A DNA stretch of 64,000 nucleotides, from the NCBI RefSeq assembly GCF_017309185.1, contig NZ_JAEKJZ010000003.1, forward strand, positions 248,001-312,000. The letters are read 5' to 3'. Both the position numbers and the translations under genes were made by a program. The notes below the pieces were generated by a model, which saw only the letters and a list, made by a program, of their open reading frames with translations, ran no database searches and was not told the origin of the DNA. Every line of letters starts with the position of its first letter. The stretch's first letter is position 1. Of the stretch, positions 1-64,000 are shown one piece after another. The stretch comes from Roseibium aggregatum. Its GTDB lineage: Bacteria > Pseudomonadota > Alphaproteobacteria > Rhizobiales > Stappiaceae.

Positions 1-860
1 TCCATCGTGTAGGAAATGAACGAGCCGAGGGAGGCACCGGCGCCGGGAAGCACGCCGGCGACAAAACCGAGGAAGCTGGTGCGCAGCATGGTCGGGGTGC
101 AGGATTTCAGAAGCGACAGCGACGGCATCATCCGCCCGACGGAAACCTTGTGACCGCTGGCGTCCGACGCGCCGTGGCGGTGTTCCAGGAACAGGAACAC
201 CTCGGAAAGCGCGAACAGGCCGACAATGGCGACCAGGAAGTCGATGCCGTCGTAAAGATGGACCTCGCCGAAGGTAAAGCGCGGCACGCCGGTCTGTGTG
301 TCTACGCCGACGGTCGCGAGCCCGATGCCGAGAGCCGCTGCGAAGGCGGTCTTGGCCTGGTTGGTCGAGGCGATGCCACCGAGGGTGGCGAAGGCAAGCG
401 TGAAGAGGGCGAAATATTCCGCCGGACCGAACAGAAGCGCGATCTTGACGAGCTGCGGCGCCAGCAGGATCAGGCCCCAGGTCGCCAGAAAGGCGCCGAC
501 GAAGGAGGCGACGCCGGAGAGGGCAAGCGCTTCGCCCGCACGGCCGTTCTTCGCCATGGGATAACCGTCGAGGCAGGTCATCATGGCCGGTTCGTCGCCC
601 GGGATGTTCAAGAGGATCGACGAGATGCGGCCGCCGTACATGGCGCCGTAATAGACGGAGGTCAAAAGGATCAGTGATGGCGTTGCGCCGAGCCCGAGGG
701 TAAAGGCGAGCGGGATCAGGATCGCGACGCCATTGGAGGGGCCGAGACCGGGCAGGGCGCCCATCATGGTGCCGAGAAAACAGCCGAGCAGCGCCAGCAG
801 AAGATTTTGCCAGGTGAGCGCGATTGCGAAGCCGTCGGCCAGAGAAGACAGGGTTTCCAT
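1..860 (-). CDS. tctA: TctA-like large permease of a tripartite tricarboxylate transporter (partial)
   Basis: This is the large membrane subunit of a TTT transporter, which imports carboxylates with a secondary gradient and a periplasmic binding protein. The frame opens at an ATG at 858-860 and runs off the left edge without a stop, so about 286 N-terminal residues of a family usually near 500 aa are present. The translation is strongly hydrophobic. It carries the TctA N-terminal signature MGALPGLGPSNGVAILIPLA and a related glycine-rich stretch, FLGFVAGVLPGAGASLGSF, near the window edge; such paired motifs are typical of TctA. The gene lies 12 bp downstream of tctB on the same strand and is the last visible gene of tctC-tctB-tctA. 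Family assignment is firm; the substrate is unknown. Confidence 0.93.
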   Translation of the reverse strand, partial: METLSSLADGFAIALTWQNLLLALLGCFLGTMMGALPGLGPSNGVAILIPLAFTLGLGATPSLILLTSVYYGAMYGGRISSILLNIPGDEPAMMTCLDGYPMAKNGRAGEALALSGVASFVGAFLATWGLILLAPQLVKIALLFGPAEYFALFTLAFATLGGIASTNQAKTAFAAALGIGLATVGVDTQTGVPRFTFGEVHLYDGIDFLVAIVGLFALSEVFLFLEHRHGASDASGHKVSVGRMMPSLSLLKSCTPTMLRTSFLGFVAGVLPGAGASLGSFISYTM

Positions 861-872
861 GGAAGCGCTCCG

Positions 873-1304
873 TTAAAAGCCCAGGGGGCCCTTGGCCAGG
901 GACAGGCCGAGGACGAGGTGAAACACGGCGTAGATGCCCGCCGATGTCGCGCAGCCGGACACTACGGAGGAGATCGGAGCCGAGCCGAGACGCCAGGTCA
1001 GATAGGTGGCGGCGAGCGCCGTTGCGATCAGGAAGCCAAGCTCCGGCAGCAGGATCGCGTAGAGGATCATGACGGCGATGGCCGTGCCAACCTCCAGGAA
1101 GCGCATGAACGATGGCCAGTGCGGGGCCGCGTCCGGTTTGGCGATGATGGCCAGCGACGCCAGTCCGAGGACGGTCGCGATGATCAGGGGAAAGGCTTTC
1201 GGACCGACGGCGTCGGACAGGAAGCTTTCTTCAATGGTGAGAGCGGCCCAGGCATATCCGAGTGCGAGGAGAAGCCCGACCAGCCCAAAGATGCGGTCGC
1301 TCAT
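873..1304 (-). CDS. tctB: TctB-like small permease of a tripartite tricarboxylate transporter
   Basis: This 143-aa protein has four predicted membrane segments, near residues 5-25, 38-56, 72-98 and 112-135, which is the TctB layout. It starts MSDRIFGLVGLLLALGYAW, and the family motif DAVGPKAFPLIIA lies at about residues 31-43. TctB is the small integral membrane partner of TctA. The gene sits between tctC and tctA with short spacing to tctA. About 300 bp separate it from tctC, and that gap contains a perfect hairpin (1546-1580) that could lower expression of the membrane subunits relative to the binding protein. Confidence 0.92.
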   Translation of the reverse strand: MSDRIFGLVGLLLALGYAWAALTIEESFLSDAVGPKAFPLIIATVLGLASLAIIAKPDAAPHWPSFMRFLEVGTAIAVMILYAILLPELGFLIATALAATYLTWRLGSAPISSVVSGCATSAGIYAVFHLVLGLSLAKGPLGF

Positions 1305-1545
1305 GATGTCTTTCCTTCAAGCGGTCCTGCCGGAGACGGCAGCCGCAGGAAACAGGTGGTTCGGTGACGGTACCTTGCGGATGCCGCCCGGATTTTCGGC
1401 GCGCCACACCGCCTCTCTCCCGCCGGGGAAAGTCTCTTGCCGGCCCTGAAGCATGGGCGGCAGATGCCGGGTTCGAAGCCGTTCTTTTAAGGCTACGCAC
1501 CTCGAAAAGAGGGAGGTATGTGGGGCTATCAGCCTTGAAAAGGAG

Positions 1546-1580
1546 GGAGGGGCACAGGAAGCACAGACCCGTGCCCCTCC
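1546..1580 (-). terminator. Perfect 10-bp hairpin between tctC and tctB (attenuator or processing signal)
   Basis: GGAGGGGCAC at 1546-1555 pairs exactly with GTGCCCCTCC at 1571-1580 across a 15-nt loop. On the minus strand the stem starts 23 nt beyond the tctC stop and is followed by a pyrimidine-rich CTCCTTTTC tail. It may act as a partial terminator or a 3' stabiliser for tctC mRNA. The rest of the 1305-1602 gap shows no gene. Confidence 0.6.
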
Positions 1581-1602
1581 TGAAGAGATCGATGGGGCTG
1601 TT

Positions 1603-2592
1603 TTATTTAATGATACCGATCTCTTTGGAGATGTCCTGGATCTGCTGGACGGAAGCCGCCACGAACTGCTGGAACTCCTCGCCCTGAAGGTCGAGCGGAG
1701 CCAGGCCGTTGGCGGCCATGACGCCTTTCCATTCCTCGCTTGCGTAAAGCTCGGAGATCTTCGCGACCCAGGCATTGTAGGCGTCGTCGGACATGTTGCC
1801 CGGAGCGTAGAAACCGCGCCAGTTCGCACCGATGGCGTCCACACCCTGTTCCTTCGCCGTCGGGAAGTCGGCGAATTCGCCCGGCAGGCGGTCCGGTGCC
1901 AGAACCGCGATCACCTTGATGTCACCGCTGTCGACGAAGCCCTTGGCTTCGGAGATGTCGCCGGTGAAGGCCTGAACGGAGCCGGCCAGGAGCTGGGTGA
2001 CGGCTTCGCCGCCGCCATCGAAGGCGATGTATTTCACCGAACGCACATCGCCAATGCCATAGGCATTGGCCGCGATCAGGACCTTGAGGTGATCCCAGCC
2101 GCCAACCGCGGATCCGCCGGCGACCGAAACGGAGCTCGGGTCGGCCTTGATCTGGTCGAGCAGCTCGGGAAGCGTGTTGACCGGGCTGTCGGCGGCGACC
2201 GCGATCACGCCGTAGTCCGCGCCGATCGAGGCGAGCCAGCGGACCTGATCCATGGTGTTGCCCGGATAGGCGCCCTGGGCCAGACGGGTCGCGGTGGCGG
2301 ACGAGGCTGCCACGATAAGGTCGTTGTCGTCGCCGCGCTTGTTGACGACTTCGGCGAATGCCACGCCGCCGCCGCCGCCGGCCAGGTTGACCACCTGCAT
2401 GGTCTTGTCGAGAAGTTTGAGATCCTGAAGGGATTTGCCCACCTGACGGCAGGTGAAGTCCCATCCGCCGCCCGGGTTCGCGGGCGCGATGCATTCCGGA
2501 TTTTCCGGCTGGAAGTCGGCGGCGCTGACGCCGAGAGCGGACGCGCCAAGGAATGCGGCCGCCAGAAGAAGGCGGGACGGTGTGAATGCCAT
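1603..2592 (-). CDS. tctC: TctC-like periplasmic substrate-binding protein of a TTT transporter
   Basis: This 329-aa secreted protein captures a carboxylate in the periplasm and hands it to TctBA. The start is the ATG at 2590-2592, which gives MAFTPSRLLLAAAFLGASAL followed by an A-rich cleavage region (GVSA-A). It is preceded by GGAGG 8 nt upstream; the longer in-frame extension would put 29 non-signal residues in front. The TctC/Bug hallmark appears as ECIAPANPGGGWDFTCRQVG at about residues 26-45, where the PGGGWD motif contacts ligand. It is the first gene of the minus-strand tctCBA operon and is divergent from tctDE, its probable regulators. The two cysteines around the PGGG motif could form a disulphide. 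The substrate cannot be read from sequence; citrate, tricarballylate and other dicarboxylates are all possible. Confidence 0.93.
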   Translation of the reverse strand: MAFTPSRLLLAAAFLGASALGVSAADFQPENPECIAPANPGGGWDFTCRQVGKSLQDLKLLDKTMQVVNLAGGGGGVAFAEVVNKRGDDNDLIVAASSATATRLAQGAYPGNTMDQVRWLASIGADYGVIAVAADSPVNTLPELLDQIKADPSSVSVAGGSAVGGWDHLKVLIAANAYGIGDVRSVKYIAFDGGGEAVTQLLAGSVQAFTGDISEAKGFVDSGDIKVIAVLAPDRLPGEFADFPTAKEQGVDAIGANWRGFYAPGNMSDDAYNAWVAKISELYASEEWKGVMAANGLAPLDLQGEEFQQFVAASVQQIQDISKEIGIIK

Positions 2593-3171
2593 GAATTTTC
2601 CTCCACTAGAACCGGCCTGGCCGGCCGGTGAATTTTTGCTCCGCGCTCGGTCTTTGTTCAAACGCGGATGTTCACACACTAGCGCCGAACCCTGTCGTTA
2701 ACCTGTCACCCAGATAGACGGATGTTCAATCGGTTCTGAAGCGGAAGAGCATCGTGCATTCTTTCGGACGAACGATGCTCTTGCGTCAGATTACTTGCGT
2801 GCAGCGTAAAGGCCGGGCAAGACAGGTCGCCGGGAGCTCCGGCAACAAGCAAAGCCGAGGTTTCATTTGCGGCGGGAAGTTAACCTCTTTCGGTCTAGAC
2901 GCGTGAAAACTTCGGTTTCGTCTTCCCGGACACAGCAGAGCGGAGATCGGGGGTCGGAAGGGGCCCGCTTTCTCAATGTGGTATTGTTTGATAAATCAGA
3001 TGCTTGTGGCTCTCCGATCCCGGCTCGGCGCTGACACCGGGCCGGAATGACGACCGATATGCGTTGCCTGTGACCTCATCGTTCAGGTTATGTAGAGGTC
3101 TCCAATGGGAGAGCGCTTTCCGAAACGGATCGTCCTTCGCTCTAGAAGGACAGGGGGAGGAGTACCGATTT
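2593..3171. promoter_or_regulatory. Divergent control region between tctCBA and tctDE
   Basis: About 580 bp with no convincing gene. It must hold the promoters of both tctC (leftward) and tctD (rightward). The only clear element is the inverted repeat at 2745-2782. The tctD ribosome-binding site (GGGGGAGGAG) is at its right edge. No confident -10/-35 pair was assigned. Confidence 0.6.
2745..2782. repeat. Perfect 11-bp inverted repeat upstream of tctC
   Basis: AAGAGCATCGT at 2745-2755 is the exact reverse complement of ACGATGCTCTT at 2772-2782, with 16 nt between. It lies about 150 bp upstream of tctC and 390 bp upstream of tctD. It could be a regulator site, a terminator-like stem in the tctC leader, or a dispersed chromosomal repeat. 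I saw no second copy in the window. Confidence 0.55.
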
Positions 3172-3843
3172 TTGCGCCTGTTGCTCGTTGAAGACACTTT
3201 CGACATGGCGGAAGCGATCGTGATCCGGCTGGAGCGCTCTGGCATCGCCTGCGATCTGGCAAGGACGCTGGCGCAGGCCCGCGAGACCCTGAATGTCCAG
3301 CGCTACGACGTGATCGTCCTCGATATCAATCTGCCGGACGGGCTCGGCACGGAACTCCTGAAAGAGATGCGCGCGCGCGGAGACCGCACGCCGGTTCTGG
3401 TGCTGACGGCTGAGTTCTCCGTGGACGACAGGGTGTCGACCCTGAATTCCGGTGCCGACGACTATCTGGTCAAACCGTTCGACCAGCGGGAACTGGAGGC
3501 GCGTATCCGGGCGCTGTTCCGGCGGGAGCAGGGCGACAAGGCGGAGGAGATCGTGCTTGGCAATCTGACGTTCAATCCGTCCGCCCGCGTCGTGCGTCTC
3601 GACGACAGTCCGATCAATCTGACCCGGCGCGAATTCTCGCTGTTTGAACTTCTGGTCCGCAACCGGGGCAGGACGGTGAGCAAGGAACGCCTGTTCGAAG
3701 GCATTTTCAGCTTTCAGGACACGGATGTCAGCATGAATGCCCTTGAACTCTATATCGCTCGCCTGCGGAAGAAGCTCGGGGGATCGTCGATCCGGATCGA
3801 AACCCAGAGAGGGCTTGGCTACAAGCTGGAAGTCGATGCCTGA
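3172..3843 (+). CDS. tctD: TctD-like OmpR-family response regulator
   Basis: This 223-aa regulator has a receiver domain at residues 1-115 and a winged-helix OmpR DNA-binding domain at about 130-222. The start chosen is the TTG at 3172, giving MRLLLVEDTFDMAEA, the normal receiver N-terminus. A GGGGGAGGAG ribosome-binding site lies about 9 nt upstream, and earlier in-frame starts would add a non-conserved leader. The phosphoacceptor Asp is in VLDINLPD and the conserved Lys in YLVKPFD. The C-terminus has the winged-helix ending RGLGYKLEVDA. It overlaps the kinase gene by 8 bp and faces tctCBA, so it probably activates carboxylate uptake when phosphorylated by TctE. Confidence 0.93.
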   Translation: MRLLLVEDTFDMAEAIVIRLERSGIACDLARTLAQARETLNVQRYDVIVLDINLPDGLGTELLKEMRARGDRTPVLVLTAEFSVDDRVSTLNSGADDYLVKPFDQRELEARIRALFRREQGDKAEEIVLGNLTFNPSARVVRLDDSPINLTRREFSLFELLVRNRGRTVSKERLFEGIFSFQDTDVSMNALELYIARLRKKLGGSSIRIETQRGLGYKLEVDA

Positions 3844-5233
3844 GTTTTTCCGCAGGCTGGCGAACACCTCGCTGACGGCCCGCGTCGCGCTGGGTATTGC
3901 GCTGCTTCTGGTCATGGGAGGGGTCTTCGTTTCCATCGCGGCCTTTGCCTACGGACGGGAAGCGGCCCGCAGCGCCTACGACCGGCTGCTGCTTGGAGCG
4001 GCGAACGACATCGCTTCGGCGATCGCGGTTCAAGACGGCGCACCGGTGATCGAGCTGCCGGTCTCCGCGTTCGAACTGCTGGCCTTCGCGCCGGACGACC
4101 GGATCGGCTACCGGTTGATCGGTCCGGGCGGGAAAACCCTGACAGGCTACGACGAGATCGTGCTGCCTGCCGGGCGGAGGGAAATCGGGGACGGGTTTTT
4201 CGACGGCACGTTCTTCGGCGAGCCAGCCCGCTTTGCCGTCGTGTCCCGGCGGTTCGCCGAGCGGACGCTGAACGGCACCGTCAAGGTGGTGGTCGGGCAA
4301 ACGCTGCTTGCCCGCAACGAAATGGCTTTGGACATCACGCGCAAGGCGCTTTACGTGCTGGTCGCCTCCGGTTTTGCGATGGTGCTGCTGGCGGCAATCG
4401 TCGTCCGCTCGGTGCTTAGGCCGCTTGAAAGCATCGCCGGCGGTCTGTCCATGCGCGATCCCCACGACCTGACGCCGATCGACACCAGCGTGCCGAAGGA
4501 AACCACCGTCATGATCAGCGCTCTCAACGGGTTCATGGCGCGGCTCGACCGGCAGATGAATTCCATGCGCCACCTGATCTCCGATACAGCCCATCAGCTC
4601 AGAACCCCGGTTGCCGCCTTGCGGGCGCAGGCGGATCTCTTTTCCGATGAGACGGATCCCGCGCGGAAGGACCAGATCGCAGGACGCATCCGGACCCGCT
4701 CGGAAAGCCTCGGCCGGCTTCTCGACCAGATGCTGAGCCAGGCCCTTGTCATCCACCGGGGCGAAAGCGTCCGCCGGGAAAAAGTGGACCTGCGCGACAT
4801 TGCGCTCGACGTTTTCGAGGAGGGGGATCACGCCGTGCTGACCCCGGAAGTGGAGGTGTCGCTCGATCTCGGCGAGGAGCCCGTCATTGTTCTGGCAGAC
4901 GGACCGTCGTTGAAGGAAGCGGTCAAGAACTTCCTGAGTAACGCCGTCACCCATGGCCGTTCACCGGTCCGGATCGGGGCGGCACTGAACGGCGGCAAGG
5001 CGGAGATTTTCGTGGAGGACGCCGGCAAAGGGCCGGATGAGGCGGTGATGGCGAAACTGGGCAGCCGGTTCGCAAGAGGAAGTGTGTCCCGTTCGTCAAG
5101 CGCCGGTCTGGGTCTCGCGATCGCTCATGCGGTGGGAGACGCGTTCGGTGGAAAGCTGGTTCTGCAAAAGGGGCCGGAGACCGGTTTCAAGGCCGCGCTT
5201 GTTTTTGAGCCGGCCGGGGAGGCCGCGACATGA
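3836..5233 (+). CDS. tctE: TctE-like sensor histidine kinase
   Basis: This 465-aa inner-membrane kinase has TM1 at about residues 15-38, a periplasmic sensor loop of roughly 130 residues (2CSK_N type), TM2 at about 170-192, and HAMP. The dimerisation helix carries the phosphorylated His near residue 250 (DTAHQLRTPV). The ATP-binding domain shows the N box (NFLSNAVTHG, about 363), the G1 region (DAGKGPDEA) and the G2 box (GLGLAIAHAVGD, about 424). The ATG at 3836 overlaps the tctD stop by 8 bp, giving translational coupling, and its own stop overlaps the next gene by 4 bp. It should phosphorylate TctD. The downstream binding protein may present ligand to its periplasmic loop. Confidence 0.93.
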   Translation: MPEFFRRLANTSLTARVALGIALLLVMGGVFVSIAAFAYGREAARSAYDRLLLGAANDIASAIAVQDGAPVIELPVSAFELLAFAPDDRIGYRLIGPGGKTLTGYDEIVLPAGRREIGDGFFDGTFFGEPARFAVVSRRFAERTLNGTVKVVVGQTLLARNEMALDITRKALYVLVASGFAMVLLAAIVVRSVLRPLESIAGGLSMRDPHDLTPIDTSVPKETTVMISALNGFMARLDRQMNSMRHLISDTAHQLRTPVAALRAQADLFSDETDPARKDQIAGRIRTRSESLGRLLDQMLSQALVIHRGESVRREKVDLRDIALDVFEEGDHAVLTPEVEVSLDLGEEPVIVLADGPSLKEAVKNFLSNAVTHGRSPVRIGAALNGGKAEIFVEDAGKGPDEAVMAKLGSRFARGSVSRSSSAGLGLAIAHAVGDAFGGKLVLQKGPETGFKAALVFEPAGEAAT

Positions 5234-6312
5234 CCGGTGCCTCTATTCTGCGCGCGCTTGTGGCGGCCCTGGCGGTTGCGGTGCCCGTTTCCTGCTTCAC
5301 CTCCACGGGTTGGGGGCAGGAGTTGGTCGAGGATTTCGGAGCCGAAGACGTGGACCGGGTCATGGTGCTGCGCTCGACCACCGACATTTCGGTTTTCGGG
5401 CCCGTGGTGGACGCATTCCTGCAGCTCCGGCCGGACCTGAAAATCCGCTACGAGCAGTGGGGTTCGAACGCGCTCTACCGGATATCGCGGCAGGACTGCC
5501 GGGATGCGTCGTCCGGGGCGGATGTGGTGATCAGCTCCGGCGTGCATCAGATGGTCCAGCTGGTCAACGAGCGCTGCGCCTCGCGCTACAGGTCCCGTTT
5601 GACGGAGCAACTGCCGGAGGCGCTCAGATGGCGCGACGAGCTTTGGGGGATCACACGCGAACCGGCTGTGATCGTCTATAACCGGGAGCTGGTTCCGGAA
5701 ATCGATGTGCCGCGCACCCGCTTCGATCTGCTGGACCTGCTGCGCCCTTCCGGCACGCCCTATGCAAAGCGGGTCGCGACCTATGACATCGAAGAGTCGG
5801 GTCTCGGCTACCTGTTCGCCTTCGCCGATTTCCAGGAAGCCTCGACCTTCGGTGCGCTTCAGGAGTCCTTCGGACGTACCGAGGCGGTTTCCACCTGCTG
5901 TTCCGCGGATATCATCCGCGGCGTCGCGGAGGGACGTTACCTGATCGCCTATAATGTTCTGGGCTCCTACGCGCAGGCCTACCGGCAACAGGACGACCGG
6001 ATCGGCATTGTGCTGCCCTCCGACTACACGCTGGTTCTGGCGCGCGCGCTGATGATCCCGATAGCGGCGCGCAACGAGGCGGCAGCCGATGCCTTTCTCG
6101 ACTTCCTCCTGTCTTCGGAAGGAACGTTTGCGCTGCGCAAGGCCCTCCTGATCAGCCCCTTGCTGGAAGTCGAGGACGGCGGTGAAGCGGAAACGCTCAG
6201 TCCAACCGCGCTCAGGCCTATCGGCCTCTCGCCGTCTCTGATGGTCGCGCTCGATGCCATGACGCGCGAGACCTTTCTGAGGCGCTGGCGGGCGACCTTT
6301 CCGGGGCCTTGA
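5230..6312 (+). CDS. Periplasmic substrate-binding protein coupled to tctDE
   Basis: This 360-aa protein resembles iron(III)/2-aminoethylphosphonate-type ABC binding proteins (SBP_bac_8/11 fold). It has a signal peptide at residues 1 to about 30, then VMVLRSTTDISVFGPVVDAF, the usual first strand and helix of this fold, and later GITREPAVIVYNRELV. It contains several cysteines (DCRD, NERCAS, STCCSAD), more than is usual for the family. Its ATG overlaps the tctE stop (ATGA), yet no ABC permease or ATPase follows. I infer a dedicated sensing partner of the TctE periplasmic domain rather than a transport subunit. A solitary binding protein for an unlinked transporter is the alternative. Its stop is 12 bp from the convergent phosphoesterase gene. 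Confidence 0.8.
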   Translation: MTGASILRALVAALAVAVPVSCFTSTGWGQELVEDFGAEDVDRVMVLRSTTDISVFGPVVDAFLQLRPDLKIRYEQWGSNALYRISRQDCRDASSGADVVISSGVHQMVQLVNERCASRYRSRLTEQLPEALRWRDELWGITREPAVIVYNRELVPEIDVPRTRFDLLDLLRPSGTPYAKRVATYDIEESGLGYLFAFADFQEASTFGALQESFGRTEAVSTCCSADIIRGVAEGRYLIAYNVLGSYAQAYRQQDDRIGIVLPSDYTLVLARALMIPIAARNEAAADAFLDFLLSSEGTFALRKALLISPLLEVEDGGEAETLSPTALRPIGLSPSLMVALDAMTRETFLRRWRATFPGP

Positions 6313-6324
6313 GGGGCAGCAGAG

Positions 6325-7137
6325 TCAGCGGACACCCAGAAAGGGATAGGGGCCGGGGAAGGAGCCGACGGGGATCAGGTGGCTGAGGAAGCGTCCACCG
6401 CGCCATTCATGCAGCATCATGCCGCCAGGTTCGACGGTCAGGCTGTTTCCGGCGTCGCTTCGCTGGTCCAGCGTGACCGCATGCGACGTGCCCTGGCAGA
6501 TCTGGCAGAACCGGCCGGCGAACAGCCCGGCGATGGAGCGGTGAACATGGCCGCAGATCAGGCGGATCTCGCCGGAATATCCGGCCAGCGCATCTTCAAG
6601 CTCGTTCGCGTTCCTCAGATTTTGGGCGTCCATCGCCTGAATGCCTGTGGCGAAAGGCGGGTGATGCAGGGCGATGATGACCGGCTTGCCGTTCAGTTCG
6701 ACCAATTGTCCTGACAGCCAGGCGAGGGTGTCCGGCGCTAAGGTGCCGTAGGCTTGACCTTCTTCCAGGCTGTCGAGGCCGACGACGGCGAAGTCTTCGA
6801 AGTCGGTCTGCCAGTTCACGTCTCCCTGCCGGGACATCCACCCGGTTGTTTCAAAGGCCGACCGCATCGGGCCGCGCCGGTCGTGATTGCCAGGAACGGC
6901 CCTGAAGGGAAGTTCGAGATCCGCCATGATCTCGAGAAATCTGCCATATTCGGCATCGGAACCGTGCTCGGTCAGGTCGCCGGTCACGATCACAAGATCG
7001 ATAGGACCAGCCTGCGCCCGCAGACGATTGATGGTGGCGACGGTTTCCGACAGAGCGGCGGCGGTGTCGACTTTGTCGTAGGCGAGGTCTCCGTGCGGGA
7101 CGATATGGGTGTCGGAGATCTGAAGTATCTTGGTCAT
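6325..7137 (-). CDS. Class III cyclic-nucleotide / glycerophosphodiester phosphodiesterase (metallophosphoesterase)
   Basis: This 270-aa cytoplasmic binuclear metallophosphoesterase of the CpdA/GpdQ type has all metal-binding blocks: D9 and H11 in ISDTH, D54 in GDLTEHG, GNHDRR at 83-88, HH at 158-159, and GHVHRS at 196-201. It overlaps the ABC ATPase stop by 4 bp (ATGA), so it is the last gene of the LacI-controlled operon. That position suggests it hydrolyses the imported compound, for example a glycerophosphodiester or other phosphodiester. A cAMP phosphodiesterase role is possible from sequence alone but less likely from context. Confidence 0.88.
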   Translation of the reverse strand: MTKILQISDTHIVPHGDLAYDKVDTAAALSETVATINRLRAQAGPIDLVIVTGDLTEHGSDAEYGRFLEIMADLELPFRAVPGNHDRRGPMRSAFETTGWMSRQGDVNWQTDFEDFAVVGLDSLEEGQAYGTLAPDTLAWLSGQLVELNGKPVIIALHHPPFATGIQAMDAQNLRNANELEDALAGYSGEIRLICGHVHRSIAGLFAGRFCQICQGTSHAVTLDQRSDAGNSLTVEPGGMMLHEWRGGRFLSHLIPVGSFPGPYPFLGVR

Positions 7138-8177
7138 TTCGGTCCAGAGGGTTGGTCGGAGAGGTAAAGGAGATCGGAAGGGGAAATGCTCAGGCGGACC
7201 GTGTCGCCACTTTTCGGAGCGGTCTTGCCGGGATGGTGAGCCTGCAGAAGCGCTCCGTCTGAGAGAACGTCCCGGATAGCGAGGCGGTAATGGCCGCCGG
7301 AAAAGACGGCCGTTTCGACGACCCCTGCCAATGACCCTTCCGGATCGAGGCGGATGCTTTCCGCGCGGACATAGACCTCTTTGTTTGCTGAATTTTCGGC
7401 AAGCTCGAGCCGACCGCCCTTCAGTATCAGGGCGCCGTTGTCCCGTTCACCGGTCAGCGGAATGGCGTTGCCGATGAAGCGGGCAACGAAGGCGGAGGCC
7501 GGTGCATGATAGAGGTCTTCCGGAGCTCCGACCTGCTGAAGCTCTCCCTCCGACATGACGGCGATACGGTCGGCGATGGCAAGGGCTTCGGCCTGATCGT
7601 GGGTCACGAAAACCGCGGTGATCCTGAACTGGCGCAGCATGGCGGCGAGCTCGTCGCGCAAGCTGTCGCGCAAGGCCGCGTCGAGGGCGGAGAGCGGTTC
7701 GTCGAGCAGCAGGATTTTCGGCCGGGGCGCGACCGCACGGGCAAGCGCGACCCTTTGCTGCTGACCTCCGGACAGGGCCTGGACCGGCCTGTCCGCATAG
7801 TCGGCGAGACGGCATAGCTGAAGCACTTCGTCCACTCGCCGGTCCCGTTCGGCCTTCGGCACGTGTCGAACCTTAAGCCCGTAACCGACATTTGCGCGCA
7901 CGCTCATGTTCGGGAAGAGTGCATAGGACTGGAACACCATTCCGACGTTGCGTCGCTCCACGGCAAGGCCGGTCACGTCGGTCTCGCCGAAAAAGACCCG
8001 GCTGCCGGCATCCGGCTGTTCCAGGCCGGCGATGATGCGCAGCAAGGTGGTCTTGCCGCAGCCGGAAGGGCCGAGCAGAGACAGGATCTCGCCCTCACCG
8101 ACAGTAAGGTCGGTCGGGAGCAGGGCGCGCGTGCCGTCCGGAAAGGTCTTGGCGGTGTTTTTTACGGTCAGGGTCAT
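7134..8177 (-). CDS. ABC transporter ATP-binding protein (spermidine/putrescine/AEP type)
   Basis: This 347-aa ATPase has Walker A GPSGCGKTT at 36-44, the Q loop in VFQSYALFPN, signature LSGGQQQRVALARA from 135, Walker B ILLLDEPLSALD at about 155-166 and the switch His in VFVTHDQAEA. A C-terminal TOBE-like regulatory domain occupies about 240-345. The start is the ATG at 8175-8177, overlapping the upstream permease stop as TAATG. Family features match the PotA/FbpC/PhnT group. It works with the two permeases immediately upstream and the binding protein at 9839-10834. Confidence 0.92.
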   Translation of the reverse strand: MTLTVKNTAKTFPDGTRALLPTDLTVGEGEILSLLGPSGCGKTTLLRIIAGLEQPDAGSRVFFGETDVTGLAVERRNVGMVFQSYALFPNMSVRANVGYGLKVRHVPKAERDRRVDEVLQLCRLADYADRPVQALSGGQQQRVALARAVAPRPKILLLDEPLSALDAALRDSLRDELAAMLRQFRITAVFVTHDQAEALAIADRIAVMSEGELQQVGAPEDLYHAPASAFVARFIGNAIPLTGERDNGALILKGGRLELAENSANKEVYVRAESIRLDPEGSLAGVVETAVFSGGHYRLAIRDVLSDGALLQAHHPGKTAPKSGDTVRLSISPSDLLYLSDQPSGPK

Positions 8178-8968
8178 TATTGCGCGATCCTTTGCGCTCT
8201 CGCCGTGGCCCATTGCATCGCCATCAGAAGCGGCACGATCATCACGAAGAAGATCAGCGTATAGGCGGAGGCGACTTCCAGACGCATGGAGGCGTAACTG
8301 TCGGCGAGGCCGACGGGCAGGGTCTTCAGATAGGGCGTGTGCAGCATCCAGGTGAGGTTGAATTCGCCGATGGACAGCGTCACGACGGTGAGCGCCCCGG
8401 CGAGAATGCCGGGCATGGCGTTTGGCACGATGATGGTCCAGAATCGGGTCGGCGCGGTTGCCCCGAGGGTGGCGGCGCTCTCTTCCAGGGTCTTGAAATC
8501 CATCGCCATCAGAACCGCGAGCACGGAGCGGACCATGAACGGCAGGGTGTAAAGCACATGGCCGACGAGAATGAAGGTCCAGGAGGTCCGGAAGCCGGTC
8601 ACGGTGCCGTAGAGTTGCAGAAGCGCGAGCGCCAGCGCGAGGCCTGGAACCGCGAGCGGCAGGGAAATGAACTCTTCCAGCACCCGCGAAAGCCGGCCCG
8701 GGTTCCGGGCAAGGGCATAGGCAGCCGGCACGCCGATAACGAGCGTGACGACAAGACACGAAACGGCCAGCCAGAGCGACAGGAAGATGCTGTCCGCGTA
8801 GAGCTCCCAGACCCTTGTGATCCATTTCAGGGTCAGGCCGGAAGAGAGGCCGCGGAAATAGCTGACCGTCAGTCCCGCCAGGATCGACTGTATCGCGGGC
8901 ACGATCAGAAAGGCCGCGGTCAGCAGGGTGACGGCAAGCTGCAGCCACCAGGAGAAGGACCGGTTCAT
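8177..8968 (-). CDS. ABC transporter permease (second membrane subunit)
   Basis: This 263-aa integral membrane protein has six predicted helices and the EAA loop typical of binding-protein-dependent permeases (EESAATLGATAPTRFWTIIV, at about residues 165-185). The start ATG at 8966-8968 follows a GGGAGGG ribosome-binding site, and only 1 nt separates it from the preceding permease stop. It resembles PotC/PhnV-type permeases. It is the partner of the permease at 8970-9773. Confidence 0.9.
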   Translation of the reverse strand: MNRSFSWWLQLAVTLLTAAFLIVPAIQSILAGLTVSYFRGLSSGLTLKWITRVWELYADSIFLSLWLAVSCLVVTLVIGVPAAYALARNPGRLSRVLEEFISLPLAVPGLALALALLQLYGTVTGFRTSWTFILVGHVLYTLPFMVRSVLAVLMAMDFKTLEESAATLGATAPTRFWTIIVPNAMPGILAGALTVVTLSIGEFNLTWMLHTPYLKTLPVGLADSYASMRLEVASAYTLIFFVMIVPLLMAMQWATARAQRIAQ

Positions 8969-8969
8969 C

Positions 8970-9773
8970 TCACCCTCCCGCGGCCACGGTGGTGCCGGTG
9001 AAGCTGCGCGCGGCAAGCAGCAGCACCCAGGTCACAAGTCCCAGCAGGACCGACAGCGCGGAGGCCATGGCGATGTTCGCCGACAGCGTGAACTCCGTGT
9101 AGATGACCATGGGCAGCACGTCGATGTTGGTGGCGAGCGTGAAGGCCGTTCCGAAGGCGCCCATGGCGGTGGCGAAGGCGATCGCACCCGCCGCGACAAG
9201 GGAGGGCGCGAGCCCCGGCAGGATGACGTCGACGACGACGCGCAGAGGCGAGGCCCCGAGCGTGCGGGCCGCTTCCTCAAGAGCCGGGTCGAGCTTTTCG
9301 ACGGCTGCCATCACGGTCAGCAGAACACGGGGAATGGAGAAATAGAGATAGCCCAGGAAGAGGCCAGTCAGGGAATAGGCAAAGACAACGTGCCCCGGCA
9401 GAAGCTGGTTGAAGAGCCCCTGTCGGCCGCCGAGCAGAATGATCATGAAGCCGACGACGACGCCGGGAAAGGCGAGCGGCAGGGTCAGGATCGATAACAG
9501 CAGGCCGCGTCCGAAGAAGCGGTTGCGGGCCAGAAAGACGCCGGCCACGGTGGAGATCAGAAGAGCTGTCACACTGACGGCGAGCGACACCAGAACCGTG
9601 TTGACCAGGGTTTCCAGGTAACGGGGTTTCTGGAGGATCTGCAGATAGATTGCCCAGCCGGCCTCCGTTTCGACGGAGCCTTGCAGAAGACGCACCAGGG
9701 GCAGCGCCAGGAAAGCCAGGGTAAAGGCGGCCAGCGGCACCAGGCACGCGGCTACGAATGTTCTGCTGGTCAT
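8970..9773 (-). CDS. ABC transporter permease (first membrane subunit)
   Basis: This 267-aa inner-membrane permease has six or seven hydrophobic helices and an EAA motif (EEAARTLGASPLRVVVDVIL). It starts with MTSRTFVAACLVPLAAFTLA at 9773. It is PotB/PhnU-like. It is separated from the upstream binding-protein gene by a 65-bp gap that contains a strong hairpin, so it is probably expressed below the level of the binding protein. It forms the heteromeric channel with the next gene. Confidence 0.9.
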   Translation of the reverse strand: MTSRTFVAACLVPLAAFTLAFLALPLVRLLQGSVETEAGWAIYLQILQKPRYLETLVNTVLVSLAVSVTALLISTVAGVFLARNRFFGRGLLLSILTLPLAFPGVVVGFMIILLGGRQGLFNQLLPGHVVFAYSLTGLFLGYLYFSIPRVLLTVMAAVEKLDPALEEAARTLGASPLRVVVDVILPGLAPSLVAAGAIAFATAMGAFGTAFTLATNIDVLPMVIYTEFTLSANIAMASALSVLLGLVTWVLLLAARSFTGTTVAAGG

Positions 9774-9797
9774 TGCTTTTGGGCTTTGAAAAAGGAG

Positions 9798-9821
9798 ACC
9801 GGTGCGCGAGGGCGCACCGGT
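9798..9821 (-). terminator. Strong 10-bp hairpin with T-rich tail between binding protein and permease genes
   Basis: ACCGGTGCGC at 9798-9807 pairs perfectly with GCGCACCGGT at 9812-9821 around a 4-nt loop. On the minus strand it begins 18 nt after the binding-protein stop and is followed by CTCCTTTTTC. This is a textbook intrinsic-terminator shape, but it lies inside an operon, so partial termination or 3' protection of the binding-protein message is more likely than full stop. Confidence 0.75.
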
Positions 9822-9838
9822 CCGGTTTTCGGGTGAGC

Positions 9839-10834
9839 TTACTTGACTTCGTTCAGGTAGCGCTCGCCGAAGCCGGCCTGGGCGCGTTCCATGTGCGCGT
9901 AGTCAACGGCGGCCGCGCGGGCGTAGTCACTGGCCGGCAGGAACTTGGCTGCGACTTCCTTCGGCAGTTCGACCGGGCGGGACGGCTGCAGGTAAGCGTT
10001 GGTCCAGATGGCCTGGCCCTTGTCGGACAGGATGAAGTCGAGCACCTTCTTGCCGGTTTCCTCATGCGGAGCACCCGCGACAAGGCTCATGACGTAGGGC
10101 ACGCGCACGGAGCCTTCGCACGGCAGGACGAATTCGAAGTTGCCGTCTTCCTCGTATTTGCCGCGATAGGCGTTGAAGTCGTAGTCGAACAGGATCGGGA
10201 TCTCGCCGGACACGACGCGGGCAAAGGAGGTCTGCTTCGGAACGATCGGATCGTTCTTGGCCAGGTCCTTGAAGTAGTCGATGGCCGGATCGAAGTTTTC
10301 AAGGTCGCCGCCGAAAGCGAGGTTCACGGCAACGGCGCCCGCATAGCCGACAAAGGCGGACGACGGATCGAGATAGCCGACCATGCCGCGGTATTCAGGC
10401 TTTTTCAGGTCCGCGAAGCACTGCGGCACCGGTGCGCCGCCGAGCGCGTCGACATTCACGAAGAGGCCGAGCGTGCCGTAGTGGACGGCGAACCATTTGC
10501 CTTCCGGATCCTTCAGGCCGTCCGGAATGTCGTCGAAGCCTTCCGGCTTGTAGGCCTGAACGATGCCCTCGTTGCCGGCCTTGATGCCGGTGGTCACACC
10601 GTAATAGGCGACGTCGGCGACCGGGGCGTCCTTTTCGGCCAGAAGCTGGCTCATGGTCTGGCCGGAGTTCTTGTTGTCGTGCGGCAGCTTGATGCCGAGG
10701 TTTTCGTTGATGGCTTCCAGCATGGAGGCCCAGTCGGCCCATTGCGGCGGGCAGTTGTAGCAGACGGCGTCCTCGGCTTTTGCCGGAAGAACGGCGGCCA
10801 TTGTCACGGCCAATGCGATAAGTGTACGTTTCAT
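9839..10834 (-). CDS. ABC transporter periplasmic substrate-binding protein
   Basis: This 331-aa exported protein has an N-terminal signal peptide (MKRTLIALAVTMAAVLPAKA), with mature sequence beginning EDAVCYNCPPQWADW. It has the SBP_bac_6/PotD-like architecture, with VDYAHMERAQAGFGERYLNE at the C-terminus. Its ATG overlaps the LacI stop (ATGA) and has AGGAG upstream, so binding protein and repressor are translated together. The ligand is unknown. The phosphodiesterase at the operon end makes an organophosphate or phosphodiester plausible. The two closely spaced cysteines near the mature N-terminus (CYNC) could form a disulphide. Confidence 0.88.
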   Translation of the reverse strand: MKRTLIALAVTMAAVLPAKAEDAVCYNCPPQWADWASMLEAINENLGIKLPHDNKNSGQTMSQLLAEKDAPVADVAYYGVTTGIKAGNEGIVQAYKPEGFDDIPDGLKDPEGKWFAVHYGTLGLFVNVDALGGAPVPQCFADLKKPEYRGMVGYLDPSSAFVGYAGAVAVNLAFGGDLENFDPAIDYFKDLAKNDPIVPKQTSFARVVSGEIPILFDYDFNAYRGKYEEDGNFEFVLPCEGSVRVPYVMSLVAGAPHEETGKKVLDFILSDKGQAIWTNAYLQPSRPVELPKEVAAKFLPASDYARAAAVDYAHMERAQAGFGERYLNEVK

Positions 10835-11937
10835 GTCGGTGACTCCTGACGTGAACTCAAACGGTTAGGGGGTTGCTCGGAGGATGGCAGGGAAGTGGCA
10901 GCTTCTCTGCCATCGGTCCTTCCGGGATCGGGCGGTCCGAGACTGCCGCCTGGCCGGAAACGGAAAGTGGTGTCGGGCGCGGGCTGCCCGGGCACGGGCC
11001 GGCCGAGCAGCCGGGCCAGGACGGTCTGTACCGCGCCTTGGCCCATGGTCCTGGGATCGGTTTCGATGGTCGTCAGATGCGGGTCGACCATCAGGCCGGT
11101 CGAGATGCCGTCAAATCCGATCAGGGAGAGGTTTTCCGGAATGCGCCGGCCGAGCGCCCGCGCCGCCTTCATGGCCGCGAGCGCAAGAAAGTCGTTGGAA
11201 GCGAAGATTCCCGTCAGGCTTTTGTGTTCTGTCAGCAGCGTTCCGAGAAGGTCCAGGAGATTGCCGTCCTGTTCCTCGATCTCGAGAAGCAGGGGCTCGG
11301 CCATGCCATAGTCCCGGCAGGCCTCGACGAAGCCTTCGTAGCGCTCGCGCGACCTGTCGGACCGGTTAAAGCGCAGGGCGAGAAATCCCGTCTGGACATG
11401 GCCGTGACCGTGAAAGGCCCGTGCCGCCTCCCGGGCGGCGCTCCGGTTGTCGATTGCCCAGGACGGCAGGCCATGGACCGACCGGTTGTAGACCAGCGAA
11501 CAGGGAACCTGTCTTTTGCCGATCAGCGCCAGGGCTTCGCTGTCTTCCGCATTGTTCACGGTCAGGACAAGGCCGTCGATCTTCTTGGCAATCAGGGTGC
11601 GTACGGCCTGAAGTTCCAGTTCCTCGTCATATTCGGAGCAGGCAAGGATGAGCTGGTAGCCTTCCCGGTGGGCCTCGTGCTGGGCGGCCTGGACGACCTC
11701 GGCAAAAATCGGATTGGCCAGAGAGGGCACGATGCAGCCGATGGTCTTGGTCGAGTTCGACTGAAGAGAGCGACCCAGCGCGCTGAACTCAAAGCCGAGT
11801 GCGTCGACGGCCGCCAGCACCTTTTCTCTGGTGTCCGCGCTCGCCGATCCGCTGCCGTTCAGAACCCGGCTGACGGTCGCGATGCCGCAGCCGGCCTGTT
11901 CGGCGACGTCCTTGATCGTGGGCGGGCGCTGTTTCAA
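10831..11937 (-). CDS. LacI-family transcriptional regulator
   Basis: This 368-aa repressor has the LacI helix-turn-helix at residues 7-28 (TIKDVAEQAGCGIATVSRVL), a hinge, then a periplasmic-binding-protein-like effector domain (IGCIVPSLANPIFAEVVQAA onward). The C-terminal 35 residues are proline-rich and not conserved. It is the first gene of the ABC/phosphodiesterase operon. A perfect 16-bp LacI-type palindrome lies 20 bp upstream of its start, so it should repress itself together with the whole transport operon. Effector unknown. Confidence 0.92.
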   Translation of the reverse strand: MKQRPPTIKDVAEQAGCGIATVSRVLNGSGSASADTREKVLAAVDALGFEFSALGRSLQSNSTKTIGCIVPSLANPIFAEVVQAAQHEAHREGYQLILACSEYDEELELQAVRTLIAKKIDGLVLTVNNAEDSEALALIGKRQVPCSLVYNRSVHGLPSWAIDNRSAAREAARAFHGHGHVQTGFLALRFNRSDRSRERYEGFVEACRDYGMAEPLLLEIEEQDGNLLDLLGTLLTEHKSLTGIFASNDFLALAAMKAARALGRRIPENLSLIGFDGISTGLMVDPHLTTIETDPRTMGQGAVQTVLARLLGRPVPGQPAPDTTFRFRPGGSLGPPDPGRTDGREAATSLPSSEQPPNRLSSRQESPT

Positions 11938-11956
11938 AACCGGTGCTTTCCCTGAA

Positions 11957-11972
11957 TTGGAAACGTTTCCAA
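11957..11972. promoter_or_regulatory. LacI-family operator palindrome
   Basis: TTGGAAACGTTTCCAA is a perfect 16-bp palindrome with the central CG and AAACGTTT core typical of LacI/GalR/CcpA-class operators. It lies 20 bp upstream of the lacI-type start (11937), where it would overlap the promoter or transcription start of the minus-strand operon. Autoregulation is inferred. Confidence 0.85.
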
Positions 11973-12024
11973 AATGTCTTACAGGGGCGCGATGTCAGTT
12001 TGATGAAAGCGTCCGCGATTTCGA

Positions 12025-13203
12025 TTATTTCATTGCCACCGGAAGCGTGAAGGTCCAGCTGCTGCGTCCGGCGGCGGCCGGGATCGGGGGGAAGGAAGCC
12101 CGCTGCACCGCCTTCAGAACGGCCTGATCGAAATTTTTCGAACCGGAGGACCGCGCGAGGCGCGTGCCTGATACCGACCCGTTTTTTCTGACTGTGAAGC
12201 GCACAACCGCATCCGTGCGGGCCTTCTTGCCGCCACGCGGCGCCCGCACGGTTCGCAGCAGCTTGCGATAGACTTTCGCCGGATAGTTGGTCACGTCCGA
12301 GTTTCCGGCCGTCTTGCCCTTGCCTTTGCGCTGAGAACCGCCTTTCTGGGCCGTGCGTCCCGATTTTCCTCCGCTTCCGGCCCGGCTTGCCTTTTCGGCT
12401 TTCTGTTGGTTCTTCCTGGGATTTTCCGCCTTGACGGATTTGCGCTCGGCGTTTTTTTTCACCTGCTTGGTCGCGTCCGGTTTCTGGCGAACAGGGGACG
12501 GCTTCTTTGGCGGCGTTGGAACAGGTTCCGTTTCGGCGGTTTCGGTCTCTGTCACGGCGACATCCGTCTCTTCGACCTCTATCGCTTCCACCTTTCGGGG
12601 GTCGGACGGCTGTACGGCTTTCGCCGGTGTTGGCGTGACAGGCTGCGCTTCGTCCGGTTCGGCTTGTTCCACCGGGGCGGCGGGAGGCGCCGGTTTGGCT
12701 GCCTCGCTCGAGCCGGGTGGAACTTTGGCGGATTGCGGAAGTGCTTCCGTCGTCTTGTCCGGCGTTTTTTCCGGCTGGCTTTCAATCGGGGGCAAGGTTT
12801 CGAGCGGCTCGACCCGGGGTGCCTGCATCATGGCCAGGGCGTTCGGCGTCATGTCCGGCAGACTGGCGCTCAACTGCGGTTCAGGCGTGGCGACGGCAGC
12901 CGCGGCAACGGGGGCAACGGCGGGCTGAGTCGCAGGCTGGACGGCCTCCACGACCGGTTTCGGCCGGGAAACCGGTTGCGTCGCGTCATCCCTTTCAACG
13001 GGTTCCGAAATCGCGGAACTGTCTATCGTGCCGGCCGCGACCGTGTTGAAGGGCGATTCACCGAGGACGGGATGCTGAACCTCGCCCGCGCCCTCGAATT
13101 CCATATCGGAGCGTTTTTTGTAGGTGAGAGCGACCGCAATGGCGAAATGGAGTGCAAGGGAGATTGCAAGTGCGGCGACGACCGGTTTGCGCAGCGACCT
13201 CAT
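12025..13203 (-). CDS. tonB: TonB-family energy transducer
   Basis: This 392-aa protein has a single N-terminal membrane anchor (about residues 8-28, VVAALAISLALHFAIAVALT), a long Pro/Ala/Glu-rich periplasmic spacer and a C-terminal TonB domain at about 300-392 (YPAKVYRKLLRTVRAPRGGK and VVRFTVRKNGSVSGTRLARS). The central region around residues 230-295 is very rich in Lys, Arg, Gly and Ser. Its ATG overlaps the exbD stop by 4 bp. It is the last gene of the receptor-exbB-exbD-exbD-tonB operon and should transmit proton-motive force to the haem receptor. It is longer than E. coli TonB, mostly through the spacer. Confidence 0.9.
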   Translation of the reverse strand: MRSLRKPVVAALAISLALHFAIAVALTYKKRSDMEFEGAGEVQHPVLGESPFNTVAAGTIDSSAISEPVERDDATQPVSRPKPVVEAVQPATQPAVAPVAAAAVATPEPQLSASLPDMTPNALAMMQAPRVEPLETLPPIESQPEKTPDKTTEALPQSAKVPPGSSEAAKPAPPAAPVEQAEPDEAQPVTPTPAKAVQPSDPRKVEAIEVEETDVAVTETETAETEPVPTPPKKPSPVRQKPDATKQVKKNAERKSVKAENPRKNQQKAEKASRAGSGGKSGRTAQKGGSQRKGKGKTAGNSDVTNYPAKVYRKLLRTVRAPRGGKKARTDAVVRFTVRKNGSVSGTRLARSSGSKNFDQAVLKAVQRASFPPIPAAAGRSSWTFTLPVAMK

Positions 13204-13601
13204 TCGCGCAGTATCCGCGTGACGACGACCACACGTTCGGCCCCGGCCTTGTACAGCGCGCTGACATGTTCCAGCAAACGGCCTGCCTCAAGGTCTTTGT
13301 CGGCGGCAAGTTTCACCAGCTGTCCCGCCTCGTCCCCGGCTTTCGAGTGCTCTGTCAGATAGGTCTCGGCCGTGATCGGCTCGTCCCGGTAATACAGCGC
13401 CCCATCGGCGCGCACGTAAAGGGCGTCCGGTGGAGGCATACGGTCCTCCGTTGCGGCTTCGGACAGTGTCACCTCACGATCCTGGGGCGGGGCGAGCTGC
13501 CCTGCGACAAGAAAGAAGATCAGCATCAGAAAAACAATATTGATCAGAGACACGGTCGACTCGAGTGGACGTTTGACCGGTTTTTGGGGAATTTTGATCA
13601 T
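13200..13601 (-). CDS. exbD: ExbD/TolR-family protein (second copy)
   Basis: This 133-aa protein starts MIKIPQKPVKRPLESTVSLI and has one membrane helix at about residues 17-36 (INIVFLMLIFFLVAGQL) and a periplasmic ExbD domain. In canonical ExbD an Asp in this helix (LVDVxF) carries protons. Here the equivalent stretch reads SLINIVFLMLIF with Asn in place of Asp, so this copy may be non-conducting. It overlaps its neighbours by 4 bp on both sides. Together with the exbD upstream it could form a heteromeric ExbD pair. Confidence 0.86.
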   Translation of the reverse strand: MIKIPQKPVKRPLESTVSLINIVFLMLIFFLVAGQLAPPQDREVTLSEAATEDRMPPPDALYVRADGALYYRDEPITAETYLTEHSKAGDEAGQLVKLAADKDLEAGRLLEHVSALYKAGAERVVVVTRILRE

Positions 13602-13984
13602 CCGCTGCCCGTCACCGTTACCTTCAGGCCGGGAAGCGATCTCAGCCGGGTCATGACGGATACGAGGTTCTGGGTCGTGGTGTTTTCGCGCACCTGCACG
13701 AGCAGGCTGTCGATATCCCGGTCGATCAGGTCCTGAGCGCTTTGCAGAAGCGCTTCATCGGCAATGTCGCGTCCGTTGAGGCGAAGCCGTTCGCCGTCGA
13801 GAACGAGAATCGCCTTTGGTACCGTGCCGCTGCCGCCGCCTCCGGCAGGCGCGCCGATCTCGACCTGGCCGAAATTGGTAAATGTCGAGGACAGCATGAA
13901 AAACAGAAGAAGCAGAAAAATGACGTCGACCAGCGGCGTCAGGGAGATCGGTTTCTGCCTGCGGATCGGCCGGTCAACGTGCAT
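13598..13984 (-). CDS. exbD: ExbD-family proton-channel subunit (first copy)
   Basis: This 128-aa protein starts at the ATG at 13982-13984 (MHVDRPIRRQKPISLTPLVD); a longer in-frame start would sit deeper in exbB. The single helix carries the canonical proton-carrying Asp in PLVDVIFLLLLFFMLSSTF. The periplasmic ExbD domain follows (VEIGAPAGGGGSG, then VLDGERLRLNGRDI). It overlaps exbB by 11 bp and the second exbD by 4 bp. It probably works with ExbB and TonB at the inner membrane. Confidence 0.9.
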   Translation of the reverse strand: MHVDRPIRRQKPISLTPLVDVIFLLLLFFMLSSTFTNFGQVEIGAPAGGGGSGTVPKAILVLDGERLRLNGRDIADEALLQSAQDLIDRDIDSLLVQVRENTTTQNLVSVMTRLRSLPGLKVTVTGSG

Positions 13985-14660
13985 AGGCGAGAGACTGTTC
14001 CGGATAGGCACGCGGTTCTTCGCCGGTCACCGCGAACTGCTGCATCAGAAGGGAGGAGGTCAGCGTTTCAATGGCAACGCGCTCGGCCTCCAGACGGCCC
14101 TCGAGCCAGGTGACGACCAGCGAGACGGGCATCGCGACGCCGAGACCGGCCGCGGTCGTCATCAGAGCCACCCAGATGCCCCCGGCCAATGCGGAAGGGT
14201 CGACATTGCTGCCCGCGGACTGAAGCGCCTGAAAGGCTTCGATCATGCCGAGAACCGTGCCGAACAGGCCGATGAGGGGAGCAACCTGGGCAATCGCTTC
14301 CAGGGCGCGCACGCCCTTTGAGAAGTGGTGCAGGTCGCCGGCAGCCATGACGCCGATCCGTTCCTCGATGTCTTGTTTCGGGGTCCGGGCTTCCAGAAGC
14401 CCGATGGTTTGCGCAACGGCTCTTTCCGCCGCGCCCTTCGGTGCCGCGAGACAGTTTCTGGCGTCGCCCGGCCGGCCGGATTGCCAGAGTTCGACAGCAC
14501 TTCTTGCCTTTCGGGGCGTTCCGATGCCGCAATAGAAAAACTCACCGGCCTTCACAAGGACGAGCGCCAGCGCGATGACCGAAAGCCCGGCGATCACGGA
14601 GACCACCGGGCCGCCCAACGCAAGCAGCGAGGCAATGGGATCGATGATTTCAGACAGCAT
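13974..14660 (-). CDS. exbB: ExbB/MotA/TolQ-family proton channel subunit
   Basis: This 228-aa protein has a first membrane helix at about residues 16-38 and the MotA/TolQ/ExbB core at about 110-195. Hallmark segments include APLIGLFGTVLGMIEAFQAL and GGIWVALMTTAAGLGVAMPV. It forms the pentameric motor around ExbD in the inner membrane. It lies 63 bp downstream of the TonB-dependent receptor, with a hairpin in the gap. This arrangement points to a dedicated energising complex for haem uptake. Confidence 0.92.
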   Translation of the reverse strand: MLSEIIDPIASLLALGGPVVSVIAGLSVIALALVLVKAGEFFYCGIGTPRKARSAVELWQSGRPGDARNCLAAPKGAAERAVAQTIGLLEARTPKQDIEERIGVMAAGDLHHFSKGVRALEAIAQVAPLIGLFGTVLGMIEAFQALQSAGSNVDPSALAGGIWVALMTTAAGLGVAMPVSLVVTWLEGRLEAERVAIETLTSSLLMQQFAVTGEEPRAYPEQSLAYAR

Positions 14661-14687
14661 GCCGTTCTCCTCTGGACGGTGTGGGGT

Positions 14688-14716
14688 CCCGTCGCCGGAA
14701 GGTGTCCGGCGGCGGG
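14688..14716 (-). terminator. Hairpin between haem receptor and exbB
   Basis: CCCGTCGCCGGA at 14688-14699 pairs with TCCGGCGGCGGG at 14705-14716 with one mismatch around a 5-nt loop. It begins 7 nt past the receptor stop on the minus strand. No T tract follows. A role in mRNA stability or partial termination between receptor and motor genes is inferred. Confidence 0.5.
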
Positions 14717-14723
14717 GTCTTGG

Positions 14724-16847
14724 TCAGAATTTCTTGGCGAAACTCAATTTGAAACTGCGGCCGGCGCCTTCGTCGTCGCTGAGGTGGTGCCGGTAGGACG
14801 TGTCGAAAACGTTGTCGACATTGAAGCGGAGTTCGCTGTCGGCCATAAAGCCTTCGTCCGGCTTCCAGGCCGCGTAGAGATTGTGAAGCACGTAGCCGCC
14901 GGTTTTGTCTTCGTCCGTGCCGACACGGTCCTGTGTTGCGTAGAAATCGCCCCGCCAGCCGAAATCCAGGTTCCAGGGGCGGTAGGCGTAACCGACCTTC
15001 AGGAACAGATTGTCGGCGGGCACGGCGTTCAGGTAACCGCCGGTGGTGACGTTCTTGCCGCGTGTCATGGACGCGCCGAGCGTGCCGTACACGCTGTCGG
15101 TGTAGTAAGAGGCTTCAACTTCCAGGCCGTGATATCTGGCGTTCGGAATGATATCTGTCTGAACCGTGGTTCCGTCCCAGTAACTTGCGTAGTAGTTGGT
15201 GATGCTGTTGCGGAACGCGGTCGCCTTCAGCCGGAAGGCGTCGCCGTCGAGGACGAGGTCGTCGAAGGAAAACGTGACGCCGCCTTCGATATTGTTCGAC
15301 AGCTCCTTCTTGATGTCGTTGACCGTGTAGTTCACGAACACTTCGTCGAGGGAGGGAAGGCGTTCCGTGTGGGCGTAGGAGCCAAACACGCCGAACCAGT
15401 CGGTCACCTTGACCATGGCGGCCAGCTTGGGAGAGACACCGACTTCGCTCTTGCTGTCGTCGGCGCTCACGAGGTTGCCGGAGCTGTTCACATAGCTGCC
15501 GATCGACACGTTGCTGTAGTCGACGCGCATGCCGGGAATGAGCGTGACCCGCTCTTTCCAGACGACTTCAGCCTGGGCATATCCGCCGACGTTCTTGGTT
15601 TCGCCTTCCGGGTGAGTCGAGGAGCCGCTTTGTGTGTAGTTCGCGAAGTAACGCGGGTTCCGGCGTTCCTGATACTGGGCGTCCAGACCGGTGGTCAGAT
15701 AGGTCGTCCAGTCCGGGCCGAAGGAGAATGTCGCGGTGTTGTCGACCTTGCCTTGCCAGGTTTCGTAGGAGTACTCGGAAGCGAGGCCGAAGGGATAGGT
15801 ACAGACAAAGGGACCGAAACAGATTTCGTCCTGATTTTCCTGTTTTACCCGCGTGTCCGACCAGCTGATCTGGGCCTTCAGATCCAGAAGGTCGTTCTCG
15901 GAGAAGGAATTCTCGTAGCCCACGATGGCTGTCTGGTCTGTCACCGTCCGGTCGACGTCCCCGAAGGTCGTACCCCAGGTCAGCTGGTCGTAGCTCTGAT
16001 TGTTTTCGTCGCTCGACCAGTTCTGGTAACTTGCGAAGACGGATTGATCTTCGTTGGCGCCGAAGCTGTAGCGCGCCTTGACCAGCCCGTTGATGGCATC
16101 GAAGTCGGTGTCGGGGAGTTTGTTGCCGTCACCGTCCGTTATGTCGCCGGACTGGCGATAGTTGATCGCGCCGAGGACCTCGAGGTTCTTGACCGGTTCC
16201 GTCGCGACGATCGCGCTACCCAGCCAGCCGTTTCCGTTGGAATCCCACGAACCTTTCAGCCGGCCGCCGATCATGTCGCCCGGATCCAGAAAGTCGCTGG
16301 CATCCTTGGTGGTGAATGAAATGACGCCGCCCATTGCACCGGACCCGTAAAGGGTCGAGGACGCCGGGCCGCGCAGAACTTCGACCTGCTTGTAAAGTTC
16401 AGGATCGGAGAAGAAGGACCCCATCCGGTACTGTTCGAAGAACTTGTTGACCCCGTCGACCTGCATGATGATGCGGGTTTCGTCGCTGGACAGCGTCTCG
16501 CCGATGCCGCGGATGTTGAAGCTTTCCCCGAAGACCGAGTTACTTCCGATCGGGGTTATGCCGGGAATTTCGTTGAAGAGGTCGCCGATTGTTCGCGGCT
16601 GCAGTTCGTCGATGGCTTCCTGGTCCAGGACCGTGACAGCCTGGGGCGTGTCGATGGCAACCTTTTCGATCCCGGTTCCAAGCACGATCCGCTGAAGCGG
16701 AGTCACGTCCGGCGTTGAGGTTGTCGCATCGGCGGGTGCTGCCGTGTCATCACTTGCATCCTGCGCGACAGCCGCGCCGTTAATCATCAAAACCCAAAGG
16801 GCGGCACCGCCCAGCAAGCAGGCGCGGGTCGTTTTATTCTGCCCCAT
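14724..16847 (-). CDS. hmuR: TonB-dependent haem/hemoglobin-type outer-membrane receptor
   Basis: This 707-aa outer-membrane transporter has a signal peptide ending AAVAQ at about residue 29. A TonB-box-like segment is near residue 53 (RIVLGTG). The plug domain covers about 65-175 (TVLDQEAIDELQPRTIGDLF, VEVLRGPASSTLYGSGAMGG), followed by a beta-barrel of about 500 residues ending in FKLSFAKKF with a terminal Phe. SYAHTERLPSLDEVF lies where haem receptors carry the FRAP box. Divergent hmuSTUV and the iron box between them support haem as ligand. It begins a five-gene operon with its own Exb/TonB. Another iron chelate cannot be fully excluded. Confidence 0.88.
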   Translation of the reverse strand: MGQNKTTRACLLGGAALWVLMINGAAVAQDASDDTAAPADATTSTPDVTPLQRIVLGTGIEKVAIDTPQAVTVLDQEAIDELQPRTIGDLFNEIPGITPIGSNSVFGESFNIRGIGETLSSDETRIIMQVDGVNKFFEQYRMGSFFSDPELYKQVEVLRGPASSTLYGSGAMGGVISFTTKDASDFLDPGDMIGGRLKGSWDSNGNGWLGSAIVATEPVKNLEVLGAINYRQSGDITDGDGNKLPDTDFDAINGLVKARYSFGANEDQSVFASYQNWSSDENNQSYDQLTWGTTFGDVDRTVTDQTAIVGYENSFSENDLLDLKAQISWSDTRVKQENQDEICFGPFVCTYPFGLASEYSYETWQGKVDNTATFSFGPDWTTYLTTGLDAQYQERRNPRYFANYTQSGSSTHPEGETKNVGGYAQAEVVWKERVTLIPGMRVDYSNVSIGSYVNSSGNLVSADDSKSEVGVSPKLAAMVKVTDWFGVFGSYAHTERLPSLDEVFVNYTVNDIKKELSNNIEGGVTFSFDDLVLDGDAFRLKATAFRNSITNYYASYWDGTTVQTDIIPNARYHGLEVEASYYTDSVYGTLGASMTRGKNVTTGGYLNAVPADNLFLKVGYAYRPWNLDFGWRGDFYATQDRVGTDEDKTGGYVLHNLYAAWKPDEGFMADSELRFNVDNVFDTSYRHHLSDDEGAGRSFKLSFAKKF

Positions 16848-16949
16848 TAAATTGCTCCAAGAGTGCGCGTTTTGCGTCCTTATCGCCGCCTCTCAAACGG
16901 CGTTTTAAACATGAGTCCTTAACTCAGATATTGATGTCTTAATTAAATC

Positions 16950-16964
16950 TGAATATATAAGTCA
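16950..16964. promoter_or_regulatory. RirA-type iron-responsive operator (TGA-N9-TCA)
   Basis: TGAATATATAAGTCA matches the iron-responsive operator pattern TGA-N9-TCA, known for RirA in Rhizobiales. It lies about 100 bp from the receptor start and 130 bp from hmuS, so one site could serve both operons. Repression in iron-replete cells is inferred. Confidence 0.65.
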
Positions 16965-17001
16965 AGTATAAGTTCGCGGCGCCGCGATAAGATAACACAC
17001 T

Positions 17002-17014
17002 GGAATTATTCTAA
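17002..17014. promoter_or_regulatory. Candidate Irr box (ICE-like dyad)
   Basis: GGAATTATTCTAA is an imperfect match to the Irr iron-control element pattern TTAGAA-N-TTCTAA; the right half fits exactly. It is about 80 bp upstream of hmuS. The match is partial, so confidence is low. Confidence 0.35.
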
Positions 17015-17092
17015 CTTCTCCGCTGGGGTGGTTTCCGCAGGGTGAATGGGGCGCAGTGCGAAACGTCAGACCACAGTCACTAGGGCAAGAGC

Positions 17093-18181
17093 ATGAGAAC
17101 CGATCAGACAACCGCAGAAGCCAGGCCAAGTGCCTTCGAGGTCCGGCAAGCGCGAGAAGAGAATCCGAAGATGCGCGAACGGGATCTGGCGCTCAGTCTG
17201 GGTATCTCCGAAGCGGAGCTGGTTGGAAGTTTCGTCGGGTTCGGAGCCCGTCGTATCGCGCCGCGTTTCGACGACCTTTTTCCGGGCTTGAAAGAGGTTG
17301 GAGAAGTGATGGCGCTGACCCGGAACGAAAGCGCGGTTCACGAAAAGATCGGACCGTTCGAGAAATTTGTTCCCGGAAAACGCGCCGCCCTGATGCTGGG
17401 AGAGAAGATCGATCTGCGCATGTTCCCGTCCAATTGGGTTCACGGCTTTGCAGTCGAGAAACCGGACGGCAAGGACGTGCGCCGGTCCCTCCAGTTCTTC
17501 GATGCCCACGGCGACGCGGTGCAGAAGATCCATGCCCGTCCGGCGACGGATCTGGAGGCCTGGAAGAGACTGGTCGACAGGCTCGTCCTGGAGGATCAGA
17601 CGCCGGGCCGGCTACCCGAGGTCTCGGTGGCCGAGAGTTTCTCAAGGAAACGGCCGATTGAGGGTGTTGAAGACGCATTGCGCAGCCGTTGGGAAGCTAT
17701 GACCGACCCGCACCAGTTTCACGGGATGCTGAAGGATCTGGATATCGACAGGGTCAGCGCCTTTGAACTGGCCGGAGAGAGCTGGGCCTGGCCACTGGAT
17801 GCCGGCGCGGTTCCCGCGCTGCTCAGGATTGCCGCGTCCGAAGGCATTCCGATTATGTGTTTCGTCGCCAACCGCGGCTGCATTCAAATTCACTCGGGCG
17901 AGATTGCGACGGTCATGGACAAGGGACCCTGGATCAATGTCATGGATCCGACGTTCCATCTTCATCTGAGAACCGATCACATCCACGAGGTCTGGGCGGT
18001 GCGCAAGCCGGCCGACGTCGGCCATGTGACCTCCATCGAAGCCTATAACAGCGCAGGTGAGCAGATCATCCAGTTCTTCGGCGTGCGCGGTGAAGGCAAT
18101 GCCGAACGGTCCGACTGGCGGGGACTGGCGGAAAACCTGCCTCGACTCGACCGTGCCGTTCATCTGGGAGCTGCGGAATGA
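17093..18181 (+). CDS. hmuS: HmuS/ChuS-family haem-degrading or haem-trafficking protein
   Basis: This 362-aa cytoplasmic protein has two tandem HemS/ChuX repeats, roughly residues 20-170 and 195-345. Each holds the fold's typical blocks, such as VMALTRNESAVHEKIGPFE and later GCIQIHSGEIATVMDKGPWI. It receives haem from HmuUV and sequesters or degrades it to release iron. Starting MRTDQTTAEA at 17093, it opens the plus-strand hmuSTUV operon. Its stop overlaps hmuT by 4 bp (ATGA). Position and length match rhizobial HmuS. Confidence 0.93.
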   Translation: MRTDQTTAEARPSAFEVRQAREENPKMRERDLALSLGISEAELVGSFVGFGARRIAPRFDDLFPGLKEVGEVMALTRNESAVHEKIGPFEKFVPGKRAALMLGEKIDLRMFPSNWVHGFAVEKPDGKDVRRSLQFFDAHGDAVQKIHARPATDLEAWKRLVDRLVLEDQTPGRLPEVSVAESFSRKRPIEGVEDALRSRWEAMTDPHQFHGMLKDLDIDRVSAFELAGESWAWPLDAGAVPALLRIAASEGIPIMCFVANRGCIQIHSGEIATVMDKGPWINVMDPTFHLHLRTDHIHEVWAVRKPADVGHVTSIEAYNSAGEQIIQFFGVRGEGNAERSDWRGLAENLPRLDRAVHLGAAE

Positions 18182-19074
18182 TCTTTTACAAGCCCTCAAA
18201 ACTGCTCGGCCTCGCCGCGGCGACAGCGCTGTCCGTCGCCGCGCTGGTGACGCCGGGGGAAACGTTGTTTGCCGAAGACGACGGAACAACCTCCGCCAGC
18301 CGCATCGTTTCGGTGGGCGGATCGGTGACCGAAATCGTTTTCGCTTTGGGTGAGCAAGACCGGCTGATCGCCCGCGACACCACCAGTATCTACCCGGAGA
18401 CGGCCAATGCATTGCCGGATGTCGGCTACATGCGGGCCCTGTCTCCGGAAGGCGTGATGTCGGTAGATCCGGATCTCATCCTGCTTCTGGACGGCAGCGG
18501 GCCGCCGGAAACGGTCGGTCTTCTTGAAAAATCCGGCATACCGGTGCGCAACATTCCAGACGAGTTCACGGCCCGGGGGATCGTCGAAAAGGTCCGGGCG
18601 GTCGGGGCGGCGCTCGGCGTCGAGGACAAGGCCGGAGACCTCGTTCAAAAGCTGGAAGCGGATCTTGAGGCGGCGCACGCCGAAGCTTCCGGGCAGTCCG
18701 AGGGCCTGCGCGTTCTTTTCGTTCTCTCCACGAGGGGAGGGAGCATCATGGCGTCCGGGAGCGACACCGCGGCCGACGGCATTCTGGAGCTTGCCGGTGC
18801 GCAAAACGCCATTGACGGGTTTTCCGGTTACAAGCAGCTCACCGACGAAGCCATTCTCAGCGCTGCCCCGGACGTGGTGCTCATGATGGACCGCGTCGGG
18901 GATCACGTCGCGGGCGGAGACGAACTCTTTAACCATCCCGCCCTGGCGCGCACGCCGGCGGGTGAGAACAAACGTCTCATCAGGATGCCGGGCCAGTATC
19001 TGCTCGGTTTCGGACCGAGAACGGCCGATGCGATTCGGGATCTGGCGGCCCGGCTCGCCGACATCAGGAGTTGA
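18178..19074 (+). CDS. hmuT: Haem ABC transporter periplasmic binding protein HmuT
   Basis: This 298-aa protein of the class III (BtuF-like) binding-protein fold has an N-terminal export signal ending near residue 30. RIVSVGGSVTEIVFALGEQD at about 42-61 is the diagnostic first block, followed by DVGYMRALSPEGVMSVDPDL. It binds haem in the periplasm. It overlaps hmuS by 4 bp and runs into hmuU with 8 bp spacing, consistent with translational coupling. Confidence 0.93.
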   Translation: MIFYKPSKLLGLAAATALSVAALVTPGETLFAEDDGTTSASRIVSVGGSVTEIVFALGEQDRLIARDTTSIYPETANALPDVGYMRALSPEGVMSVDPDLILLLDGSGPPETVGLLEKSGIPVRNIPDEFTARGIVEKVRAVGAALGVEDKAGDLVQKLEADLEAAHAEASGQSEGLRVLFVLSTRGGSIMASGSDTAADGILELAGAQNAIDGFSGYKQLTDEAILSAAPDVVLMMDRVGDHVAGGDELFNHPALARTPAGENKRLIRMPGQYLLGFGPRTADAIRDLAARLADIRS

Positions 19075-19082
19075 AAGAAGCA

Positions 19083-20216
19083 ATGAGCGAAACGGCGGCC
19101 AGGACGGGCGTTCAGGGTTTTAAAAATCTGCTTGGTCTGAGGGAGGCGCGGACCGGCAACCGGGAAACCCTGGCGCGGGCCGTCATCGTCCTTCTTGCAG
19201 CCGTGACGGCACTGACCATGCTGGGCAGTCTGGCAACGGGACCGATTTCCGTTCCGGTATTCGACCTGCTTCCTCACCTGACAAGTCTCTCGTCCTATTC
19301 AAGCGGCGCGGTTCCCGAGGGCGTTTCGCCCCGGGACTGGATTGTCGTCACGGAGATCCGTCTGCCGCGCGTCGTGCTCGGGGCCCTGGTCGGAGCCGCG
19401 CTCGCGGTTTCGGGCGCGGTCATGCAGGGCCTCTTCCGCAATCCTCTGGCGGATCCCGGGATCGTCGGCGTTTCCGCCGGGGCCGGGCTCGGCGCGGCGC
19501 TGTTTATCGTTCTGGGAAATGCCGCCTTTGCCCCCGTCATGGCGGTTCTGGGAATATACGCCGTGCCCCTTGCCGCTTTCGCGGGCGGTCTGGTGAATAC
19601 CCTGCTGCTTTACCGGATCGGCACACGCGGTGGCATCACGTCGGTCGCAACCCTTCTGCTGGCCGGTATTGCCCTGGGGGCCCTGACCGGAGCGATGACC
19701 GGCATTCTGGTCTATGTGGCCGACGATCAGCAGTTGCGGGACCTGCAGTTCTGGGGGCTCGGCTCCCTGGCGGGCTCCAATTGGGAAAAGGTTTCCTCGG
19801 CCGCACCGATCATCCTTGTCATGCTCTTCAGCGTGCCGTTTCTCGCACGCGGCCTGAACGGTCTGACGCTGGGCGAGGCGGCGGCGGCTCATATCGGCAT
19901 CCGGGTTCAGCGGCTCAAGAACCTCAGCATCCTGCTGGTTGCGGGCGCGACCGGCGCATCCGTCGCAGTAAGCGGCGGGATTGGCTTTGTCGGCATTGTG
20001 GTGCCGCATCTGCTCAGGCTGACGATCGGACCGGACCACCGGTATCTGCTACCCGCGTCTGCGCTCTTGGGTGCCGTGATGCTGATTGCGGCGGACACGC
20101 TCAGCCGGACAATCGTCGCGCCGGCGGAAATGCCCATCGGCATCATCACGGCCTTTGCGGGCGCACCGTTCTTTCTCTGGATCCTGCTGCGCAAACGCGG
20201 CCTGACCGGAATTTAG
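19083..20216 (+). CDS. hmuU: Haem ABC transporter permease HmuU
   Basis: This 377-aa permease of the FecCD/BtuC family has about ten membrane helices and the motifs RLPRVVLGALVGAALAVSGA, MQGLFRNPLADPGIVGVSAG and GFVGIVVPHLLRL, all hallmarks of iron-complex importers. I prefer the ATG at 19083 to the in-frame TTG at 19071, because the AGGAG at 19066-19070 abuts the TTG but is suitably placed for the ATG. It is a homodimer partner of HmuV. Confidence 0.93.
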   Translation: MSETAARTGVQGFKNLLGLREARTGNRETLARAVIVLLAAVTALTMLGSLATGPISVPVFDLLPHLTSLSSYSSGAVPEGVSPRDWIVVTEIRLPRVVLGALVGAALAVSGAVMQGLFRNPLADPGIVGVSAGAGLGAALFIVLGNAAFAPVMAVLGIYAVPLAAFAGGLVNTLLLYRIGTRGGITSVATLLLAGIALGALTGAMTGILVYVADDQQLRDLQFWGLGSLAGSNWEKVSSAAPIILVMLFSVPFLARGLNGLTLGEAAAAHIGIRVQRLKNLSILLVAGATGASVAVSGGIGFVGIVVPHLLRLTIGPDHRYLLPASALLGAVMLIAADTLSRTIVAPAEMPIGIITAFAGAPFFLWILLRKRGLTGI

Positions 20217-20225
20217 GAGGCTTGA

Positions 20226-21101
20226 ATGTCTTTTCACTTCAGGCCCGCCCGGCCTGAGCAAACCGAAAAGGACCACCGTGGAGGAGGTGAGACCAGCCTT
20301 GAGGTTGCCCGCGCCGGTGTCTCCATCGGAAAAGCGGTCATCGTGAAGGAGGTCTCCTTTCAGGCCAGAGCGGGTGAGTTTCTCGCAATCATCGGGCCCA
20401 GCGGGTCGGGTAAAACCACCCTCTTGAAGGCGATCACGGGAGAGATGTCCTTTACCGGAGACATTCGTCTGGCGGGTCGGGACGTTTCGCTGCTTACCCC
20501 CGATGCAATGGCCGAGATGCGCGGCGTGCTGCCGCAGATCAGCCAGATCGCCTTCCCTCTTTCGGTTTCCGAAGTGGTCGGGCTCGGGATCATCAACGTG
20601 CTTGGAAGACGGGCCGATCGCGCACGGCGCATCGCGGACGCGCTTTTCAAGGTCGGCCTGTCGGGGTTCGAAGGTCGAATCTATCAGGACCTTTCCGGCG
20701 GCGAGCAGCAGCGGGTGCAGCTTGCGCGGGTCCTGTGCCAGGTCTGGGAGCCCGTGCCGGAAGACGGACCGCCGCGCTGGTTGTTCCTGGATGAGCCCGT
20801 TTCGAGCCTCGATATCAAGCACCAGTATCAGATCATGCAGCTGGCGGCGGATTATGCCTCAAGAGGCGGCGGAGTGGTGACGGTCATGCACGATCTCAAT
20901 CTCACCATGGCCTTCGCGGACAAGGTCCTGGTGATGAAGCAGGGACACCTTCTGGCGCATGGAAACCGCGATGCCATCATGCGACCGGAGCTTTTGTCCG
21001 AGGCTTACGACTTTCCGTTGCGTATCTCCCAACCGGCCGACGTGGACGCACCTCTCGTCGTTCCCGTCCGGCAGGACAGGCAGAACCCCTCAGCCCAGTG
21101 A
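20226..21101 (+). CDS. hmuV: Haem ABC transporter ATP-binding protein HmuV
   Basis: This 291-aa ATPase has Walker A GPSGSGKTT at about 57-65, signature LSGGEQQRVQLARVL at about 157-171, Walker B WLFLDEPVSSLD and the switch His in VMHDLNL. A GGAGG ribosome-binding site lies 6 nt upstream. The first 25 residues are a variable extension. It powers HmuU. Its 3' end overlaps the convergent TlpA-like gene by 12 bp, tail to tail. Confidence 0.93.
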   Translation: MSFHFRPARPEQTEKDHRGGGETSLEVARAGVSIGKAVIVKEVSFQARAGEFLAIIGPSGSGKTTLLKAITGEMSFTGDIRLAGRDVSLLTPDAMAEMRGVLPQISQIAFPLSVSEVVGLGIINVLGRRADRARRIADALFKVGLSGFEGRIYQDLSGGEQQRVQLARVLCQVWEPVPEDGPPRWLFLDEPVSSLDIKHQYQIMQLAADYASRGGGVVTVMHDLNLTMAFADKVLVMKQGHLLAHGNRDAIMRPELLSEAYDFPLRISQPADVDAPLVVPVRQDRQNPSAQ

Positions 21102-21626
21102 GGTAAGTGCCGCGATCATCTCGGGGGAATCCCAGACCCGTTCCCCGATGGCCGCGAGGATGACATCGCCCGATCCGTCAACGACGTAGGTGACCGGCAT
21201 CCCGCGCAGGTACCACTTGCCGGACAGTTTTCCGCTTTTGTCCATGAGGACGGGCAGGCCGTCGTGATCGATCCGGTCGAGAAAGCTTTGGATCTTGTTC
21301 TGGTTGTCACCGATATTGACCGCCAACACAGCGAAGCGGTCCGGAGCCAGTTCCCGGCTCAGCCCTGCCAGCGTCGGCAGTTCCTTGCGGCAGGGTGGGC
21401 ACCATGTTGCCCAGAAGGAGACGACAACGGTTTTGCCGCGATAGTCTTCGATCCTGTGTACCGCGCCGGCGAGGTCCGGAACGTTCAGGACCGGGTCGTC
21501 GATGGCAAAGGGCGGTCTGGCCAGGCCGAGCTTGTGCAACTCTTCCTCGCCGGCCTGCGCCCGGCCGGCGGTCACCGCCAGAAGCGTGCCGCCGACCAGA
21601 ACGTCACGTCGATTGATCAGACCCAT
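21090..21626 (-). CDS. TlpA-like membrane-anchored or periplasmic thioredoxin
   Basis: This 178-aa protein has a twin-arginine-like N-terminus (MGLINRRDVLVGGTLLAVTA) and a thioredoxin-fold domain at about 35-178. The redox motif WCPPC lies in SFWATWCPPCRKELPTL, and the cis-Pro is in RGMPVTYVVD. TlpA/ResA proteins reduce periplasmic disulphides, often in cytochrome or copper-centre assembly. It is convergent with hmuV and downstream of the polyol operon. No functional link to either neighbour is evident beyond possible haem-protein maturation. Confidence 0.88.
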   Translation of the reverse strand: MGLINRRDVLVGGTLLAVTAGRAQAGEEELHKLGLARPPFAIDDPVLNVPDLAGAVHRIEDYRGKTVVVSFWATWCPPCRKELPTLAGLSRELAPDRFAVLAVNIGDNQNKIQSFLDRIDHDGLPVLMDKSGKLSGKWYLRGMPVTYVVDGSGDVILAAIGERVWDSPEMIAALTSLG

Positions 21627-21765
21627 TCCGAACCCCTGTGCGCTTGCTGAGGAATGGCCGGACGTTCTGAATGACGCGCCCGGCCTGTTGCGCCGTAGAT
21701 AGGTTCTCAGGCTTTTAATGCAATTTCACGAAAGTTCACATGCGTGCGATGGGCGTATCACGCGC

Positions 21766-23232
21766 TCAGGAAAGATAATTCTTGAGTGCTCCGGCGACGC
21801 CGTGATTGGAGATGTTCCCGACCGCGCCACGGAAGGCGTGCTCGAAGTTCTTGTGGGTCTTGAGCTCTCCGAAGAGGTCCGGCAACGTGACGGTTTCGGC
21901 GTTTCCGGTGAAAACGCTTTGCGCCCAGGCCCGCAGAACCGGGGCGTTTTCATCCTCCAGCGTCAGCGGTTTTCCGGCTTCGTCCTTTTCCAGGCAGTAG
22001 CGGCACCATAGCGCGGTTTCCAGCGCCAGACCGGTGACGGAAAGGCCTGCGTTCAACCTGTCCAGGATGGTCGGAAGGATGAATTTCGGCTGACGGTTGG
22101 AGCCGTCGAGGCAAAGGCGGGGAATGGTGTCGCCGACAGCCGGGTTGGAAAACCGCTCCATGACCGTTGCAAGATAGTCCTGAAAACTGACGCCCGGGAT
22201 TACCGGAACGGTGGGGAGGATCTCGGTCTCCTCCAGCTTTTTCAGGTAGGCGTGGATCAGGGGATCGGCCATCGCATCGTGAACGAAGTAGTGCCCGAGC
22301 AAGGCGCCGGGATAGGCGATGGCCGCATGGCCGCCGTTCAAAATGCGCAGCTTCATCAGTTCATAGGGAGCGACGTCGCCGACGAACTCCACGCCGACCT
22401 TTTCAAGAGCGGGCCGGCCGGCCGGGAAGTTGTCTTCCAGCACCCACTGACGGAAGGGTTCGCAGACGACCGGCGCGGCGTCTTCGAGGCCGAAGGTCTC
22501 CTTGACGAGGGCGCGTTCGCGCTCGCCGGTCGCGGGCGTTATGCAATCCACCATGCCGTTCGGAAAGGCCACGTTTTTCTCGATCCAGTCCGCCGGTCCG
22601 TCGTTCAGCGCGCCTGCGTAGCCGACGACCGCCTGTTTGGCGACATGGCCGTTTTCCGGCAGGTTGTCACAAGACATGATCGTGAACGGGGCCTGTCCGC
22701 TTTCCTTGCGGCGGGCAAGTGCAGCGACCAAAACCCCGAAGACGGAAGCAGGGGTCTCGGGCGCCTTCAGGTCGGCCTGAATGTCGGGGTGAGACGCATC
22801 GAAGCCGCCGGTCACCGGATCGACGAAATATCCGCCTTCGGTGATCGTGAGCGACACGATGCGAATATCGGGCTGGCAGAGACGTTCGATCAGATGGACC
22901 GGATCGACCTCGAGAAAGTCGATCATGGAGCCGCAGACGCGGGCGCTCAGGCCGTTCGGGTCGAGTTCGACAACGGTCGTCAGCCAGTCCTGCGCCTTGA
23001 GCCGTTCGCGCATGGCGGAATCGTAAGGTTTCAGCCCGGCGCCGACAATCGCCCAGTCGTGTCCCTCGCCCAGTTCGAAAAGCCGGTTGAGGTAAATGGC
23101 CTGGTGGGCGCGGTGGAAATTACCGACGCCGATGTGAAGAATGCCGGGGGACAGAAGATTGCGGTCATAGGCCGGGGCCAGGACGTTTTCGGGAAGCGAA
23201 TGGAGCACAGTTTCGTCCAGTTTCTTGGTCAT
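21766..23232 (-). CDS. mtlK: Mannitol 2-dehydrogenase (polyol-specific long-chain dehydrogenase)
   Basis: This 488-aa NAD-dependent enzyme of the mannitol dehydrogenase family oxidises D-mannitol (and often D-arabinitol or sorbitol) to the ketose. Conserved blocks include ILHIGVGNFHRAHQAIYLNR near residues 31-50, TEGGYF, and the catalytic region PYELMKLRILNGGHAAIAYP with its Lys, Asn and His. It is the last gene of the smo-type operon, 3 bp beyond the sorbitol dehydrogenase gene. Length matches the family. Fructuronate reductase relatives share the fold, but the polyol transporter context favours mannitol. Confidence 0.92.
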   Translation of the reverse strand: MTKKLDETVLHSLPENVLAPAYDRNLLSPGILHIGVGNFHRAHQAIYLNRLFELGEGHDWAIVGAGLKPYDSAMRERLKAQDWLTTVVELDPNGLSARVCGSMIDFLEVDPVHLIERLCQPDIRIVSLTITEGGYFVDPVTGGFDASHPDIQADLKAPETPASVFGVLVAALARRKESGQAPFTIMSCDNLPENGHVAKQAVVGYAGALNDGPADWIEKNVAFPNGMVDCITPATGERERALVKETFGLEDAAPVVCEPFRQWVLEDNFPAGRPALEKVGVEFVGDVAPYELMKLRILNGGHAAIAYPGALLGHYFVHDAMADPLIHAYLKKLEETEILPTVPVIPGVSFQDYLATVMERFSNPAVGDTIPRLCLDGSNRQPKFILPTILDRLNAGLSVTGLALETALWCRYCLEKDEAGKPLTLEDENAPVLRAWAQSVFTGNAETVTLPDLFGELKTHKNFEHAFRGAVGNISNHGVAGALKNYLS

Positions 23233-23235
23233 TGG

Positions 23236-24005
23236 TCAGCTCATCCAGTTGCCGCCGTCGACATTGTAGGTCTGGGCCAGGATGTAGTCGGCTTCGCTTG
23301 AGGCCAGGAATACGGCCATGCCGGTCAGATCGTCGGCGGTCGCCATGCGGCCCGCGGGAACCGAGGCGCCGACGGCGGCCTTTTTCTCGCCGGGAACAAG
23401 GCCTTCATATTTCGCAAAGAGCGCGTCGACGCCGTCCCAATGCTCGCCGTCCACCACGCCGGGTGCGATGGCGTTCACGTTGATGCCGTGTTCAATGAGA
23501 TTCAGTCCGGCCGACTGGGTGAGGCTGATGACGGCGGCCTTGGTGGCGCAGTAGACGGCGACCAGGGGCTCCCCCCTGCGGCCCGCCTGGCTGGCCATGT
23601 TGATGATCTTGCCGCCCTTGCCGCGCCTGATCATGGAACGGGCCGCCGCCTGCATCGTGAAAAGCGTACCGGAGACGTTGATGTCGAACAGGCGCTGGTA
23701 GCTCTCGCGGCTGATCTCGACGATGGGAGCCAGATCGAAGAGCGCGGCATTGTTGACCAGAATGTCGAGGCCGCCTGTCTTCTCCTCGACAGTGGCCATG
23801 GCCGCGTCGATGGAGGCCTGATCGGTGACATCGAGCGGAACGGCATAGGCCGCCGGTCCGATTTCCGCCGCGGCCGCCTCTGCCCCTTTCAGGTTGATGT
23901 CGGCGATGGCAACCGTCGCGCCTTCCGCAACATAGCGGGCCGCGAAGGCCTTGCCGATCCCACGCGCCGCGCCGGTGATCAGCGCCGACTTTCCTTCCAG
24001 ACGCA

Positions 24006-24006
<1 letters not shown>
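23236..24006 (-). CDS. smoS: Short-chain dehydrogenase, sorbitol (L-iditol 2-) dehydrogenase type
   Basis: This 256-aa classical SDR has the TGAARGIG cofactor loop at about residues 10-17, NNAA at about 85, the catalytic Ser in INMASQAG, and the catalytic Tyr and Lys in YCATKAAV. It should oxidise D-sorbitol to D-fructose with NAD. The ATG at 24004-24006 (MRLEGKSALI) overlaps the smoK stop; an ATG one codon earlier is equally possible. The gene order is that of the Rhodobacter smo operon, where smoS follows the transporter. Confidence 0.9.
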
Positions 24007-25010
<1,004 letters not shown>

Positions 25011-25024
25011 TTTCTTGTTCCGCC

Positions 25025-25855
25025 TTATTTAACCGCGCCGAAGGTGAGGCCGCGTACAAGCTGTTTCTGGCTGAACCAGCCGAGAATGAGAATCGGTGCG
25101 ATCGCCATGGTCGAGGCCGCGGAGAGCTTTGCGTAAAAGAGACCTTCCGGGCTTGAATAACTGGCGATGAAAGCTGTCAGGGGAGCTGCCTTGGCCGCCG
25201 TCAGGTTCAAGGTCCAGAACGCCTCGTTCCAGGCCAGGATGATGTTCAGCAGCAAGGTGGAGGCGATGCCCGGAATGGCCATCGGAGTCAGGATGTAGAG
25301 GATTTCCTCCTTGAGCCCCGCGCCATCCATGCGCGCGGCCTCCAGGATCTCGCCCGGGATTTCCTTGAAGTAGGTGTAGAGCATCCAGATGATGATCGGC
25401 AGGTTGATCAGCATCAGGACGATGGTCAGGCCGAGGCGGGTGTCCAGCAATCCGAGTTTGATGAACAGGAGATAGATCGGATAGAGCACGCCGACCGCGG
25501 GCAGCATCTTCGTGGACAGCATCCACATCAGGATGTCCTTGGTGCGTTTCGAGGGCACAAAGGCCATAGACCAGGCCGCAGGAACACCGATGGCGATACC
25601 GATCACCGTGGAACCGCCCGCCAGGATGACCGAGTTCCAGAGGAAACGCATGTAGTCTGAGCGTTCCTGGACAATGGCGTAGTTTTCAAGCGTCCAGTCG
25701 AAGAACAGGAACACGGGCGGATCGGCGATCGCCTGGGCCTCTGTCTTGAAGCTGGTCAGGATCGTCCAGAGGATCGGGAAGAAGATCAGAAGGCCGATGC
25801 CCCAGGCAAACAGGGTGTTGAGGGTCTTGCGGCGTGTGGTGATTTTGCGGGCCAT
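25025..25855 (-). CDS. smoG: Polyol ABC transporter permease SmoG/MtlG-like
   Basis: This 276-aa MalG-type permease has six helices. The EAA loop is [20 protein letters not shown], and the C-terminus is [13 protein letters not shown], typical of MalG-like subunits. Together with the permease upstream it forms the channel for sorbitol or mannitol. It is separated by 12 bp from smoF and 14 bp from smoK. Confidence 0.92.
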
Positions 25856-25867
25856 GCTCGTTCCTCC

Positions 25868-26734
25868 TCACGCGTCCAGGTTTTTGCCGACGATGCGCAT
25901 CAGGAAGATCGCGACGATGTTGGCGAGAATGATTGCGTAGACACCGCCGGCCGAGCCCAGGCCGACATTCTGGCTTTCCAGAACACGCTGGAAAATCAGG
26001 TAGGTGAGTGTTTTCGTGCCGAAGGAGCCCTGCGTGGTGACGAAGATTTCGGCAAAGATGGCGAGCAGGAAGATCGTCTGGATCAGCACGACGATGGTAA
26101 TCGCGCGGGACAGATGCGGCAGAACGATATGGCCGAAGCGGGAGAGCGGCGGCGCTCCGTCCATCTCCGCGGCTTCCAGCTGCTCGCTGTCAAGCGACTG
26201 GATCGCGGTCAGAAGGATCAGGGTCGCGAAGGGCAGCCATTGCCAGGAGACGATCAGCACAATCGAAAAGATCGACGCGTCGCTGAGCCATTCGACCGGC
26301 TGGGCGCCGAAGAATTTCCAGAGATAGGCCAGGAGCCCGTTTACGGGGTCCATGAACATGTTCTTCCAGACCAGCGCCGAAACGGTCGGCATGACGAAGA
26401 AGGGGGCGATCACCAGAATGCGAACGACGCCCTGTCCCCACATCGGCTGGTCGAGAAGCATCGAGAGCAGAACGCCTAGCACCACCGTGATCAGCAGAAC
26501 GCCGCCGACGATGATCAGCGTGGTCTGGATGCTCGGCCAGAAGGCGCTTGAGGAGACGAAGCGGACGTAGTTGTCGAAACCGACCCAGCCGAGATCGCCG
26601 CCGCGCAGCGGCAGATACTTCTTGAAGGAGAAGTAGAGGGTCATCGTCAGCGGGACGAGCATCCAGCCGAGCAGCAGGATAACGGCGGGCGCCATCATGA
26701 TGCGGGCGGCGGAGCGGGAATGCTGGGTTGCCAT
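25868..26734 (-). CDS. smoF: Polyol ABC transporter permease SmoF/MtlF-like
   Basis: This 288-aa MalF-type permease (short form) has six helices. It opens with MATQHSRSAARIMMAPAVIL and carries the EAA-type loop SEQLEAAEMDGAPPLSRFGH. It pairs with SmoG. The 119-bp gap to smoE contains a hairpin that may set the ratio of binding protein to permease. Confidence 0.92.
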   Translation of the reverse strand: MATQHSRSAARIMMAPAVILLLGWMLVPLTMTLYFSFKKYLPLRGGDLGWVGFDNYVRFVSSSAFWPSIQTTLIIVGGVLLITVVLGVLLSMLLDQPMWGQGVVRILVIAPFFVMPTVSALVWKNMFMDPVNGLLAYLWKFFGAQPVEWLSDASIFSIVLIVSWQWLPFATLILLTAIQSLDSEQLEAAEMDGAPPLSRFGHIVLPHLSRAITIVVLIQTIFLLAIFAEIFVTTQGSFGTKTLTYLIFQRVLESQNVGLGSAGGVYAIILANIVAIFLMRIVGKNLDA

Positions 26735-26811
26735 GGGCGCACCTACTCGGTTGACAGGCGGATCACCGGCCTGACCGTCACGGATGGGCGAAAGCTTTGT
26801 CGTTTAAAGAA

Positions 26812-26837
26812 GAAGGGCGAGGCAAACCCCGCCCTTC
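26812..26837 (-). terminator. Hairpin with T-rich tail between smoE and smoF
   Basis: GAAGGGCG at 26812-26819 pairs with CGCCCTTC at 26830-26837 over a 10-nt loop that can add two G-C pairs. On the minus strand it lies 17 nt after the smoE stop and is followed by TTCTTTAAA. It could be an intra-operon attenuator or 3' stabiliser. Confidence 0.65.
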
Positions 26838-26853
26838 AGTCAGGGAGGAACCC

Positions 26854-28155
26854 TTAGTAGCCTGCGGCTTCCATTTCTTCCGCCGTCAGAGCCTGCGCCT
26901 TGGCGAGGGCTTCGTCAGCCGACTGCTGTCCGGCCAGCGCCGCGGAGAACTCCTGGCCGACCTGGGTGGCGATGCCGGCAAACTCGGGGATCGCGACGAA
27001 CTGCACGCCGATATAAGGAACCGGTTTGACAGTCGGGTTGGTCGGATCGGCCGAATTGATGCTGTCCAGGGTCATCTTGGCGAAAGGCACCTTGGCGTAT
27101 TCCGGGTTCTCGTAAAGAGAGGTCCGCGTACCCGGAGGAACGTTTGCCCAGCCTTCCTCGGAAGCGACCAGTTCCAGGTATTCCTTGGAGGTCGCCCATT
27201 CGATGAATTGCTTCGCGGCGGCTTCCTTCTTGGTGCCGGCGGGAATCCCCAGGGCCCAGGCCCAGAGCCAGTTGCCGCGTTTGCCGAGACCGGTGTCGGG
27301 AGCAAGGGCGAAACCGACCTTGTCCGCGACGGTGGAGTCGTCCGGGTTGGTCACGAAGGAAGCGGCGACCGTGGCGTCAATCCACATGCCGCATTTGCCC
27401 TGCTGGAACAGCGACAGGTTTTCGTTAAAGCCGTTTGTGGAGGCTCCTGGAGGGCCTGCCTCGTTCATCAGGTCGAGATAGAAGGTCAGTGTTTCCTTCC
27501 ATTCCGGGCTGTCGAACTGGGGCTTCCAGTCTTCATCGAACCAGCGGGCGCCGAAAGCGTTGGACGTGGCGGTCAGGAACGCCATGTTCTCGCCCCAGCC
27601 CGCCTTGCCGCGCAGGCAGATGCCGTAGATCTCGTTGTCCTTGTCGGTCATCTTGCGGGCTGCATCCGCCACGAATTCCCAGGTCGGCGCGTCGGGCATT
27701 TCCAGCCCGGCTTTTTCCATGAGGTCCGTGCGATACATGATCATGGAGCTTTCGCCGTAGAACGGTGCGGCGTAGAGCGTGCCGTCGACGGACAGACCGC
27801 CACGCATGGCGGGCAGGATGTCGTCGGCATCGTAGCTTTCGGGGAGGTCGTCGAGCGAGACGAGCCAGCCCTGCTTACCCCAGATCGGCGTTTCGTACAT
27901 GCCGATGGTCATGATGTCGAACTGACCGCCCTTGGTGGCGATGTCCTGGGTGACGCGCTGACGAAGAACGTTTTCTTCCAGCGTGACCCATTCGACGTCG
28001 TGGCCGGTCTTTTCCGTGAAATCCTTGGTCAGACCCTGCATGCGGATCATGTCGCCGTTGTTCACGGTTGCGATGGTGAGTGTTTCTGCGGCTGCCGGAA
28101 CGCAAAGCGCAGCAACCGAACATGCGCCGAGCAGCGCACGGATATGAAATGCCAT
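26854..28155 (-). CDS. smoE: Polyol ABC transporter periplasmic binding protein
   Basis: This 433-aa extracellular solute-binding protein of family 1 has signal peptide MAFHIRALLGACSVAALCVP ending AAAE, then TLTIATVNNGDMIRMQGLTK. It has the family signature DATVAASFV and an aromatic-rich binding cleft (RWFDEDW, GWGENM). It binds sorbitol, mannitol or related polyols. A GGGAGG ribosome-binding site precedes the ATG at 28155. A promoter-like sequence lies about 50-75 bp upstream, so smoE onwards can be transcribed independently of the regulator gene. Confidence 0.9.
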   Translation of the reverse strand: MAFHIRALLGACSVAALCVPAAAETLTIATVNNGDMIRMQGLTKDFTEKTGHDVEWVTLEENVLRQRVTQDIATKGGQFDIMTIGMYETPIWGKQGWLVSLDDLPESYDADDILPAMRGGLSVDGTLYAAPFYGESSMIMYRTDLMEKAGLEMPDAPTWEFVADAARKMTDKDNEIYGICLRGKAGWGENMAFLTATSNAFGARWFDEDWKPQFDSPEWKETLTFYLDLMNEAGPPGASTNGFNENLSLFQQGKCGMWIDATVAASFVTNPDDSTVADKVGFALAPDTGLGKRGNWLWAWALGIPAGTKKEAAAKQFIEWATSKEYLELVASEEGWANVPPGTRTSLYENPEYAKVPFAKMTLDSINSADPTNPTVKPVPYIGVQFVAIPEFAGIATQVGQEFSAALAGQQSADEALAKAQALTAEEMEAAGY

Positions 28156-28200
28156 ATTATCCTCCCAGGCGAGATGGGCAATTGCCAGTCAAGCGGGCAA

Positions 28201-28230
28201 ATATTCATCTCAATTTATAAGCAGAGTCAA
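28201..28230 (-). promoter_or_regulatory. Predicted sigma70-type promoter of smoEFGKS-mtlK
   Basis: On the minus strand, TTGACT (28230-28225) and GAATAT (28206-28201) are separated by 18 nt; a one-base shift gives TGAATA with 17 nt. They lie in an AT-rich 163-bp gap between the regulator gene and smoE. Confidence 0.5.
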
Positions 28231-28261
28231 GGCTGGAAACGTGCAAAATCATTAAGAATTC

Positions 28262-28273
28262 GCGCTGCAGCGC
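28262..28273. promoter_or_regulatory. 12-bp palindrome, possible SorC-family operator
   Basis: GCGCTGCAGCGC is a perfect palindrome in an otherwise AT-rich spacer, 32 bp upstream of the predicted smoE -35 box. That is a suitable position for activator binding by the regulator encoded next door. Function is inferred from location only. Confidence 0.4.
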
Positions 28274-28318
28274 AAAAACACATTTAAAAACAATTGGATA
28301 ATTTCGGTGAGAATATGC

Positions 28319-29275
28319 TCAGGCTTTGAGCAATTGCTCTGCGGTGGATTCGTTGGTGATCAGGCAATTAATGAATTTGCCCTTGAGCGCACCGAGCATG
28401 GCCGGGACCTTGATGTCCCCGGCGGCCACCCCGTAGACCGGTTTTTCGCCGGCGGGCAGCAGGGGCGCACTTGCAACGAGGTCGTTGGTGTGGCCGTCGA
28501 TCAACGCGCCGTTCCTGTCATAGACCCAACTTGTGATTTCACCGACTGCCCCGGCGTTCTCCATGGCGCGCATTTCATCGAGGCTGACAAACCCGTCGAC
28601 GGCGAGCGGAGCGGAGGGGCCCATATTGCCGATCCCGACAAAGGTGGCGTCGGCCTGACGGATCAGGTCCAGAATGTTGTGCACGGCTTCCTGATTGTGC
28701 AGAAGCTGGAGTTCCTCGCGGCTTCTGGCGAAAACGGGCAGGGGCATGGGATAATGGCGGGCATTGATCCTGTCGGCCAGACGGATGATGACGTTGTAGG
28801 CCGACGCGGACCCGTCGGACATCATGTTGCCGAGCAGGGAAACGATCCGGTGCTGCGGACAGTCCATGGCGGGCAACTGGTCCACCGAGGCACGCAGGGT
28901 CCTGCCGGTGCCGTAGGCGATGATCTTCGGCTGTTGAGAGCGGAACTGGCGTTCCATCTCGGCGGCGGCCGCCTGGGCGATGCCGATGGGCGAGCCGGGG
29001 GCGTCGGGATCGGACGGCACCACTTCGCAGCTCTTGAGCCCGAACCGTTCCACAATAAGGCTGCTGAGTTCCATGCAATGGGCGATCGGGTGGTCGAGGC
29101 GCACCTTGATGAGCCGCTCGCTGACGGCAAGCGATACCAGCCGCTGGGCGGATTGCCGGGAGACGCCGAGTTTGCGGGCGATTTCATCCTGGGTGTTCCC
29201 GGCCACATAGTAGAGCCAGCCCGCCCGAGCTGCGTCGTCCAGGCGGGAAACTTCGGCGGAGGTTTTCTGTTTCAT
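28319..29275 (-). CDS. smoC: SorC/DeoR-type sugar-binding transcriptional regulator
   Basis: This 318-aa protein has an N-terminal HTH (GNTQDEIARKLGVSRQSAQR, about residues 26-45) and a SorC-type sugar-phosphate-binding domain at about 60-318 (GTGRTLRASVDQLPAMDC, VGIGNMGPSAPLAVDGFVS). The ATG at 29273-29275 lies 1 nt after the HAD stop. The upstream in-frame extension lies inside the HAD gene and is not credible. It probably controls the polyol operon in response to a polyol or phosphorylated ketose. Confidence 0.9.
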   Translation of the reverse strand: MKQKTSAEVSRLDDAARAGWLYYVAGNTQDEIARKLGVSRQSAQRLVSLAVSERLIKVRLDHPIAHCMELSSLIVERFGLKSCEVVPSDPDAPGSPIGIAQAAAAEMERQFRSQQPKIIAYGTGRTLRASVDQLPAMDCPQHRIVSLLGNMMSDGSASAYNVIIRLADRINARHYPMPLPVFARSREELQLLHNQEAVHNILDLIRQADATFVGIGNMGPSAPLAVDGFVSLDEMRAMENAGAVGEITSWVYDRNGALIDGHTNDLVASAPLLPAGEKPVYGVAAGDIKVPAMLGALKGKFINCLITNESTAEQLLKA

Positions 29276-29276
29276 G

Positions 29277-29963
29277 TCAATTGCCGGTTCGTCGCAGATC
29301 CGGCATAAGCTGATAGAATTCGCCGAAAGATGCAAATACTTGCGCGGCGCCTGCCGCGGCGTCCGGGGTGTTCGCCAGGTGTTTCAGATGCGATCCGCCG
29401 GTGAACCGCCAGACCCGCATTCCCGCCGCGAGGCCCGCCTTGATGCCGTTTTCGCTGTCCTCGATCACCAGGCAATTTGCGGGATCGGACCCGTGTTTTT
29501 CCGCCGCCAGCAGGAAAAGATCCGGGGCGGGCTTGCCGTGCCGGACTTCGGACGCGGTGGTTGTCCGCCCGGAAAACTTTTCCGTCAGGCCGGCGATTTC
29601 CAGCGAACGGGCCAGCCTCGGCGGGCTGGAACTGGTGGCGAGGCAATAGTCGCAGGCCAGGGTATCGATCACATCCTTGACGCCTGGAATGGCGCGCAGA
29701 TCGTTTTCGAAGGCGGCGAGCAGGTTCGCCCGGTATTCCGTCTCGAATTCCGGCGGCAGATGGACGCCGAATTCCTCGCGGATCTGCTGCAGGACGATCG
29801 GATAGCTGCGCCCCAGAAAATGGTGGGCGACATAGTCCATCGTGATGTGGACCTGCCGTTTCGCCAGTTCCTCCACCAGCATGCGCGCGCTGATGACTTC
29901 GCTGTCGATCAAGACGCCGTCGCAATCGAAGATGACAAGGTCGATGTGTTCGGAAGCGGCCAG
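29277..29963 (-). CDS. HAD-superfamily sugar-phosphate phosphatase with probable CTG start
   Basis: This 228-aa HAD hydrolase (beta-phosphoglucomutase/phosphatase type) has motif I FDCDGVLIDSE with nucleophile and acid Asp, motif II Thr/Ser in LATSSSPPR, motif III Lys in RHGKPAPD and motif IV VIEDSENGIKAG. No ATG, GTG or TTG lies upstream of motif I before the in-frame TAA just after the DUF1523 gene. The first TTG would delete the catalytic Asp pair. The only well-placed codon is CTG at 29961-29963, with GGAG 6 nt before it. It likely dephosphorylates a sugar phosphate in the polyol pathway. It is the first gene of the smo cluster, 27 bp after the DUF1523 gene. Confidence 0.85.
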   Translation of the reverse strand: MAASEHIDLVIFDCDGVLIDSEVISARMLVEELAKRQVHITMDYVAHHFLGRSYPIVLQQIREEFGVHLPPEFETEYRANLLAAFENDLRAIPGVKDVIDTLACDYCLATSSSPPRLARSLEIAGLTEKFSGRTTTASEVRHGKPAPDLFLLAAEKHGSDPANCLVIEDSENGIKAGLAAGMRVWRFTGGSHLKHLANTPDAAAGAAQVFASFGEFYQLMPDLRRTGN

Positions 29964-29990
29964 TTTCGTCTCCAGGCGGTTATACCGAGT

Positions 29991-30671
29991 TTATTTTTTG
30001 GGCGCCCCGAACCAGCGCCGGAACCATTGGCGGAAGCCGCTCGTAGCCGCGCTTGCGTGTCTTTGGGCGTGGCTCCGCGCCTGTTCGGCGTTTTCTCCGA
30101 CATCGTCAATGAATTCGTCGATATTCGCAACGACGGGATCTATGCGTCTGCGTTTGAAGGCGTCAATCGTGCGGTAGGCCAGATAGAGGATGAGCAGCAC
30201 GACCGCAAAGAAGATGATGTTGAACCATGGAATGAGGAAGACGTCGGGACCGGAGACCTGTTCGATGTCGATGGCGTTCGGGAAGATGGTGAAGAGCTTG
30301 ATCCGCCAGCCGTAATGGGTCACGGCGACCCAGACGTCTCCCTCCTTCTTGACGAGATCCTGCGCCTGGGCGGTGATGTTGCTGCTGTCGAACTTGAAAT
30401 AGGGAGGCCAGCCCCAGTCGGTGTCCTCGTTTCGGTAGACCCGGGGGTCTCCGTTCGGCCAGACCGTGTTGATGAAGCGCACATCCCGGGTCCAGCTCGT
30501 GTTGGTGCCGGCGTCGGGCGCGGCCCAGAACAGGGATGAGGAGCCGATATCCATTCGCTTGACGTCGGTTCCGACAACCCGGACCACGTCCCGGCCGGGG
30601 AGGGTGTAGTGCGCGAACAGCACGATGACGAGCACCAGGGGAATGCCGATGATCCATTTCAAGTATTTCAT
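29991..30671 (-). CDS. DUF1523-family membrane protein
   Basis: This 226-aa protein matches my memory of the alphaproteobacterial DUF1523 family. It has an N-terminal membrane helix (MKYLKWIIGIPLVLVIVLFA), a roughly 120-residue domain outside that helix (FINTVWPNGDPRVYRNEDTD, VAVTHYGWRIKLFTIFPNAI), a second helix at about 147-167 (IPWFNIIFFAVVLLILYLAY) and a basic, alanine-rich C-terminus. The start MKYLKW (30669-30671) overlaps the upstream stop by 4 bp, so it is translationally coupled to the five-gene AAA+ cluster. Function unknown; it may tether the complex to the membrane. Confidence 0.75.
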   Translation of the reverse strand: MKYLKWIIGIPLVLVIVLFAHYTLPGRDVVRVVGTDVKRMDIGSSSLFWAAPDAGTNTSWTRDVRFINTVWPNGDPRVYRNEDTDWGWPPYFKFDSSNITAQAQDLVKKEGDVWVAVTHYGWRIKLFTIFPNAIDIEQVSGPDVFLIPWFNIIFFAVVLLILYLAYRTIDAFKRRRIDPVVANIDEFIDDVGENAEQARSHAQRHASAATSGFRQWFRRWFGAPKK

Positions 30672-32038
30672 CGCTCGTCGTCCCACTCGTCGTCTTCAAA
30701 TTCCGGTCTTGCGCCCCAAGGCCCCATTCTGTCGTCGGGGCGGGAGACCTCCGCATCCTCTGACATGTCGGGTTCCGGTCCGAAAAGCTCTTCGCGGGTT
30801 CCAACCTTGTCGAGCATGTATTCCTCGGCGAGAAACCTTGCCGCGTAGGTCCTTTTGGCATCCGTCCAGGTGTTGTAGTGCCTGTAGAATGCGTCCTTGT
30901 GGCAGATGAAAAGCTGCCGGAAATCCAGCGGTGTCAGTTCCGCCAGAAGCATGTTGACCAGAGGCTTGTCCCGGTGGTTCGCGGATCTGAACAGATAGAA
31001 GAAGGCGGGGTCGTCCGGAGCCGGCCGTCGAATGCGCGACCCCGAACTCAGTTGCCGTACCGTTTCTTCCAAAGCGTGATAGGCGTCCGGCAGGTCCCTG
31101 CGGTATTTGCGCTTCAGGGACCTGAGGTCGTGGCGTTTGATCCCTGACAGGTTCTCGCCCTGATTGGCGGCGGTGTCGATGACGATGAAATCGAGCTTCT
31201 GCTTCAAGACGGGGGCAGCGTCCGCCTTCATCACATCGACAATCGACTCGATCAGGCCGCTTTTCAGCAGATAGACAGCGACAGCCTCACGATCGTCCAG
31301 GCTCAGGAGCTGGTCCACCGGCAGGTCGCCGGGATCCGTATCCAGCGCCGCCGCGGAAATGCAGGCGGTCTGTTTGACGTCGCGGAGAACATAAAGCCCG
31401 CCATAATGCGAGGTGTAGAAGTTGCCCTGCTCGAAACTGTGCGAGTGCAGGGACAGAGGTGTTCGGACGATGTCGCCGGTGTGCCTGGCGAGTTCCACCA
31501 TCTCCGCGATCAGCACATCGTCCCACCAGCCGTCCGGTTCGTTCAGGAAACGGTCGATCCTGTGCGACAGGTCCTCGCTGGCTTCGACATGCGCGCCGAC
31601 CGTATCCGCCTCGACCTCGATTCTGCGGATGTCGAAAAGATCGCGGGGGCTGTCGATCGAAAACACCGAGTTCAGCAGTTCGCCGACTACGGCGTCGCGA
31701 ATGGACAGCGCGAAGAGCTGATCCTCGTTCGCCTCGATGAAGCGCTTGAGAATGGACCGTGACGTGGAGAAATGGGCGTTGAGCAGGGGCGCCGACCTCT
31801 GGGCCACCGAAAGGAAAATGAACTGCCGATTGCAGCCGTTCGGATTGAGATAAAGCGGGTCGTCCAGCTCGTCGCCGATTTCCGGCGAGAAACCGGAGAT
31901 GTCGATATGAAATTCTTCCAGGGACGTTCGTTTGCCCGTGAGATGCTCGAGGGCGCGATTGTAGCGGCCGACCAGGGACGGGGAGGACACTTCCACCAGG
32001 TTGCCGTACATCAACCCGTTTTTGACGAGCCGCATCAT
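30668..32038 (-). CDS. Conserved protein of unknown function in the AAA+ cluster
   Basis: This 456-aa soluble protein begins MMRLVKNGLMYGNLVEVSSP. I do not recognise it with certainty; I recall a DUF6638 label for such neighbours but could not verify this. It has no signal or membrane segment and mixed alpha/beta composition. A charged region DLRSLKRKYRRDLPDAYHAL lies at about 320, and the tail is very acidic (EFEDDEWDDER). It overlaps the AAA+ gene by 4 bp and the DUF1523 gene by 4 bp, so it is part of one tightly coupled operon. Its acidic tail could be a docking element for the ATPase. Confidence 0.8.
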   Translation of the reverse strand: MMRLVKNGLMYGNLVEVSSPSLVGRYNRALEHLTGKRTSLEEFHIDISGFSPEIGDELDDPLYLNPNGCNRQFIFLSVAQRSAPLLNAHFSTSRSILKRFIEANEDQLFALSIRDAVVGELLNSVFSIDSPRDLFDIRRIEVEADTVGAHVEASEDLSHRIDRFLNEPDGWWDDVLIAEMVELARHTGDIVRTPLSLHSHSFEQGNFYTSHYGGLYVLRDVKQTACISAAALDTDPGDLPVDQLLSLDDREAVAVYLLKSGLIESIVDVMKADAAPVLKQKLDFIVIDTAANQGENLSGIKRHDLRSLKRKYRRDLPDAYHALEETVRQLSSGSRIRRPAPDDPAFFYLFRSANHRDKPLVNMLLAELTPLDFRQLFICHKDAFYRHYNTWTDAKRTYAARFLAEEYMLDKVGTREELFGPEPDMSEDAEVSRPDDRMGPWGARPEFEDDEWDDER

Positions 32039-33984
32039 GAGCGGGACGCCTCCATGAAGCGGCGCTTGGCTTCCTCCATGCGCTGCATGTCCCTGACCGC
32101 ATTGTCGATGGCGGCTTCGTCGGACTTGTCGGCGTACCGGAACTCACTGTCGGCGTACCGGTTGATTTCCTGGATCACCATGTCGACCGTGATCGGCTGG
32201 GCCAGGTCCGCGATCATGGATTTCTTGGTCGCGTAATCCTTGAACAGGAAGAGGTCCGGGTTTTCCATCCATTCGTCCGGCAACTCGAAATCCATGGCAC
32301 GGACCTTGATGGCGTCCGTGATGTTCTTGATCGCCCGGCCGGTGAACCTTTCGTCGGCTTCCTGGATGGCTTTCAGGTAGGCGCCCATTTTCGCGATCGT
32401 GTCCAATGGGCCGGTCTTTGCCTGAACCTCGTCGAACACTTTTGCAAGGGCGTCCTCCTGCGGACGGGAATGACGGTCGTAGGAGGCGGCGACCGCCTTC
32501 TTGATGGCCTGGGCCTCGAAGAGGTCGTGGTCTCCGACCGGGATCGCATGGTTCTTGCCCATCAGCAGATGGAGGATGTCGATGTAATCCTCTCTGGTCT
32601 GCGGTCCATCGACCAGAAAGCGCGCTCCGGCCCGTTGGCGCAGCGCATCGTCGACGTTCTCGGGATAGTTGGAGAACATGCCGAACGTGCAGTTGCCGCG
32701 GACCACGGTGTTGGCGCCGGCGAAGCTTTCCATGAGCACGGCGGTAATCTCAAGCTGACCCGCCGAGGACTGCCGGTCGCCCCGCTTGCCCGCAAGCTGG
32801 TCGATATCGTCGATGGTGCCGAAGCCGATCACGTTCGGGTCCGTCACGGTCTTGATGAAGGCCTTCGCGTTCTGGGCGGACTTACCCTGGTAGCTGTCGA
32901 TGCTTTCCGTCGACAGGTTCTGGTAGCGGAACGGGTAGCCGGCATTGGCGCAGTAGTCGTTGATCAATCCGGCCATCATCTGGATCAGCGTCGTCTTGCC
33001 CGTGCCGGGCTTGCCGTCGCCCATGAAGGTGAAGATGAAACCGCCCAGTTCGGCGAAGGGGTTGAGCTTGTGCTCGAAGTCGTAGGCCATCAGCATCTTG
33101 GCAAGCTTCATGGCTTGGTACTTGGCGATGTGGTTGCCGACAACCTCTTCCGGCTTCTTGAAGGCCATCGACAGACTTGCCGTGCGGGCCCTTGCGGCGG
33201 GCGTGAAGCCGGTGATTTCGAAGTCGTCGGCCTCGACGCGGTAGCGCGACTGACTGAAAGGATGCAGCACAAGGGAATTTTCCGCGCGCAGCGCCACCTT
33301 TTCCATGAGCTGTTCGCAAAAGGATGTGATCAGGTCGATCAGCTGGCTGTCGGTCTCGACCTGTGCCGCCGCGATTTCCTGATCCAGCTCCCAGAGGATG
33401 CCGTGCAGCGCGAGCTGATCGTTGTCGAGCAGGATTTCCTCGACCTCGCCGCTTTGGACGGTGGCTTCCTCCGTGGTGCCGACAAGGCCCGACAGCAGGA
33501 AGTCGGTCATGTTCGCGAACACATGCAGCGAGATCAGCGCCGAAGCCGAAAGGAGCTGCTGAAACCGGTCCTTGCGCGAAGCGTCAAGGGTGCCGGCAAG
33601 GTTGCTGCGCTTGAGGTCGGCGAGTTCGGTCTGCTCGGCGAACTGGTCGGAGGCGACATGGGCCACGGCGATGGCCCGCCGCAGCGCGCGCAGGACGCTT
33701 GCCTGCGACGGGGTTGTCAGCGGGTCGTCGTCGCACTCGAGGATGCGTACGCTCAGTTGAACGCCTTCCGGCCGCGCCGTCGAGCGGGTGACCAGGCCGG
33801 GGGTCGTGGAGCGGAACCGCCGCCTGGTGCCGAGACCGGGAGAGCGTTCCTGAACGACGTCGGGCTGGCTTTTGGCCGCGATCCGGGGCGTGTGGTCGAA
33901 GCCGGCAAGCATGGCTTCCGCAAGCGGGTACTTCTCGCGGATGCGGTCTTCTTTCAGTTCCATGAGGTCGTTGGAAGTCGTCAC
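32035..33984 (-). CDS. AAA+ ATPase of an uncharacterised five-gene cluster
   Basis: This 649-aa protein has an N-terminal helical region (1 to about 300) of unknown fold and one AAA+ module from about 300. Walker A is GDGKPGTGKTT near 321-331. Walker B with downstream box reads IGFGTIDDIDQLAGKRGD, resembling the IDEIDxxxxKR of FtsH/Cdc48-type ATPases but with Asp where the catalytic Glu normally stands. Sensor 1 and the second region of homology appear as MFSNYPENVDDALRQRAGA. It has no protease domain or signal. Partners are likely the coiled-coil and unknown proteins encoded around it. A remodelling ATPase role is inferred. Confidence 0.82.
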   Translation of the reverse strand: MTTSNDLMELKEDRIREKYPLAEAMLAGFDHTPRIAAKSQPDVVQERSPGLGTRRRFRSTTPGLVTRSTARPEGVQLSVRILECDDDPLTTPSQASVLRALRRAIAVAHVASDQFAEQTELADLKRSNLAGTLDASRKDRFQQLLSASALISLHVFANMTDFLLSGLVGTTEEATVQSGEVEEILLDNDQLALHGILWELDQEIAAAQVETDSQLIDLITSFCEQLMEKVALRAENSLVLHPFSQSRYRVEADDFEITGFTPAARARTASLSMAFKKPEEVVGNHIAKYQAMKLAKMLMAYDFEHKLNPFAELGGFIFTFMGDGKPGTGKTTLIQMMAGLINDYCANAGYPFRYQNLSTESIDSYQGKSAQNAKAFIKTVTDPNVIGFGTIDDIDQLAGKRGDRQSSAGQLEITAVLMESFAGANTVVRGNCTFGMFSNYPENVDDALRQRAGARFLVDGPQTREDYIDILHLLMGKNHAIPVGDHDLFEAQAIKKAVAASYDRHSRPQEDALAKVFDEVQAKTGPLDTIAKMGAYLKAIQEADERFTGRAIKNITDAIKVRAMDFELPDEWMENPDLFLFKDYATKKSMIADLAQPITVDMVIQEINRYADSEFRYADKSDEAAIDNAVRDMQRMEEAKRRFMEASRS

Positions 33985-33993
33985 GCGCGAAAC

Positions 33994-35127
33994 CTATCTG
34001 TAGCTGAGGATCTTGCCGCTCGGGCTGACGGCATACTTGCGGATGTTGGCAAAGCCGGGGGGCGCGAGTTCCTCCAGGATCTGGTACGGCCGCTGCGGCA
34101 GAATGAGGGAGCGCTGCTGGTGGGTGTGTCCGGCCGCGTCGTCCGGCGCCTGGCCGGAGGCGGCGAACGGATCGAGCTGATAGATCTGCCGTTCCACGGA
34201 GGAAAAGAAGCCGGTAGACTCCTGCTTCGAACTGGAGGCGACCAGGGTTTCGGTGGTCCAGGCGAGCGCCCAGTCGTCACCGGGCTTGCCGCCGGCCTGG
34301 CCGAGAACGTCGCGCAGCGGTCCGCTTTGCTGTGTGAACACGTGACTGTACATTGGGCCGACGTAAAACCGGCGCAGTCTCTTGGGGTGCAGGTCGTCGA
34401 AATCTCGGTCGAATCCGCGCGCGATTGTCACCAGTTTCAGCGATGACGACGACTGCGCGCTCAGATGGCCCTGAACCCGTGGCCAGCGGCGCTCGTCCTT
34501 GGCGAGCGGTTTCTTGCCGGTGTCCTCCAGATCCATCACATAGACGAGCGGAATGTTCTGCTGGCTGTCGTAGACCGCCCAGTGCAGCCGGTATTTCCGG
34601 CGATTTTCCGAAACGTTTCCGGTCCATGCCGCGCGTGGATCGTTGCGCGCCCAAAACAGCGGGGCGTCCGTCAGTACCTCGTAGTATCTTCGCTCCGAGG
34701 CGGCGAATTGAAGGTTCACCGGGGCGCTTTGCTCGCGCAGGATATGATCCAGCATGCGCAGTTTCAGATCGCGCATGTCCGGCAGGGACGCCAGGTGGCG
34801 CTTCGCCTGCATGGCGTCATTCGCCATTTCAAGCAGTTCCTGGTAGACCGGGAAGCCGCTGTCCTGCCGGTCGATGCTCATGAGCTTCGGCAGCTTGTCG
34901 GAGACGCGCCCGGTCAAGAGGTACTTGTAGGAGAGTGCGCTGAAAGTGCCTGCAAGTCCGTTCAGATAGTCCTGCAGGATCGGAATTTCGCTTTCGAGCG
35001 CCGTGTCTTCCGACAGGACGCTGGCGGCCACGCCTTTCAGGTGGGAGATGATCCGTTCGAACTTCGAGAAGTAGCGCCGTGTTTCATGCGCTGCTTCCAG
35101 GGTCCGGTGATCCAGGGTCAGATCCAA
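33994..35127 (-). CDS. Conserved protein of unknown function in the AAA+ cluster
   Basis: This 377-aa soluble protein (MDLTLDHRTLEAAHETRRYF) has a helical first half (about 1-130) and a mixed second half with aromatic- and arginine-rich stretches (RYYEVLTDAPLFWARNDPRA, HPKRLRRFYVGPMYSHVFT). No known catalytic motif was recognised. I recall a DUF6384 label for proteins in this gene order but cannot confirm it. It lies 9 bp from the AAA+ gene and 10 bp from the coiled-coil gene, all in one direction. Confidence 0.78.
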   Translation of the reverse strand: MDLTLDHRTLEAAHETRRYFSKFERIISHLKGVAASVLSEDTALESEIPILQDYLNGLAGTFSALSYKYLLTGRVSDKLPKLMSIDRQDSGFPVYQELLEMANDAMQAKRHLASLPDMRDLKLRMLDHILREQSAPVNLQFAASERRYYEVLTDAPLFWARNDPRAAWTGNVSENRRKYRLHWAVYDSQQNIPLVYVMDLEDTGKKPLAKDERRWPRVQGHLSAQSSSSLKLVTIARGFDRDFDDLHPKRLRRFYVGPMYSHVFTQQSGPLRDVLGQAGGKPGDDWALAWTTETLVASSSKQESTGFFSSVERQIYQLDPFAASGQAPDDAAGHTHQQRSLILPQRPYQILEELAPPGFANIRKYAVSPSGKILSYR

Positions 35128-35137
35128 GGGTCAGCCC

Positions 35138-36214
35138 TCAGGCGCCGTAGGCGTTCTTGTCGTGCTTCTCGACGATCTTCTCGAACCGGCGCGCGAAGCG
35201 CTCGTCCGACTTGGCCTTCTCTTCCAGGACCTTGCGCGCGAACACCATGTGGTCCTCGTGCTGCTCCATCATGTCGGCCATGCGCTGGTTGGTGGCCGAG
35301 CCGATGGCCGCCATGGCGGACTGGGCCTCCTTGTCGGTGGCGACGCCGATTTCGTTGATCCGGTGGGCGACATCCTGCTGCTGCGCCGTTTTCAACGATT
35401 TGACCAGGGCGTCATAGAGCACGACCCGCTGCTTGGTGTCCGTTTGCAGCTTGTTGATCAGGACCATCTGGGTCGCGGCCTGGTTCTGCAGGCTGTCCAC
35501 CCAGGTCTTGCCCTTTTCGATATAGCGCTCGAGCGTCTGGCTCTCGGCCAGTTTGACCTGCTCTTCCTGGGCCAGCTCATTGTATCTTGTGTTCAGTTCC
35601 GCCAGTTCGCTTTCCAGTTTGGTCCGCGCGGCGGCGTCGGTTTCGACGGAAATCTTGTTTTCCAGAGCGATGATGTCCGGATCCATGGCGACAAGCTTCT
35701 GCTTGATCTCCTCCAGGTTGGAAACCGTCTGCTCGCGCTGGGCGAGGGTTCCGCTCAGGTTCGTTTCCACGCGCTTGCTGTGTTCGTTCAGCGTGTTGAG
35801 CTGTTCCTGGAGCAACTGGCCGATCACGTTCGACTTCGAGATCAGGTCCTGCAGCTTGTCGTCGATGCTGGCGGTGCGCATGCGTTCCTGGCGAATGCTG
35901 TCCGCCCGATCCTTGGAGAAGAAGCCGATAAATGTTTCCCAGCCGGTTTTCGTCCGCATCGCGTCGAAATCCTTGGAAAAGGTCGCCGTGACGTCGTCGA
36001 GCCCCATGATCAGTTCGGCGATATTGGCGCCCATCAGCTCGGTATGGGCGTGGACGTCGTCGAGCGTGGCGTTCTCGATGTCGATGGAAATGTCCTGGCC
36101 GGAGGCGAGTTTGGACTGGGCCGTTTCGATCCTCGAGGTCAGATCGCTGATCTTCTGCCGGGCCGTTTCCACTTCCTTTTTGGATCGTTCGATTTGAGCG
36201 CTGAAATCCGCCAT
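35138..36214 (-). CDS. Long coiled-coil protein heading the AAA+ cluster
   Basis: This 358-aa protein is almost wholly heptad-rich helix: residues 1-40 (IERSKKEVETARQKISDLTS), 140-235 and 270-345. It lacks a signal or membrane segment. There is a possible hinge around 90-115 (GWETFIGFFSKDRADSIRQE). It resembles PspA- or TelA-like helical proteins in general composition, but I see no diagnostic motif. It is the first gene of the minus-strand operon, and its promoter should lie in 36215-36367. A filament- or ring-forming substrate of the AAA+ ATPase is a reasonable inference. Confidence 0.8.
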   Translation of the reverse strand: MADFSAQIERSKKEVETARQKISDLTSRIETAQSKLASGQDISIDIENATLDDVHAHTELMGANIAELIMGLDDVTATFSKDFDAMRTKTGWETFIGFFSKDRADSIRQERMRTASIDDKLQDLISKSNVIGQLLQEQLNTLNEHSKRVETNLSGTLAQREQTVSNLEEIKQKLVAMDPDIIALENKISVETDAAARTKLESELAELNTRYNELAQEEQVKLAESQTLERYIEKGKTWVDSLQNQAATQMVLINKLQTDTKQRVVLYDALVKSLKTAQQQDVAHRINEIGVATDKEAQSAMAAIGSATNQRMADMMEQHEDHMVFARKVLEEKAKSDERFARRFEKIVEKHDKNAYGA

Positions 36215-36367
36215 CGGCCCCTCCTGAAAAACTTGATAGAATGACTTGAACGTCGCGTAGTTTATCTAGTTACAAAATGTTGAAATACAATTACACCCAA
36301 TGTCTCAGGGCATGCAAATCGTAGCGAAAATTACCATGTGCCGCGAATGCGCACCATCGGGGCAAAA

Positions 36368-37624
36368 ATGTTCCAGGCCCGCACGGATTGGGTTCGGACG
36401 ATGAGGCGCTCAACTTTTCTCTCGGTCGGCTGTCTTGTCGTTCTTCTCGGACTTGGCGCGACGGCTGCCTTCACCGGTCTCCGTGCGCAGGAGGCCCGTC
36501 CTTCCGACGTTACGGGAAACGGGACTGATGGCGACGTTGAGCCCGAAGAGCCGTGGAAGCTGAGGCGGAAGATCGGCCAGATGATCCTCGTCGGTTTCCT
36601 GGGAGACACACGCGACCATCCGGGGTTCAAGAAGGTTCGCGAACAGCTTCAATCTGGCGAGATCACGGGTGTCCTCTATCTGGGCCGGAATATCCGGAAC
36701 CGGCAAAGCGTCAGCCGTATGAATTCCGGTCTGAGCGATGTGCCGACCGGCTTCGCGAAACCTTTGCTTGCCATCGACCAGGAAGGGGGAAAGGTTCAGC
36801 GGCTGCGGGCGCGGCATGGCTTTCCGCAAACGAGATCGGCCCGTCGCATGGCGCGATCGGTGGCCCCCGCCAGGGCGTCGGCCCTTTACGCCACGCTTGC
36901 CAGGAACCTGTCAGGCTGGGGGTTCAATCTCAATCTGGGACCGGTGGTGGACCTGAACGCGAATCCGCGCAATCCGGTCATCGGACGACTGGACCGGGCG
37001 TATTCCGGCGATCCGCAGGTCGTGACCCGCTATGCGGCGGCCTTTGTCGACGGGCATCGCAGCAACGGTGTCCTGACGGCTCTGAAACATTTCCCAGGGC
37101 ACGGGTCGAGCCGGAACGATAGTCACACGGGATTTGTCGATGTGTCCCGGACCTGGTCGAAAGGGGAACTGGAACCGTTCCGGCGCCTGATCTCCGGCGA
37201 TTGCGCCGAACTGGTCATGAGCGCGCATGTCCATAACAGCGCCCTTCAGGACCCGAAGGAAACCGTCCCTGTGTCCTTGTCCGTTTCGGCCTTGTCGCAA
37301 GTCCTGCGCAAGGAGCTTGGTTATGACGGGGTGATCATTTCCGATGATCTGCAGATGGACGCGATCCGCAAGACGTATGGGTTGAAGGAAACGGTCGTCG
37401 GGGCGGTGAAAGCGGGAACGGACATCCTGCTGTTTGCCAACGACAAGCACCCCGATCCGGATATTCCGGTGAAGGTCGCGGATATCCTGGAAGAGGCGGC
37501 AGAAAGCGATCCGGACCTGATCGCGAAAATCGATGCCGCTTCTGAACGCGTTCTCGCCCTGAAAGGCCGGTTGGCGGAACCGGTGGAAGAAAGCAGGTGC
37601 CTGGACGGGGCGGAAGCGGAATGA
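36368..37624 (+). CDS. Glycoside hydrolase family 3, NagZ-like beta-N-acetylhexosaminidase
   Basis: This protein of about 418 aa has an N-terminal signal or anchor (MRRSTFLSVGCLVVLLGLGA, about residues 12-31) and a GH3 TIM barrel. Hallmarks are LAIDQEGGKVQRL, the NagZ motif KHFPGHGSSRNDSH carrying the catalytic His region, and the nucleophile Asp in GVIISDDLQMDAI. It cleaves N-acetylglucosamine from peptidoglycan or chitin fragments. The start is uncertain: ATG 36368 has GGGG 6 nt upstream, ATG 36401 gives the most compact signal peptide, and a GTG lies at 36338. An exported NagZ is unusual, since the well-studied recycling enzyme is cytoplasmic. Confidence 0.88.
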   Translation: MFQARTDWVRTMRRSTFLSVGCLVVLLGLGATAAFTGLRAQEARPSDVTGNGTDGDVEPEEPWKLRRKIGQMILVGFLGDTRDHPGFKKVREQLQSGEITGVLYLGRNIRNRQSVSRMNSGLSDVPTGFAKPLLAIDQEGGKVQRLRARHGFPQTRSARRMARSVAPARASALYATLARNLSGWGFNLNLGPVVDLNANPRNPVIGRLDRAYSGDPQVVTRYAAAFVDGHRSNGVLTALKHFPGHGSSRNDSHTGFVDVSRTWSKGELEPFRRLISGDCAELVMSAHVHNSALQDPKETVPVSLSVSALSQVLRKELGYDGVIISDDLQMDAIRKTYGLKETVVGAVKAGTDILLFANDKHPDPDIPVKVADILEEAAESDPDLIAKIDAASERVLALKGRLAEPVEESRCLDGAEAE

Positions 37625-37694
37625 AAAACCAGGGTCGGCCGGCTCCCGCCTCACTTGTCCGGAATGACGATTCGAGGGAGCGTCAGAAGCCCTG

Positions 37695-37715
37695 GGGCGG
37701 GTCGAAAACCCGCCC
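37695..37715. terminator. Hairpin between convergent GH3 and fmdB genes
   Basis: GGGCGGGT (37695-37702) and ACCCGCCC (37708-37715) form a perfect 8-bp stem with a CGAAA loop, in the 106-bp gap where the two genes converge. There is no long T tract on either side, so it is probably a weak bidirectional terminator. Confidence 0.6.
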
Positions 37716-37730
37716 TCAGAATTGCGGACT

Positions 37731-38105
37731 TCAGTGGCTGATCATCCACGGCCGCTTTGACGGGAAGGTCTTGCTGCCGTCAGGGCGGTAGACCGCGCTG
37801 GAGCGGAAGTTGCCCTTGGTTCCCGAACAACAGGAGCATCCCGCCGGGTGGCGTTTCTTCGTCTCACGGGCGCGATCTTCCCGGTCCGCCTTGGTCGAGA
37901 ACTTCGGCGCGTGGCGGGCGGTTTCGTTGCGCTCGTGCGCGTTCCGGCTGTCCGGAGACAGGCCGGACATGTGCGGCGCTTGCAGGATGGCCCTGGGGGC
38001 CTCCTGCTTGCAGGCCGGACATTCGATCGGATCCGCGTGAGCCGACATGGGCCGGGACGCTGTGATCGGACCGCAACTGGTGCAAAGGTAATCGTAGACC
38101 GGCAT
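37731..38105 (-). CDS. fmdB: FmdB-family zinc-ribbon protein
   Basis: This 124-aa protein has an N-terminal zinc ribbon, MPVYDYLCTSCGPITASRPM then CPAC, matching the FmdB/CxxC_CxxC_SSSS family. A second Cys cluster occurs late (GCSCCSG). In Methylophilus methylotrophus fmdB is next to the formamidase gene and was proposed to regulate the fmd operon; the same adjacency is seen here (10 bp from fmdA). A regulatory or metal-chaperone role is inferred. Confidence 0.88.
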   Translation of the reverse strand: MPVYDYLCTSCGPITASRPMSAHADPIECPACKQEAPRAILQAPHMSGLSPDSRNAHERNETARHAPKFSTKADREDRARETKKRHPAGCSCCSGTKGNFRSSAVYRPDGSKTFPSKRPWMISH

Positions 38106-38114
38106 GTGACGTCC

Positions 38115-39344
38115 TTAAAGATCGGGTGCCAACGGCACGTCGACAGAGCCATCGAGGAATTTCGTCGGTCCGTCGGAACCCGGCATCATGTCGAAGTCGA
38201 AGATATCCGTCGGCAGCCACAAGGTTGCGCAGGCGTTCGGGATGTCGACGACGCCCGAGATGTGACCCTGCACCGGAGCCGTCCCAAGGATGGCGTAGCT
38301 CTGCGCGCCCGTGTAGCCGAATTTCTTCATGTATTCGATGGCGTTGAGGCAGGCCATGCGGTAGGCGACATGAACGTCGAGATAGTGCTGGGTGCCGGCC
38401 TCATCGACCGAAATCCCCTCGAAGATCAGGTAGTCGTCGTATTTCGGCGTGATCGGCGAAGGTTTGAAGATCGGGTTCTTGACGCCGTATTTGGAGACGC
38501 CGCCCTTGATCAGGTTTACCCGGATATGCAGCCAGCCGGCCATTTCGATGGCGCCGCAGAAGGTGATCTCGCCGTCGCCCTGGCTGAAGTGCAGGTCACC
38601 CATGGAAAGACCGGCACCGTCCACATAGACGGGGAAGTAGATCTTGGAACCGCGCGACAGGTCCTTGATGTCGCAGTTGCCGCCGTGTTCGCGTGGCGGC
38701 ACGGTCCGTGCGCCCTCGGCGGCCGCCGCGTCGCGGGCTTCCCCCTTGAGCTGGCCCATGTGGGCGGACTGGGTGTTCGGCAGGGCCGCTAGTGCAGGCA
38801 CCCGGTCGGGGTCGGTGTCGAACAGGCTCTTTTCGCGATCGTTCCACATGTCCAGCATCTTGCGGTCAGGCAGGCAGCCGATCAGGCCCGGATGGATCAG
38901 ACCGGCATAGCTGACGCCCGGCACGTGACGGGAGCGGGTGAACATGCCTTCGATGTCCCAGATCGACTTCTGCGCTTCCGGAAAATGCTCGGTCAGGAAG
39001 CCGCCGCCGTTCTGCTTGGAAAAGAAGCCGTTGAAGCCCCACAGCATGTCTTCCTTGGCGCCGATGTCGAGAATGTCGACCACCAGGAGATCGCCCGGCT
39101 CCGCCCCTTTGACGCCGATCGGGCCGGAAAGGTAGTGGACCTGCTCCAGCTCGACGTCGCGCACGTCCGCCGCGTCGTCGTCGTTCTTGATCTGGCCGCC
39201 GGTCCAGTCATAGGTCTCGATCTTGAAATCGTCGCCGGGCTCCACCCAGACCGCCATCGGGATATCCGGATGCCAGCGGTTGTGGACCTTTTCGTTGGTA
39301 TGGGGAGACTCTTTCAGGTCTACCGAGATCAGTGTGTCTGCCAT
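38115..39344 (-). CDS. fmdA: Formamidase / acetamidase
   Basis: This 409-aa enzyme of the FmdA_AmdA family hydrolyses formamide or short aliphatic amides to ammonia and the acid. It starts MADTLISVDLKESPHTNEKV at 39344 with AGAGGAG upstream; the longer in-frame start lacks support. Conserved regions include VEPGDDFKIETYDWTGGQIK, GPIGVKGAEPGDLLVVDILD, GDLHFSQGDGEITFCGAIEM and ARSRHVPGVSYAG-type sequence around 135. Placement directly after a urea/amide ABC importer indicates that imported amides are used as nitrogen source. No urease genes are in the window. Confidence 0.93.
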   Translation of the reverse strand: MADTLISVDLKESPHTNEKVHNRWHPDIPMAVWVEPGDDFKIETYDWTGGQIKNDDDAADVRDVELEQVHYLSGPIGVKGAEPGDLLVVDILDIGAKEDMLWGFNGFFSKQNGGGFLTEHFPEAQKSIWDIEGMFTRSRHVPGVSYAGLIHPGLIGCLPDRKMLDMWNDREKSLFDTDPDRVPALAALPNTQSAHMGQLKGEARDAAAAEGARTVPPREHGGNCDIKDLSRGSKIYFPVYVDGAGLSMGDLHFSQGDGEITFCGAIEMAGWLHIRVNLIKGGVSKYGVKNPIFKPSPITPKYDDYLIFEGISVDEAGTQHYLDVHVAYRMACLNAIEYMKKFGYTGAQSYAILGTAPVQGHISGVVDIPNACATLWLPTDIFDFDMMPGSDGPTKFLDGSVDVPLAPDL

Positions 39345-39398
39345 TGGGCTCTCCTCTGGTTTGCACCCGCACCGGGCGCGGTTGGACTTCAAAAAGGG

Positions 39399-40088
39399 TT
39401 AGACGGACAGGAAGGCGGCGACTTTTTCCTCGTCGACGCTGGAGCGCGGCTCGTCGTGAACGAGACGGCCGTTTTCGAGAACGAGCACCCGGTCCGCCAC
39501 ATCGAGCGCGAAGGACAGGACCTGTTCGGAAACCACGATGGACAGGCCGCGCTCGTCGCGGATGCGTTTCAGGACGCGGGCCATTTCGCGGATGATCGAG
39601 GGCTGGATGCCTTCGGTCGGCTCGTCGAGCAGCAGCACCTTCGGGTCGGTCGCCAGGGCCCTGGCGATGGCGAGCTGCTGCTGCTGACCGCCGGACAGGT
39701 TGCCGCCCCGGCGGCCCTTCATGTCAAGGAGCACCGGAAACAGCTCGTAGATGTTTTCCGGAACCTTGGACTTGCCGCTCAGCGTCAGGCCGGTCTCGAT
39801 GTTTTCCTGGACCGTCATGGTCGGGAAGATCATCCGGCCCTGGGGCACATAGGCGATCCCCTTGGCGACCCGCTCGTAGCTTTTCAGCGTGGTGATATCG
39901 ATGCCGTCGACGGCGGCGGCACCGGTCTTGGTGGGGACGATCCCCATCAACGACTTCATCAGCGTGGTCTTGCCCATGCCGTTGCGGCCCATGATGGCGA
40001 TGATTTCGCCGGGGGCGACCGTGAAGTCGAGGCCGTGAAGCACTTCGCTCTGGCCATAGGCGACGTGGTATTGCGCGACATTCAGCAT
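39399..40088 (-). CDS. urtE: UrtE/FmdF-type ABC ATP-binding protein (LivF-like)
   Basis: This 229-aa ATPase of the branched-chain amino acid/urea class has Walker A GRNGMGKTT at about 34-42, signature LSGGQQQQLAIARALATDPK, Walker B VLLLDEPTEGIQPSI (the GIQPSI run is typical of UrtE) and the H-loop position replaced in VVSEQVLSFA, as is common in LivF/UrtE. It is the second ATPase of the importer, 14 bp after urtD. Confidence 0.92.
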   Translation of the reverse strand: MLNVAQYHVAYGQSEVLHGLDFTVAPGEIIAIMGRNGMGKTTLMKSLMGIVPTKTGAAAVDGIDITTLKSYERVAKGIAYVPQGRMIFPTMTVQENIETGLTLSGKSKVPENIYELFPVLLDMKGRRGGNLSGGQQQQLAIARALATDPKVLLLDEPTEGIQPSIIREMARVLKRIRDERGLSIVVSEQVLSFALDVADRVLVLENGRLVHDEPRSSVDEEKVAAFLSV

Positions 40089-40102
40089 GATTGCGGTGCC
40101 TC

Positions 40103-40858
40103 CTAGTGACCGAGATAGACTTCGACGACCTTCGGGTCGGCCTGGACCTTGGCCATCGACCCTTCGGCGAGGATCTTGCCCTGGTGCATGACCGTGACCC
40201 GGTGCGCGATGTCCTCGACGAATTTCATGTCGTGCTCGACCACCATCACCGAACGGCCCTTGGTGATCTCGTTGAGGAGCTTGGCGGTCTGCTTGCGCTC
40301 CGACACGCTCATGCCGGCGACCGGCTCATCGAGCATCAGGAGTTCCGGGTCCTGGATGAGCAGCATGCCGATCTCCAGCCACTGTTTCTGGCCGTGGCTG
40401 AGGAGGGCGGCCTGCATGCCGAGAAGCGTGTCGAGAAAGACCATTTCCGCGATCTCGCGCACCCGGGTGACGACTTCCGCGTCCCGCTTGAAGGTCAGCG
40501 CGCCGAAGACGCTGCGGCCCCGGGGGAAGGAAATCTCCAGGTTCTCGAAGACCGTCAGATCCTCGTAGATGGTCGGGTTCTGGAACTTGCGGCCGACGCC
40601 CTCGCGGACGATTTCATGCTCGCGCAGTTCCGTCAGTTCCTTGTTGCGGAACTTGATGGACCCGTCGGTGGCCTTGGTGCGGCCGCAGATCAGGTCGAGG
40701 ACCGTCGTCTTGCCGGCGCCGTTCGGGCCGATGATGACGTGGATCTCGTTCTCGTCGACATAGAGGTTGAGATCGTTGACCGCCTTGAACCCGTCGAAGG
40801 AGACCGTGAGGTTTTCCACGGAGAGCAGGAAGTCTGTGTTGTTGCTGACGACATTCAT
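40103..40858 (-). CDS. urtD: UrtD-type ABC ATP-binding protein (LivG-like)
   Basis: This 251-aa ATPase has Walker A GPNGAGKTT at about 43-51, the H-loop VVEHDMKFVEDIAHRVTVMH, Walker B LLMLDEPVAGMSV and signature LSHGQKQWLEIGMLL. The WLEIGMLL variant characterises UrtD rather than LivG. It forms the heterodimeric motor with UrtE for amide/urea import. Confidence 0.92.
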   Translation of the reverse strand: MNVVSNNTDFLLSVENLTVSFDGFKAVNDLNLYVDENEIHVIIGPNGAGKTTVLDLICGRTKATDGSIKFRNKELTELREHEIVREGVGRKFQNPTIYEDLTVFENLEISFPRGRSVFGALTFKRDAEVVTRVREIAEMVFLDTLLGMQAALLSHGQKQWLEIGMLLIQDPELLMLDEPVAGMSVSERKQTAKLLNEITKGRSVMVVEHDMKFVEDIAHRVTVMHQGKILAEGSMAKVQADPKVVEVYLGH

Positions 40859-40870
40859 TTGTTCACACTC

Positions 40871-42037
40871 CTACTCGGCGGGTTTCGCGGCTGGATCTGC
40901 GTCGTAGTCCGCCGGAGTGGCCGCAGGGGCCGGCGTGCCGCCCGACGGAGGCTTTTTCGATATCCAGCGGTCGACGTAAGGACCGAGGTAGGTCCGGTAG
41001 AGACCGGCCAGACCGTTGGGGAAGACGAGCACGACGGCGATAAACAGCGCGCCGAGGCCGAAGAGCCAGAGCTCCGGGAAGGTTTCGGAGAAGGTGGTCT
41101 TGGCCCAGTTGACCAGCAGCGTGCCGTAGACCGCGCCGAAGATCGAAAGGCGTCCGCCAACCGCGCAGAAGATCACCATTTCAATGGAGGGAACGATGCC
41201 GACGAAGGACGGCGACATGAAGCCGACCTGGAGCGTGAACATGGCGCCTCCGACCGCGGACAGGACCGCCGCGAGACAGAAGACGAAGATCTTGAAGTTC
41301 GCCACGTCGTAGCCGGAGAAGCGGACGCGGTCCTCCTTGTCGCGCAGGGCGACGAGCAGCCGGCCGAGCTTGCTTTTGAGCACGAACTGGCAAAGCACCA
41401 AGGCTCCGATCAGCAGCGCGCCGTTGACATAGTAGAGGATGTACTTGGCCTCGTCGGTGCGGATGTCCCAGCCCTTGAGGGTTCTGAGGTCGGTGATGCC
41501 GTTGACGCCGCCGGTATAGCCCTGCTGGCCGATGATCAGGATGGTCAGGATCGCGGCGATCGCCTGGGTGATGATGGCGAAGTAGACGCCGCCGACCCGC
41601 CGCTTGAACATCGCCGCGCCGATGATGAAGGCAAAGGCGGCCGGCACGACGAAGATGGCGATCAGGGTGAAGGTCAGGCTGTTGAAGGGCTCCCAGAACC
41701 AGGGCAGGGCGGTGATCTGGTTCCAGTCCATGAAGTCCGGGATGCCCGGTGTGGACTGGATGGCGGTCGCTTCCGGGGTGGAGGCTTCCAGCTTCAGATA
41801 CATGGCCATGCAATAGCCGCCGAGGCCGAAGAAGACGCCCTGGCCGAGGCTGAGGATGCCACCCCGGCCCCAGCAGAGCACCAGGCCGATGGCGACGAAG
41901 GCATAGGTCAGATACTTGCCGAACAGGTTGAGGCGGAAGATGTCCATCGCGAGCGGCATGAGGACGAAGATCACCGCGGCGATGATGGCAAGACCGAGAA
42001 GGTCTTGCCGGGAGAGAAAGGATTTCACGTTGGTCAT
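40871..42037 (-). CDS. urtC: UrtC-type ABC permease (LivM-like)
   Basis: This 388-aa permease has about ten membrane helices and the motifs CWGRGGILSLGQGVFFGLGG and VNWAKTTFSETFPELW, both typical of UrtC. The C-terminal tail is Pro/Ala-rich and cytoplasmic (KKPPSGGTPAPAATPADYDA). It lies 10 bp from urtB and 12 bp from urtD. It is the membrane partner of UrtB. Confidence 0.92.
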   Translation of the reverse strand: MTNVKSFLSRQDLLGLAIIAAVIFVLMPLAMDIFRLNLFGKYLTYAFVAIGLVLCWGRGGILSLGQGVFFGLGGYCMAMYLKLEASTPEATAIQSTPGIPDFMDWNQITALPWFWEPFNSLTFTLIAIFVVPAAFAFIIGAAMFKRRVGGVYFAIITQAIAAILTILIIGQQGYTGGVNGITDLRTLKGWDIRTDEAKYILYYVNGALLIGALVLCQFVLKSKLGRLLVALRDKEDRVRFSGYDVANFKIFVFCLAAVLSAVGGAMFTLQVGFMSPSFVGIVPSIEMVIFCAVGGRLSIFGAVYGTLLVNWAKTTFSETFPELWLFGLGALFIAVVLVFPNGLAGLYRTYLGPYVDRWISKKPPSGGTPAPAATPADYDADPAAKPAE

Positions 42038-42047
42038 GGCGGTCTCC

Positions 42048-42974
42048 TCAGCGGCGCATTTTCAGCGAGAACAGGCCTTCGGGACGCAGCATCAGGATGC
42101 CGACCACCGTCAGGAGCGTGAGAACCTTGGCCATGGAGCCGGACAGGAAGAATTCCATGGTCGACTGGGCCTGGCTGATGGCGAAGGAGGAGGCGATGGT
42201 GCCGAGCAGGCTCGCCGCGCCGCCGAAGACGACGATCAGGAAGGTGTCGACGATATAGAGCTGACCCGCCGTCGGTCCGGTGGAACCGATCATGGTGAAG
42301 GCGCTGCCGGCGATGCCGGCGATGCCGCAGCCGAGCGCGAAGGTGTTGCGGTCGACTTTTTCGGTGTTGATGCCGACGGCGCCGGCCATGACCCGGTTCT
42401 GGACCACTGCGCGGGTCTGCATGCCCATGCGCGAACGGAACAGGAGGAAGTAGACGCCGATGGCGATGACGAGGGTGAGCACCATGACAAAGATGCCGTT
42501 GATCGGGATCTCGATGATGTCGGTGAGTGGAACGGAGCCCAGCAGCCAGTTCGGCAGGGACACGCCGACCTCGCGGGCGCCGAAAATCGAGCGGTAGGCC
42601 TGCTGCAGGATGAGGCTGAGGCCCCAGGTCGCGAGAAGCGTGTCGAGCGGCCGTTTATAGAGATGACGTATGAGGGCCCATTCGACCAGCGCTCCGAGCG
42701 CGCCGGCGGCCACGAAGGCGAGCGCCATGGCGAAGAAAAAGTAGATGCCGAAAAGCGAGGGAATGTAGGCCTGAACGAAGTTCGAGCACAGATAGGTGAC
42801 ATAGGCGCCGAGGATCATGAACTCGCCGTGAGCCATGTTGATGACGCCCATCTGTCCGAAAATGATTGCAAGACCCAGGGCCATCAGGACGAAAACGGAA
42901 AACAGGATCAGTCCGGCGAAGCCCTGCATGGCGAAAATGGACCCGAGTTCAGTCCACGTGTAGTCGGCGAACAT
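42048..42974 (-). CDS. urtB: UrtB-type ABC permease (LivH-like)
   Basis: This 308-aa permease starts MFADYTWTELGSIFAMQGFA at the ATG at 42972-42974, with GGAG 9 nt before it. Longer in-frame starts run through a Pro/Ser-rich non-membrane stretch and are rejected. Characteristic blocks are LGLAIIFGQMGVINMAHGEF and NTFALGCGIAGIAGSAFTMI. Unlike many UrtB proteins it lacks the long N-terminal periplasmic extension, which fits the amide-type (FmdE) version. A 12-bp hairpin lies between urtA and this gene. Confidence 0.92.
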   Translation of the reverse strand: MFADYTWTELGSIFAMQGFAGLILFSVFVLMALGLAIIFGQMGVINMAHGEFMILGAYVTYLCSNFVQAYIPSLFGIYFFFAMALAFVAAGALGALVEWALIRHLYKRPLDTLLATWGLSLILQQAYRSIFGAREVGVSLPNWLLGSVPLTDIIEIPINGIFVMVLTLVIAIGVYFLLFRSRMGMQTRAVVQNRVMAGAVGINTEKVDRNTFALGCGIAGIAGSAFTMIGSTGPTAGQLYIVDTFLIVVFGGAASLLGTIASSFAISQAQSTMEFFLSGSMAKVLTLLTVVGILMLRPEGLFSLKMRR

Positions 42975-43058
42975 TGCGCACGTCTCCATGCTGCGGGGCG
43001 CGGGCGGGTGCCTTGAAGCCCCTGCGAGGGAAAGGGTTTGGTACGAAGAGAGAGAGGT

Positions 43059-43089
43059 GGCGCTGCGCGGGCTGCTTCCGCGCAGCGCC
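43059..43089 (-). terminator. Perfect 12-bp hairpin between urtA and urtB
   Basis: GGCGCTGCGCGG (43059-43070) pairs exactly with CCGCGCAGCGCC (43078-43089) around a 7-nt loop. On the minus strand it lies 59 nt past the urtA stop and is followed by a pyrimidine run ACCTCTCTCTCTTC. It is likely an attenuator or an mRNA-end stabiliser that keeps binding-protein mRNA in excess. Confidence 0.7.
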
Positions 43090-43148
43090 TTCAAATGAGC
43101 CCGTGATCAACCTCGGGCGTTTCCTCCGCCGGGGAGTTCAGGCAGGGC

Positions 43149-44402
43149 TTACTGGTAGCCTTCCGGGAACGGATCCGGCTCCATCAGCTCTTCGGTTTCG
43201 TAGACGAGGTCGTACTGACCGTCCGTCTTGGCGAGACCGATCCGGGTCTTGGACCACAGGTGGTGGTTCTCGTGGATACGGACATAGCCTTCCGGCGCCG
43301 TGGTCAGCTCGATGCCGGGAGAGGCGAGGCGGACCTTGTCGATGTCGAAGCTGCCGGCCTTTTCAACCGCGGCCTTCCACAGCCAGGGGCCGAGATAGGC
43401 GGCCTGGGTCACGTCGCCGATGACGATGTCGTCGCCCCACATTTCCTTGAACGCCTTGACGAATTCCTTGTTGTTCTCGTTGTCGAGAGACTGGAAGTAC
43501 TTCATCGCGGCGTAGGCGCCTTCGATGTTCTCGCCGCCGATGCCGCGGATCTCGTCCTCGGTCACGGAGATGGTCAGGAGAACCGGCTTTTCCTTGGTCA
43601 TGTCGATGCCGGCTGCCTTCAGCTGCTTGTAGAAGGCAACGTTGGAACCGCCGACGACGATGGCGTAGATCACGTCAGGCTTTTTCAGCTTGATCTTGTT
43701 GATGACCGAGTTGAACTGGGTGTGGCCGAGCGGGTAGTACTCCTCGCCGACGACCTTCAGGCCGAGTTTCTCGATGTGCTTGCGGGCGATCTTGTTGGAG
43801 GTGCGCGGCCAGATGTAGTCGGAGCCGAGCAGGTAGAAGCTTTTCGCTCCCTTTTCCTTGGCGACCCAGTCGATGCCGGCGATGATCTGCTGGGTGGCTT
43901 CCTGGCCGGTGTAGATCACGTTCGGGGACTGCTCCAGGCCTTCGTAGAAGGTCGGGTAGTAGAGCATGCCGTTGTACTGTTCGAAGACCGGCAGGACGGC
44001 CTTGCGCGAAGCGGAGGTCCAGCAGCCGAACACGGCGGCGACCTTGTCGTTGACGAGCAGCTTCTTGGCCTTCTCGGCGAAGGTCGGCCAGTCGGAGGCG
44101 CCGTCTTCCTGAATGTATTCGATCTTCCTGCCGAGCACACCGCCCATGGCGTTGATCTGCTCGATGGCGAGCTTTTCCGCCTGCACGGAGCCGGTTTCGG
44201 AAATCGCCATGGTGCCGGTGACGGAATGCAGGATGCCGACCGTGACGGTGTCATCGGTGACGGCAAGGCCTGTCGTGTTCACGTCCTGGGCCAGCGACGG
44301 CGCGAACGCGCCGGCGGTTGCCAGCATTGCCGCTGCTGCTGTTCCTGTGAGAACAGAGCGGCGGGACAGCCGGTTTTCAATCAAGTCTTTCAGACGTCGC
44401 AT
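43149..44402 (-). CDS. urtA: UrtA/FmdD-type periplasmic urea or short-chain amide binding protein
   Basis: This 417-aa binding protein of the Peripla_BP_5/UrtA family has an N-terminal Tat-like signal (NRLSRRSVLTGTAAAAMLAT). Family blocks include GILHSVTGTMAISETGSVQA, LVNDKVAAVFGCWTSASRKA and FYLLGSDYIWPRTSNKIARK. The start is the ATG at 44400-44402 with GGAGG 10 nt upstream. It delivers urea, formamide or acetamide to UrtBCDE. It is the first gene of the seven-gene urtABCDE-fmdA-fmdB operon. FmdA downstream favours amides over urea. Confidence 0.92.
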   Translation of the reverse strand: MRRLKDLIENRLSRRSVLTGTAAAAMLATAGAFAPSLAQDVNTTGLAVTDDTVTVGILHSVTGTMAISETGSVQAEKLAIEQINAMGGVLGRKIEYIQEDGASDWPTFAEKAKKLLVNDKVAAVFGCWTSASRKAVLPVFEQYNGMLYYPTFYEGLEQSPNVIYTGQEATQQIIAGIDWVAKEKGAKSFYLLGSDYIWPRTSNKIARKHIEKLGLKVVGEEYYPLGHTQFNSVINKIKLKKPDVIYAIVVGGSNVAFYKQLKAAGIDMTKEKPVLLTISVTEDEIRGIGGENIEGAYAAMKYFQSLDNENNKEFVKAFKEMWGDDIVIGDVTQAAYLGPWLWKAAVEKAGSFDIDKVRLASPGIELTTAPEGYVRIHENHHLWSKTRIGLAKTDGQYDLVYETEELMEPDPFPEGYQ

Positions 44403-44841
44403 ACTTGGACCCCTCCAGGTTTGAGGTTTAAGCAGGGCGCCCCCGGGCACCACCGCATGGGTCAAAGGCTCGTCTGAATTTGTGCGCTGCCGCAATGCGT
44501 CAGTTGCTGTGGGTCAATTGACTGATTCACACCGGCTTGAATTCGTGAAATAGTTATATGTTTGTCGCCAAGTAAGTGAAACTCTGACCAATTGGAGATA
44601 ATTATTAGGTTTGTGTCTGAATTAGTGTGTTTTCATTTTTCTGAAACTGTAAATTTATTTATGTTTCAGGAGATGATTTCACTGCAAATTCGTGGAGTAG
44701 GCATGAAATTTGCTTAGAAATTGTTAGGCTATCGTTCGATCGCCATCTTGAAAAATTTGCCGGAGCATTAAGCGTCGGCTGCACCAAAAGACGTTGCGGT
44801 GCACAATTGATGGGCGTTGCCGAATGGAATGGTTGGGGTGA
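44403..44841. promoter_or_regulatory. Divergent control region between the amide operon and the NCS1-kinase gene
   Basis: About 440 bp, AT-rich in its middle (44560-44740), with no credible gene. It should hold the urtA promoter (leftward) and the kinase promoter (rightward). No certain operator was identified. It is the natural target for the LuxR-type regulator encoded at 48251-49186. Confidence 0.55.
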
Positions 44842-47800
44842 ATGACAACACATCAGCGGGTCGTCCGCTTGCGCCGAACCTATAACCAGTGGGTCGCGAA
44901 CCAGACCCTGGAAGACTACGCCTTGCGGTTCACCGCGAAAAGCGCGCGGCGCTGGTCGCCGGTCTGGGTCGCCAACACCGCGCTCGGCGCGATCTCCTTC
45001 CTGGCGCTTGAGGCCATCGGCGCCGCCATCACCTACAATTACGGATCGACCAACGCCGTCTCGGCCATCCTGTTTGTCGGACTGCTGATCTTCATAACCG
45101 GCCTGCCGATCTCCTTCTACGCGGTCAAATACGGCGTCGACATCGATCTTCTGACCCGCGGCGCGGGCTTCGGCTACATCGGCTCGACGGTTACCTCGCT
45201 GATCTACGCCGGCTTCACCTTCATCTTCTTCGCGCTCGAAGCCGCGATCATGGCGACCGCGCTGGAACTGTTTTTCGGCGTTCCGCTCAACATCGGCTAT
45301 CTCGTCTGCGCGCTCGTGGTCATTCCGCTGGTCATTTACGGGATAACGCTGATCAGCCGCCTGCAGATCTACACCCAGCCGGTCTGGATCGTGCTTCAGC
45401 TTCTGCCCTTCGTGTTTCTCGCCTGGCAGGGCATGGCGCCCCTGGAGGACTGGCGCGGTTTCACCGGCCGGCTCGGCAATACGGAAGGGCATTTCAGCCT
45501 GCTGCTCTTCGGAGCCGCGAGCGCCGTGCTGTTTTCCCTGATCGCGCAGATCGGCGAACAGGTCGATTTTCTCCGCTTCCTGCCACGCAAGAAAAAGGGT
45601 CAGCGGGCGAAGTGGTGGCTGGCCATGCTGGCGGCAGGTCCGGGCTGGATCGTCGTCGGCGTGGTGAAGTTGCTGATGGGCTCCTTCCTGGTCGTGCTCG
45701 CGCTCCAGAACGGTCTCAGCCCCGAGAAGGCCATCGAACCGACGCATATGTACCTGGTGGCCTTCACCAAGGCGACGACCCCGGAAGTGGCCGTGGCCCT
45801 GACCGGCATTTTCGTCATTGTCTGCCAGGTCAAGATCAACGTCACCAATTCCTATGCCGGTTCGATTGCCTGGTCGAATTTCTTCTCCCGGCTGACCCAT
45901 AGCCATCCCGGCCGCGTCGTCTGGCTGGTCTTCAACGTGGCGATCGCGCTGACGCTTATGGAACTCGGCGTCTACAAGGCGCTGGAGCGCACGCTCGGTC
46001 TTTATTCCGTCGTGGCGGTCGCCTGGATCGGCTCGATCTTCGCCGATCTGGTGATCAACAAGCCGCTCGGATTCAGTCCGCCGCACATCGAATTCAAGCG
46101 GGCGCACCTTTATGACATCAACCCGGTCGGCCTCGGCTCCATGACGGCGGCCAGCATCGTCGCCTTCATCGCCTATTCCGGGGTGTTCGGACAGGCAGCC
46201 CATGCGCTGGCGAGCTATATCGCGCTGTTCACAGCGATCCTGCTCGCGCCGCTGATCGCCTGGGGCACCAAGGGCCGCTATTACATCGCGCGCCAACCGG
46301 AAAAACCGGCCCCGGAGACCCTGACTTCCGGAAACGGCGACAAGAGACTCCGGATCAAATGCTGCATCTGTGAGCATTCATTCGAGCCCGAGGATATGGC
46401 TCATTGTCCGGTTTACGCCGGCCCGATCTGTTCGCTGTGCTGCTCGCTCGACGCGCGCTGCGAGGACGACTGCAAGGAAAACGCCCGCATCGGCGATCAG
46501 CTGGGACTGCTTCTGGACGCGCTTTTGCCGGTGCCGGCGGTGCAATGGCTCAATTCACGGCTTGGCATCTATCTCAGTGTCATGACCATCGTGACCCTGT
46601 CGCTGGGAGCGATCCTTTACCTGGTCTTTATCGAGGCCGCGACGCTCGGCGTGAATGGAGCCCAGGAGGGGATCGCGCGGGCGCTCACGCAGGTGTTCTT
46701 CATCCTGCTGGTGATCCTGGGGGTGCTGGCCTGGCTTTTCGTGCTTGTGCACGAAAGCCGGAAATTCGCCAACGAGGAAACCCGCCGCCAGACCAGCCTC
46801 CTGATGAAGGAAGTGCGCGCCCACAAACGCACCGACGCGAAACTTCAAAAGGCCAAGGAAGCCGCCGAGTCCGCCAATCAGGCCAAGAGCCGCTACGTTG
46901 TCGGCATCAGCCATGAATTGCGCTCTCCGCTGAACGCCATTGCGGGCTATGCCCAGCTCATGCGCAAGGACCCAGCGATCCCTGCCCACCGGCGCGACGC
47001 GGTCAAGGTGATCCAGCATTCGGCGGATCATCTGGCCGGGCTGATCGAGGGGCTGCTCGACATCTCCAAGATCGAGGCGGGCCATCTGACGATCTACCGC
47101 GAGCGCTTCAATCTGCACGAGTTCCTGACGCAGATCGTCGACATGTTCCGCCTGCAGACCGACGCCAAGGCGCTTCGTTTCGAGTTCCGGCCCGCCGACA
47201 ATCTGCCGGTCTATGTGTTCGGCGACGAGAAACGCCTGCGCCAGGTGCTGATCAATCTGCTGTCGAACGCCATCAAATGGACCGACACAGGTAGCGTCAG
47301 CCTTGTCGTCGGTTATCAAAGCCAAGTCGCGGAATTCTCGGTCGTCGACACGGGGATCGGTATCGCGCAGGAAAACCTGCAGCGGATCTTCAATCCCTTC
47401 GAGCGGATCGAGGAGGAGGGCAAGACCTCGGCGCCCGGAACCGGGCTCGGCCTGACGATCACCAAGCTTCTCAGCGAGGTCATGGGCGGAGATATCCAGG
47501 TGACGAGCGAACCGGGAAAAGGCAGCACCTTCAAGGTGCGGATCCTGTTGAGCTCGGCCGAGGCGCCGACCCAGATCGTGCGCGCGGAAAAACGCATCCT
47601 CGGCTACGAAGGGCCGGTCCAGACCGTGATGGTGGTGGACGACGATCCGGCCCAGCGATCGCTGGTCGCCGATTTCCTGACGCCGCTCGGCTTCAAGGTG
47701 CTGGCGGCAAGGGGCGGGCAGTCCTGCCTGGATCAGGTGGCCAGGGAAAGGCCGGATGCCTTCCTGCTCGATATCAGCATGCCGGGCATGAGCGGCTGGT

Positions 47801-48270
47801 CGCTTGCCGGCAAGCTGCGGGAAAACGGCCACGGCGACGCCGTCATCATCATGATCTCCGCCAATGCCGACGACAGCGGCCGGGATCCGCTGCACCGGAT
47901 CTATCACGACGACTATCTGGTGAAGCCAGTGCGACTGAGCGCCCTGCTGGACAAGCTGCAACAGGGTTTGAAACTGGTCTGGTTGACGGAAGAGGATCAG
48001 CCGCCACCCGCGCTTCAGCCCTATGCGCCGCCGGAAAAAGCCGATCCGGGCAAGATGGTCCTGCCTTCGGAGGAAAGCCTCGGCATTCTGAAACAGCTTT
48101 CCAGCATCGGCTATGTGCGCGGGATCCGGGCGAAGCTCGACGACATCGAGGCCCATGAACCGCAGGCGGCGGAGTTCGTCGCCCATATGCGCAAGCTGAT
48201 CCGCGAATTCGATCTAACCCAATACGACAAGATCCTGGAGGGGCTCGGCCATGATCATGAATGCTCCTAA
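44842..48270 (+). CDS. Hybrid sensor histidine kinase fused to an NCS1-type transporter domain
   Basis: This 1142-aa membrane kinase has several parts. Residues 1 to about 490 resemble an NCS1 nucleobase/cytosine permease (NQTLEDYALRF, RGAGFGYIGS, VNVTNSYAGS-type helix IKINVTNSYAGSIAWSNFFS). A Cys-rich segment at about 507-548 (CCICEH, HCPVY, CSLCCSLDARCEDDC) may bind a metal. Two further helices lie at about 573-597 and 614-640. A HisKA domain follows with phospho-His near 691 (ISHELRSPLNAIAGY), then HATPase (NLLSNAIKW, GTGLGLTITK). A C-terminal receiver spans about 930-1055 with Asp in LLDISMPGMSG. The gene is divergent from the amide operon and overlaps the regulator gene by 20 bp. Sensing urea, amide or nucleobase through the transporter half is inferred. 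Confidence 0.9.
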   Translation: MTTHQRVVRLRRTYNQWVANQTLEDYALRFTAKSARRWSPVWVANTALGAISFLALEAIGAAITYNYGSTNAVSAILFVGLLIFITGLPISFYAVKYGVDIDLLTRGAGFGYIGSTVTSLIYAGFTFIFFALEAAIMATALELFFGVPLNIGYLVCALVVIPLVIYGITLISRLQIYTQPVWIVLQLLPFVFLAWQGMAPLEDWRGFTGRLGNTEGHFSLLLFGAASAVLFSLIAQIGEQVDFLRFLPRKKKGQRAKWWLAMLAAGPGWIVVGVVKLLMGSFLVVLALQNGLSPEKAIEPTHMYLVAFTKATTPEVAVALTGIFVIVCQVKINVTNSYAGSIAWSNFFSRLTHSHPGRVVWLVFNVAIALTLMELGVYKALERTLGLYSVVAVAWIGSIFADLVINKPLGFSPPHIEFKRAHLYDINPVGLGSMTAASIVAFIAYSGVFGQAAHALASYIALFTAILLAPLIAWGTKGRYYIARQPEKPAPETLTSGNGDKRLRIKCCICEHSFEPEDMAHCPVYAGPICSLCCSLDARCEDDCKENARIGDQLGLLLDALLPVPAVQWLNSRLGIYLSVMTIVTLSLGAILYLVFIEAATLGVNGAQEGIARALTQVFFILLVILGVLAWLFVLVHESRKFANEETRRQTSLLMKEVRAHKRTDAKLQKAKEAAESANQAKSRYVVGISHELRSPLNAIAGYAQLMRKDPAIPAHRRDAVKVIQHSADHLAGLIEGLLDISKIEAGHLTIYRERFNLHEFLTQIVDMFRLQTDAKALRFEFRPADNLPVYVFGDEKRLRQVLINLLSNAIKWTDTGSVSLVVGYQSQVAEFSVVDTGIGIAQENLQRIFNPFERIEEEGKTSAPGTGLGLTITKLLSEVMGGDIQVTSEPGKGSTFKVRILLSSAEAPTQIVRAEKRILGYEGPVQTVMVVDDDPAQRSLVADFLTPLGFKVLAARGGQSCLDQVARERPDAFLLDISMPGMSGWSLAGKLRENGHGDAVIIMISANADDSGRDPLHRIYHDDYLVKPVRLSALLDKLQQGLKLVWLTEEDQPPPALQPYAPPEKADPGKMVLPSEESLGILKQLSSIGYVRGIRAKLDDIEAHEPQAAEFVAHMRKLIREFDLTQYDKILEGLGHDHECS

Positions 48271-49186
48271 CGTGAGTGAGACCGTTCTGGTCGTCGACGA
48301 TACGCCGTCCTCGCTGGGCATGCTGACCGATGCCCTTGAAGAGGCCGGCTTCACTGTTCTGGTCGCCCAGGACGGCCGCAAGGCGATCGAGATCGCGCAC
48401 CGGGTGACGCCCGATGCGGTGCTGATGGATGCGGTCATGCCGGAACCGGACGGCTTCGAGACCGCCAAGCGCATGAAGGCCGTGGAGGCGCTGCGCGACG
48501 TGCCGGTGCTCTTCATGACGGGACTGAGCGAAACGGAGCATATCGTCCGGGGGCTGGAATCGGGCGGCGTCGACTACATCACCAAGCCAGTGAACCCGGA
48601 AGAGCTGATCGCGCGGCTGAAGGTGCATATGTCCAATGCGCGCAATTCCCACAGCGCCCATGTGGCGCTCGACGTCTCGGGCCGCTTCCTGCTGTCGGTG
48701 GATCTTTCGGGAAACATCTGCTGGGCGACGCCCCAGGCCATGGCGCTGATCGCCGTCGGCGACAAGAGTGCGGAGGGCAAGCTGGGCCGGCTGCCGTCGC
48801 ATGCCGTCGACTGGCTGCGCACGCTGCTGCTCGAAGGCGGCAAGGTGCCTCAGATGGGCCAGGAAGTCACCGCCGCGATGGCGGGACGCGAGCTGAAATT
48901 CAGCTATGCCGGGCTGATCAGCGCCGGCGAGCATCTGCTGCGCGTCGACGAGGTCTCCGAAGGCAAGCCGGCGGATGTGCTGAAGGCCGCCTTCGAGCTC
49001 ACCGAGCGCGAGGCGGAGGTGCTCACGTGGATCGCCAACGGCAAGTCCAACAAGGAAATCGCCGCCATCCTCGACATGAGCCCCAGAACGGTGAACAAGC
49101 ATCTCGACCGAATTTTCGGCAAGCTCGGGGTGGAGAACCGGACTTCCGCCGCGATCGTATCGCTCCGGAAGCTGCTGGAGACGTGA
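48251..49186 (+). CDS. Response regulator with LuxR-type HTH
   Basis: This 311-aa protein has a receiver domain at about 12-125 with phospho-Asp in LMDAVMPEPDGFE and Lys in YITKPVNPEE. An intermediate domain of about 110 residues carries no known motif (VALDVSGRFLLSVDLSGNIC). A C-terminal LuxR HTH at about 245-311 carries TEREAEVLTWIANGKSNKEI. It starts ATG 48251 inside the kinase gene (20 bp overlap), so the pair is co-translated. It is the output of the NCS1-fused kinase and most likely controls the divergent amide operon. A decayed copy of its HTH end lies at 51397-51630. Confidence 0.92.
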   Translation: MIMNAPNVSETVLVVDDTPSSLGMLTDALEEAGFTVLVAQDGRKAIEIAHRVTPDAVLMDAVMPEPDGFETAKRMKAVEALRDVPVLFMTGLSETEHIVRGLESGGVDYITKPVNPEELIARLKVHMSNARNSHSAHVALDVSGRFLLSVDLSGNICWATPQAMALIAVGDKSAEGKLGRLPSHAVDWLRTLLLEGGKVPQMGQEVTAAMAGRELKFSYAGLISAGEHLLRVDEVSEGKPADVLKAAFELTEREAEVLTWIANGKSNKEIAAILDMSPRTVNKHLDRIFGKLGVENRTSAAIVSLRKLLET

Positions 49187-49658
49187 CGGGGAGGCCGTCG
49201 AACACCCGGTTTGCAAATTGGCTGGAAATGCCTGGAGGCCGATACTTCGGAGCCATTTGAAAAGTCTGACCCGCCGACAAGGTGCCTGGAAACCGCCGGT
49301 TTCGGGAGGCGGCCCAGGTTGGCGGGGTGCTGGACTTTTTCAGGAGCCCGGAGGAGCCGCAAAATAAAGCCCCGCTGCCTTCGGTGAACCCCGACACGCA
49401 CTCCACCTTCAGGAAGGTGTCGGGTTTCGGTCCGCGCTCCCGGTCTGGGGCATCCGGCCCGGGCTCCACAGGCGATACGCCGTCCCGGGCCGCCGGCTCG
49501 GCCGCTGCACCTGCGGGAACCGCTTTGAACGGTCGGCCGGCCGTGATATTCCAGCGGCATAAAACACCAGGGGAAACAGACGATGACCGTTCAGAGCAGT
49601 CATCGTCTGTTTCCCCTGGTACACGGCATCATAACCATCGTTAGGGATATCCGGGCAA
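49187..49658. other. Non-coding spacer rich in dyads before the D-lactate dehydrogenase gene
   Basis: No credible gene in 470 bp. It contains several inverted repeats: GAAACC-GCC-GGTTTC (49289-49303), CCCGACAC...GTGTCGGG (49390-49424) with a competing inner stem CACCTT-CAGG-AAGGTG, and the 22-bp perfect repeat at 49566-49620. The dld promoter should lie here. Confidence 0.55.
49566..49620. repeat. Perfect 22-bp inverted repeat upstream of dld
   Basis: The arms 49566-49587 and 49599-49620 are exact reverse complements, beginning ACCAGGGGAAAC and ending GTTTCCCCTGGT, with an 11-nt loop. This is the longest perfect dyad noticed in the window. It ends 38 bp before the dld start and has no T tail. 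It may be a structured leader, a terminator for the upstream operon, or a remnant of a mobile element. Confidence 0.75.
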
Positions 49659-51359
49659 ATGACTTCCGATGCGCATTTCACCGACGCACTGAGCGAGATC
49701 GTAGGAGCTTCCTTCGTGCGGACCGGCTCCGCCGGCACCAAGCGGTTCCGGACGGGATTTCGCTCGGGGCAGGGCGAGGCGGAAGCCGTGGTTCTGCCCG
49801 GCACGCTTCTGGAGATGTGGCGCGTCTTGCAGGCCTGTGTCGAGGCCAACCGGATCGTCATCCTGCAGGCGGCCAACACCGGGTTGACGGAGGGCTCGAC
49901 CCCAAGCGGCGACTATGACCGCAACGTCGTGATCGTCAACACGCTGCGCATCGACAAGATCCATCTTCTCAACAACGGGCACCAGATCGTCAGCCTTCCG
50001 GGCGGCACGCTCTACAAGCTGGAGAGGATGCTCAAGCCGCTCGGCCGGGAGCCCCATTCGGTGATCGGCTCCTCCAACATCGGCGCATCGATCGTCGGCG
50101 GTGTCTGCAACAATTCCGGCGGGGCCCTGACCCGGCGCGGACCCGCCTACACGGAGCTTGCCCTCTACGCGCAGGTGGGCCGCGACGGGGTGTTGCGGCT
50201 CGTCAACCACCTGGGGATCGACCTGGGCGAGACGCCCGAGGAAATCCTGGGCCGGCTCGACCGGGGCGAGTTCACCGAAGCGGACGTCAGGGACGGGGTC
50301 GGCCGGGCCTCGGACGACGGCTATGCCGACAAGGTCCGCGATGTCACCGCGTCAACGCCCTCCCGCTACAATGCCGACCCGGACCGGCTGTTCGAGGCGT
50401 CCGGCTCCGCCGGCAAACTGGCGGTTTTCGCGGTGCGGCTCGACACCTATCCGGCCACCGGAGGGGAGCGCGTCTATTATATTGGCACCAACGATCCGGC
50501 GGATCTGGCCCGGTTGCGCCGCCGCATCCTGACCGAGTGCGACGAACTGCCGATCTGCGGCGAATACGTGCACCGCGAACTGTTCGATGTAGCGCGCAAA
50601 TACGGCAAGGACACCCTGCTGATGATCGACTGGTTCGGCACGGACCGGCTGCCCGTGTTCTTTGCCATCAAGGGCGCGCTCGACGCGCGGCTGAACAAGG
50701 TGCCGTTCCTGCCGCGCAATCTGGTCGACCGCACGATGCAGGTGTTGAGCAGCCTCGTCCCCGAGCCGCTGCCGAAGCGGATGCTGGACTGGCGCGCGCG
50801 CTATGAGCACCATCTCATCCTGAAGGTCGGCACGGATGCGGCCGGGGCGACGGAAAAGATCCTGTCGGAGATGCTCGACGGGGACGCCTGGTTCGCCTGT
50901 TCCGAGGCCGAAGCCAGGAAGGCGATGCTGCACCGCTTTGCCGCGGCCGGCGCGGCCGTGCGCTATCACGCGGTGCATACGAGCGAGGTCGAGGATGTCA
51001 TCGCGCTCGACATCGCGCTGGCGCGCAACGAGGAAGACTGGTTTGAAACGCTTCCCGAGGAGATCGAGAAGGATCTCGTCGCCAAGCTCTATTACGGCCA
51101 CTTCTTCTGCCATGTCTTTCACCAGGATTACGTGGTGCGCAAGGGGGCGGATCCCAAGGCGCTCAAGCAGAAGATGCTGGCGCTGCTGGACCGGCGCGGC
51201 GCCGAATACCCGGCCGAGCACAATGTCGGGCATCTCTACCCCGCCAAGCCCGCACTGGCCGCCTTCTACGAAGACCTCGACCCGACCAACAGCTTCAACC
51301 CGGGCATCGGAAAATCGTCGAAACAGCGGCGGGTGTTCGACACCGAAGCGCAGCCCTGA
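49659..51359 (+). CDS. dld: Quinone-dependent D-lactate dehydrogenase
   Basis: This 566-aa flavoenzyme has an FAD-binding (PCMH-type) domain at about 35-210 (VVLPGTLLEMWRVLQACVEA, QAANTGLTEGSTPSG, GASIVGGVCNNSGGALTRRG) and a C-terminal membrane-associated Lact-deh-memb domain (FHQDYVVRKGADPKALKQKM, EHNVGHLYPAKPALAAFYED). It matches E. coli Dld in length and architecture. It oxidises D-lactate to pyruvate and passes electrons to quinone at the inner membrane. It is preceded by a long hairpin and followed by a decayed response-regulator fragment. No neighbouring lactate permease or LldR-type regulator is seen. Confidence 0.93.
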   Translation: MTSDAHFTDALSEIVGASFVRTGSAGTKRFRTGFRSGQGEAEAVVLPGTLLEMWRVLQACVEANRIVILQAANTGLTEGSTPSGDYDRNVVIVNTLRIDKIHLLNNGHQIVSLPGGTLYKLERMLKPLGREPHSVIGSSNIGASIVGGVCNNSGGALTRRGPAYTELALYAQVGRDGVLRLVNHLGIDLGETPEEILGRLDRGEFTEADVRDGVGRASDDGYADKVRDVTASTPSRYNADPDRLFEASGSAGKLAVFAVRLDTYPATGGERVYYIGTNDPADLARLRRRILTECDELPICGEYVHRELFDVARKYGKDTLLMIDWFGTDRLPVFFAIKGALDARLNKVPFLPRNLVDRTMQVLSSLVPEPLPKRMLDWRARYEHHLILKVGTDAAGATEKILSEMLDGDAWFACSEAEARKAMLHRFAAAGAAVRYHAVHTSEVEDVIALDIALARNEEDWFETLPEEIEKDLVAKLYYGHFFCHVFHQDYVVRKGADPKALKQKMLALLDRRGAEYPAEHNVGHLYPAKPALAAFYEDLDPTNSFNPGIGKSSKQRRVFDTEAQP

Positions 51360-51396
51360 CGCCTGCCGCTTACCGGTTGGTGCGAAGTGACAGCGG

Positions 51397-51630
51397 GGTC
51401 CGGAAAGGCAAGCCGGCGGACGTCCTGAACGCGGCTTTCGAGCTCACCGGGCGCGTGCCGGAAGTCCTCACCTGGATCGCCAACGGCAAGTCCAACAAGG
51501 AAATCGCCGTTCTCCTCGACAGGGGTCAAGGACCGTGAAAAAGTATCCTGACGGCGTTTTCGGGAAGCTGGGCGTGGAGAACCGGACGTCGGCGGCGATT
51601 GTGTCGCTAAGGAAGTTGTTGGAGACGTGA
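51397..51630 (+). pseudogene. Decayed partial copy of the LuxR-type HTH tail of the response regulator
   Basis: Conceptual translation gives GKPADVLNAAFELTGRVPEV then LTWIANGKSNKEIA, nearly identical to the C-terminal HTH of the regulator at 48251-49186. It then suffers a frame disruption with a stop (GTGA near 51537). The last segment, GENRTS-like DNA ending in GTTGGAGACGTGA at about 51618-51630, again matches the regulator's final codons. There is no start and no receiver domain. It is a duplicated 3' fragment lying just past dld and immediately left of the AT-rich island. Confidence 0.85.
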
Positions 51631-52036
51631 GGGGGGCGGCGGGTAAACATTAAACTGATGTTGACAGAAGGTAACTTCTTGGTGCGTCAGTGAGTGGGGC
51701 TAGAATTGCCGACCATTGCGCTATGCGAAGCCGCTTGATTGGCCAAAAAATCAAGTTTGGTATAGGAAGTAGTTCTTGTCATCTCACTAGATTTTGATTC
51801 TTGTTTGCATTTTTAATTTTATTTTTCTTGTCTGCCGTGGGTTTGCAAAGGCGCTTACGTGGTAGGTTTTGTTGTCGCGCCTAGAAAATTTCTCCTCAGT
51901 CGATCTCAAATTATTGTCGCGAAGTTTCTTCACGGTGAAAAATATTTTCTTTGAAGGATCGGAACTGCGAAACGAATCATATAAGTTGTAAGTTCCTATT
52001 AATGCAATTCGGAGATGTTTATCGTAGGGGGGTGTT
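51631..52036. other. AT-rich left edge of the HerA-NurA island
   Basis: Base composition drops sharply from about 51640. I see no convincing gene: the short frames here are Lys/Ile-rich translations of AT-rich DNA. The herA promoter should be in this stretch. A poly-G patch GGGGGG near 52026-52032 serves as a plausible ribosome-binding site. Confidence 0.55.
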
Positions 52037-54187
52037 TTGCACAACGATATTCTTTCAGAAATAACTCAAGAAGCTAACTTAAGTAGATCCTCCGACGCGG
52101 GACGGGAGCTGGTGTCGTTCTTGGATCCAGAACTCACCATAGGGGAATTGCTTGCAATAAATTTTCAAGACGCTCAAGTCTTGGTGCATGATTATGCCCG
52201 TCAGAAGGTGAGAGGCCTACCTCACGGTTCGTTTCTCGTGGCTAGTCGGATGAGCTTGGACCCTTCCGCTATTATCCCCGCCGAGGACGAAGAGGCGGCT
52301 TTGGTGCTTCTCCGAATTGTAGGCGACTACCAATTACCAAACGCCCGCCTGATGGAGGACTATCGGTTCCAAGCCGGTATGCGCGCGACAGACAGTGAGG
52401 AGACCTGGGATCACCCAAATCGGGTGGATGAATGGACCAAAAACAATTTATCCTACGGGGGGTATAAATGCCGAGTCCTTGGCACCTTTCGGATGAAAGA
52501 AGCGGAAAACGGAGTTTACAAGTTTTCGTTCGGAGCCGACCTCGTCAACTACTACTCTGGGCGAGGTATGAAGGTTTACAAGCCGGTCGGAAAGCTCTTG
52601 TCCAACATAGTGAATTTTCAAAAGACAGTGGGAACAAGTGAATTTGGAGAAGCTGGGCGTCTTCGCATTGGGCGTGTGAGGTTTGCGGCAAGTGAGATAG
52701 GGGTTGACGAAGCTTTGGATAACGTTCCGGTCGAAGTCGATCCCACTGACTTTGTATCTCGACGTACATTTTATGGCGGGATGAGTAGAGGCGGTAAATC
52801 AAACGCTATGAAGATCACTGCAAAGGCTGTGTATCTTCTGCGTGCGAGGTCAAACTCAGCGAGAGTTGGGCAACTGATTTTTGATCCAAACGGGGAATAC
52901 GCTAACGCGAATATTCAAGATGGCGGCTCCATCCGGTCTGTCTATGAAGAGATTTCTGGTTTGCAATACGCAGACGAGATTGCGACATATGGTTTGAATG
53001 CTCACCCAAATGATCCTCAGCGCAAGATAGTAAAGATCAATTTTTACGGTGCTACGCCCACAAATTGGGGCGACTCCGCGGTTGTCAGAACTGCGCTCGA
53101 TCAACTTTTTGTTGGCAAACAAATAATTGCGACCTCACTTGGTGAAGCCGGAGAAAAATATATTCTAGCATTTCGTGATGCGAACATTGTTGTGCCAGAT
53201 GACCTTTCCAGCCGAGGTGATCAAACCCGTCTTAAGAGAGAGGTGCAAGTTTACCGCGGGATACTTCATGCCGCGGGATTTGATGCGCCTAACCAGACAG
53301 CGAATATCAGAGGTTTATTTAGTCGTGATCTTCGCGAAGCCATGCAGAACAACCGATGTGACGGCGACAAACAGACCAATATCGCTGCGGCTGGCGCCAT
53401 CCTTGAGGACGATACTGTATCTTGGGGAGATTTTGTGGATGCTCTTCGTGGATTGCTGTTATTCATGGAAGAGAGAGACAGTGGTTGGAGTGACTTCGAT
53501 AGGACTTACAGGGACGGCCATAACGGTCGACCTTGGGATCGGGGAACGTTAAATAATCTTCTGCAGATTTTTAGGTATCCAAACGGTGTCCGAAGTTTCA
53601 TGAGCTTGACAAGGCTGCATTCTGCCAGCTCAGCAGTAGATTACGCGCAGGAAGTAGTGAACGACCTGCGCCTTGGGAAACTGGTGATATTTGATCAATC
53701 GACCGGAGATCCTGATCAAAACGTTGCTGCGGCAGAAAGAATTTTGTGGGCAATATTCAATCGCCAAAAAGCTGACTTCGTGGATCCGTCGGTTGACTCT
53801 GACGGACAGATCGTACCGCCTCCTCCTGTGATGGTTTATCTTGAGGAAGCGCACAACTTGCTACCCGCCGGCGGTGGGAAAGATGAGCTTCGTACTATTT
53901 GGGCAAGAACCGCTAAAGAAGGTTCGAAGTACCGGATAGGAATGGTTTTGGCTACACAAGAACCATCCTCTGTAATGCCAGCGATTTTGAAGAATACAGA
54001 CAATTGGTTTGTGGCGCACTTGAATAATACGGATGAAGTTCGATCGTTGTCAAAATTCTACGATTTTGAGGATTATGCTCATCAGATAAAAAGTATTTCA
54101 GATCCTGGTTTTGTTCGAATGCGGACGCTATCTAATCCTTTTACTATTCCAGTCCAAATCGATCTCTTTCAGGCGAGGTCTAACTGA
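52037..54187 (+). CDS. herA: HerA-family hexameric ATPase/translocase
   Basis: This 716-aa protein of the HerA/FtsK superfamily has an N-terminal HAS-barrel-like region, Walker A GGMSRGGKSN at about 247-256, and Walker B PVMVYLEEAHNLLP at about 597-610 with catalytic Glu. It ends with the sensor/Arg-finger region KYRIGMVLATQEPSSVMPAI. HerA pumps double-stranded DNA and partners NurA nuclease in DNA-end resection; HerA relatives also act with nucleases in bacterial anti-phage systems. The start is the TTG at 52037 after GGGGGG, with no ATG nearby in frame. Codon use is AT-rich (AGA, ATA), unlike the flanks, suggesting transfer. nurA follows after 5 bp. Confidence 0.9.
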   Translation: MHNDILSEITQEANLSRSSDAGRELVSFLDPELTIGELLAINFQDAQVLVHDYARQKVRGLPHGSFLVASRMSLDPSAIIPAEDEEAALVLLRIVGDYQLPNARLMEDYRFQAGMRATDSEETWDHPNRVDEWTKNNLSYGGYKCRVLGTFRMKEAENGVYKFSFGADLVNYYSGRGMKVYKPVGKLLSNIVNFQKTVGTSEFGEAGRLRIGRVRFAASEIGVDEALDNVPVEVDPTDFVSRRTFYGGMSRGGKSNAMKITAKAVYLLRARSNSARVGQLIFDPNGEYANANIQDGGSIRSVYEEISGLQYADEIATYGLNAHPNDPQRKIVKINFYGATPTNWGDSAVVRTALDQLFVGKQIIATSLGEAGEKYILAFRDANIVVPDDLSSRGDQTRLKREVQVYRGILHAAGFDAPNQTANIRGLFSRDLREAMQNNRCDGDKQTNIAAAGAILEDDTVSWGDFVDALRGLLLFMEERDSGWSDFDRTYRDGHNGRPWDRGTLNNLLQIFRYPNGVRSFMSLTRLHSASSAVDYAQEVVNDLRLGKLVIFDQSTGDPDQNVAAAERILWAIFNRQKADFVDPSVDSDGQIVPPPPVMVYLEEAHNLLPAGGGKDELRTIWARTAKEGSKYRIGMVLATQEPSSVMPAILKNTDNWFVAHLNNTDEVRSLSKFYDFEDYAHQIKSISDPGFVRMRTLSNPFTIPVQIDLFQARSN

Positions 54188-54192
54188 TCGCA

Positions 54193-55176
54193 ATGCCGTA
54201 CGAAAATCAGCGTGCTTCCGGAGAATCTTTGATTGCGCTGCAACAAAGTGCAATTTTTCAGGAATTTGCGGGTAAGATTAGAGCGCCTGAAACAGTCGCC
54301 GTTGATCCTCTCCGACCTACAGACATTCCTCGGCCGGCTTCCGAAATCAATCGCATTGTTGCTATCGATGGTTCACTTGTGACTGAAACACTTCGGGATG
54401 GCTTTCCTGGCGCAGAGGCGAGTCTCGTTCAGTTGGCTTTGGTCTATGTCGATCTTAGGAAGCTAAAAACTGAACCCGCGGCAAAGATAATTCCGCCTCG
54501 TGCGTTCAACACAATGGATACCGCCCACACACTTCAAACTGTGCTTCCGGGTAGGAATGTTGTGCGAGAGGATGGACTTTCTCCGCGAGATTACTTTCGT
54601 GTTTCAGTTTTCGAGGCATTGCAGGGCAAAGTTGTTGCTCAGGGACATGAAACCCTGTTGGAGACCTACGAAAGCCTTGTCTCCGGTAGGGATACACCGT
54701 TTAAGTGCCCCGCCTGCGGGAACGAAATAATACCAACCGTGGGTAGGAGCAACTGCCGTTGTGGTGCTGAAGTATTGAGCACGGACCAGCTAAGGTTTCA
54801 TGAGCGGTTCAACGAAACCGGTCCAAATGGTGAACCTCACGGTGAAGTCATGAGGTTCTTGGAAATTGTTCTCCTTGTAAACGTCCTTCGATATTTTCTA
54901 ACTTCGGAGTCTGCAGTTCGCGTTCTGCCGGATATTGCATTTGTTCTTGATGGTCCGCTAGCTGCTTTCGGGCAATATGCGTCGTTGGCACCTTACGTCA
55001 AAGCCGAATTACGACGCATTCACGAAGAGTCTATCAAAAGAACTGGCCGTGGATTGCTGATATTCTCACTAATAAAGACCGGGCAATTTGTCGAACATTT
55101 TGAGCGAATAGACTTTGATCGTGAAAAAGGGCCCGACAGTTTTTTTCCTCGCAGAGTGCGCTTCTCCCAAGTATAA
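54193..55176 (+). CDS. nurA: NurA-domain nuclease, N-terminal part (frame interrupted)
   Basis: This 327-aa frame has NurA motifs: catalytic Asp59 in NRIVAIDGSLV, Asp253 in FVLDGPLAAFG and the GLLIFSLIKTGQFVEHF strand. A four-Cys zinc ribbon is inserted at 172-190 (CPACGN, CRCG), which is not part of minimal NurA. The frame ends prematurely. After DSFF at the T7 run (55140-55146) it reads PRRVRFSQV-stop, while the -1 frame continues as LLPSIKYIHRNIVY into the conserved NurA C-terminus (55251-55508). Full length would be about 438 aa. It lies 5 bp after herA. It is either a frameshift mutation, a programmed or slippage-based frameshift, or an assembly error in a homopolymer. Confidence 0.85.
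   Translation: MPYENQRASGESLIALQQSAIFQEFAGKIRAPETVAVDPLRPTDIPRPASEINRIVAIDGSLVTETLRDGFPGAEASLVQLALVYVDLRKLKTEPAAKIIPPRAFNTMDTAHTLQTVLPGRNVVREDGLSPRDYFRVSVFEALQGKVVAQGHETLLETYESLVSGRDTPFKCPACGNEIIPTVGRSNCRCGAEVLSTDQLRFHERFNETGPNGEPHGEVMRFLEIVLLVNVLRYFLTSESAVRVLPDIAFVLDGPLAAFGQYASLAPYVKAELRRIHEESIKRTGRGLLIFSLIKTGQFVEHFERIDFDREKGPDSFFPRRVRFSQV
55140..55146 (+). other. T7 slippery run, probable frameshift point in nurA
   Basis: Seven T residues in the phase T TTT TTT relative to the nurA frame. Reading the tract with one extra T, or slipping -1 on it, joins the nurA N-terminal frame to the open -1 frame that encodes the rest of the NurA fold. An AAAAAGGG run lies just upstream (55124-55131) and could act as an internal Shine-Dalgarno-like stimulator. 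Confidence 0.6.
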
Positions 55177-55250
55177 AATATATTCATAGAAATATTGTTT
55201 ACCGGCCAGATGATGCAAAGGAATGGGGGAAAGCAACATATTTTGGCAGA

Positions 55251-55508
55251 ATGGTACTTTACAAAAGTAAGACTGGGCAAAAGATGGTTGTAAACACGGC
55301 GATTACAACAGAAGAGGCGGATGATTTATCTAATGTCTCATTGGGTGCGTACCCAAGACTTGGTGATGTCCTCACTATTGTAGATAGGTTATCCACTTAC
55401 CTGTTTGAAGGAGGTTTTGTCCCAATTGTTCGGGCACACTCTCACGCTGCAATTCCATTGAAACTTGGTGGTGAAATATTGAAGAACCTCTTTGACGAAG
55501 ATGTTTGA
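55251..55508 (+). CDS. NurA C-terminal segment in the -1 frame
   Basis: From the ATG at 55251 this reads as an 85-aa protein, but the same frame is open back to 55125. It encodes LLPSIKYIHRNIVY and KEWGKATYFGRM before the ATG, which look like native NurA sequence. The segment contains YPRLGDVLTIVDRL and PIVRAHSHAAIPLKLGGE; the RAH...AI element is the conserved C-terminal active-site block of NurA. I therefore treat it as the missing end of nurA rather than a separate gene. Internal initiation at 55251 to give a small subunit is a less likely alternative. The stop overlaps the methyltransferase start by 8 bp. Confidence 0.7.
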   Translation: MVLYKSKTGQKMVVNTAITTEEADDLSNVSLGAYPRLGDVLTIVDRLSTYLFEGGFVPIVRAHSHAAIPLKLGGEILKNLFDEDV

Positions 55509-56646
55509 CGGGGAAGTAGATACTTGGCGCATTGGAACGCCAGAAGGTCGATGGGCAGGCTTTGGGCCTTACTACGCGATGTTTCCGGTCAATTTCGCAC
55601 GTTATATCATTTCAGAATACAGCAATTTAGGTGAAACTGTAATTGATCCGTTTTGTGGGCGCGGAACGACCAACTATGTTTCTCAAGTCCTAGGCAGAAA
55701 TTCATATGGATGTGAATTGAATCCTGTCGGTTGGTTATACGCAAAGACAAAGGTAAGTCCGGCACGACAGCTAGGGCGCGTATTGCGGCGAATAGACGAG
55801 GTGTCAGCTTCGCAAACAGGAGGAGATCGCGATCCAGTCAATGAGTTTCAGGATTGGGCGTGGTGTCCAGAAGTTCTTGGATTCATCAATAGTGCAAGAC
55901 GAAACTTGGATTGGAGAACCTCGGTCGTTGATCGAACGGTAGCTTCTCTGATGTTGGTTTATCTCCATGCCAAGCTGGGAGGTGGTCTTTCCAACCAGAT
56001 GCGACAAAGCAAGTCCATGGCACCGGACTATGCGGTCCGTTGGTGGAAAGAGAGAAAAATGCGCCCACCATTCGTTGATCCAAGTAAATTCTTAAAATCT
56101 CGCGCAGAGTGGCGATATGCTAAGGGTTTCAGCGCGGCACATGGGCGCAGTCGCTTGTACTTTGGAGACGCAAGAGTCGGTCTTGAACGCTACAATTGCG
56201 AACTGGCGTCTTTGATACTTACGTCACCACCTTACCTGGGCATCACCAACTATCAATATGATAACTGGATTCGTTTATGGGCGCTCGGGGGACCAGAACT
56301 CCCCGAATGGAATCAAAAATATCGATACGCAAACAAAGAAACCTATGACGCTCTCATCAACGATGTATTTGGTGCTCTTGCCCTCAAATCCCGAGCAGAT
56401 GCAGTAATCGTCGTTCGGACTGACGCACGTAAATTCACATTGGAAACTACCGCATACTCAATGGACCGCGTCTGGCCACACCATCAATTGTTTGGGCGTA
56501 AGTCGAAAGCAAGCAAGCCTACGCAAACATCTCTTTTTGGCGATAAATCGGAAAAGCCAGGAGAAATTGACTTGATTGCAATTCCTCAAGGAAAGGAACC
56601 GCCTAGAGGGTTTATTGACGTGGCCACATGTGCAGTAATCTCGTAG
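55501..56646 (+). CDS. SAM-dependent DNA methyltransferase (N4-cytosine/N6-adenine type)
   Basis: This 381-aa enzyme has motif I TVIDPFCGRGTTNYVSQVLG at about 46-65 for SAM binding and motif IV LTSPPYLGITNYQYDNW at about 240-256. The TSPPY form is typical of amino-methyltransferases acting on DNA. About 190 residues lie between the motifs and may hold the target-recognition region. The ATG at 55501 overlaps the nurA C-terminal frame by 8 bp; an in-frame TTG lies 9 nt earlier. No restriction endonuclease gene is adjacent, so HerA-NurA may be the DNA-degrading partner and methylation the self-marking step. That pairing is inference. Confidence 0.85.
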   Translation: MFDGEVDTWRIGTPEGRWAGFGPYYAMFPVNFARYIISEYSNLGETVIDPFCGRGTTNYVSQVLGRNSYGCELNPVGWLYAKTKVSPARQLGRVLRRIDEVSASQTGGDRDPVNEFQDWAWCPEVLGFINSARRNLDWRTSVVDRTVASLMLVYLHAKLGGGLSNQMRQSKSMAPDYAVRWWKERKMRPPFVDPSKFLKSRAEWRYAKGFSAAHGRSRLYFGDARVGLERYNCELASLILTSPPYLGITNYQYDNWIRLWALGGPELPEWNQKYRYANKETYDALINDVFGALALKSRADAVIVVRTDARKFTLETTAYSMDRVWPHHQLFGRKSKASKPTQTSLFGDKSEKPGEIDLIAIPQGKEPPRGFIDVATCAVIS

Positions 56647-56929
56647 GGAATGAGTGAAATGCTTCTCCTGTACGGACATCACCTCGGTCCGTAATTGCCA
56701 TTTTATTTCAAAGAGCGGGCTATCCAATGAACGTCCAAAAGCACGGGTGAATGAAAGCCGCCAATCCAATTTACCTCGCCCTCACAATCTCCACTGTCCA
56801 TGGCCTATCTCCTCATTTCGCTGCGCCCAGTCTCAGACCCGATGTAGAGATTGAACTGGCCGCGCGAAAGCTTCTAGAGGCTGGAGCAGGTCTCATTGCA
56901 TGTTCGACGAAGAAGGGAACTCGTCCCCC
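56647..56929. other. Right edge of the island, no gene seen
   Basis: About 280 bp between the methyltransferase stop and the convergent DUF3604 stop. It begins with a 7-bp hairpin. Composition returns to GC-rich from about 56820. I found no tRNA, integrase remnant or direct repeat matching the left edge. Confidence 0.5.
56671..56693 (+). terminator. Probable terminator after the methyltransferase gene
   Basis: TACGGAC (56671-56677) pairs with GTCCGTA (56687-56693) across a 9-nt loop and is followed by AATTGCCATTTTATTT. It lies 25 nt beyond the methyltransferase stop. Confidence 0.6.
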
Positions 56930-59251
56930 TCACCGAAACACATAAACCGGGCTCGTCCAGGCGCGGGTGCCGTCTTCGAGGGTGACGCGGATGTAGAGCG
57001 GGTTGTCTTTTTCCGCTTCGATGGCGAGCTTGCGGGTGAAGCGCATCGACGTTGCGGCGTTTTCGTCCGGCAAGCGGTAGAGCTTGAAGAAGCGCGGCAG
57101 CTCGCCGGAGTCGTCGAAGATCGTGTCGTCGTAGCCGATATCGGCGATGTCGATTTCGGTGGTGACCAGCGGGGTTTCGATGGCGAGCGTGCCGGCGCTC
57201 GGGTCGGCGAGGGTCAGGTCCGCGCCGCCGGAATTGCCGGTGGTGAGCGCCTTCCATTTCACCTCGCTGTCGCTGACGAGATCAAGCGTTTTGTCGCGGT
57301 TCAGGAAGTTGACCGGGACCGCCTGCCGGATCGTGTTGCCGGAGAGCTTCGCACCGCCGTCCCAGATCACTTCGCGGAAGCGGCCGCGATATTCCGCACC
57401 TTCCCAGTGCAGCCGGATGCGGGCGCCAAGGTCGGCTTCGGCGTAGGGGCGGACGGTCTCAAGGAGATCGAGGCCGTTGAAGATGTCGACCCGCTCGATG
57501 GCGCAGGCGGCGTCCACGGCAACGGAAAGCTCCGCGCCGCCCTCGGCCAGGCGGACGATGTCGCCCATCATGGCGGTCTTGCCGGTATGGGACAGGGCCC
57601 CGCCGAGCGCCGGGTCGTCATGGTAGATCTCCGCTTCCGCTTCGAAGGTGGCGGTCACGTCGAGGACGACGCGGCCGGTCGGGCCGCCGGTGGTGCCGTA
57701 GTGGCGGCGCTTGCGCATGCAGTCGAGGAGGGCGGGGCGGGAGAGCTCCGCGGCGTTGAAGCAGGTGAGGCCGCCGATGGCGCCGAACTTGCCGGCGCCC
57801 GGATAGCTGGCGCCCGGGCGTCCCTTGTGGCCGTCGGAATTGCAGACGACGCCGACCCGGTAGCCGAGCTTGAAGGCGTCGTGCAGCAGCCACTCGAAGG
57901 TGCCCCAGGAGGAATGCACCTCGACCGACTTCTCGAAGCGGCCGTCATGGGCCACCCGGATATCGGCGTAGCGCCCGCCGCAATGGGCGTAGCAGACGAC
58001 ATCGTCCTCGCCGTTCTTGGCGAAGGCCTCGAAGAGCTCCGCCGCCGTGAAGCAGTCGGTTCCGGCGGTCGTCTGGTCCTCGATCAGCGCATGGGACGAG
58101 CGGCGGATCGTGCGCCCCTCCACGGGAAAGAACACGTTGCGGTCGCCGCCGAGCGCCGTGTTGCCGGACCATTCGTAGCCGGGCATCGCCACGAAGCTGC
58201 CCGTCGCGTCGAATTCCGCGGTGATGCGGTTGAGCTCGCCCCAGAAGGCGTCGGTGATCTGGAAGTCGTTGCCCTGGTGGCCGCAGGCGTCCATCCAGGC
58301 GAGATCGCGGGCGAAGGCGAAATAGTCCCAGGCGCTGCCGGTGCCGATGGTCTCCTCGGACTGGCCGTGCATGTCCGCCCAGAAATGGACCAGCTCCAGG
58401 TCCTCGACGATCAGCGGGTTGGTCTTCGCCACAAGGGTTCCGTCCTCGCTCCGGACCGTCACCGACACCTTGCCGGGCGTGGCGACGACAAGCCCGGGGA
58501 GGGTGAAGGACCGGTCGCCCGGTGTCAGTTCCACGCTTGCCGGCAGGCCCTCGATGGCGCCGTCGGCCTCCAGCAGAAAGCGTGCCGCGCAGCGGTCGGA
58601 GGGGTTGCCCCATTTGTCCTCGCCCTTGAGCTTCAGGGCGAAGCTCTCGCCCGGGCGCCGGAGCGAGGGCAGGGCGGCGACATAGCGCTCCGGTTCGCCC
58701 GGCACGATGGAAATCATCGGCTGGACCGGCAGCGGCTGGAAGTTGAAGGTCGCGATCGGGTCGACGAGGATGCGGAACTCGAAGGTCTTTTCACAGAAGG
58801 TCTGGAGCCGCATGCCCGGCCCGCCATGGTCGGTCACGCCGAAGCGGATGGTGAGCGTGTCGCCTTCCTGCAGGAATCCCTTCACCACCTTGATCCAGAG
58901 CGTGCGGTCCCACGGGCGGACGTTGCCCTTCGGGTCCCAGCGCAGCTGCAGGACGGCGCCGTTGGAGGCCTCGACCGTGCAGTAATTGGGGCCAGCGGGA
59001 TCGTCGAACTGCGGATTGCTCTGGTCGGAGGCGAAGCGGAAGACGATGCGCAGGCTGCCGCTGTCGTCGATGCCGAACTTGCCGGCCGTATAGACCAGCG
59101 TGAAGGACGCATGGGAGCCGGCTTCGAACCCGCCTTTCGGGGAAATCTCGGCGTGTCCCAGAAGTGCTGGATCGATCGCGTGGCGGATCACACCGCTGTC
59201 CATCGCTTCCCAGGGCCGGTCGGCGGCGGAGGTCGAGAGGTTTTCAGTCAT
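56930..59251 (-). CDS. DUF3604-family protein
   Basis: This 773-aa protein of the DUF3604 family is PHP-like in its metal-ligand pattern: FWADMHGQSEETIGTG at about 285-300, GHQGNDFQITD, MPGYEWSGNTALGGDRNVFF, VCYAHCGGRYADIR and VCNSDGHKGRPG. The many His and Asp residues suggest a divalent-metal hydrolase. The N-terminal 280 residues are beta-rich, possibly Ig-like. The start is the ATG at 59249-59251, with AGAAAGA upstream; a TTG start 21 nt earlier is possible. It has no signal peptide. It follows the TRAP genes on the same strand (57 bp), so it probably processes the TRAP substrate in the cytoplasm. Confidence 0.87.
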   Translation of the reverse strand: MTENLSTSAADRPWEAMDSGVIRHAIDPALLGHAEISPKGGFEAGSHASFTLVYTAGKFGIDDSGSLRIVFRFASDQSNPQFDDPAGPNYCTVEASNGAVLQLRWDPKGNVRPWDRTLWIKVVKGFLQEGDTLTIRFGVTDHGGPGMRLQTFCEKTFEFRILVDPIATFNFQPLPVQPMISIVPGEPERYVAALPSLRRPGESFALKLKGEDKWGNPSDRCAARFLLEADGAIEGLPASVELTPGDRSFTLPGLVVATPGKVSVTVRSEDGTLVAKTNPLIVEDLELVHFWADMHGQSEETIGTGSAWDYFAFARDLAWMDACGHQGNDFQITDAFWGELNRITAEFDATGSFVAMPGYEWSGNTALGGDRNVFFPVEGRTIRRSSHALIEDQTTAGTDCFTAAELFEAFAKNGEDDVVCYAHCGGRYADIRVAHDGRFEKSVEVHSSWGTFEWLLHDAFKLGYRVGVVCNSDGHKGRPGASYPGAGKFGAIGGLTCFNAAELSRPALLDCMRKRRHYGTTGGPTGRVVLDVTATFEAEAEIYHDDPALGGALSHTGKTAMMGDIVRLAEGGAELSVAVDAACAIERVDIFNGLDLLETVRPYAEADLGARIRLHWEGAEYRGRFREVIWDGGAKLSGNTIRQAVPVNFLNRDKTLDLVSDSEVKWKALTTGNSGGADLTLADPSAGTLAIETPLVTTEIDIADIGYDDTIFDDSGELPRFFKLYRLPDENAATSMRFTRKLAIEAEKDNPLYIRVTLEDGTRAWTSPVYVFR

Positions 59252-59308
59252 GACAATCTTTCTTGCAGTCAAGGGGCGGAGGCGGATGCGCCCGCGAAGG
59301 GGACGCGC

Positions 59309-60580
59309 CTAGCCGACGAGGCGAACGAGCGTCAGGGAGAGCGGCGCGATATAGGTGATGAGCAGAAGGTCGACGATCAGGACCAGGATGTAGGGCCAGA
59401 TCGCGGCGACCACCCTCTCGATGGAGACCTTGGTGATCGCCGAGGCGATGAAGAGATCGACACCGAGCGGCGGCGTCACGGTGCCGATGGAGAGGTTGAC
59501 CGAAACGATGATGCCGAACAGCACCGGATCGATGCCGAAACTCATGGCCGCGGGGTAAAGGATGGAGGTGAAGATCACGATGGCCGCCGCCGCGTTCATC
59601 AGGCAGCCGACGATCAGCAGGAAGACGTTGACCAGGAGAAGGTAGACGATGGGCCCGCCGGCGAACTCCGCCATATGCGCGGAAATGCTCTGCGGCACCT
59701 GGTTGATGGTGATCAGCCAGGCGAAGACCCCGGCCGCGTTCATGATGAACATCACCACCGCCGACGACAGCACCGCCTTGTAGAAGGCACGCCACAGCGA
59801 GGCCAGCGTCAGCTCGCGGTAGAAGGCGCCGACGAGGATGCCGTAGAGCACCGCGACGATGGCGGCCTCCGTCGGCGTGAACACGCCGCCATAGATGCCC
59901 GACAGGATGATCACCGGCATCAGAAGCGGCAGGAAGGCCTGCTTGAAGCTTGCCCAGATCTCCTGGCCACCCTGAAACGCGGTCTTCTCGACCTCCTGTT
60001 TCGACGTCAGGAAACGGTTCAGGAGCAGAAGGGAAACACAGATCAGGATGCCGGGCACCATGCCGGCCAGGAACAGGTCGGAAATGGAAACCCCGGTGAC
60101 GACGCCGTAAAGGATCAGGAGGATCGAGGGCGGGATGATCATGCCGGTGACGCCGGCCGCCGCGATGGTCGCCGCCGTGTACTCCGGGCGATAGCCCTTT
60201 TCTTCCATCGGCTGGTTCATCACTCCGCCGATGGCGGCGACGGTGGCCGCGTTGGAGCCGGAAAGCGCGGCGAAGAAGGACGACGACAGGATCGCCACCG
60301 CCGCGAGCCCGCCGGTCATGTGGCTGACCAGGGACGAGGCGAAGCCGACGAGCCGCCGCGACATGCCGCCGGTGGACATGATTTCGCCGGCGAGGATAAA
60401 GAAGGGAATGGCGAGCAGCGGAAAGGAATTGTTCGTCGCGAGCATGCGCTGGGCGATGATTTCCATGCTGATCCCGCTCAGCCACAGCCCGAACACGCTC
60501 GACAGGCCGAGCGAAACGGCGATCGGCACCCGGAGCAGCATCAGAAGGACAAGGGAACCGAAGAGGGCGGCGGTTGTCAT
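59309..60580 (-). CDS. dctM: TRAP transporter large permease (DctM)
   Basis: This 423-aa membrane protein has about 12 helices and typical DctM blocks: IPFFILAGEIMSTGGMSRRL, ALSGSNAATVAAIGGVMNQP and GMIIPPSILLILYGVVTGVS, with GIIVSVNLSIGTVTPPLGVD near the C-terminus. It is the sodium-coupled transport subunit. It lies between dctQ (36 bp) and the DUF3604 gene. Confidence 0.93.
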   Translation of the reverse strand: MTTAALFGSLVLLMLLRVPIAVSLGLSSVFGLWLSGISMEIIAQRMLATNNSFPLLAIPFFILAGEIMSTGGMSRRLVGFASSLVSHMTGGLAAVAILSSSFFAALSGSNAATVAAIGGVMNQPMEEKGYRPEYTAATIAAAGVTGMIIPPSILLILYGVVTGVSISDLFLAGMVPGILICVSLLLLNRFLTSKQEVEKTAFQGGQEIWASFKQAFLPLLMPVIILSGIYGGVFTPTEAAIVAVLYGILVGAFYRELTLASLWRAFYKAVLSSAVVMFIMNAAGVFAWLITINQVPQSISAHMAEFAGGPIVYLLLVNVFLLIVGCLMNAAAAIVIFTSILYPAAMSFGIDPVLFGIIVSVNLSIGTVTPPLGVDLFIASAITKVSIERVVAAIWPYILVLIVDLLLITYIAPLSLTLVRLVG

Positions 60581-60616
60581 GGGCGATGATCCTGGCGAAG
60601 GCTGGACGGAAAAGAC

Positions 60617-61117
60617 TTAGTGATCGTCGGCGAGAAGCTGATCGGCCGGCAGTCGCCACTGCCTGGCCAGCAGTTCGGCGGCATAGATCAGAAGGAAGGC
60701 CATGCCCGCGGGGATCGCCCCGTAGACCCAGGCCATGGACACCTCCAGCGCCGGTGAGATCTGCGCCTGGACGCGCAGGGTGAGCAGCAGGCCGCTGCGG
60801 AACAGCACGGCGAAGAACAGCACGCAGGCCAGCGTGGCTAGGATGAGCGCCGAGCGCTTGAGGACCGGCGGCAGGTGGGCGACCAGAATGCCGATGGCGG
60901 CGTGCATGTTGCGGCGGAAGGCGATCGCCGAGCCCAGGAAAATCATCCAGATGAAGAGATAGCGGATCAGTTCGTCCGGAAAGGCGAGCGAACTTTCGAT
61001 CACGTAGCGAAACACCACGGTGGCGATGCCGAGGACGAACATCGCGACGAAGGCGATGACGCACACCACCGCCAGGGCAAGCTCGGAAAGGTCGAGAAGG
61101 TTTCTTACGGCTTTCAT
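60617..61117 (-). CDS. dctQ: TRAP transporter small permease (DctQ)
   Basis: This 166-aa protein has four helices. The DctQ signature region SSLAFPDELIRYLFIWMIFL at about 41-60 is followed by GSAIAFRRNMHAAIGILVAH. It pairs with DctM. It lies 31 bp after dctP. No intervening hairpin was noticed here, unlike the ABC and TTT operons in the window. Confidence 0.92.
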   Translation of the reverse strand: MKAVRNLLDLSELALAVVCVIAFVAMFVLGIATVVFRYVIESSLAFPDELIRYLFIWMIFLGSAIAFRRNMHAAIGILVAHLPPVLKRSALILATLACVLFFAVLFRSGLLLTLRVQAQISPALEVSMAWVYGAIPAGMAFLLIYAAELLARQWRLPADQLLADDH

Positions 61118-61148
61118 CGTGCTGCTCCTGGCGGCTTCCGGTGCTTGC

Positions 61149-62189
61149 TTACTTCGTGTCGACCGCGGACTGGATCAGCTCGGCGCCGATCTTCTCGCGG
61201 TATTCACCCCAGACCGGCTCCATCGCCGCCTGGAAGGCCGCTGCCTGGTCCGGGCTCAGACGCGTCACGGTCATGCCGCCGGCTTCCATCTCGGAGAGAT
61301 ATTTCCCCTCGACCGCGTTCATTTCCTTGCGTTCCCAGTCCTGGGTTTCGATCGCCACGTCCTTGAACAGCTTCTGGACGTCCTCGGGCACGCCGTTCAT
61401 GATCTTGTCGCTGGCGAGGAACATGATCCCGGCCCACTGGTGGTTGGACAGGGTGATGAAGTCCTGCACCTTGTCGAAGCCGAAGGCCTTGACGTTGCCG
61501 ACCGGGTTGTCCTGGCCGTCGACCGTGCCCTGCTGCAGGCCGGTGAAGACCTCCGACAGCGCCATCGGCGTCGGATTGGCGCCGAGCGCCTTGAAGGTGG
61601 CGACGTTGAGCGGATTGTTGACGACGCGGAACTTGATGCCGGTCATGTCGTCCGGCATTTCGATCTTTGTCTTGGCCGTCGTGATGGTGCGGAAGCCGCT
61701 TTCATACATGGCGAGCGTGTGGATGCCCGTCGCCGCCTGGAGGCCTGCGTAAAGCTCCTTGCCGACCGGGCCGTCGGAGATCGCGTAGGCGTGTTCGCTG
61801 TCACGGAAGAGGAACGGCAGGTAGAAGATGTCGAGCGGCGGATAGAAGCTTGCCACGTTCGTGGTCGGCACCAGCGCGAAGTCGATCACGCCGATCTGGA
61901 TGCTTTCCACCAGTTCGCGCGAGGAGCCGATGGTCGAATTCGGAAAGACCTCGACGGTGATCTTGCCGCCGCTCTTTTCCTTGACGATGTCGGCGAATTT
62001 CTGCGCGCCCTGCGCCAGCGGGTGGGTCTCGTTGTAGGGATGCCCGAATTTCAGGGTCATTTCAGGCATGTCCTGGGCCACGGCGCCGGTAAGGGCGAGG
62101 CCGCTGACGGCGAGCGCGGCGACGATCGTCCGCGTATGGGTGAAGGCCTTGCGGACAAGGCTGCCGGGGGTGGAAAATGTCAGTTCCAT
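61149..62189 (-). CDS. dctP: TRAP transporter periplasmic binding protein (DctP)
   Basis: This 346-aa exported binding protein has signal THTRTIVAALAVSGLALTGA and mature sequence from about residue 40 (MPEMTLKFGHPYNETHPLAQ). The DctP-family core is FPNSTIGSSRELVESIQIGV, and the ligand-carboxylate Arg is expected in GIKFRVVNNPLNVATFKALG. The start ATG at 62187-62189 has AGGAA about 8 nt upstream. The longer in-frame start adds a non-signal leader and is rejected. The arginine suggests a carboxylate ligand, perhaps a sugar acid; exact substrate unknown. Confidence 0.92.
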   Translation of the reverse strand: MELTFSTPGSLVRKAFTHTRTIVAALAVSGLALTGAVAQDMPEMTLKFGHPYNETHPLAQGAQKFADIVKEKSGGKITVEVFPNSTIGSSRELVESIQIGVIDFALVPTTNVASFYPPLDIFYLPFLFRDSEHAYAISDGPVGKELYAGLQAATGIHTLAMYESGFRTITTAKTKIEMPDDMTGIKFRVVNNPLNVATFKALGANPTPMALSEVFTGLQQGTVDGQDNPVGNVKAFGFDKVQDFITLSNHQWAGIMFLASDKIMNGVPEDVQKLFKDVAIETQDWERKEMNAVEGKYLSEMEAGGMTVTRLSPDQAAAFQAAMEPVWGEYREKIGAELIQSAVDTK

Positions 62190-62298
62190 GGTTTGCGTTC
62201 CTGTCTCTCGAGTGATGTCCGCCTCCCGATGGCGGAGGGCATGCCGATGGGCTTTGGCGCCCATTCTTGTCTGCTGGGTCGAGCCGGGCCGGGGTTCG

Positions 62299-63090
62299 TC
62301 AGCCCGCCTCGCCGAAATCCGTCTGGCCGTGCTGCGCCATGGGCACGATCTCGATGACGCGGTCGCTCGGCGGCACGAAGATGCGCTGCCAGGTGATCGG
62401 CGTGTCGCGGTAGCTGAGCCCGCAGATGGACCAGACGATGCCGTACTGGCCGGGGGGCACGTCGAGCTGGCGCGCCACGCGCGGCGGCAGCGGCTGACAG
62501 GCCATGGTCTGGCGGGTGTTGAGCGTCGGCGCGTTGAAGCGCTCGGCGAGCATGTCGCGGAAGGAAACGCCGTTCAAAGTGGACTGGCTCATCCGCGCGA
62601 GATCGGAAAACCGGTCGGCGGGAAGGTAGATCTCGCTGAACACCTCGAATTCGTCATTCACCGAAACGAGGCGGTGGATATGGACATATTCACCGTCCGG
62701 GGTGCCGAAGAACTGGCTCCAGGGCCCGCTCTCGCGCGTGGTCTCGACACTGACGATCTTGAAATAGACGGGCAGGAGCCGCGTGCCGCCTTCCGCCAGA
62801 AAGCGGAAATGCTTGAGCTGGCCTTCCTGCGCCCGAGCGCCGGAAACAAATGTGCCGCGCCCGTGATGGCGCTCGACCACGCCCATCTGCACCAGGCTGC
62901 GCAAGGCGCGCTGCACGGTGCCGAGACTGGCGCCCATCTCCGCCGCCAGCTGGTCCTCGGCCGGAAGCCGGTCGCCGGGCAGCCAGCGGCCGTCCTCGAT
63001 CGCGGTCAGGATCTCTTCCGAAATCCTCTGGTGCTTCGCCTTGGCCGGGCCGCCGGTGTTGGCGACCTCACGCAGGATGGTTTTCTTCAT
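62299..63090 (-). CDS. GntR-family (HutC/UTRA) transcriptional regulator
   Basis: This 263-aa regulator has an N-terminal winged HTH at about 20-85 (RLPAEDQLAAEMGASLGTVQ, RALRSLVQMGVVERHHGRGT) and a C-terminal UTRA ligand-binding domain at about 105-245. The first 20 residues carry many Lys and Arg. It lies upstream of dctPQM on the same strand with a 109-bp gap. Two related palindromes flank its predicted promoter, supporting autoregulation and control of the TRAP-DUF3604 operon. Confidence 0.92.
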   Translation of the reverse strand: MKKTILREVANTGGPAKAKHQRISEEILTAIEDGRWLPGDRLPAEDQLAAEMGASLGTVQRALRSLVQMGVVERHHGRGTFVSGARAQEGQLKHFRFLAEGGTRLLPVYFKIVSVETTRESGPWSQFFGTPDGEYVHIHRLVSVNDEFEVFSEIYLPADRFSDLARMSQSTLNGVSFRDMLAERFNAPTLNTRQTMACQPLPPRVARQLDVPPGQYGIVWSICGLSYRDTPITWQRIFVPPSDRVIEIVPMAQHGQTDFGEAG

Positions 63091-63100
63091 CGCTCTAAAG

Positions 63101-63114
63101 GTCCTCTGTAGGAC
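63101..63114. promoter_or_regulatory. Candidate GntR operator 2
   Basis: GTCCTCTGTAGGAC is a 5-bp-arm inverted repeat 11 bp upstream of the GntR start. On the minus strand the extended sequence AAGTCCTACAGAGGA closely matches operator 1, in the opposite orientation. Confidence 0.55.
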
Positions 63115-63156
63115 TTGATGAAGAAACGCTAATTTAGGCTGAGATCATACGTCAAG

Positions 63157-63168
63157 TCCTATATAGGA
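63157..63168. promoter_or_regulatory. Candidate GntR operator 1
   Basis: TCCTATATAGGA is a perfect 12-bp palindrome. The extended plus-strand sequence AAGTCCTATATAGGA shares the pattern AAGTCCTAYANAGGA with operator 2. A minus-strand TTGACG immediately beside it (63154-63149) could be the -35 box of the GntR gene, so bound repressor would block it. Confidence 0.6.
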
Positions 63169-63314
63169 ATATCATGCGTTTGCCGTCAAAACGGGCGCGC
63201 TGCCGAAAAATGCGGCGGGTTTCGCGAGGGAAATGGCGTCTCGCTGGGCAAAGCGGGCAGAGCTGGGCGGGAGGCGCAGACCCGGTTGCGGTTCGACCTG
63301 AGCCGCCCGACGCC

Positions 63315-64000
63315 CTAGAACTGCTTCTCGGCTCTTGCCTCGATGGCCACGTCGAGAAAGCTCTGGATCAGTTTCAGCTCGCGCTTGTCGGCCGGGAGGG
63401 TGATGCAGTCGCGGTAGTCTTCCGGCATTTCGACGATGGGGATCGCCGCAAGCTTGTCGGAGGGATAAAGGCTGTTTTGCAGGAGAAGTCCGACGCCGAG
63501 CCCGTGCAGGATCGCTTCCTTCACCATCGGGAAGGTGGTCGTGCGGATGATGCGGGGAAAATCCAGGCCGTGTTCGCGGATCTTGGCGCGGGCGATCTTC
63601 TGTGTCAGTGAGCCGTCTTCGGGAAGGATCAGCGTTTCGCCCTGAAGTTCGCTCAAGGACAGTTTTTTCCGTGCCGCGAGCGGGTGGTCGCGGCGCAGAT
63701 GCGCCATGTAGACCGTCCGGCGCAACACGTCGGTGTAAAGCGCCCCGCTTTCCTCCGGCTCCGTGACGATCGCGATATCCACCTGCCGGTCGGCGAGGAG
63801 GCTCATCGCGCTTGTCCAGTCGTAAAGCGTGAAGTCGATCTGGACATTGGGGTAGAGCTTGCCGTAGCGGGCGATGATCGGCATCGCCGGACGGGGCGCG
63901 TTGGCGATCAGACGTATGTGGCCGTCGGTCAGCGCGCTGTAATCGTTGATCTTCTCGGTGACGAGCTGGTCCAGGGTGGCCAGCCGGTCCGTTATGCGGA
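63315..64000 (-). CDS. LysR-family transcriptional regulator (partial, C-terminal part)
   Basis: About 228 residues are visible, running off the right edge; the N-terminal HTH is outside the window. The sequence is a LysR substrate-binding domain: GHIRLIANAPRPAMPIIARY, QVDIAIVTEPEESGALYTDV, ILPEDGSLTQKIARAKIREH and AILHGLGVGLLLQNSLYPSD, with the usual alternating fold. It ends AIEARAEKQF at the stop at 63315-63317. It is separated by 224 bp from the GntR gene and points the same way. Its target is unknown. Confidence 0.9.
   Translation of the reverse strand, partial: RITDRLATLDQLVTEKINDYSALTDGHIRLIANAPRPAMPIIARYGKLYPNVQIDFTLYDWTSAMSLLADRQVDIAIVTEPEESGALYTDVLRRTVYMAHLRRDHPLAARKKLSLSELQGETLILPEDGSLTQKIARAKIREHGLDFPRIIRTTTFPMVKEAILHGLGVGLLLQNSLYPSDKLAAIPIVEMPEDYRDCITLPADKRELKLIQSFLDVAIEARAEKQF

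Follow-up and report, generated by a model that had tools for sequence, protein, structure and literature searches.

Does the AT-rich cassette of HerA, NurA and DNA methyltransferase genes in a Roseibium aggregatum genome act as a restriction system whose cutter is a translocase-nuclease, as the original prediction proposed? We analysed a stretch of 64,000 nucleotides (hereafter the window), confirmed the cassette at 52,037-56,646, and consider a restriction-like defence module with the translocase-nuclease as cutter the probable reading (about 0.66). The proposal is supported for a mobile cassette; it fares worse for the window's own copy, in which NurA is broken, and for three cyanobacterial loci that lack a methyltransferase. 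The features, in window coordinates, are:

51640..56930, no strand assigned: AT-rich island, apparently acquired horizontally (edges approximate, from the GC drop and the range of similarity to Ruegeria locus L002)
52037..54187, + strand: HerA/FtsK-superfamily DNA translocase, 716 aa, TTG start (PF01935 above cut-off; alignments)
54193..55176, + strand: NurA-type nuclease, N-terminal piece, 327 aa, with conserved IDG and DGPLA aspartates (alignment; fold of an intact relative)
54706..54762, + strand: four-Cys zinc-ribbon-like insert in NurA (sequence; conservation across the family)
55125..55176, + strand: interval of the NurA frame change, with a seven-T run at 55,140-55,146 (both frames open)
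55125..55508, + strand: NurA C-terminal piece in the second frame, with an HSHAAIPL motif (frame comparison)
55492..56646, + strand: DNA methyltransferase, 384 aa, PF01555, DPFCGRG followed by TSPPY (Pfam; alignment; overlaps the NurA C-terminal piece)

Measured per kilobase, GC content was 0.45-0.50 between 51.5 and 57.0 kb, against mostly 0.60-0.69 in the flanks (minimum 0.546 near 45 kb), and GC3 was 0.464 for HerA, 0.427 for the NurA N-terminal piece and 0.439 for the methyltransferase, against 0.853, 0.864, 0.886 and 0.901 in four flanking genes, in agreement with the predicted codon-distinct island. DNA similarity to the Ruegeria locus (75%) spans 52,033-56,579 and is zero beyond that range. 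The genes are packed as tightly as foreseen, with a spacer of 5 nt between HerA and NurA and an overlap of 17 nt between the NurA C-terminal piece and the methyltransferase, the latter also seen in Ruegeria. Among the island gene products scanned we found no integrase or restriction enzyme, as the original prediction stated, and no transfer gene or type IIG enzyme; small antisense ORFs of 85-103 aa, also present in the island, lay outside the scanned set. No tRNA was found at the locus, and no direct repeat longer than 11 nt is shared by both island edges.

The cassette is accessory in the genus rather than core chromosome: a full-length HerA of the cassette kind was found in 0 of the 36 other same-genus genomes searched, one of which (G021) contains a 74-residue match (E-value 4.3e-7) inside a different HerA-like frame of 593 aa. 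For this reason it looks foreign, and neither of the two refuting outcomes named in the original prediction was borne out. For the left flank, 42 of 45 genus genomes gave a match of some kind; in 20 (own included) it covers 1,000 or more bases of dld, while many of the others match a response-regulator remnant only; the right flank is matched in 10 of 45 (own included), at full length in its own genome and three others only. The match tables list no congener in which the two flanks lie near each other, as they would at an empty site.

HerA carries a Walker A motif (GMSRGGKS, residues 248-255) and an EEAH motif (603-606). It scored 53 bits with the NCBIfam HerA_antiphage model (cut-off 800), and the PADLOC matches listed for HerA, both NurA pieces and the methyltransferase (for the last, the best 25 of 58) comprise HerA models, mad8 (E-value 1.2e-9, motor domain) and type II methyltransferase models.

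The NurA gene of the window is, by its sequence, interrupted by a frameshift: the N-terminal piece ends at a stop codon at 55,174-55,176, and the conserved C-terminal part continues in a different frame. All five close relatives (L002-L006) encode NurA in a single frame of 437-443 aa, and the Ruegeria gene is without the seven-T run, so programmed frameshifting was considered and thought unlikely. The frameshift may be either a real mutation or an assembly error; because of it the window copy may be inactive, and unless it is an assembly error, a methyltransferase and an idle motor are probably all that is left of the window cassette. The broken gene offers no argument for activity in the window's host. 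The four-Cys ribbon noted in the original prediction is present, although the gene is not intact, and the suggestion that it marks a new variant was unsupported or overstated: the ribbon is common to the family, three of its Cys columns being invariant or nearly so in a set of 60 sequences and all four in a set of 55, and a close solved relative exists in TdpAB. Assignment as a candidate nuclease relies on conserved residues and on fold, the ranking for an intact relative placing TdpB nearest and then NurA. With Pfam NurA (PF09376) the window N-terminal piece scored 12.8 bits (cut-off 21) and a search of its own genome gave 0 matches, while some NurA homologues do carry PF09376. No PADLOC or NCBIfam model names the cassette NurA, except that the NurA of L050 weakly matches PDC-S58 (E-value 0.0013), and a search of the PDB with a NurA sequence profile gave no match at E-values up to 1.

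To place the cassette among its relatives, we used 20 distinct loci of the cassette HerA subfamily, which are those fetched and not a random sample. Duplicates were merged (L016 and L111 into L003; L017 and L113 into L052; L018 and L112 into L053; L082-L086 into L079, L078, L077, L081 and L076, respectively), and a sister Vibrio phage (H8) lies outside the sample. NurA stands beside HerA in 19 loci, the twentieth being cut off by a contig end. The predicted HerA-methyltransferase association was recovered in 15/20 loci, where a DNA methyltransferase adjoins HerA-NurA and belongs to one of two unrelated types, PF01555 (n=9) or D12/Dam-like (n=6); the gene overlaps or almost touches its neighbour in most loci measured. 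The rest comprise one locus with a D12 gene about 2.1 kb away (L077), one undecidable locus and three near-identical ones from cyanobacterial plasmids of one lineage (L047, L048, L114), in which a helix-turn-helix gene accompanies HerA-NurA and the annotation shows no methyltransferase within 7 kb (L047, L048) or 9 kb (L114); L047 and L048 gave no match to either methyltransferase profile. The NurA and D12 profiles matched none of the 18 loci with other HerAs that served as controls. On a HerA tree, from which L005, L006 and L051 were left out (partial HerA), the methyltransferase type changes; recruitment of unrelated methyltransferases took place two or more times. From its SPPY motif we presume that the window methyltransferase targets N4-cytosine.

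Carriers include Alphaproteobacteria, a halomonad (Vreelandella, L004), Deferribacter, a haloarchaeal plasmid, a Vibrio phage and viral contigs, the phage and viral-contig copies pairing HerA-NurA with the methyltransferase type other than the window's. Viral contigs searched with the window HerA alone yielded one stretch that fits a pattern and no relative, while alignment queries A1 and A2 each recovered six loci, on the same six contigs. Across 398 genomes of the phylum (own included), the Ruegeria NurA and profile A2 (E-value 1e-30) each found a match only in the genome that carries the window, and searches around G151 (5 genomes), G208 (17) and G321 (16) gave no loci beyond those known. 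In two of the control loci (L054, L055) a gene of 379-380 aa adjoins HerA.

Among known systems, TdpAB of TdpABC (PDB 8wet, 8wfd, 8y1k) likewise joins a HerA-type motor to a NurA-type nuclease, and TdpA is the nearest solved structure to HerA by both sequence profile and fold, as TdpB is to the nuclease by fold. The cassette differs in having a DNA methyltransferase gene in place of TdpC and in length, its HerA (716 aa) being about 130 aa longer than TdpA (586 aa) and an intact NurA (439 aa) about 80 aa longer, four-Cys insert included, than the resolved TdpB chain (358 aa). TdpAB is blocked by phosphorothioate, and T. antranikianii is the source species of TdpABC. SIR2-HerA and HerA-DUF4297 anti-phage complexes have a similar HerA motor fold; the cassette's partner is NurA-like, not SIR2 or DUF4297, and a methyltransferase is added. 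The common point with PD-Lambda-5 is a PADLOC match to PD-Lambda-5_B by the D12 methyltransferases of L078 and L050, whereas the window enzyme is of another class: PD-Lambda-5_B is absent from the best 25 of its 58 PADLOC matches, so any such match would be weaker than an E-value of 7e-6. PD-Lambda-5_A is absent among the PADLOC matches listed for the triad proteins scanned, and no BREX, DISARM or MADS core proteins appeared for HerA, the NurA pieces or the methyltransferase (best 25 of 58 matches for the latter). HerA/FtsK capture and BREX-related capture systems place a HerA motor in restriction-like neighbourhoods, with 0 occurrences of the word NurA in either main text (PMC10853773, PMC12839542).

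A similar gene set lies in the ICETh1 operon of Thermus thermophilus, which, according to two reports (PMC5365140, PMC7767461), encodes Tth111II, a NurA-like protein (377 aa), TdtA (568 aa) and a PF01555 methylase; DNA donation there needs tdtA and the nurA-like gene and the methylase only slightly, and the best homologs of TdtA, as named in a figure legend, include one from T. antranikianii. It was the only description of the triad in the literature searched in part, which did not extend to the TdpABC paper or the 2004 HerA/FtsK survey, and others may exist. Both operons thus combine a motor, a NurA-like nuclease and a PF01555 methylase, and the cassette's motor could export DNA in cell-to-cell transfer, with the nuclease trimming it and the methylase as accessory. 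We consider this unlikely: compared by description, the ICETh1 motor and nuclease are shorter than the cassette's (716 and about 440 aa) and come with an extra type IIG enzyme, the scanned island products include neither such an enzyme nor a transfer gene, and the HerA-NurA pair also travels in a temperate phage and viral contigs with the other methyltransferase type. Rather improbable is a HerA-NurA effector that responds to phage factors, with the methyltransferase as a separate orphan or counter-restriction fellow traveller. This would suit the cyanobacterial loci and has a parallel in a two-component HerA-nuclease defence complex, described in a paper whose main text has no word starting with "methyl" (PMC11291478); the tight gene junctions and the repeated recruitment of unrelated methyltransferases argue against it.

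A phosphorothioate mark made in trans by a dnd-type locus, the adjacent methyltransferase doing something else, would fit the kinship with TdpAB and the content of contig C9 of the same genome (182,000-191,482), which encodes DndC-like, DndD/PbeC-like and DndB/DpdB-like proteins and a possible DndE-HerA fusion. The neighbour in most of the loci is a methyltransferase, however, no TdpC-type sulfur-modification gene was found in the island, and PF01507 (the PAPS-reductase family, to which we take TdpC to belong) is absent from contig C3, its matches in the genome being confined to contigs C1 (two) and C9 (one); we give this reading little credence. Very improbable, finally, is an ordinary DNA-end-resection pair with a methyltransferase neighbour by chance. 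Archaeal and Deinococcus HerA-NurA share the pairing and folds, but are structurally less similar to the cassette than TdpAB, and the cassette is accessory, occurs on phage and plasmid records and keeps its methyltransferase linkage across two enzyme types. To our knowledge, no such linkage exists for HerA-NurA repair pairs.

In the preferred reading, a restriction-like defence module, the methyltransferase would mark host DNA, probably labelling self as safe, while the HerA ring translocase would thread incoming duplex DNA into the NurA-type nuclease, much like the complexes of TdpAB and of HerA with NurA; DNA without methylation would be degraded and methylated self DNA spared. The analysis itself establishes which genes are present and how they overlap, that the motifs of motor and methyltransferase and the candidate nuclease residues are conserved, that both motor and nuclease are most closely related to TdpAB, that the HerA tree includes a switch between methyltransferase types, that phage, plasmid and viral-contig records carry the genes, and that they arrived horizontally; complex formation, methylation sensing, a target motif and an anti-phage effect are inferred. 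Judged by sequence, the cassette would count as restriction-modification in the broad sense, a DNA methyltransferase gene linked to a nuclease-family gene, though that of the window is broken. Against a defence role stand the cyanobacterial loci without methyltransferase, the distant D12 gene of L077, the absence of PADLOC and NCBIfam models naming this NurA (apart from the weak match in L050) and the part played by ICETh1 in donation.

More tentatively, and at somewhat under even odds, the family may form a large cross-domain restriction class in which one conserved HerA-NurA engine of the Tdp type has repeatedly been joined to exchangeable, unrelated methyltransferases (PF01555 or D12) and itself senses missing base methylation, in place of a site-specific endonuclease. 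If so, Tdp-type motor-nucleases would not be bound to phosphorothioate, the engine having been fitted with two unrelated classes of base methyltransferase, and defence catalogues would gain a restriction-like system that PADLOC 2.0 and NCBIfam do not name as such. The TdpA motor grips the DNA backbone, which would raise the question of how such a motor senses a base methyl group; the extra length of HerA and the zinc ribbon of NurA are candidate places for that sensing.

Loci were drawn from genome contigs, whole genomes, plasmids, phages and viral contigs and duplicates were merged, yielding 20 loci for the HerA family (the window, L002 to L006, L047 to L053, L076 to L081 and L114). The check proposed originally, whether HerA recurs with the same nuclease and a methyltransferase, came out positive for most of them. 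The family NurA follows HerA in 19 of the 20 loci (in L114 by annotation; cut by a contig end in L076 and L080), the sole locus without it in view being L081, whose contig ends after HerA. A methyltransferase adjoins in 15: a PF01555-type enzyme in nine (the window, L002 to L006, L052, the haloarchaeal plasmid L049 with a 90-nt gap, and the Deferribacter megaplasmid L051, where it lies upstream) and a D12 (Dam-like) enzyme in six, in line in L053 and L078 to L081 and convergent in the Vibrio phage L050. Pfam confirmed D12 in L053, L078, L050, L080 and L077, where the gene lies ~2.1 kb off on the opposite strand, while the label of L079 and L081 comes from a local profile (L079 also matches NCBIfam dam at 75.3, below the cut-off of 114.85). 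L076 is truncated by a contig end and could not be scored for a methyltransferase, and on three near-identical cyanobacterial plasmids (L047, L048, L114) HerA and NurA are accompanied by a helix-turn-helix gene, with no annotated methyltransferase within 7-9 kb. In L051 (6914-10712), an IS200/IS605-TnpB element splits HerA, with a piece on either side.

As controls we used 18 loci of other HerA families (L054 to L071), none of which matched the NurA profile, or the D12 profile at an E-value of 1e-3; the PF01555-type profile gave weak matches in L057 and L067, to proteins of 914 and 972 aa. At the same threshold, 459 of 7,999 scored candidates passed with the window HerA and 2,855 with the L079 HerA (mixed at the weak end), the best 120 of these 2,855 all having at least 61% identity, under names including Oscillospiraceae, Fusobacterium and Bacteroidales. 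We regard the cassette as widespread and restriction-like. Among neighbouring genes, we observed, ~4.5 kb ahead of the G321 triad on its upstream side, a gene for a ThsB-type TIR protein and after it one for an 8xMP membrane protein (L052, 3384-4321), and a HipA-type gene adjoining the triad of a metagenomic alphaproteobacterium (L003, 1444-2766). On rhizobial plasmids (L073, 6974-12333; L075, 6950-12300), the window methyltransferase has relatives that neighbour a convergent AAA gene of 4.2 kb; this may be a separate system built on a methyltransferase.

We placed 17 family members and four outgroups on a HerA tree (21 rows); given its starred branches, the D12 label must have changed at least twice, and so must the PF01555 label. 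L049 (PF01555) and L080 (D12) are sisters with support 100/100; the places of L053 and two outgroup rows are unsure because their branches are long.

The window and the features of its cassette have the following coordinates, all genes being on the same strand:

G000:C3:248001-312000, the window, in its own genome of 6.1 Mb
52,037-54,187, HerA
54,193-55,176, NurA N piece, in a different frame from the C piece
55,125-55,508, conserved NurA C piece
55,492-56,646, PF01555 methyltransferase

The AT-rich island and tight packing noted originally both held: GC is 0.45-0.50 at ~51.6-56.9 kb, GC3 of the three genes is 0.43-0.46 versus 0.85-0.90 in four flanking genes, HerA and NurA are 5 nt apart, and the NurA C piece overlaps the methyltransferase by 17 nt. 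DNA similarity to the Ruegeria locus L002 (75%) spans 52,033-56,579, with none outside. No full-length HerA of this kind was found in the 36 other same-genus genomes searched (one, G021, gave a 74-residue match, E-value 4.3e-7), and among 385 genomes of the class Alphaproteobacteria, long matches came from G151, G208 and G321 besides the own genome. The cassette is real and horizontally acquired; flank searches of the genus genomes identified no empty site. Just left of the island, 51405-51630 repeats in degenerate form (82% over 227 nt) the 3' end of a LuxR-type response regulator gene; the original stretch lies at 48960-49186, across a D-lactate dehydrogenase gene. Resolvase-domain genes occur near four triads (L002, 15805-16377; L004, from Vreelandella, 15011-15634; L006, 4694-5146, partial; L053, 15563-16138) and a phage integrase near that of L079 (13231-14454).

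NurA had been read as a whole gene, which did not hold: the window gene is broken. Both frames are open solely in 55,125-55,176, an interval containing a seven-T run absent from L002, and NurA occupies one frame in each of the five close relatives. The break may be a mutation or an assembly error, and this copy is probably disabled in NurA. The window HerA retains GMSRGGKS and EEAH; across 42 sequences no change occurs at the G, GKS or EEAH residues. D59 and K296 of the NurA relatives are likewise invariant, and D254 nearly so, both in a set of 55 sequences and in one of 60, the ribbon cysteines being near- or fully invariant (four in 55 sequences, three in 60); by analogy with NurA biochemistry, the aspartates are presumably catalytic. 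In the methyltransferase, DPFCGRG precedes TSPPY, and across 12 sequences both motifs show little or no variation. Its PDB profile matches are cytosine-N4 and adenine enzymes as well as a putative modification methylase, and we take the SPPY motif to suggest an m4C product.

The cassette is nearest to TdpAB, the motor and nuclease of TdpABC, but unlike TdpAB it has a methyltransferase gene in a modification role; this variant is named by no model it matched and in none of the literature passages retrieved. On the simplest reading, base methylation would guard a Tdp-type engine: HerA would thread DNA into NurA and the methyltransferase would protect self DNA. Such an engine predicts pairing with unrelated methyltransferases, as seen, and we infer methyl-sensing and anti-phage activity. 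The D12 enzymes of L078 and L050 match PD-Lambda-5_B; in excerpts of PMC9519451, PD-Lambda-5 protects E. coli, and its authors regard it as an RM+Abi system in compacted prophage form. Excerpts of PMC12977600 suggest viral dsDNA degradation for archaeal HerA-NurA. Against this reading, the cyanobacterial lineage lacking the methyltransferase shows that HerA and NurA can be maintained with no such gene linked to them.

Less probably, the cassette serves DNA donation, as does the Thermus ICETh1 operon, where a motor and a NurA-like nuclease occur with a PF01555 methylase, in the passages retrieved from PMC5365140 and PMC7767461, although that motor and nuclease are, in a comparison by length only, shorter than the cassette HerA and NurA. 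Besides base methylation, phosphorothioate could exist in the cell, because its genome has a dnd-type locus on contig C9 (L138, G000:C9:182000-191482). This phosphorothioation-type locus encodes DndC-like (386 aa), DndD/PbeC-like (694 aa) and DndB/DpdB-like proteins and a protein of 182 aa that matched nothing; a further product, of 509 aa, has a HerA-like ATPase domain and matches DndE at 24.2, just below the cut-off of 25. For the cassette read as a methylation-guarded engine, a decay that removed NurA and left the methyltransferase would run in an order that this genome could tolerate.
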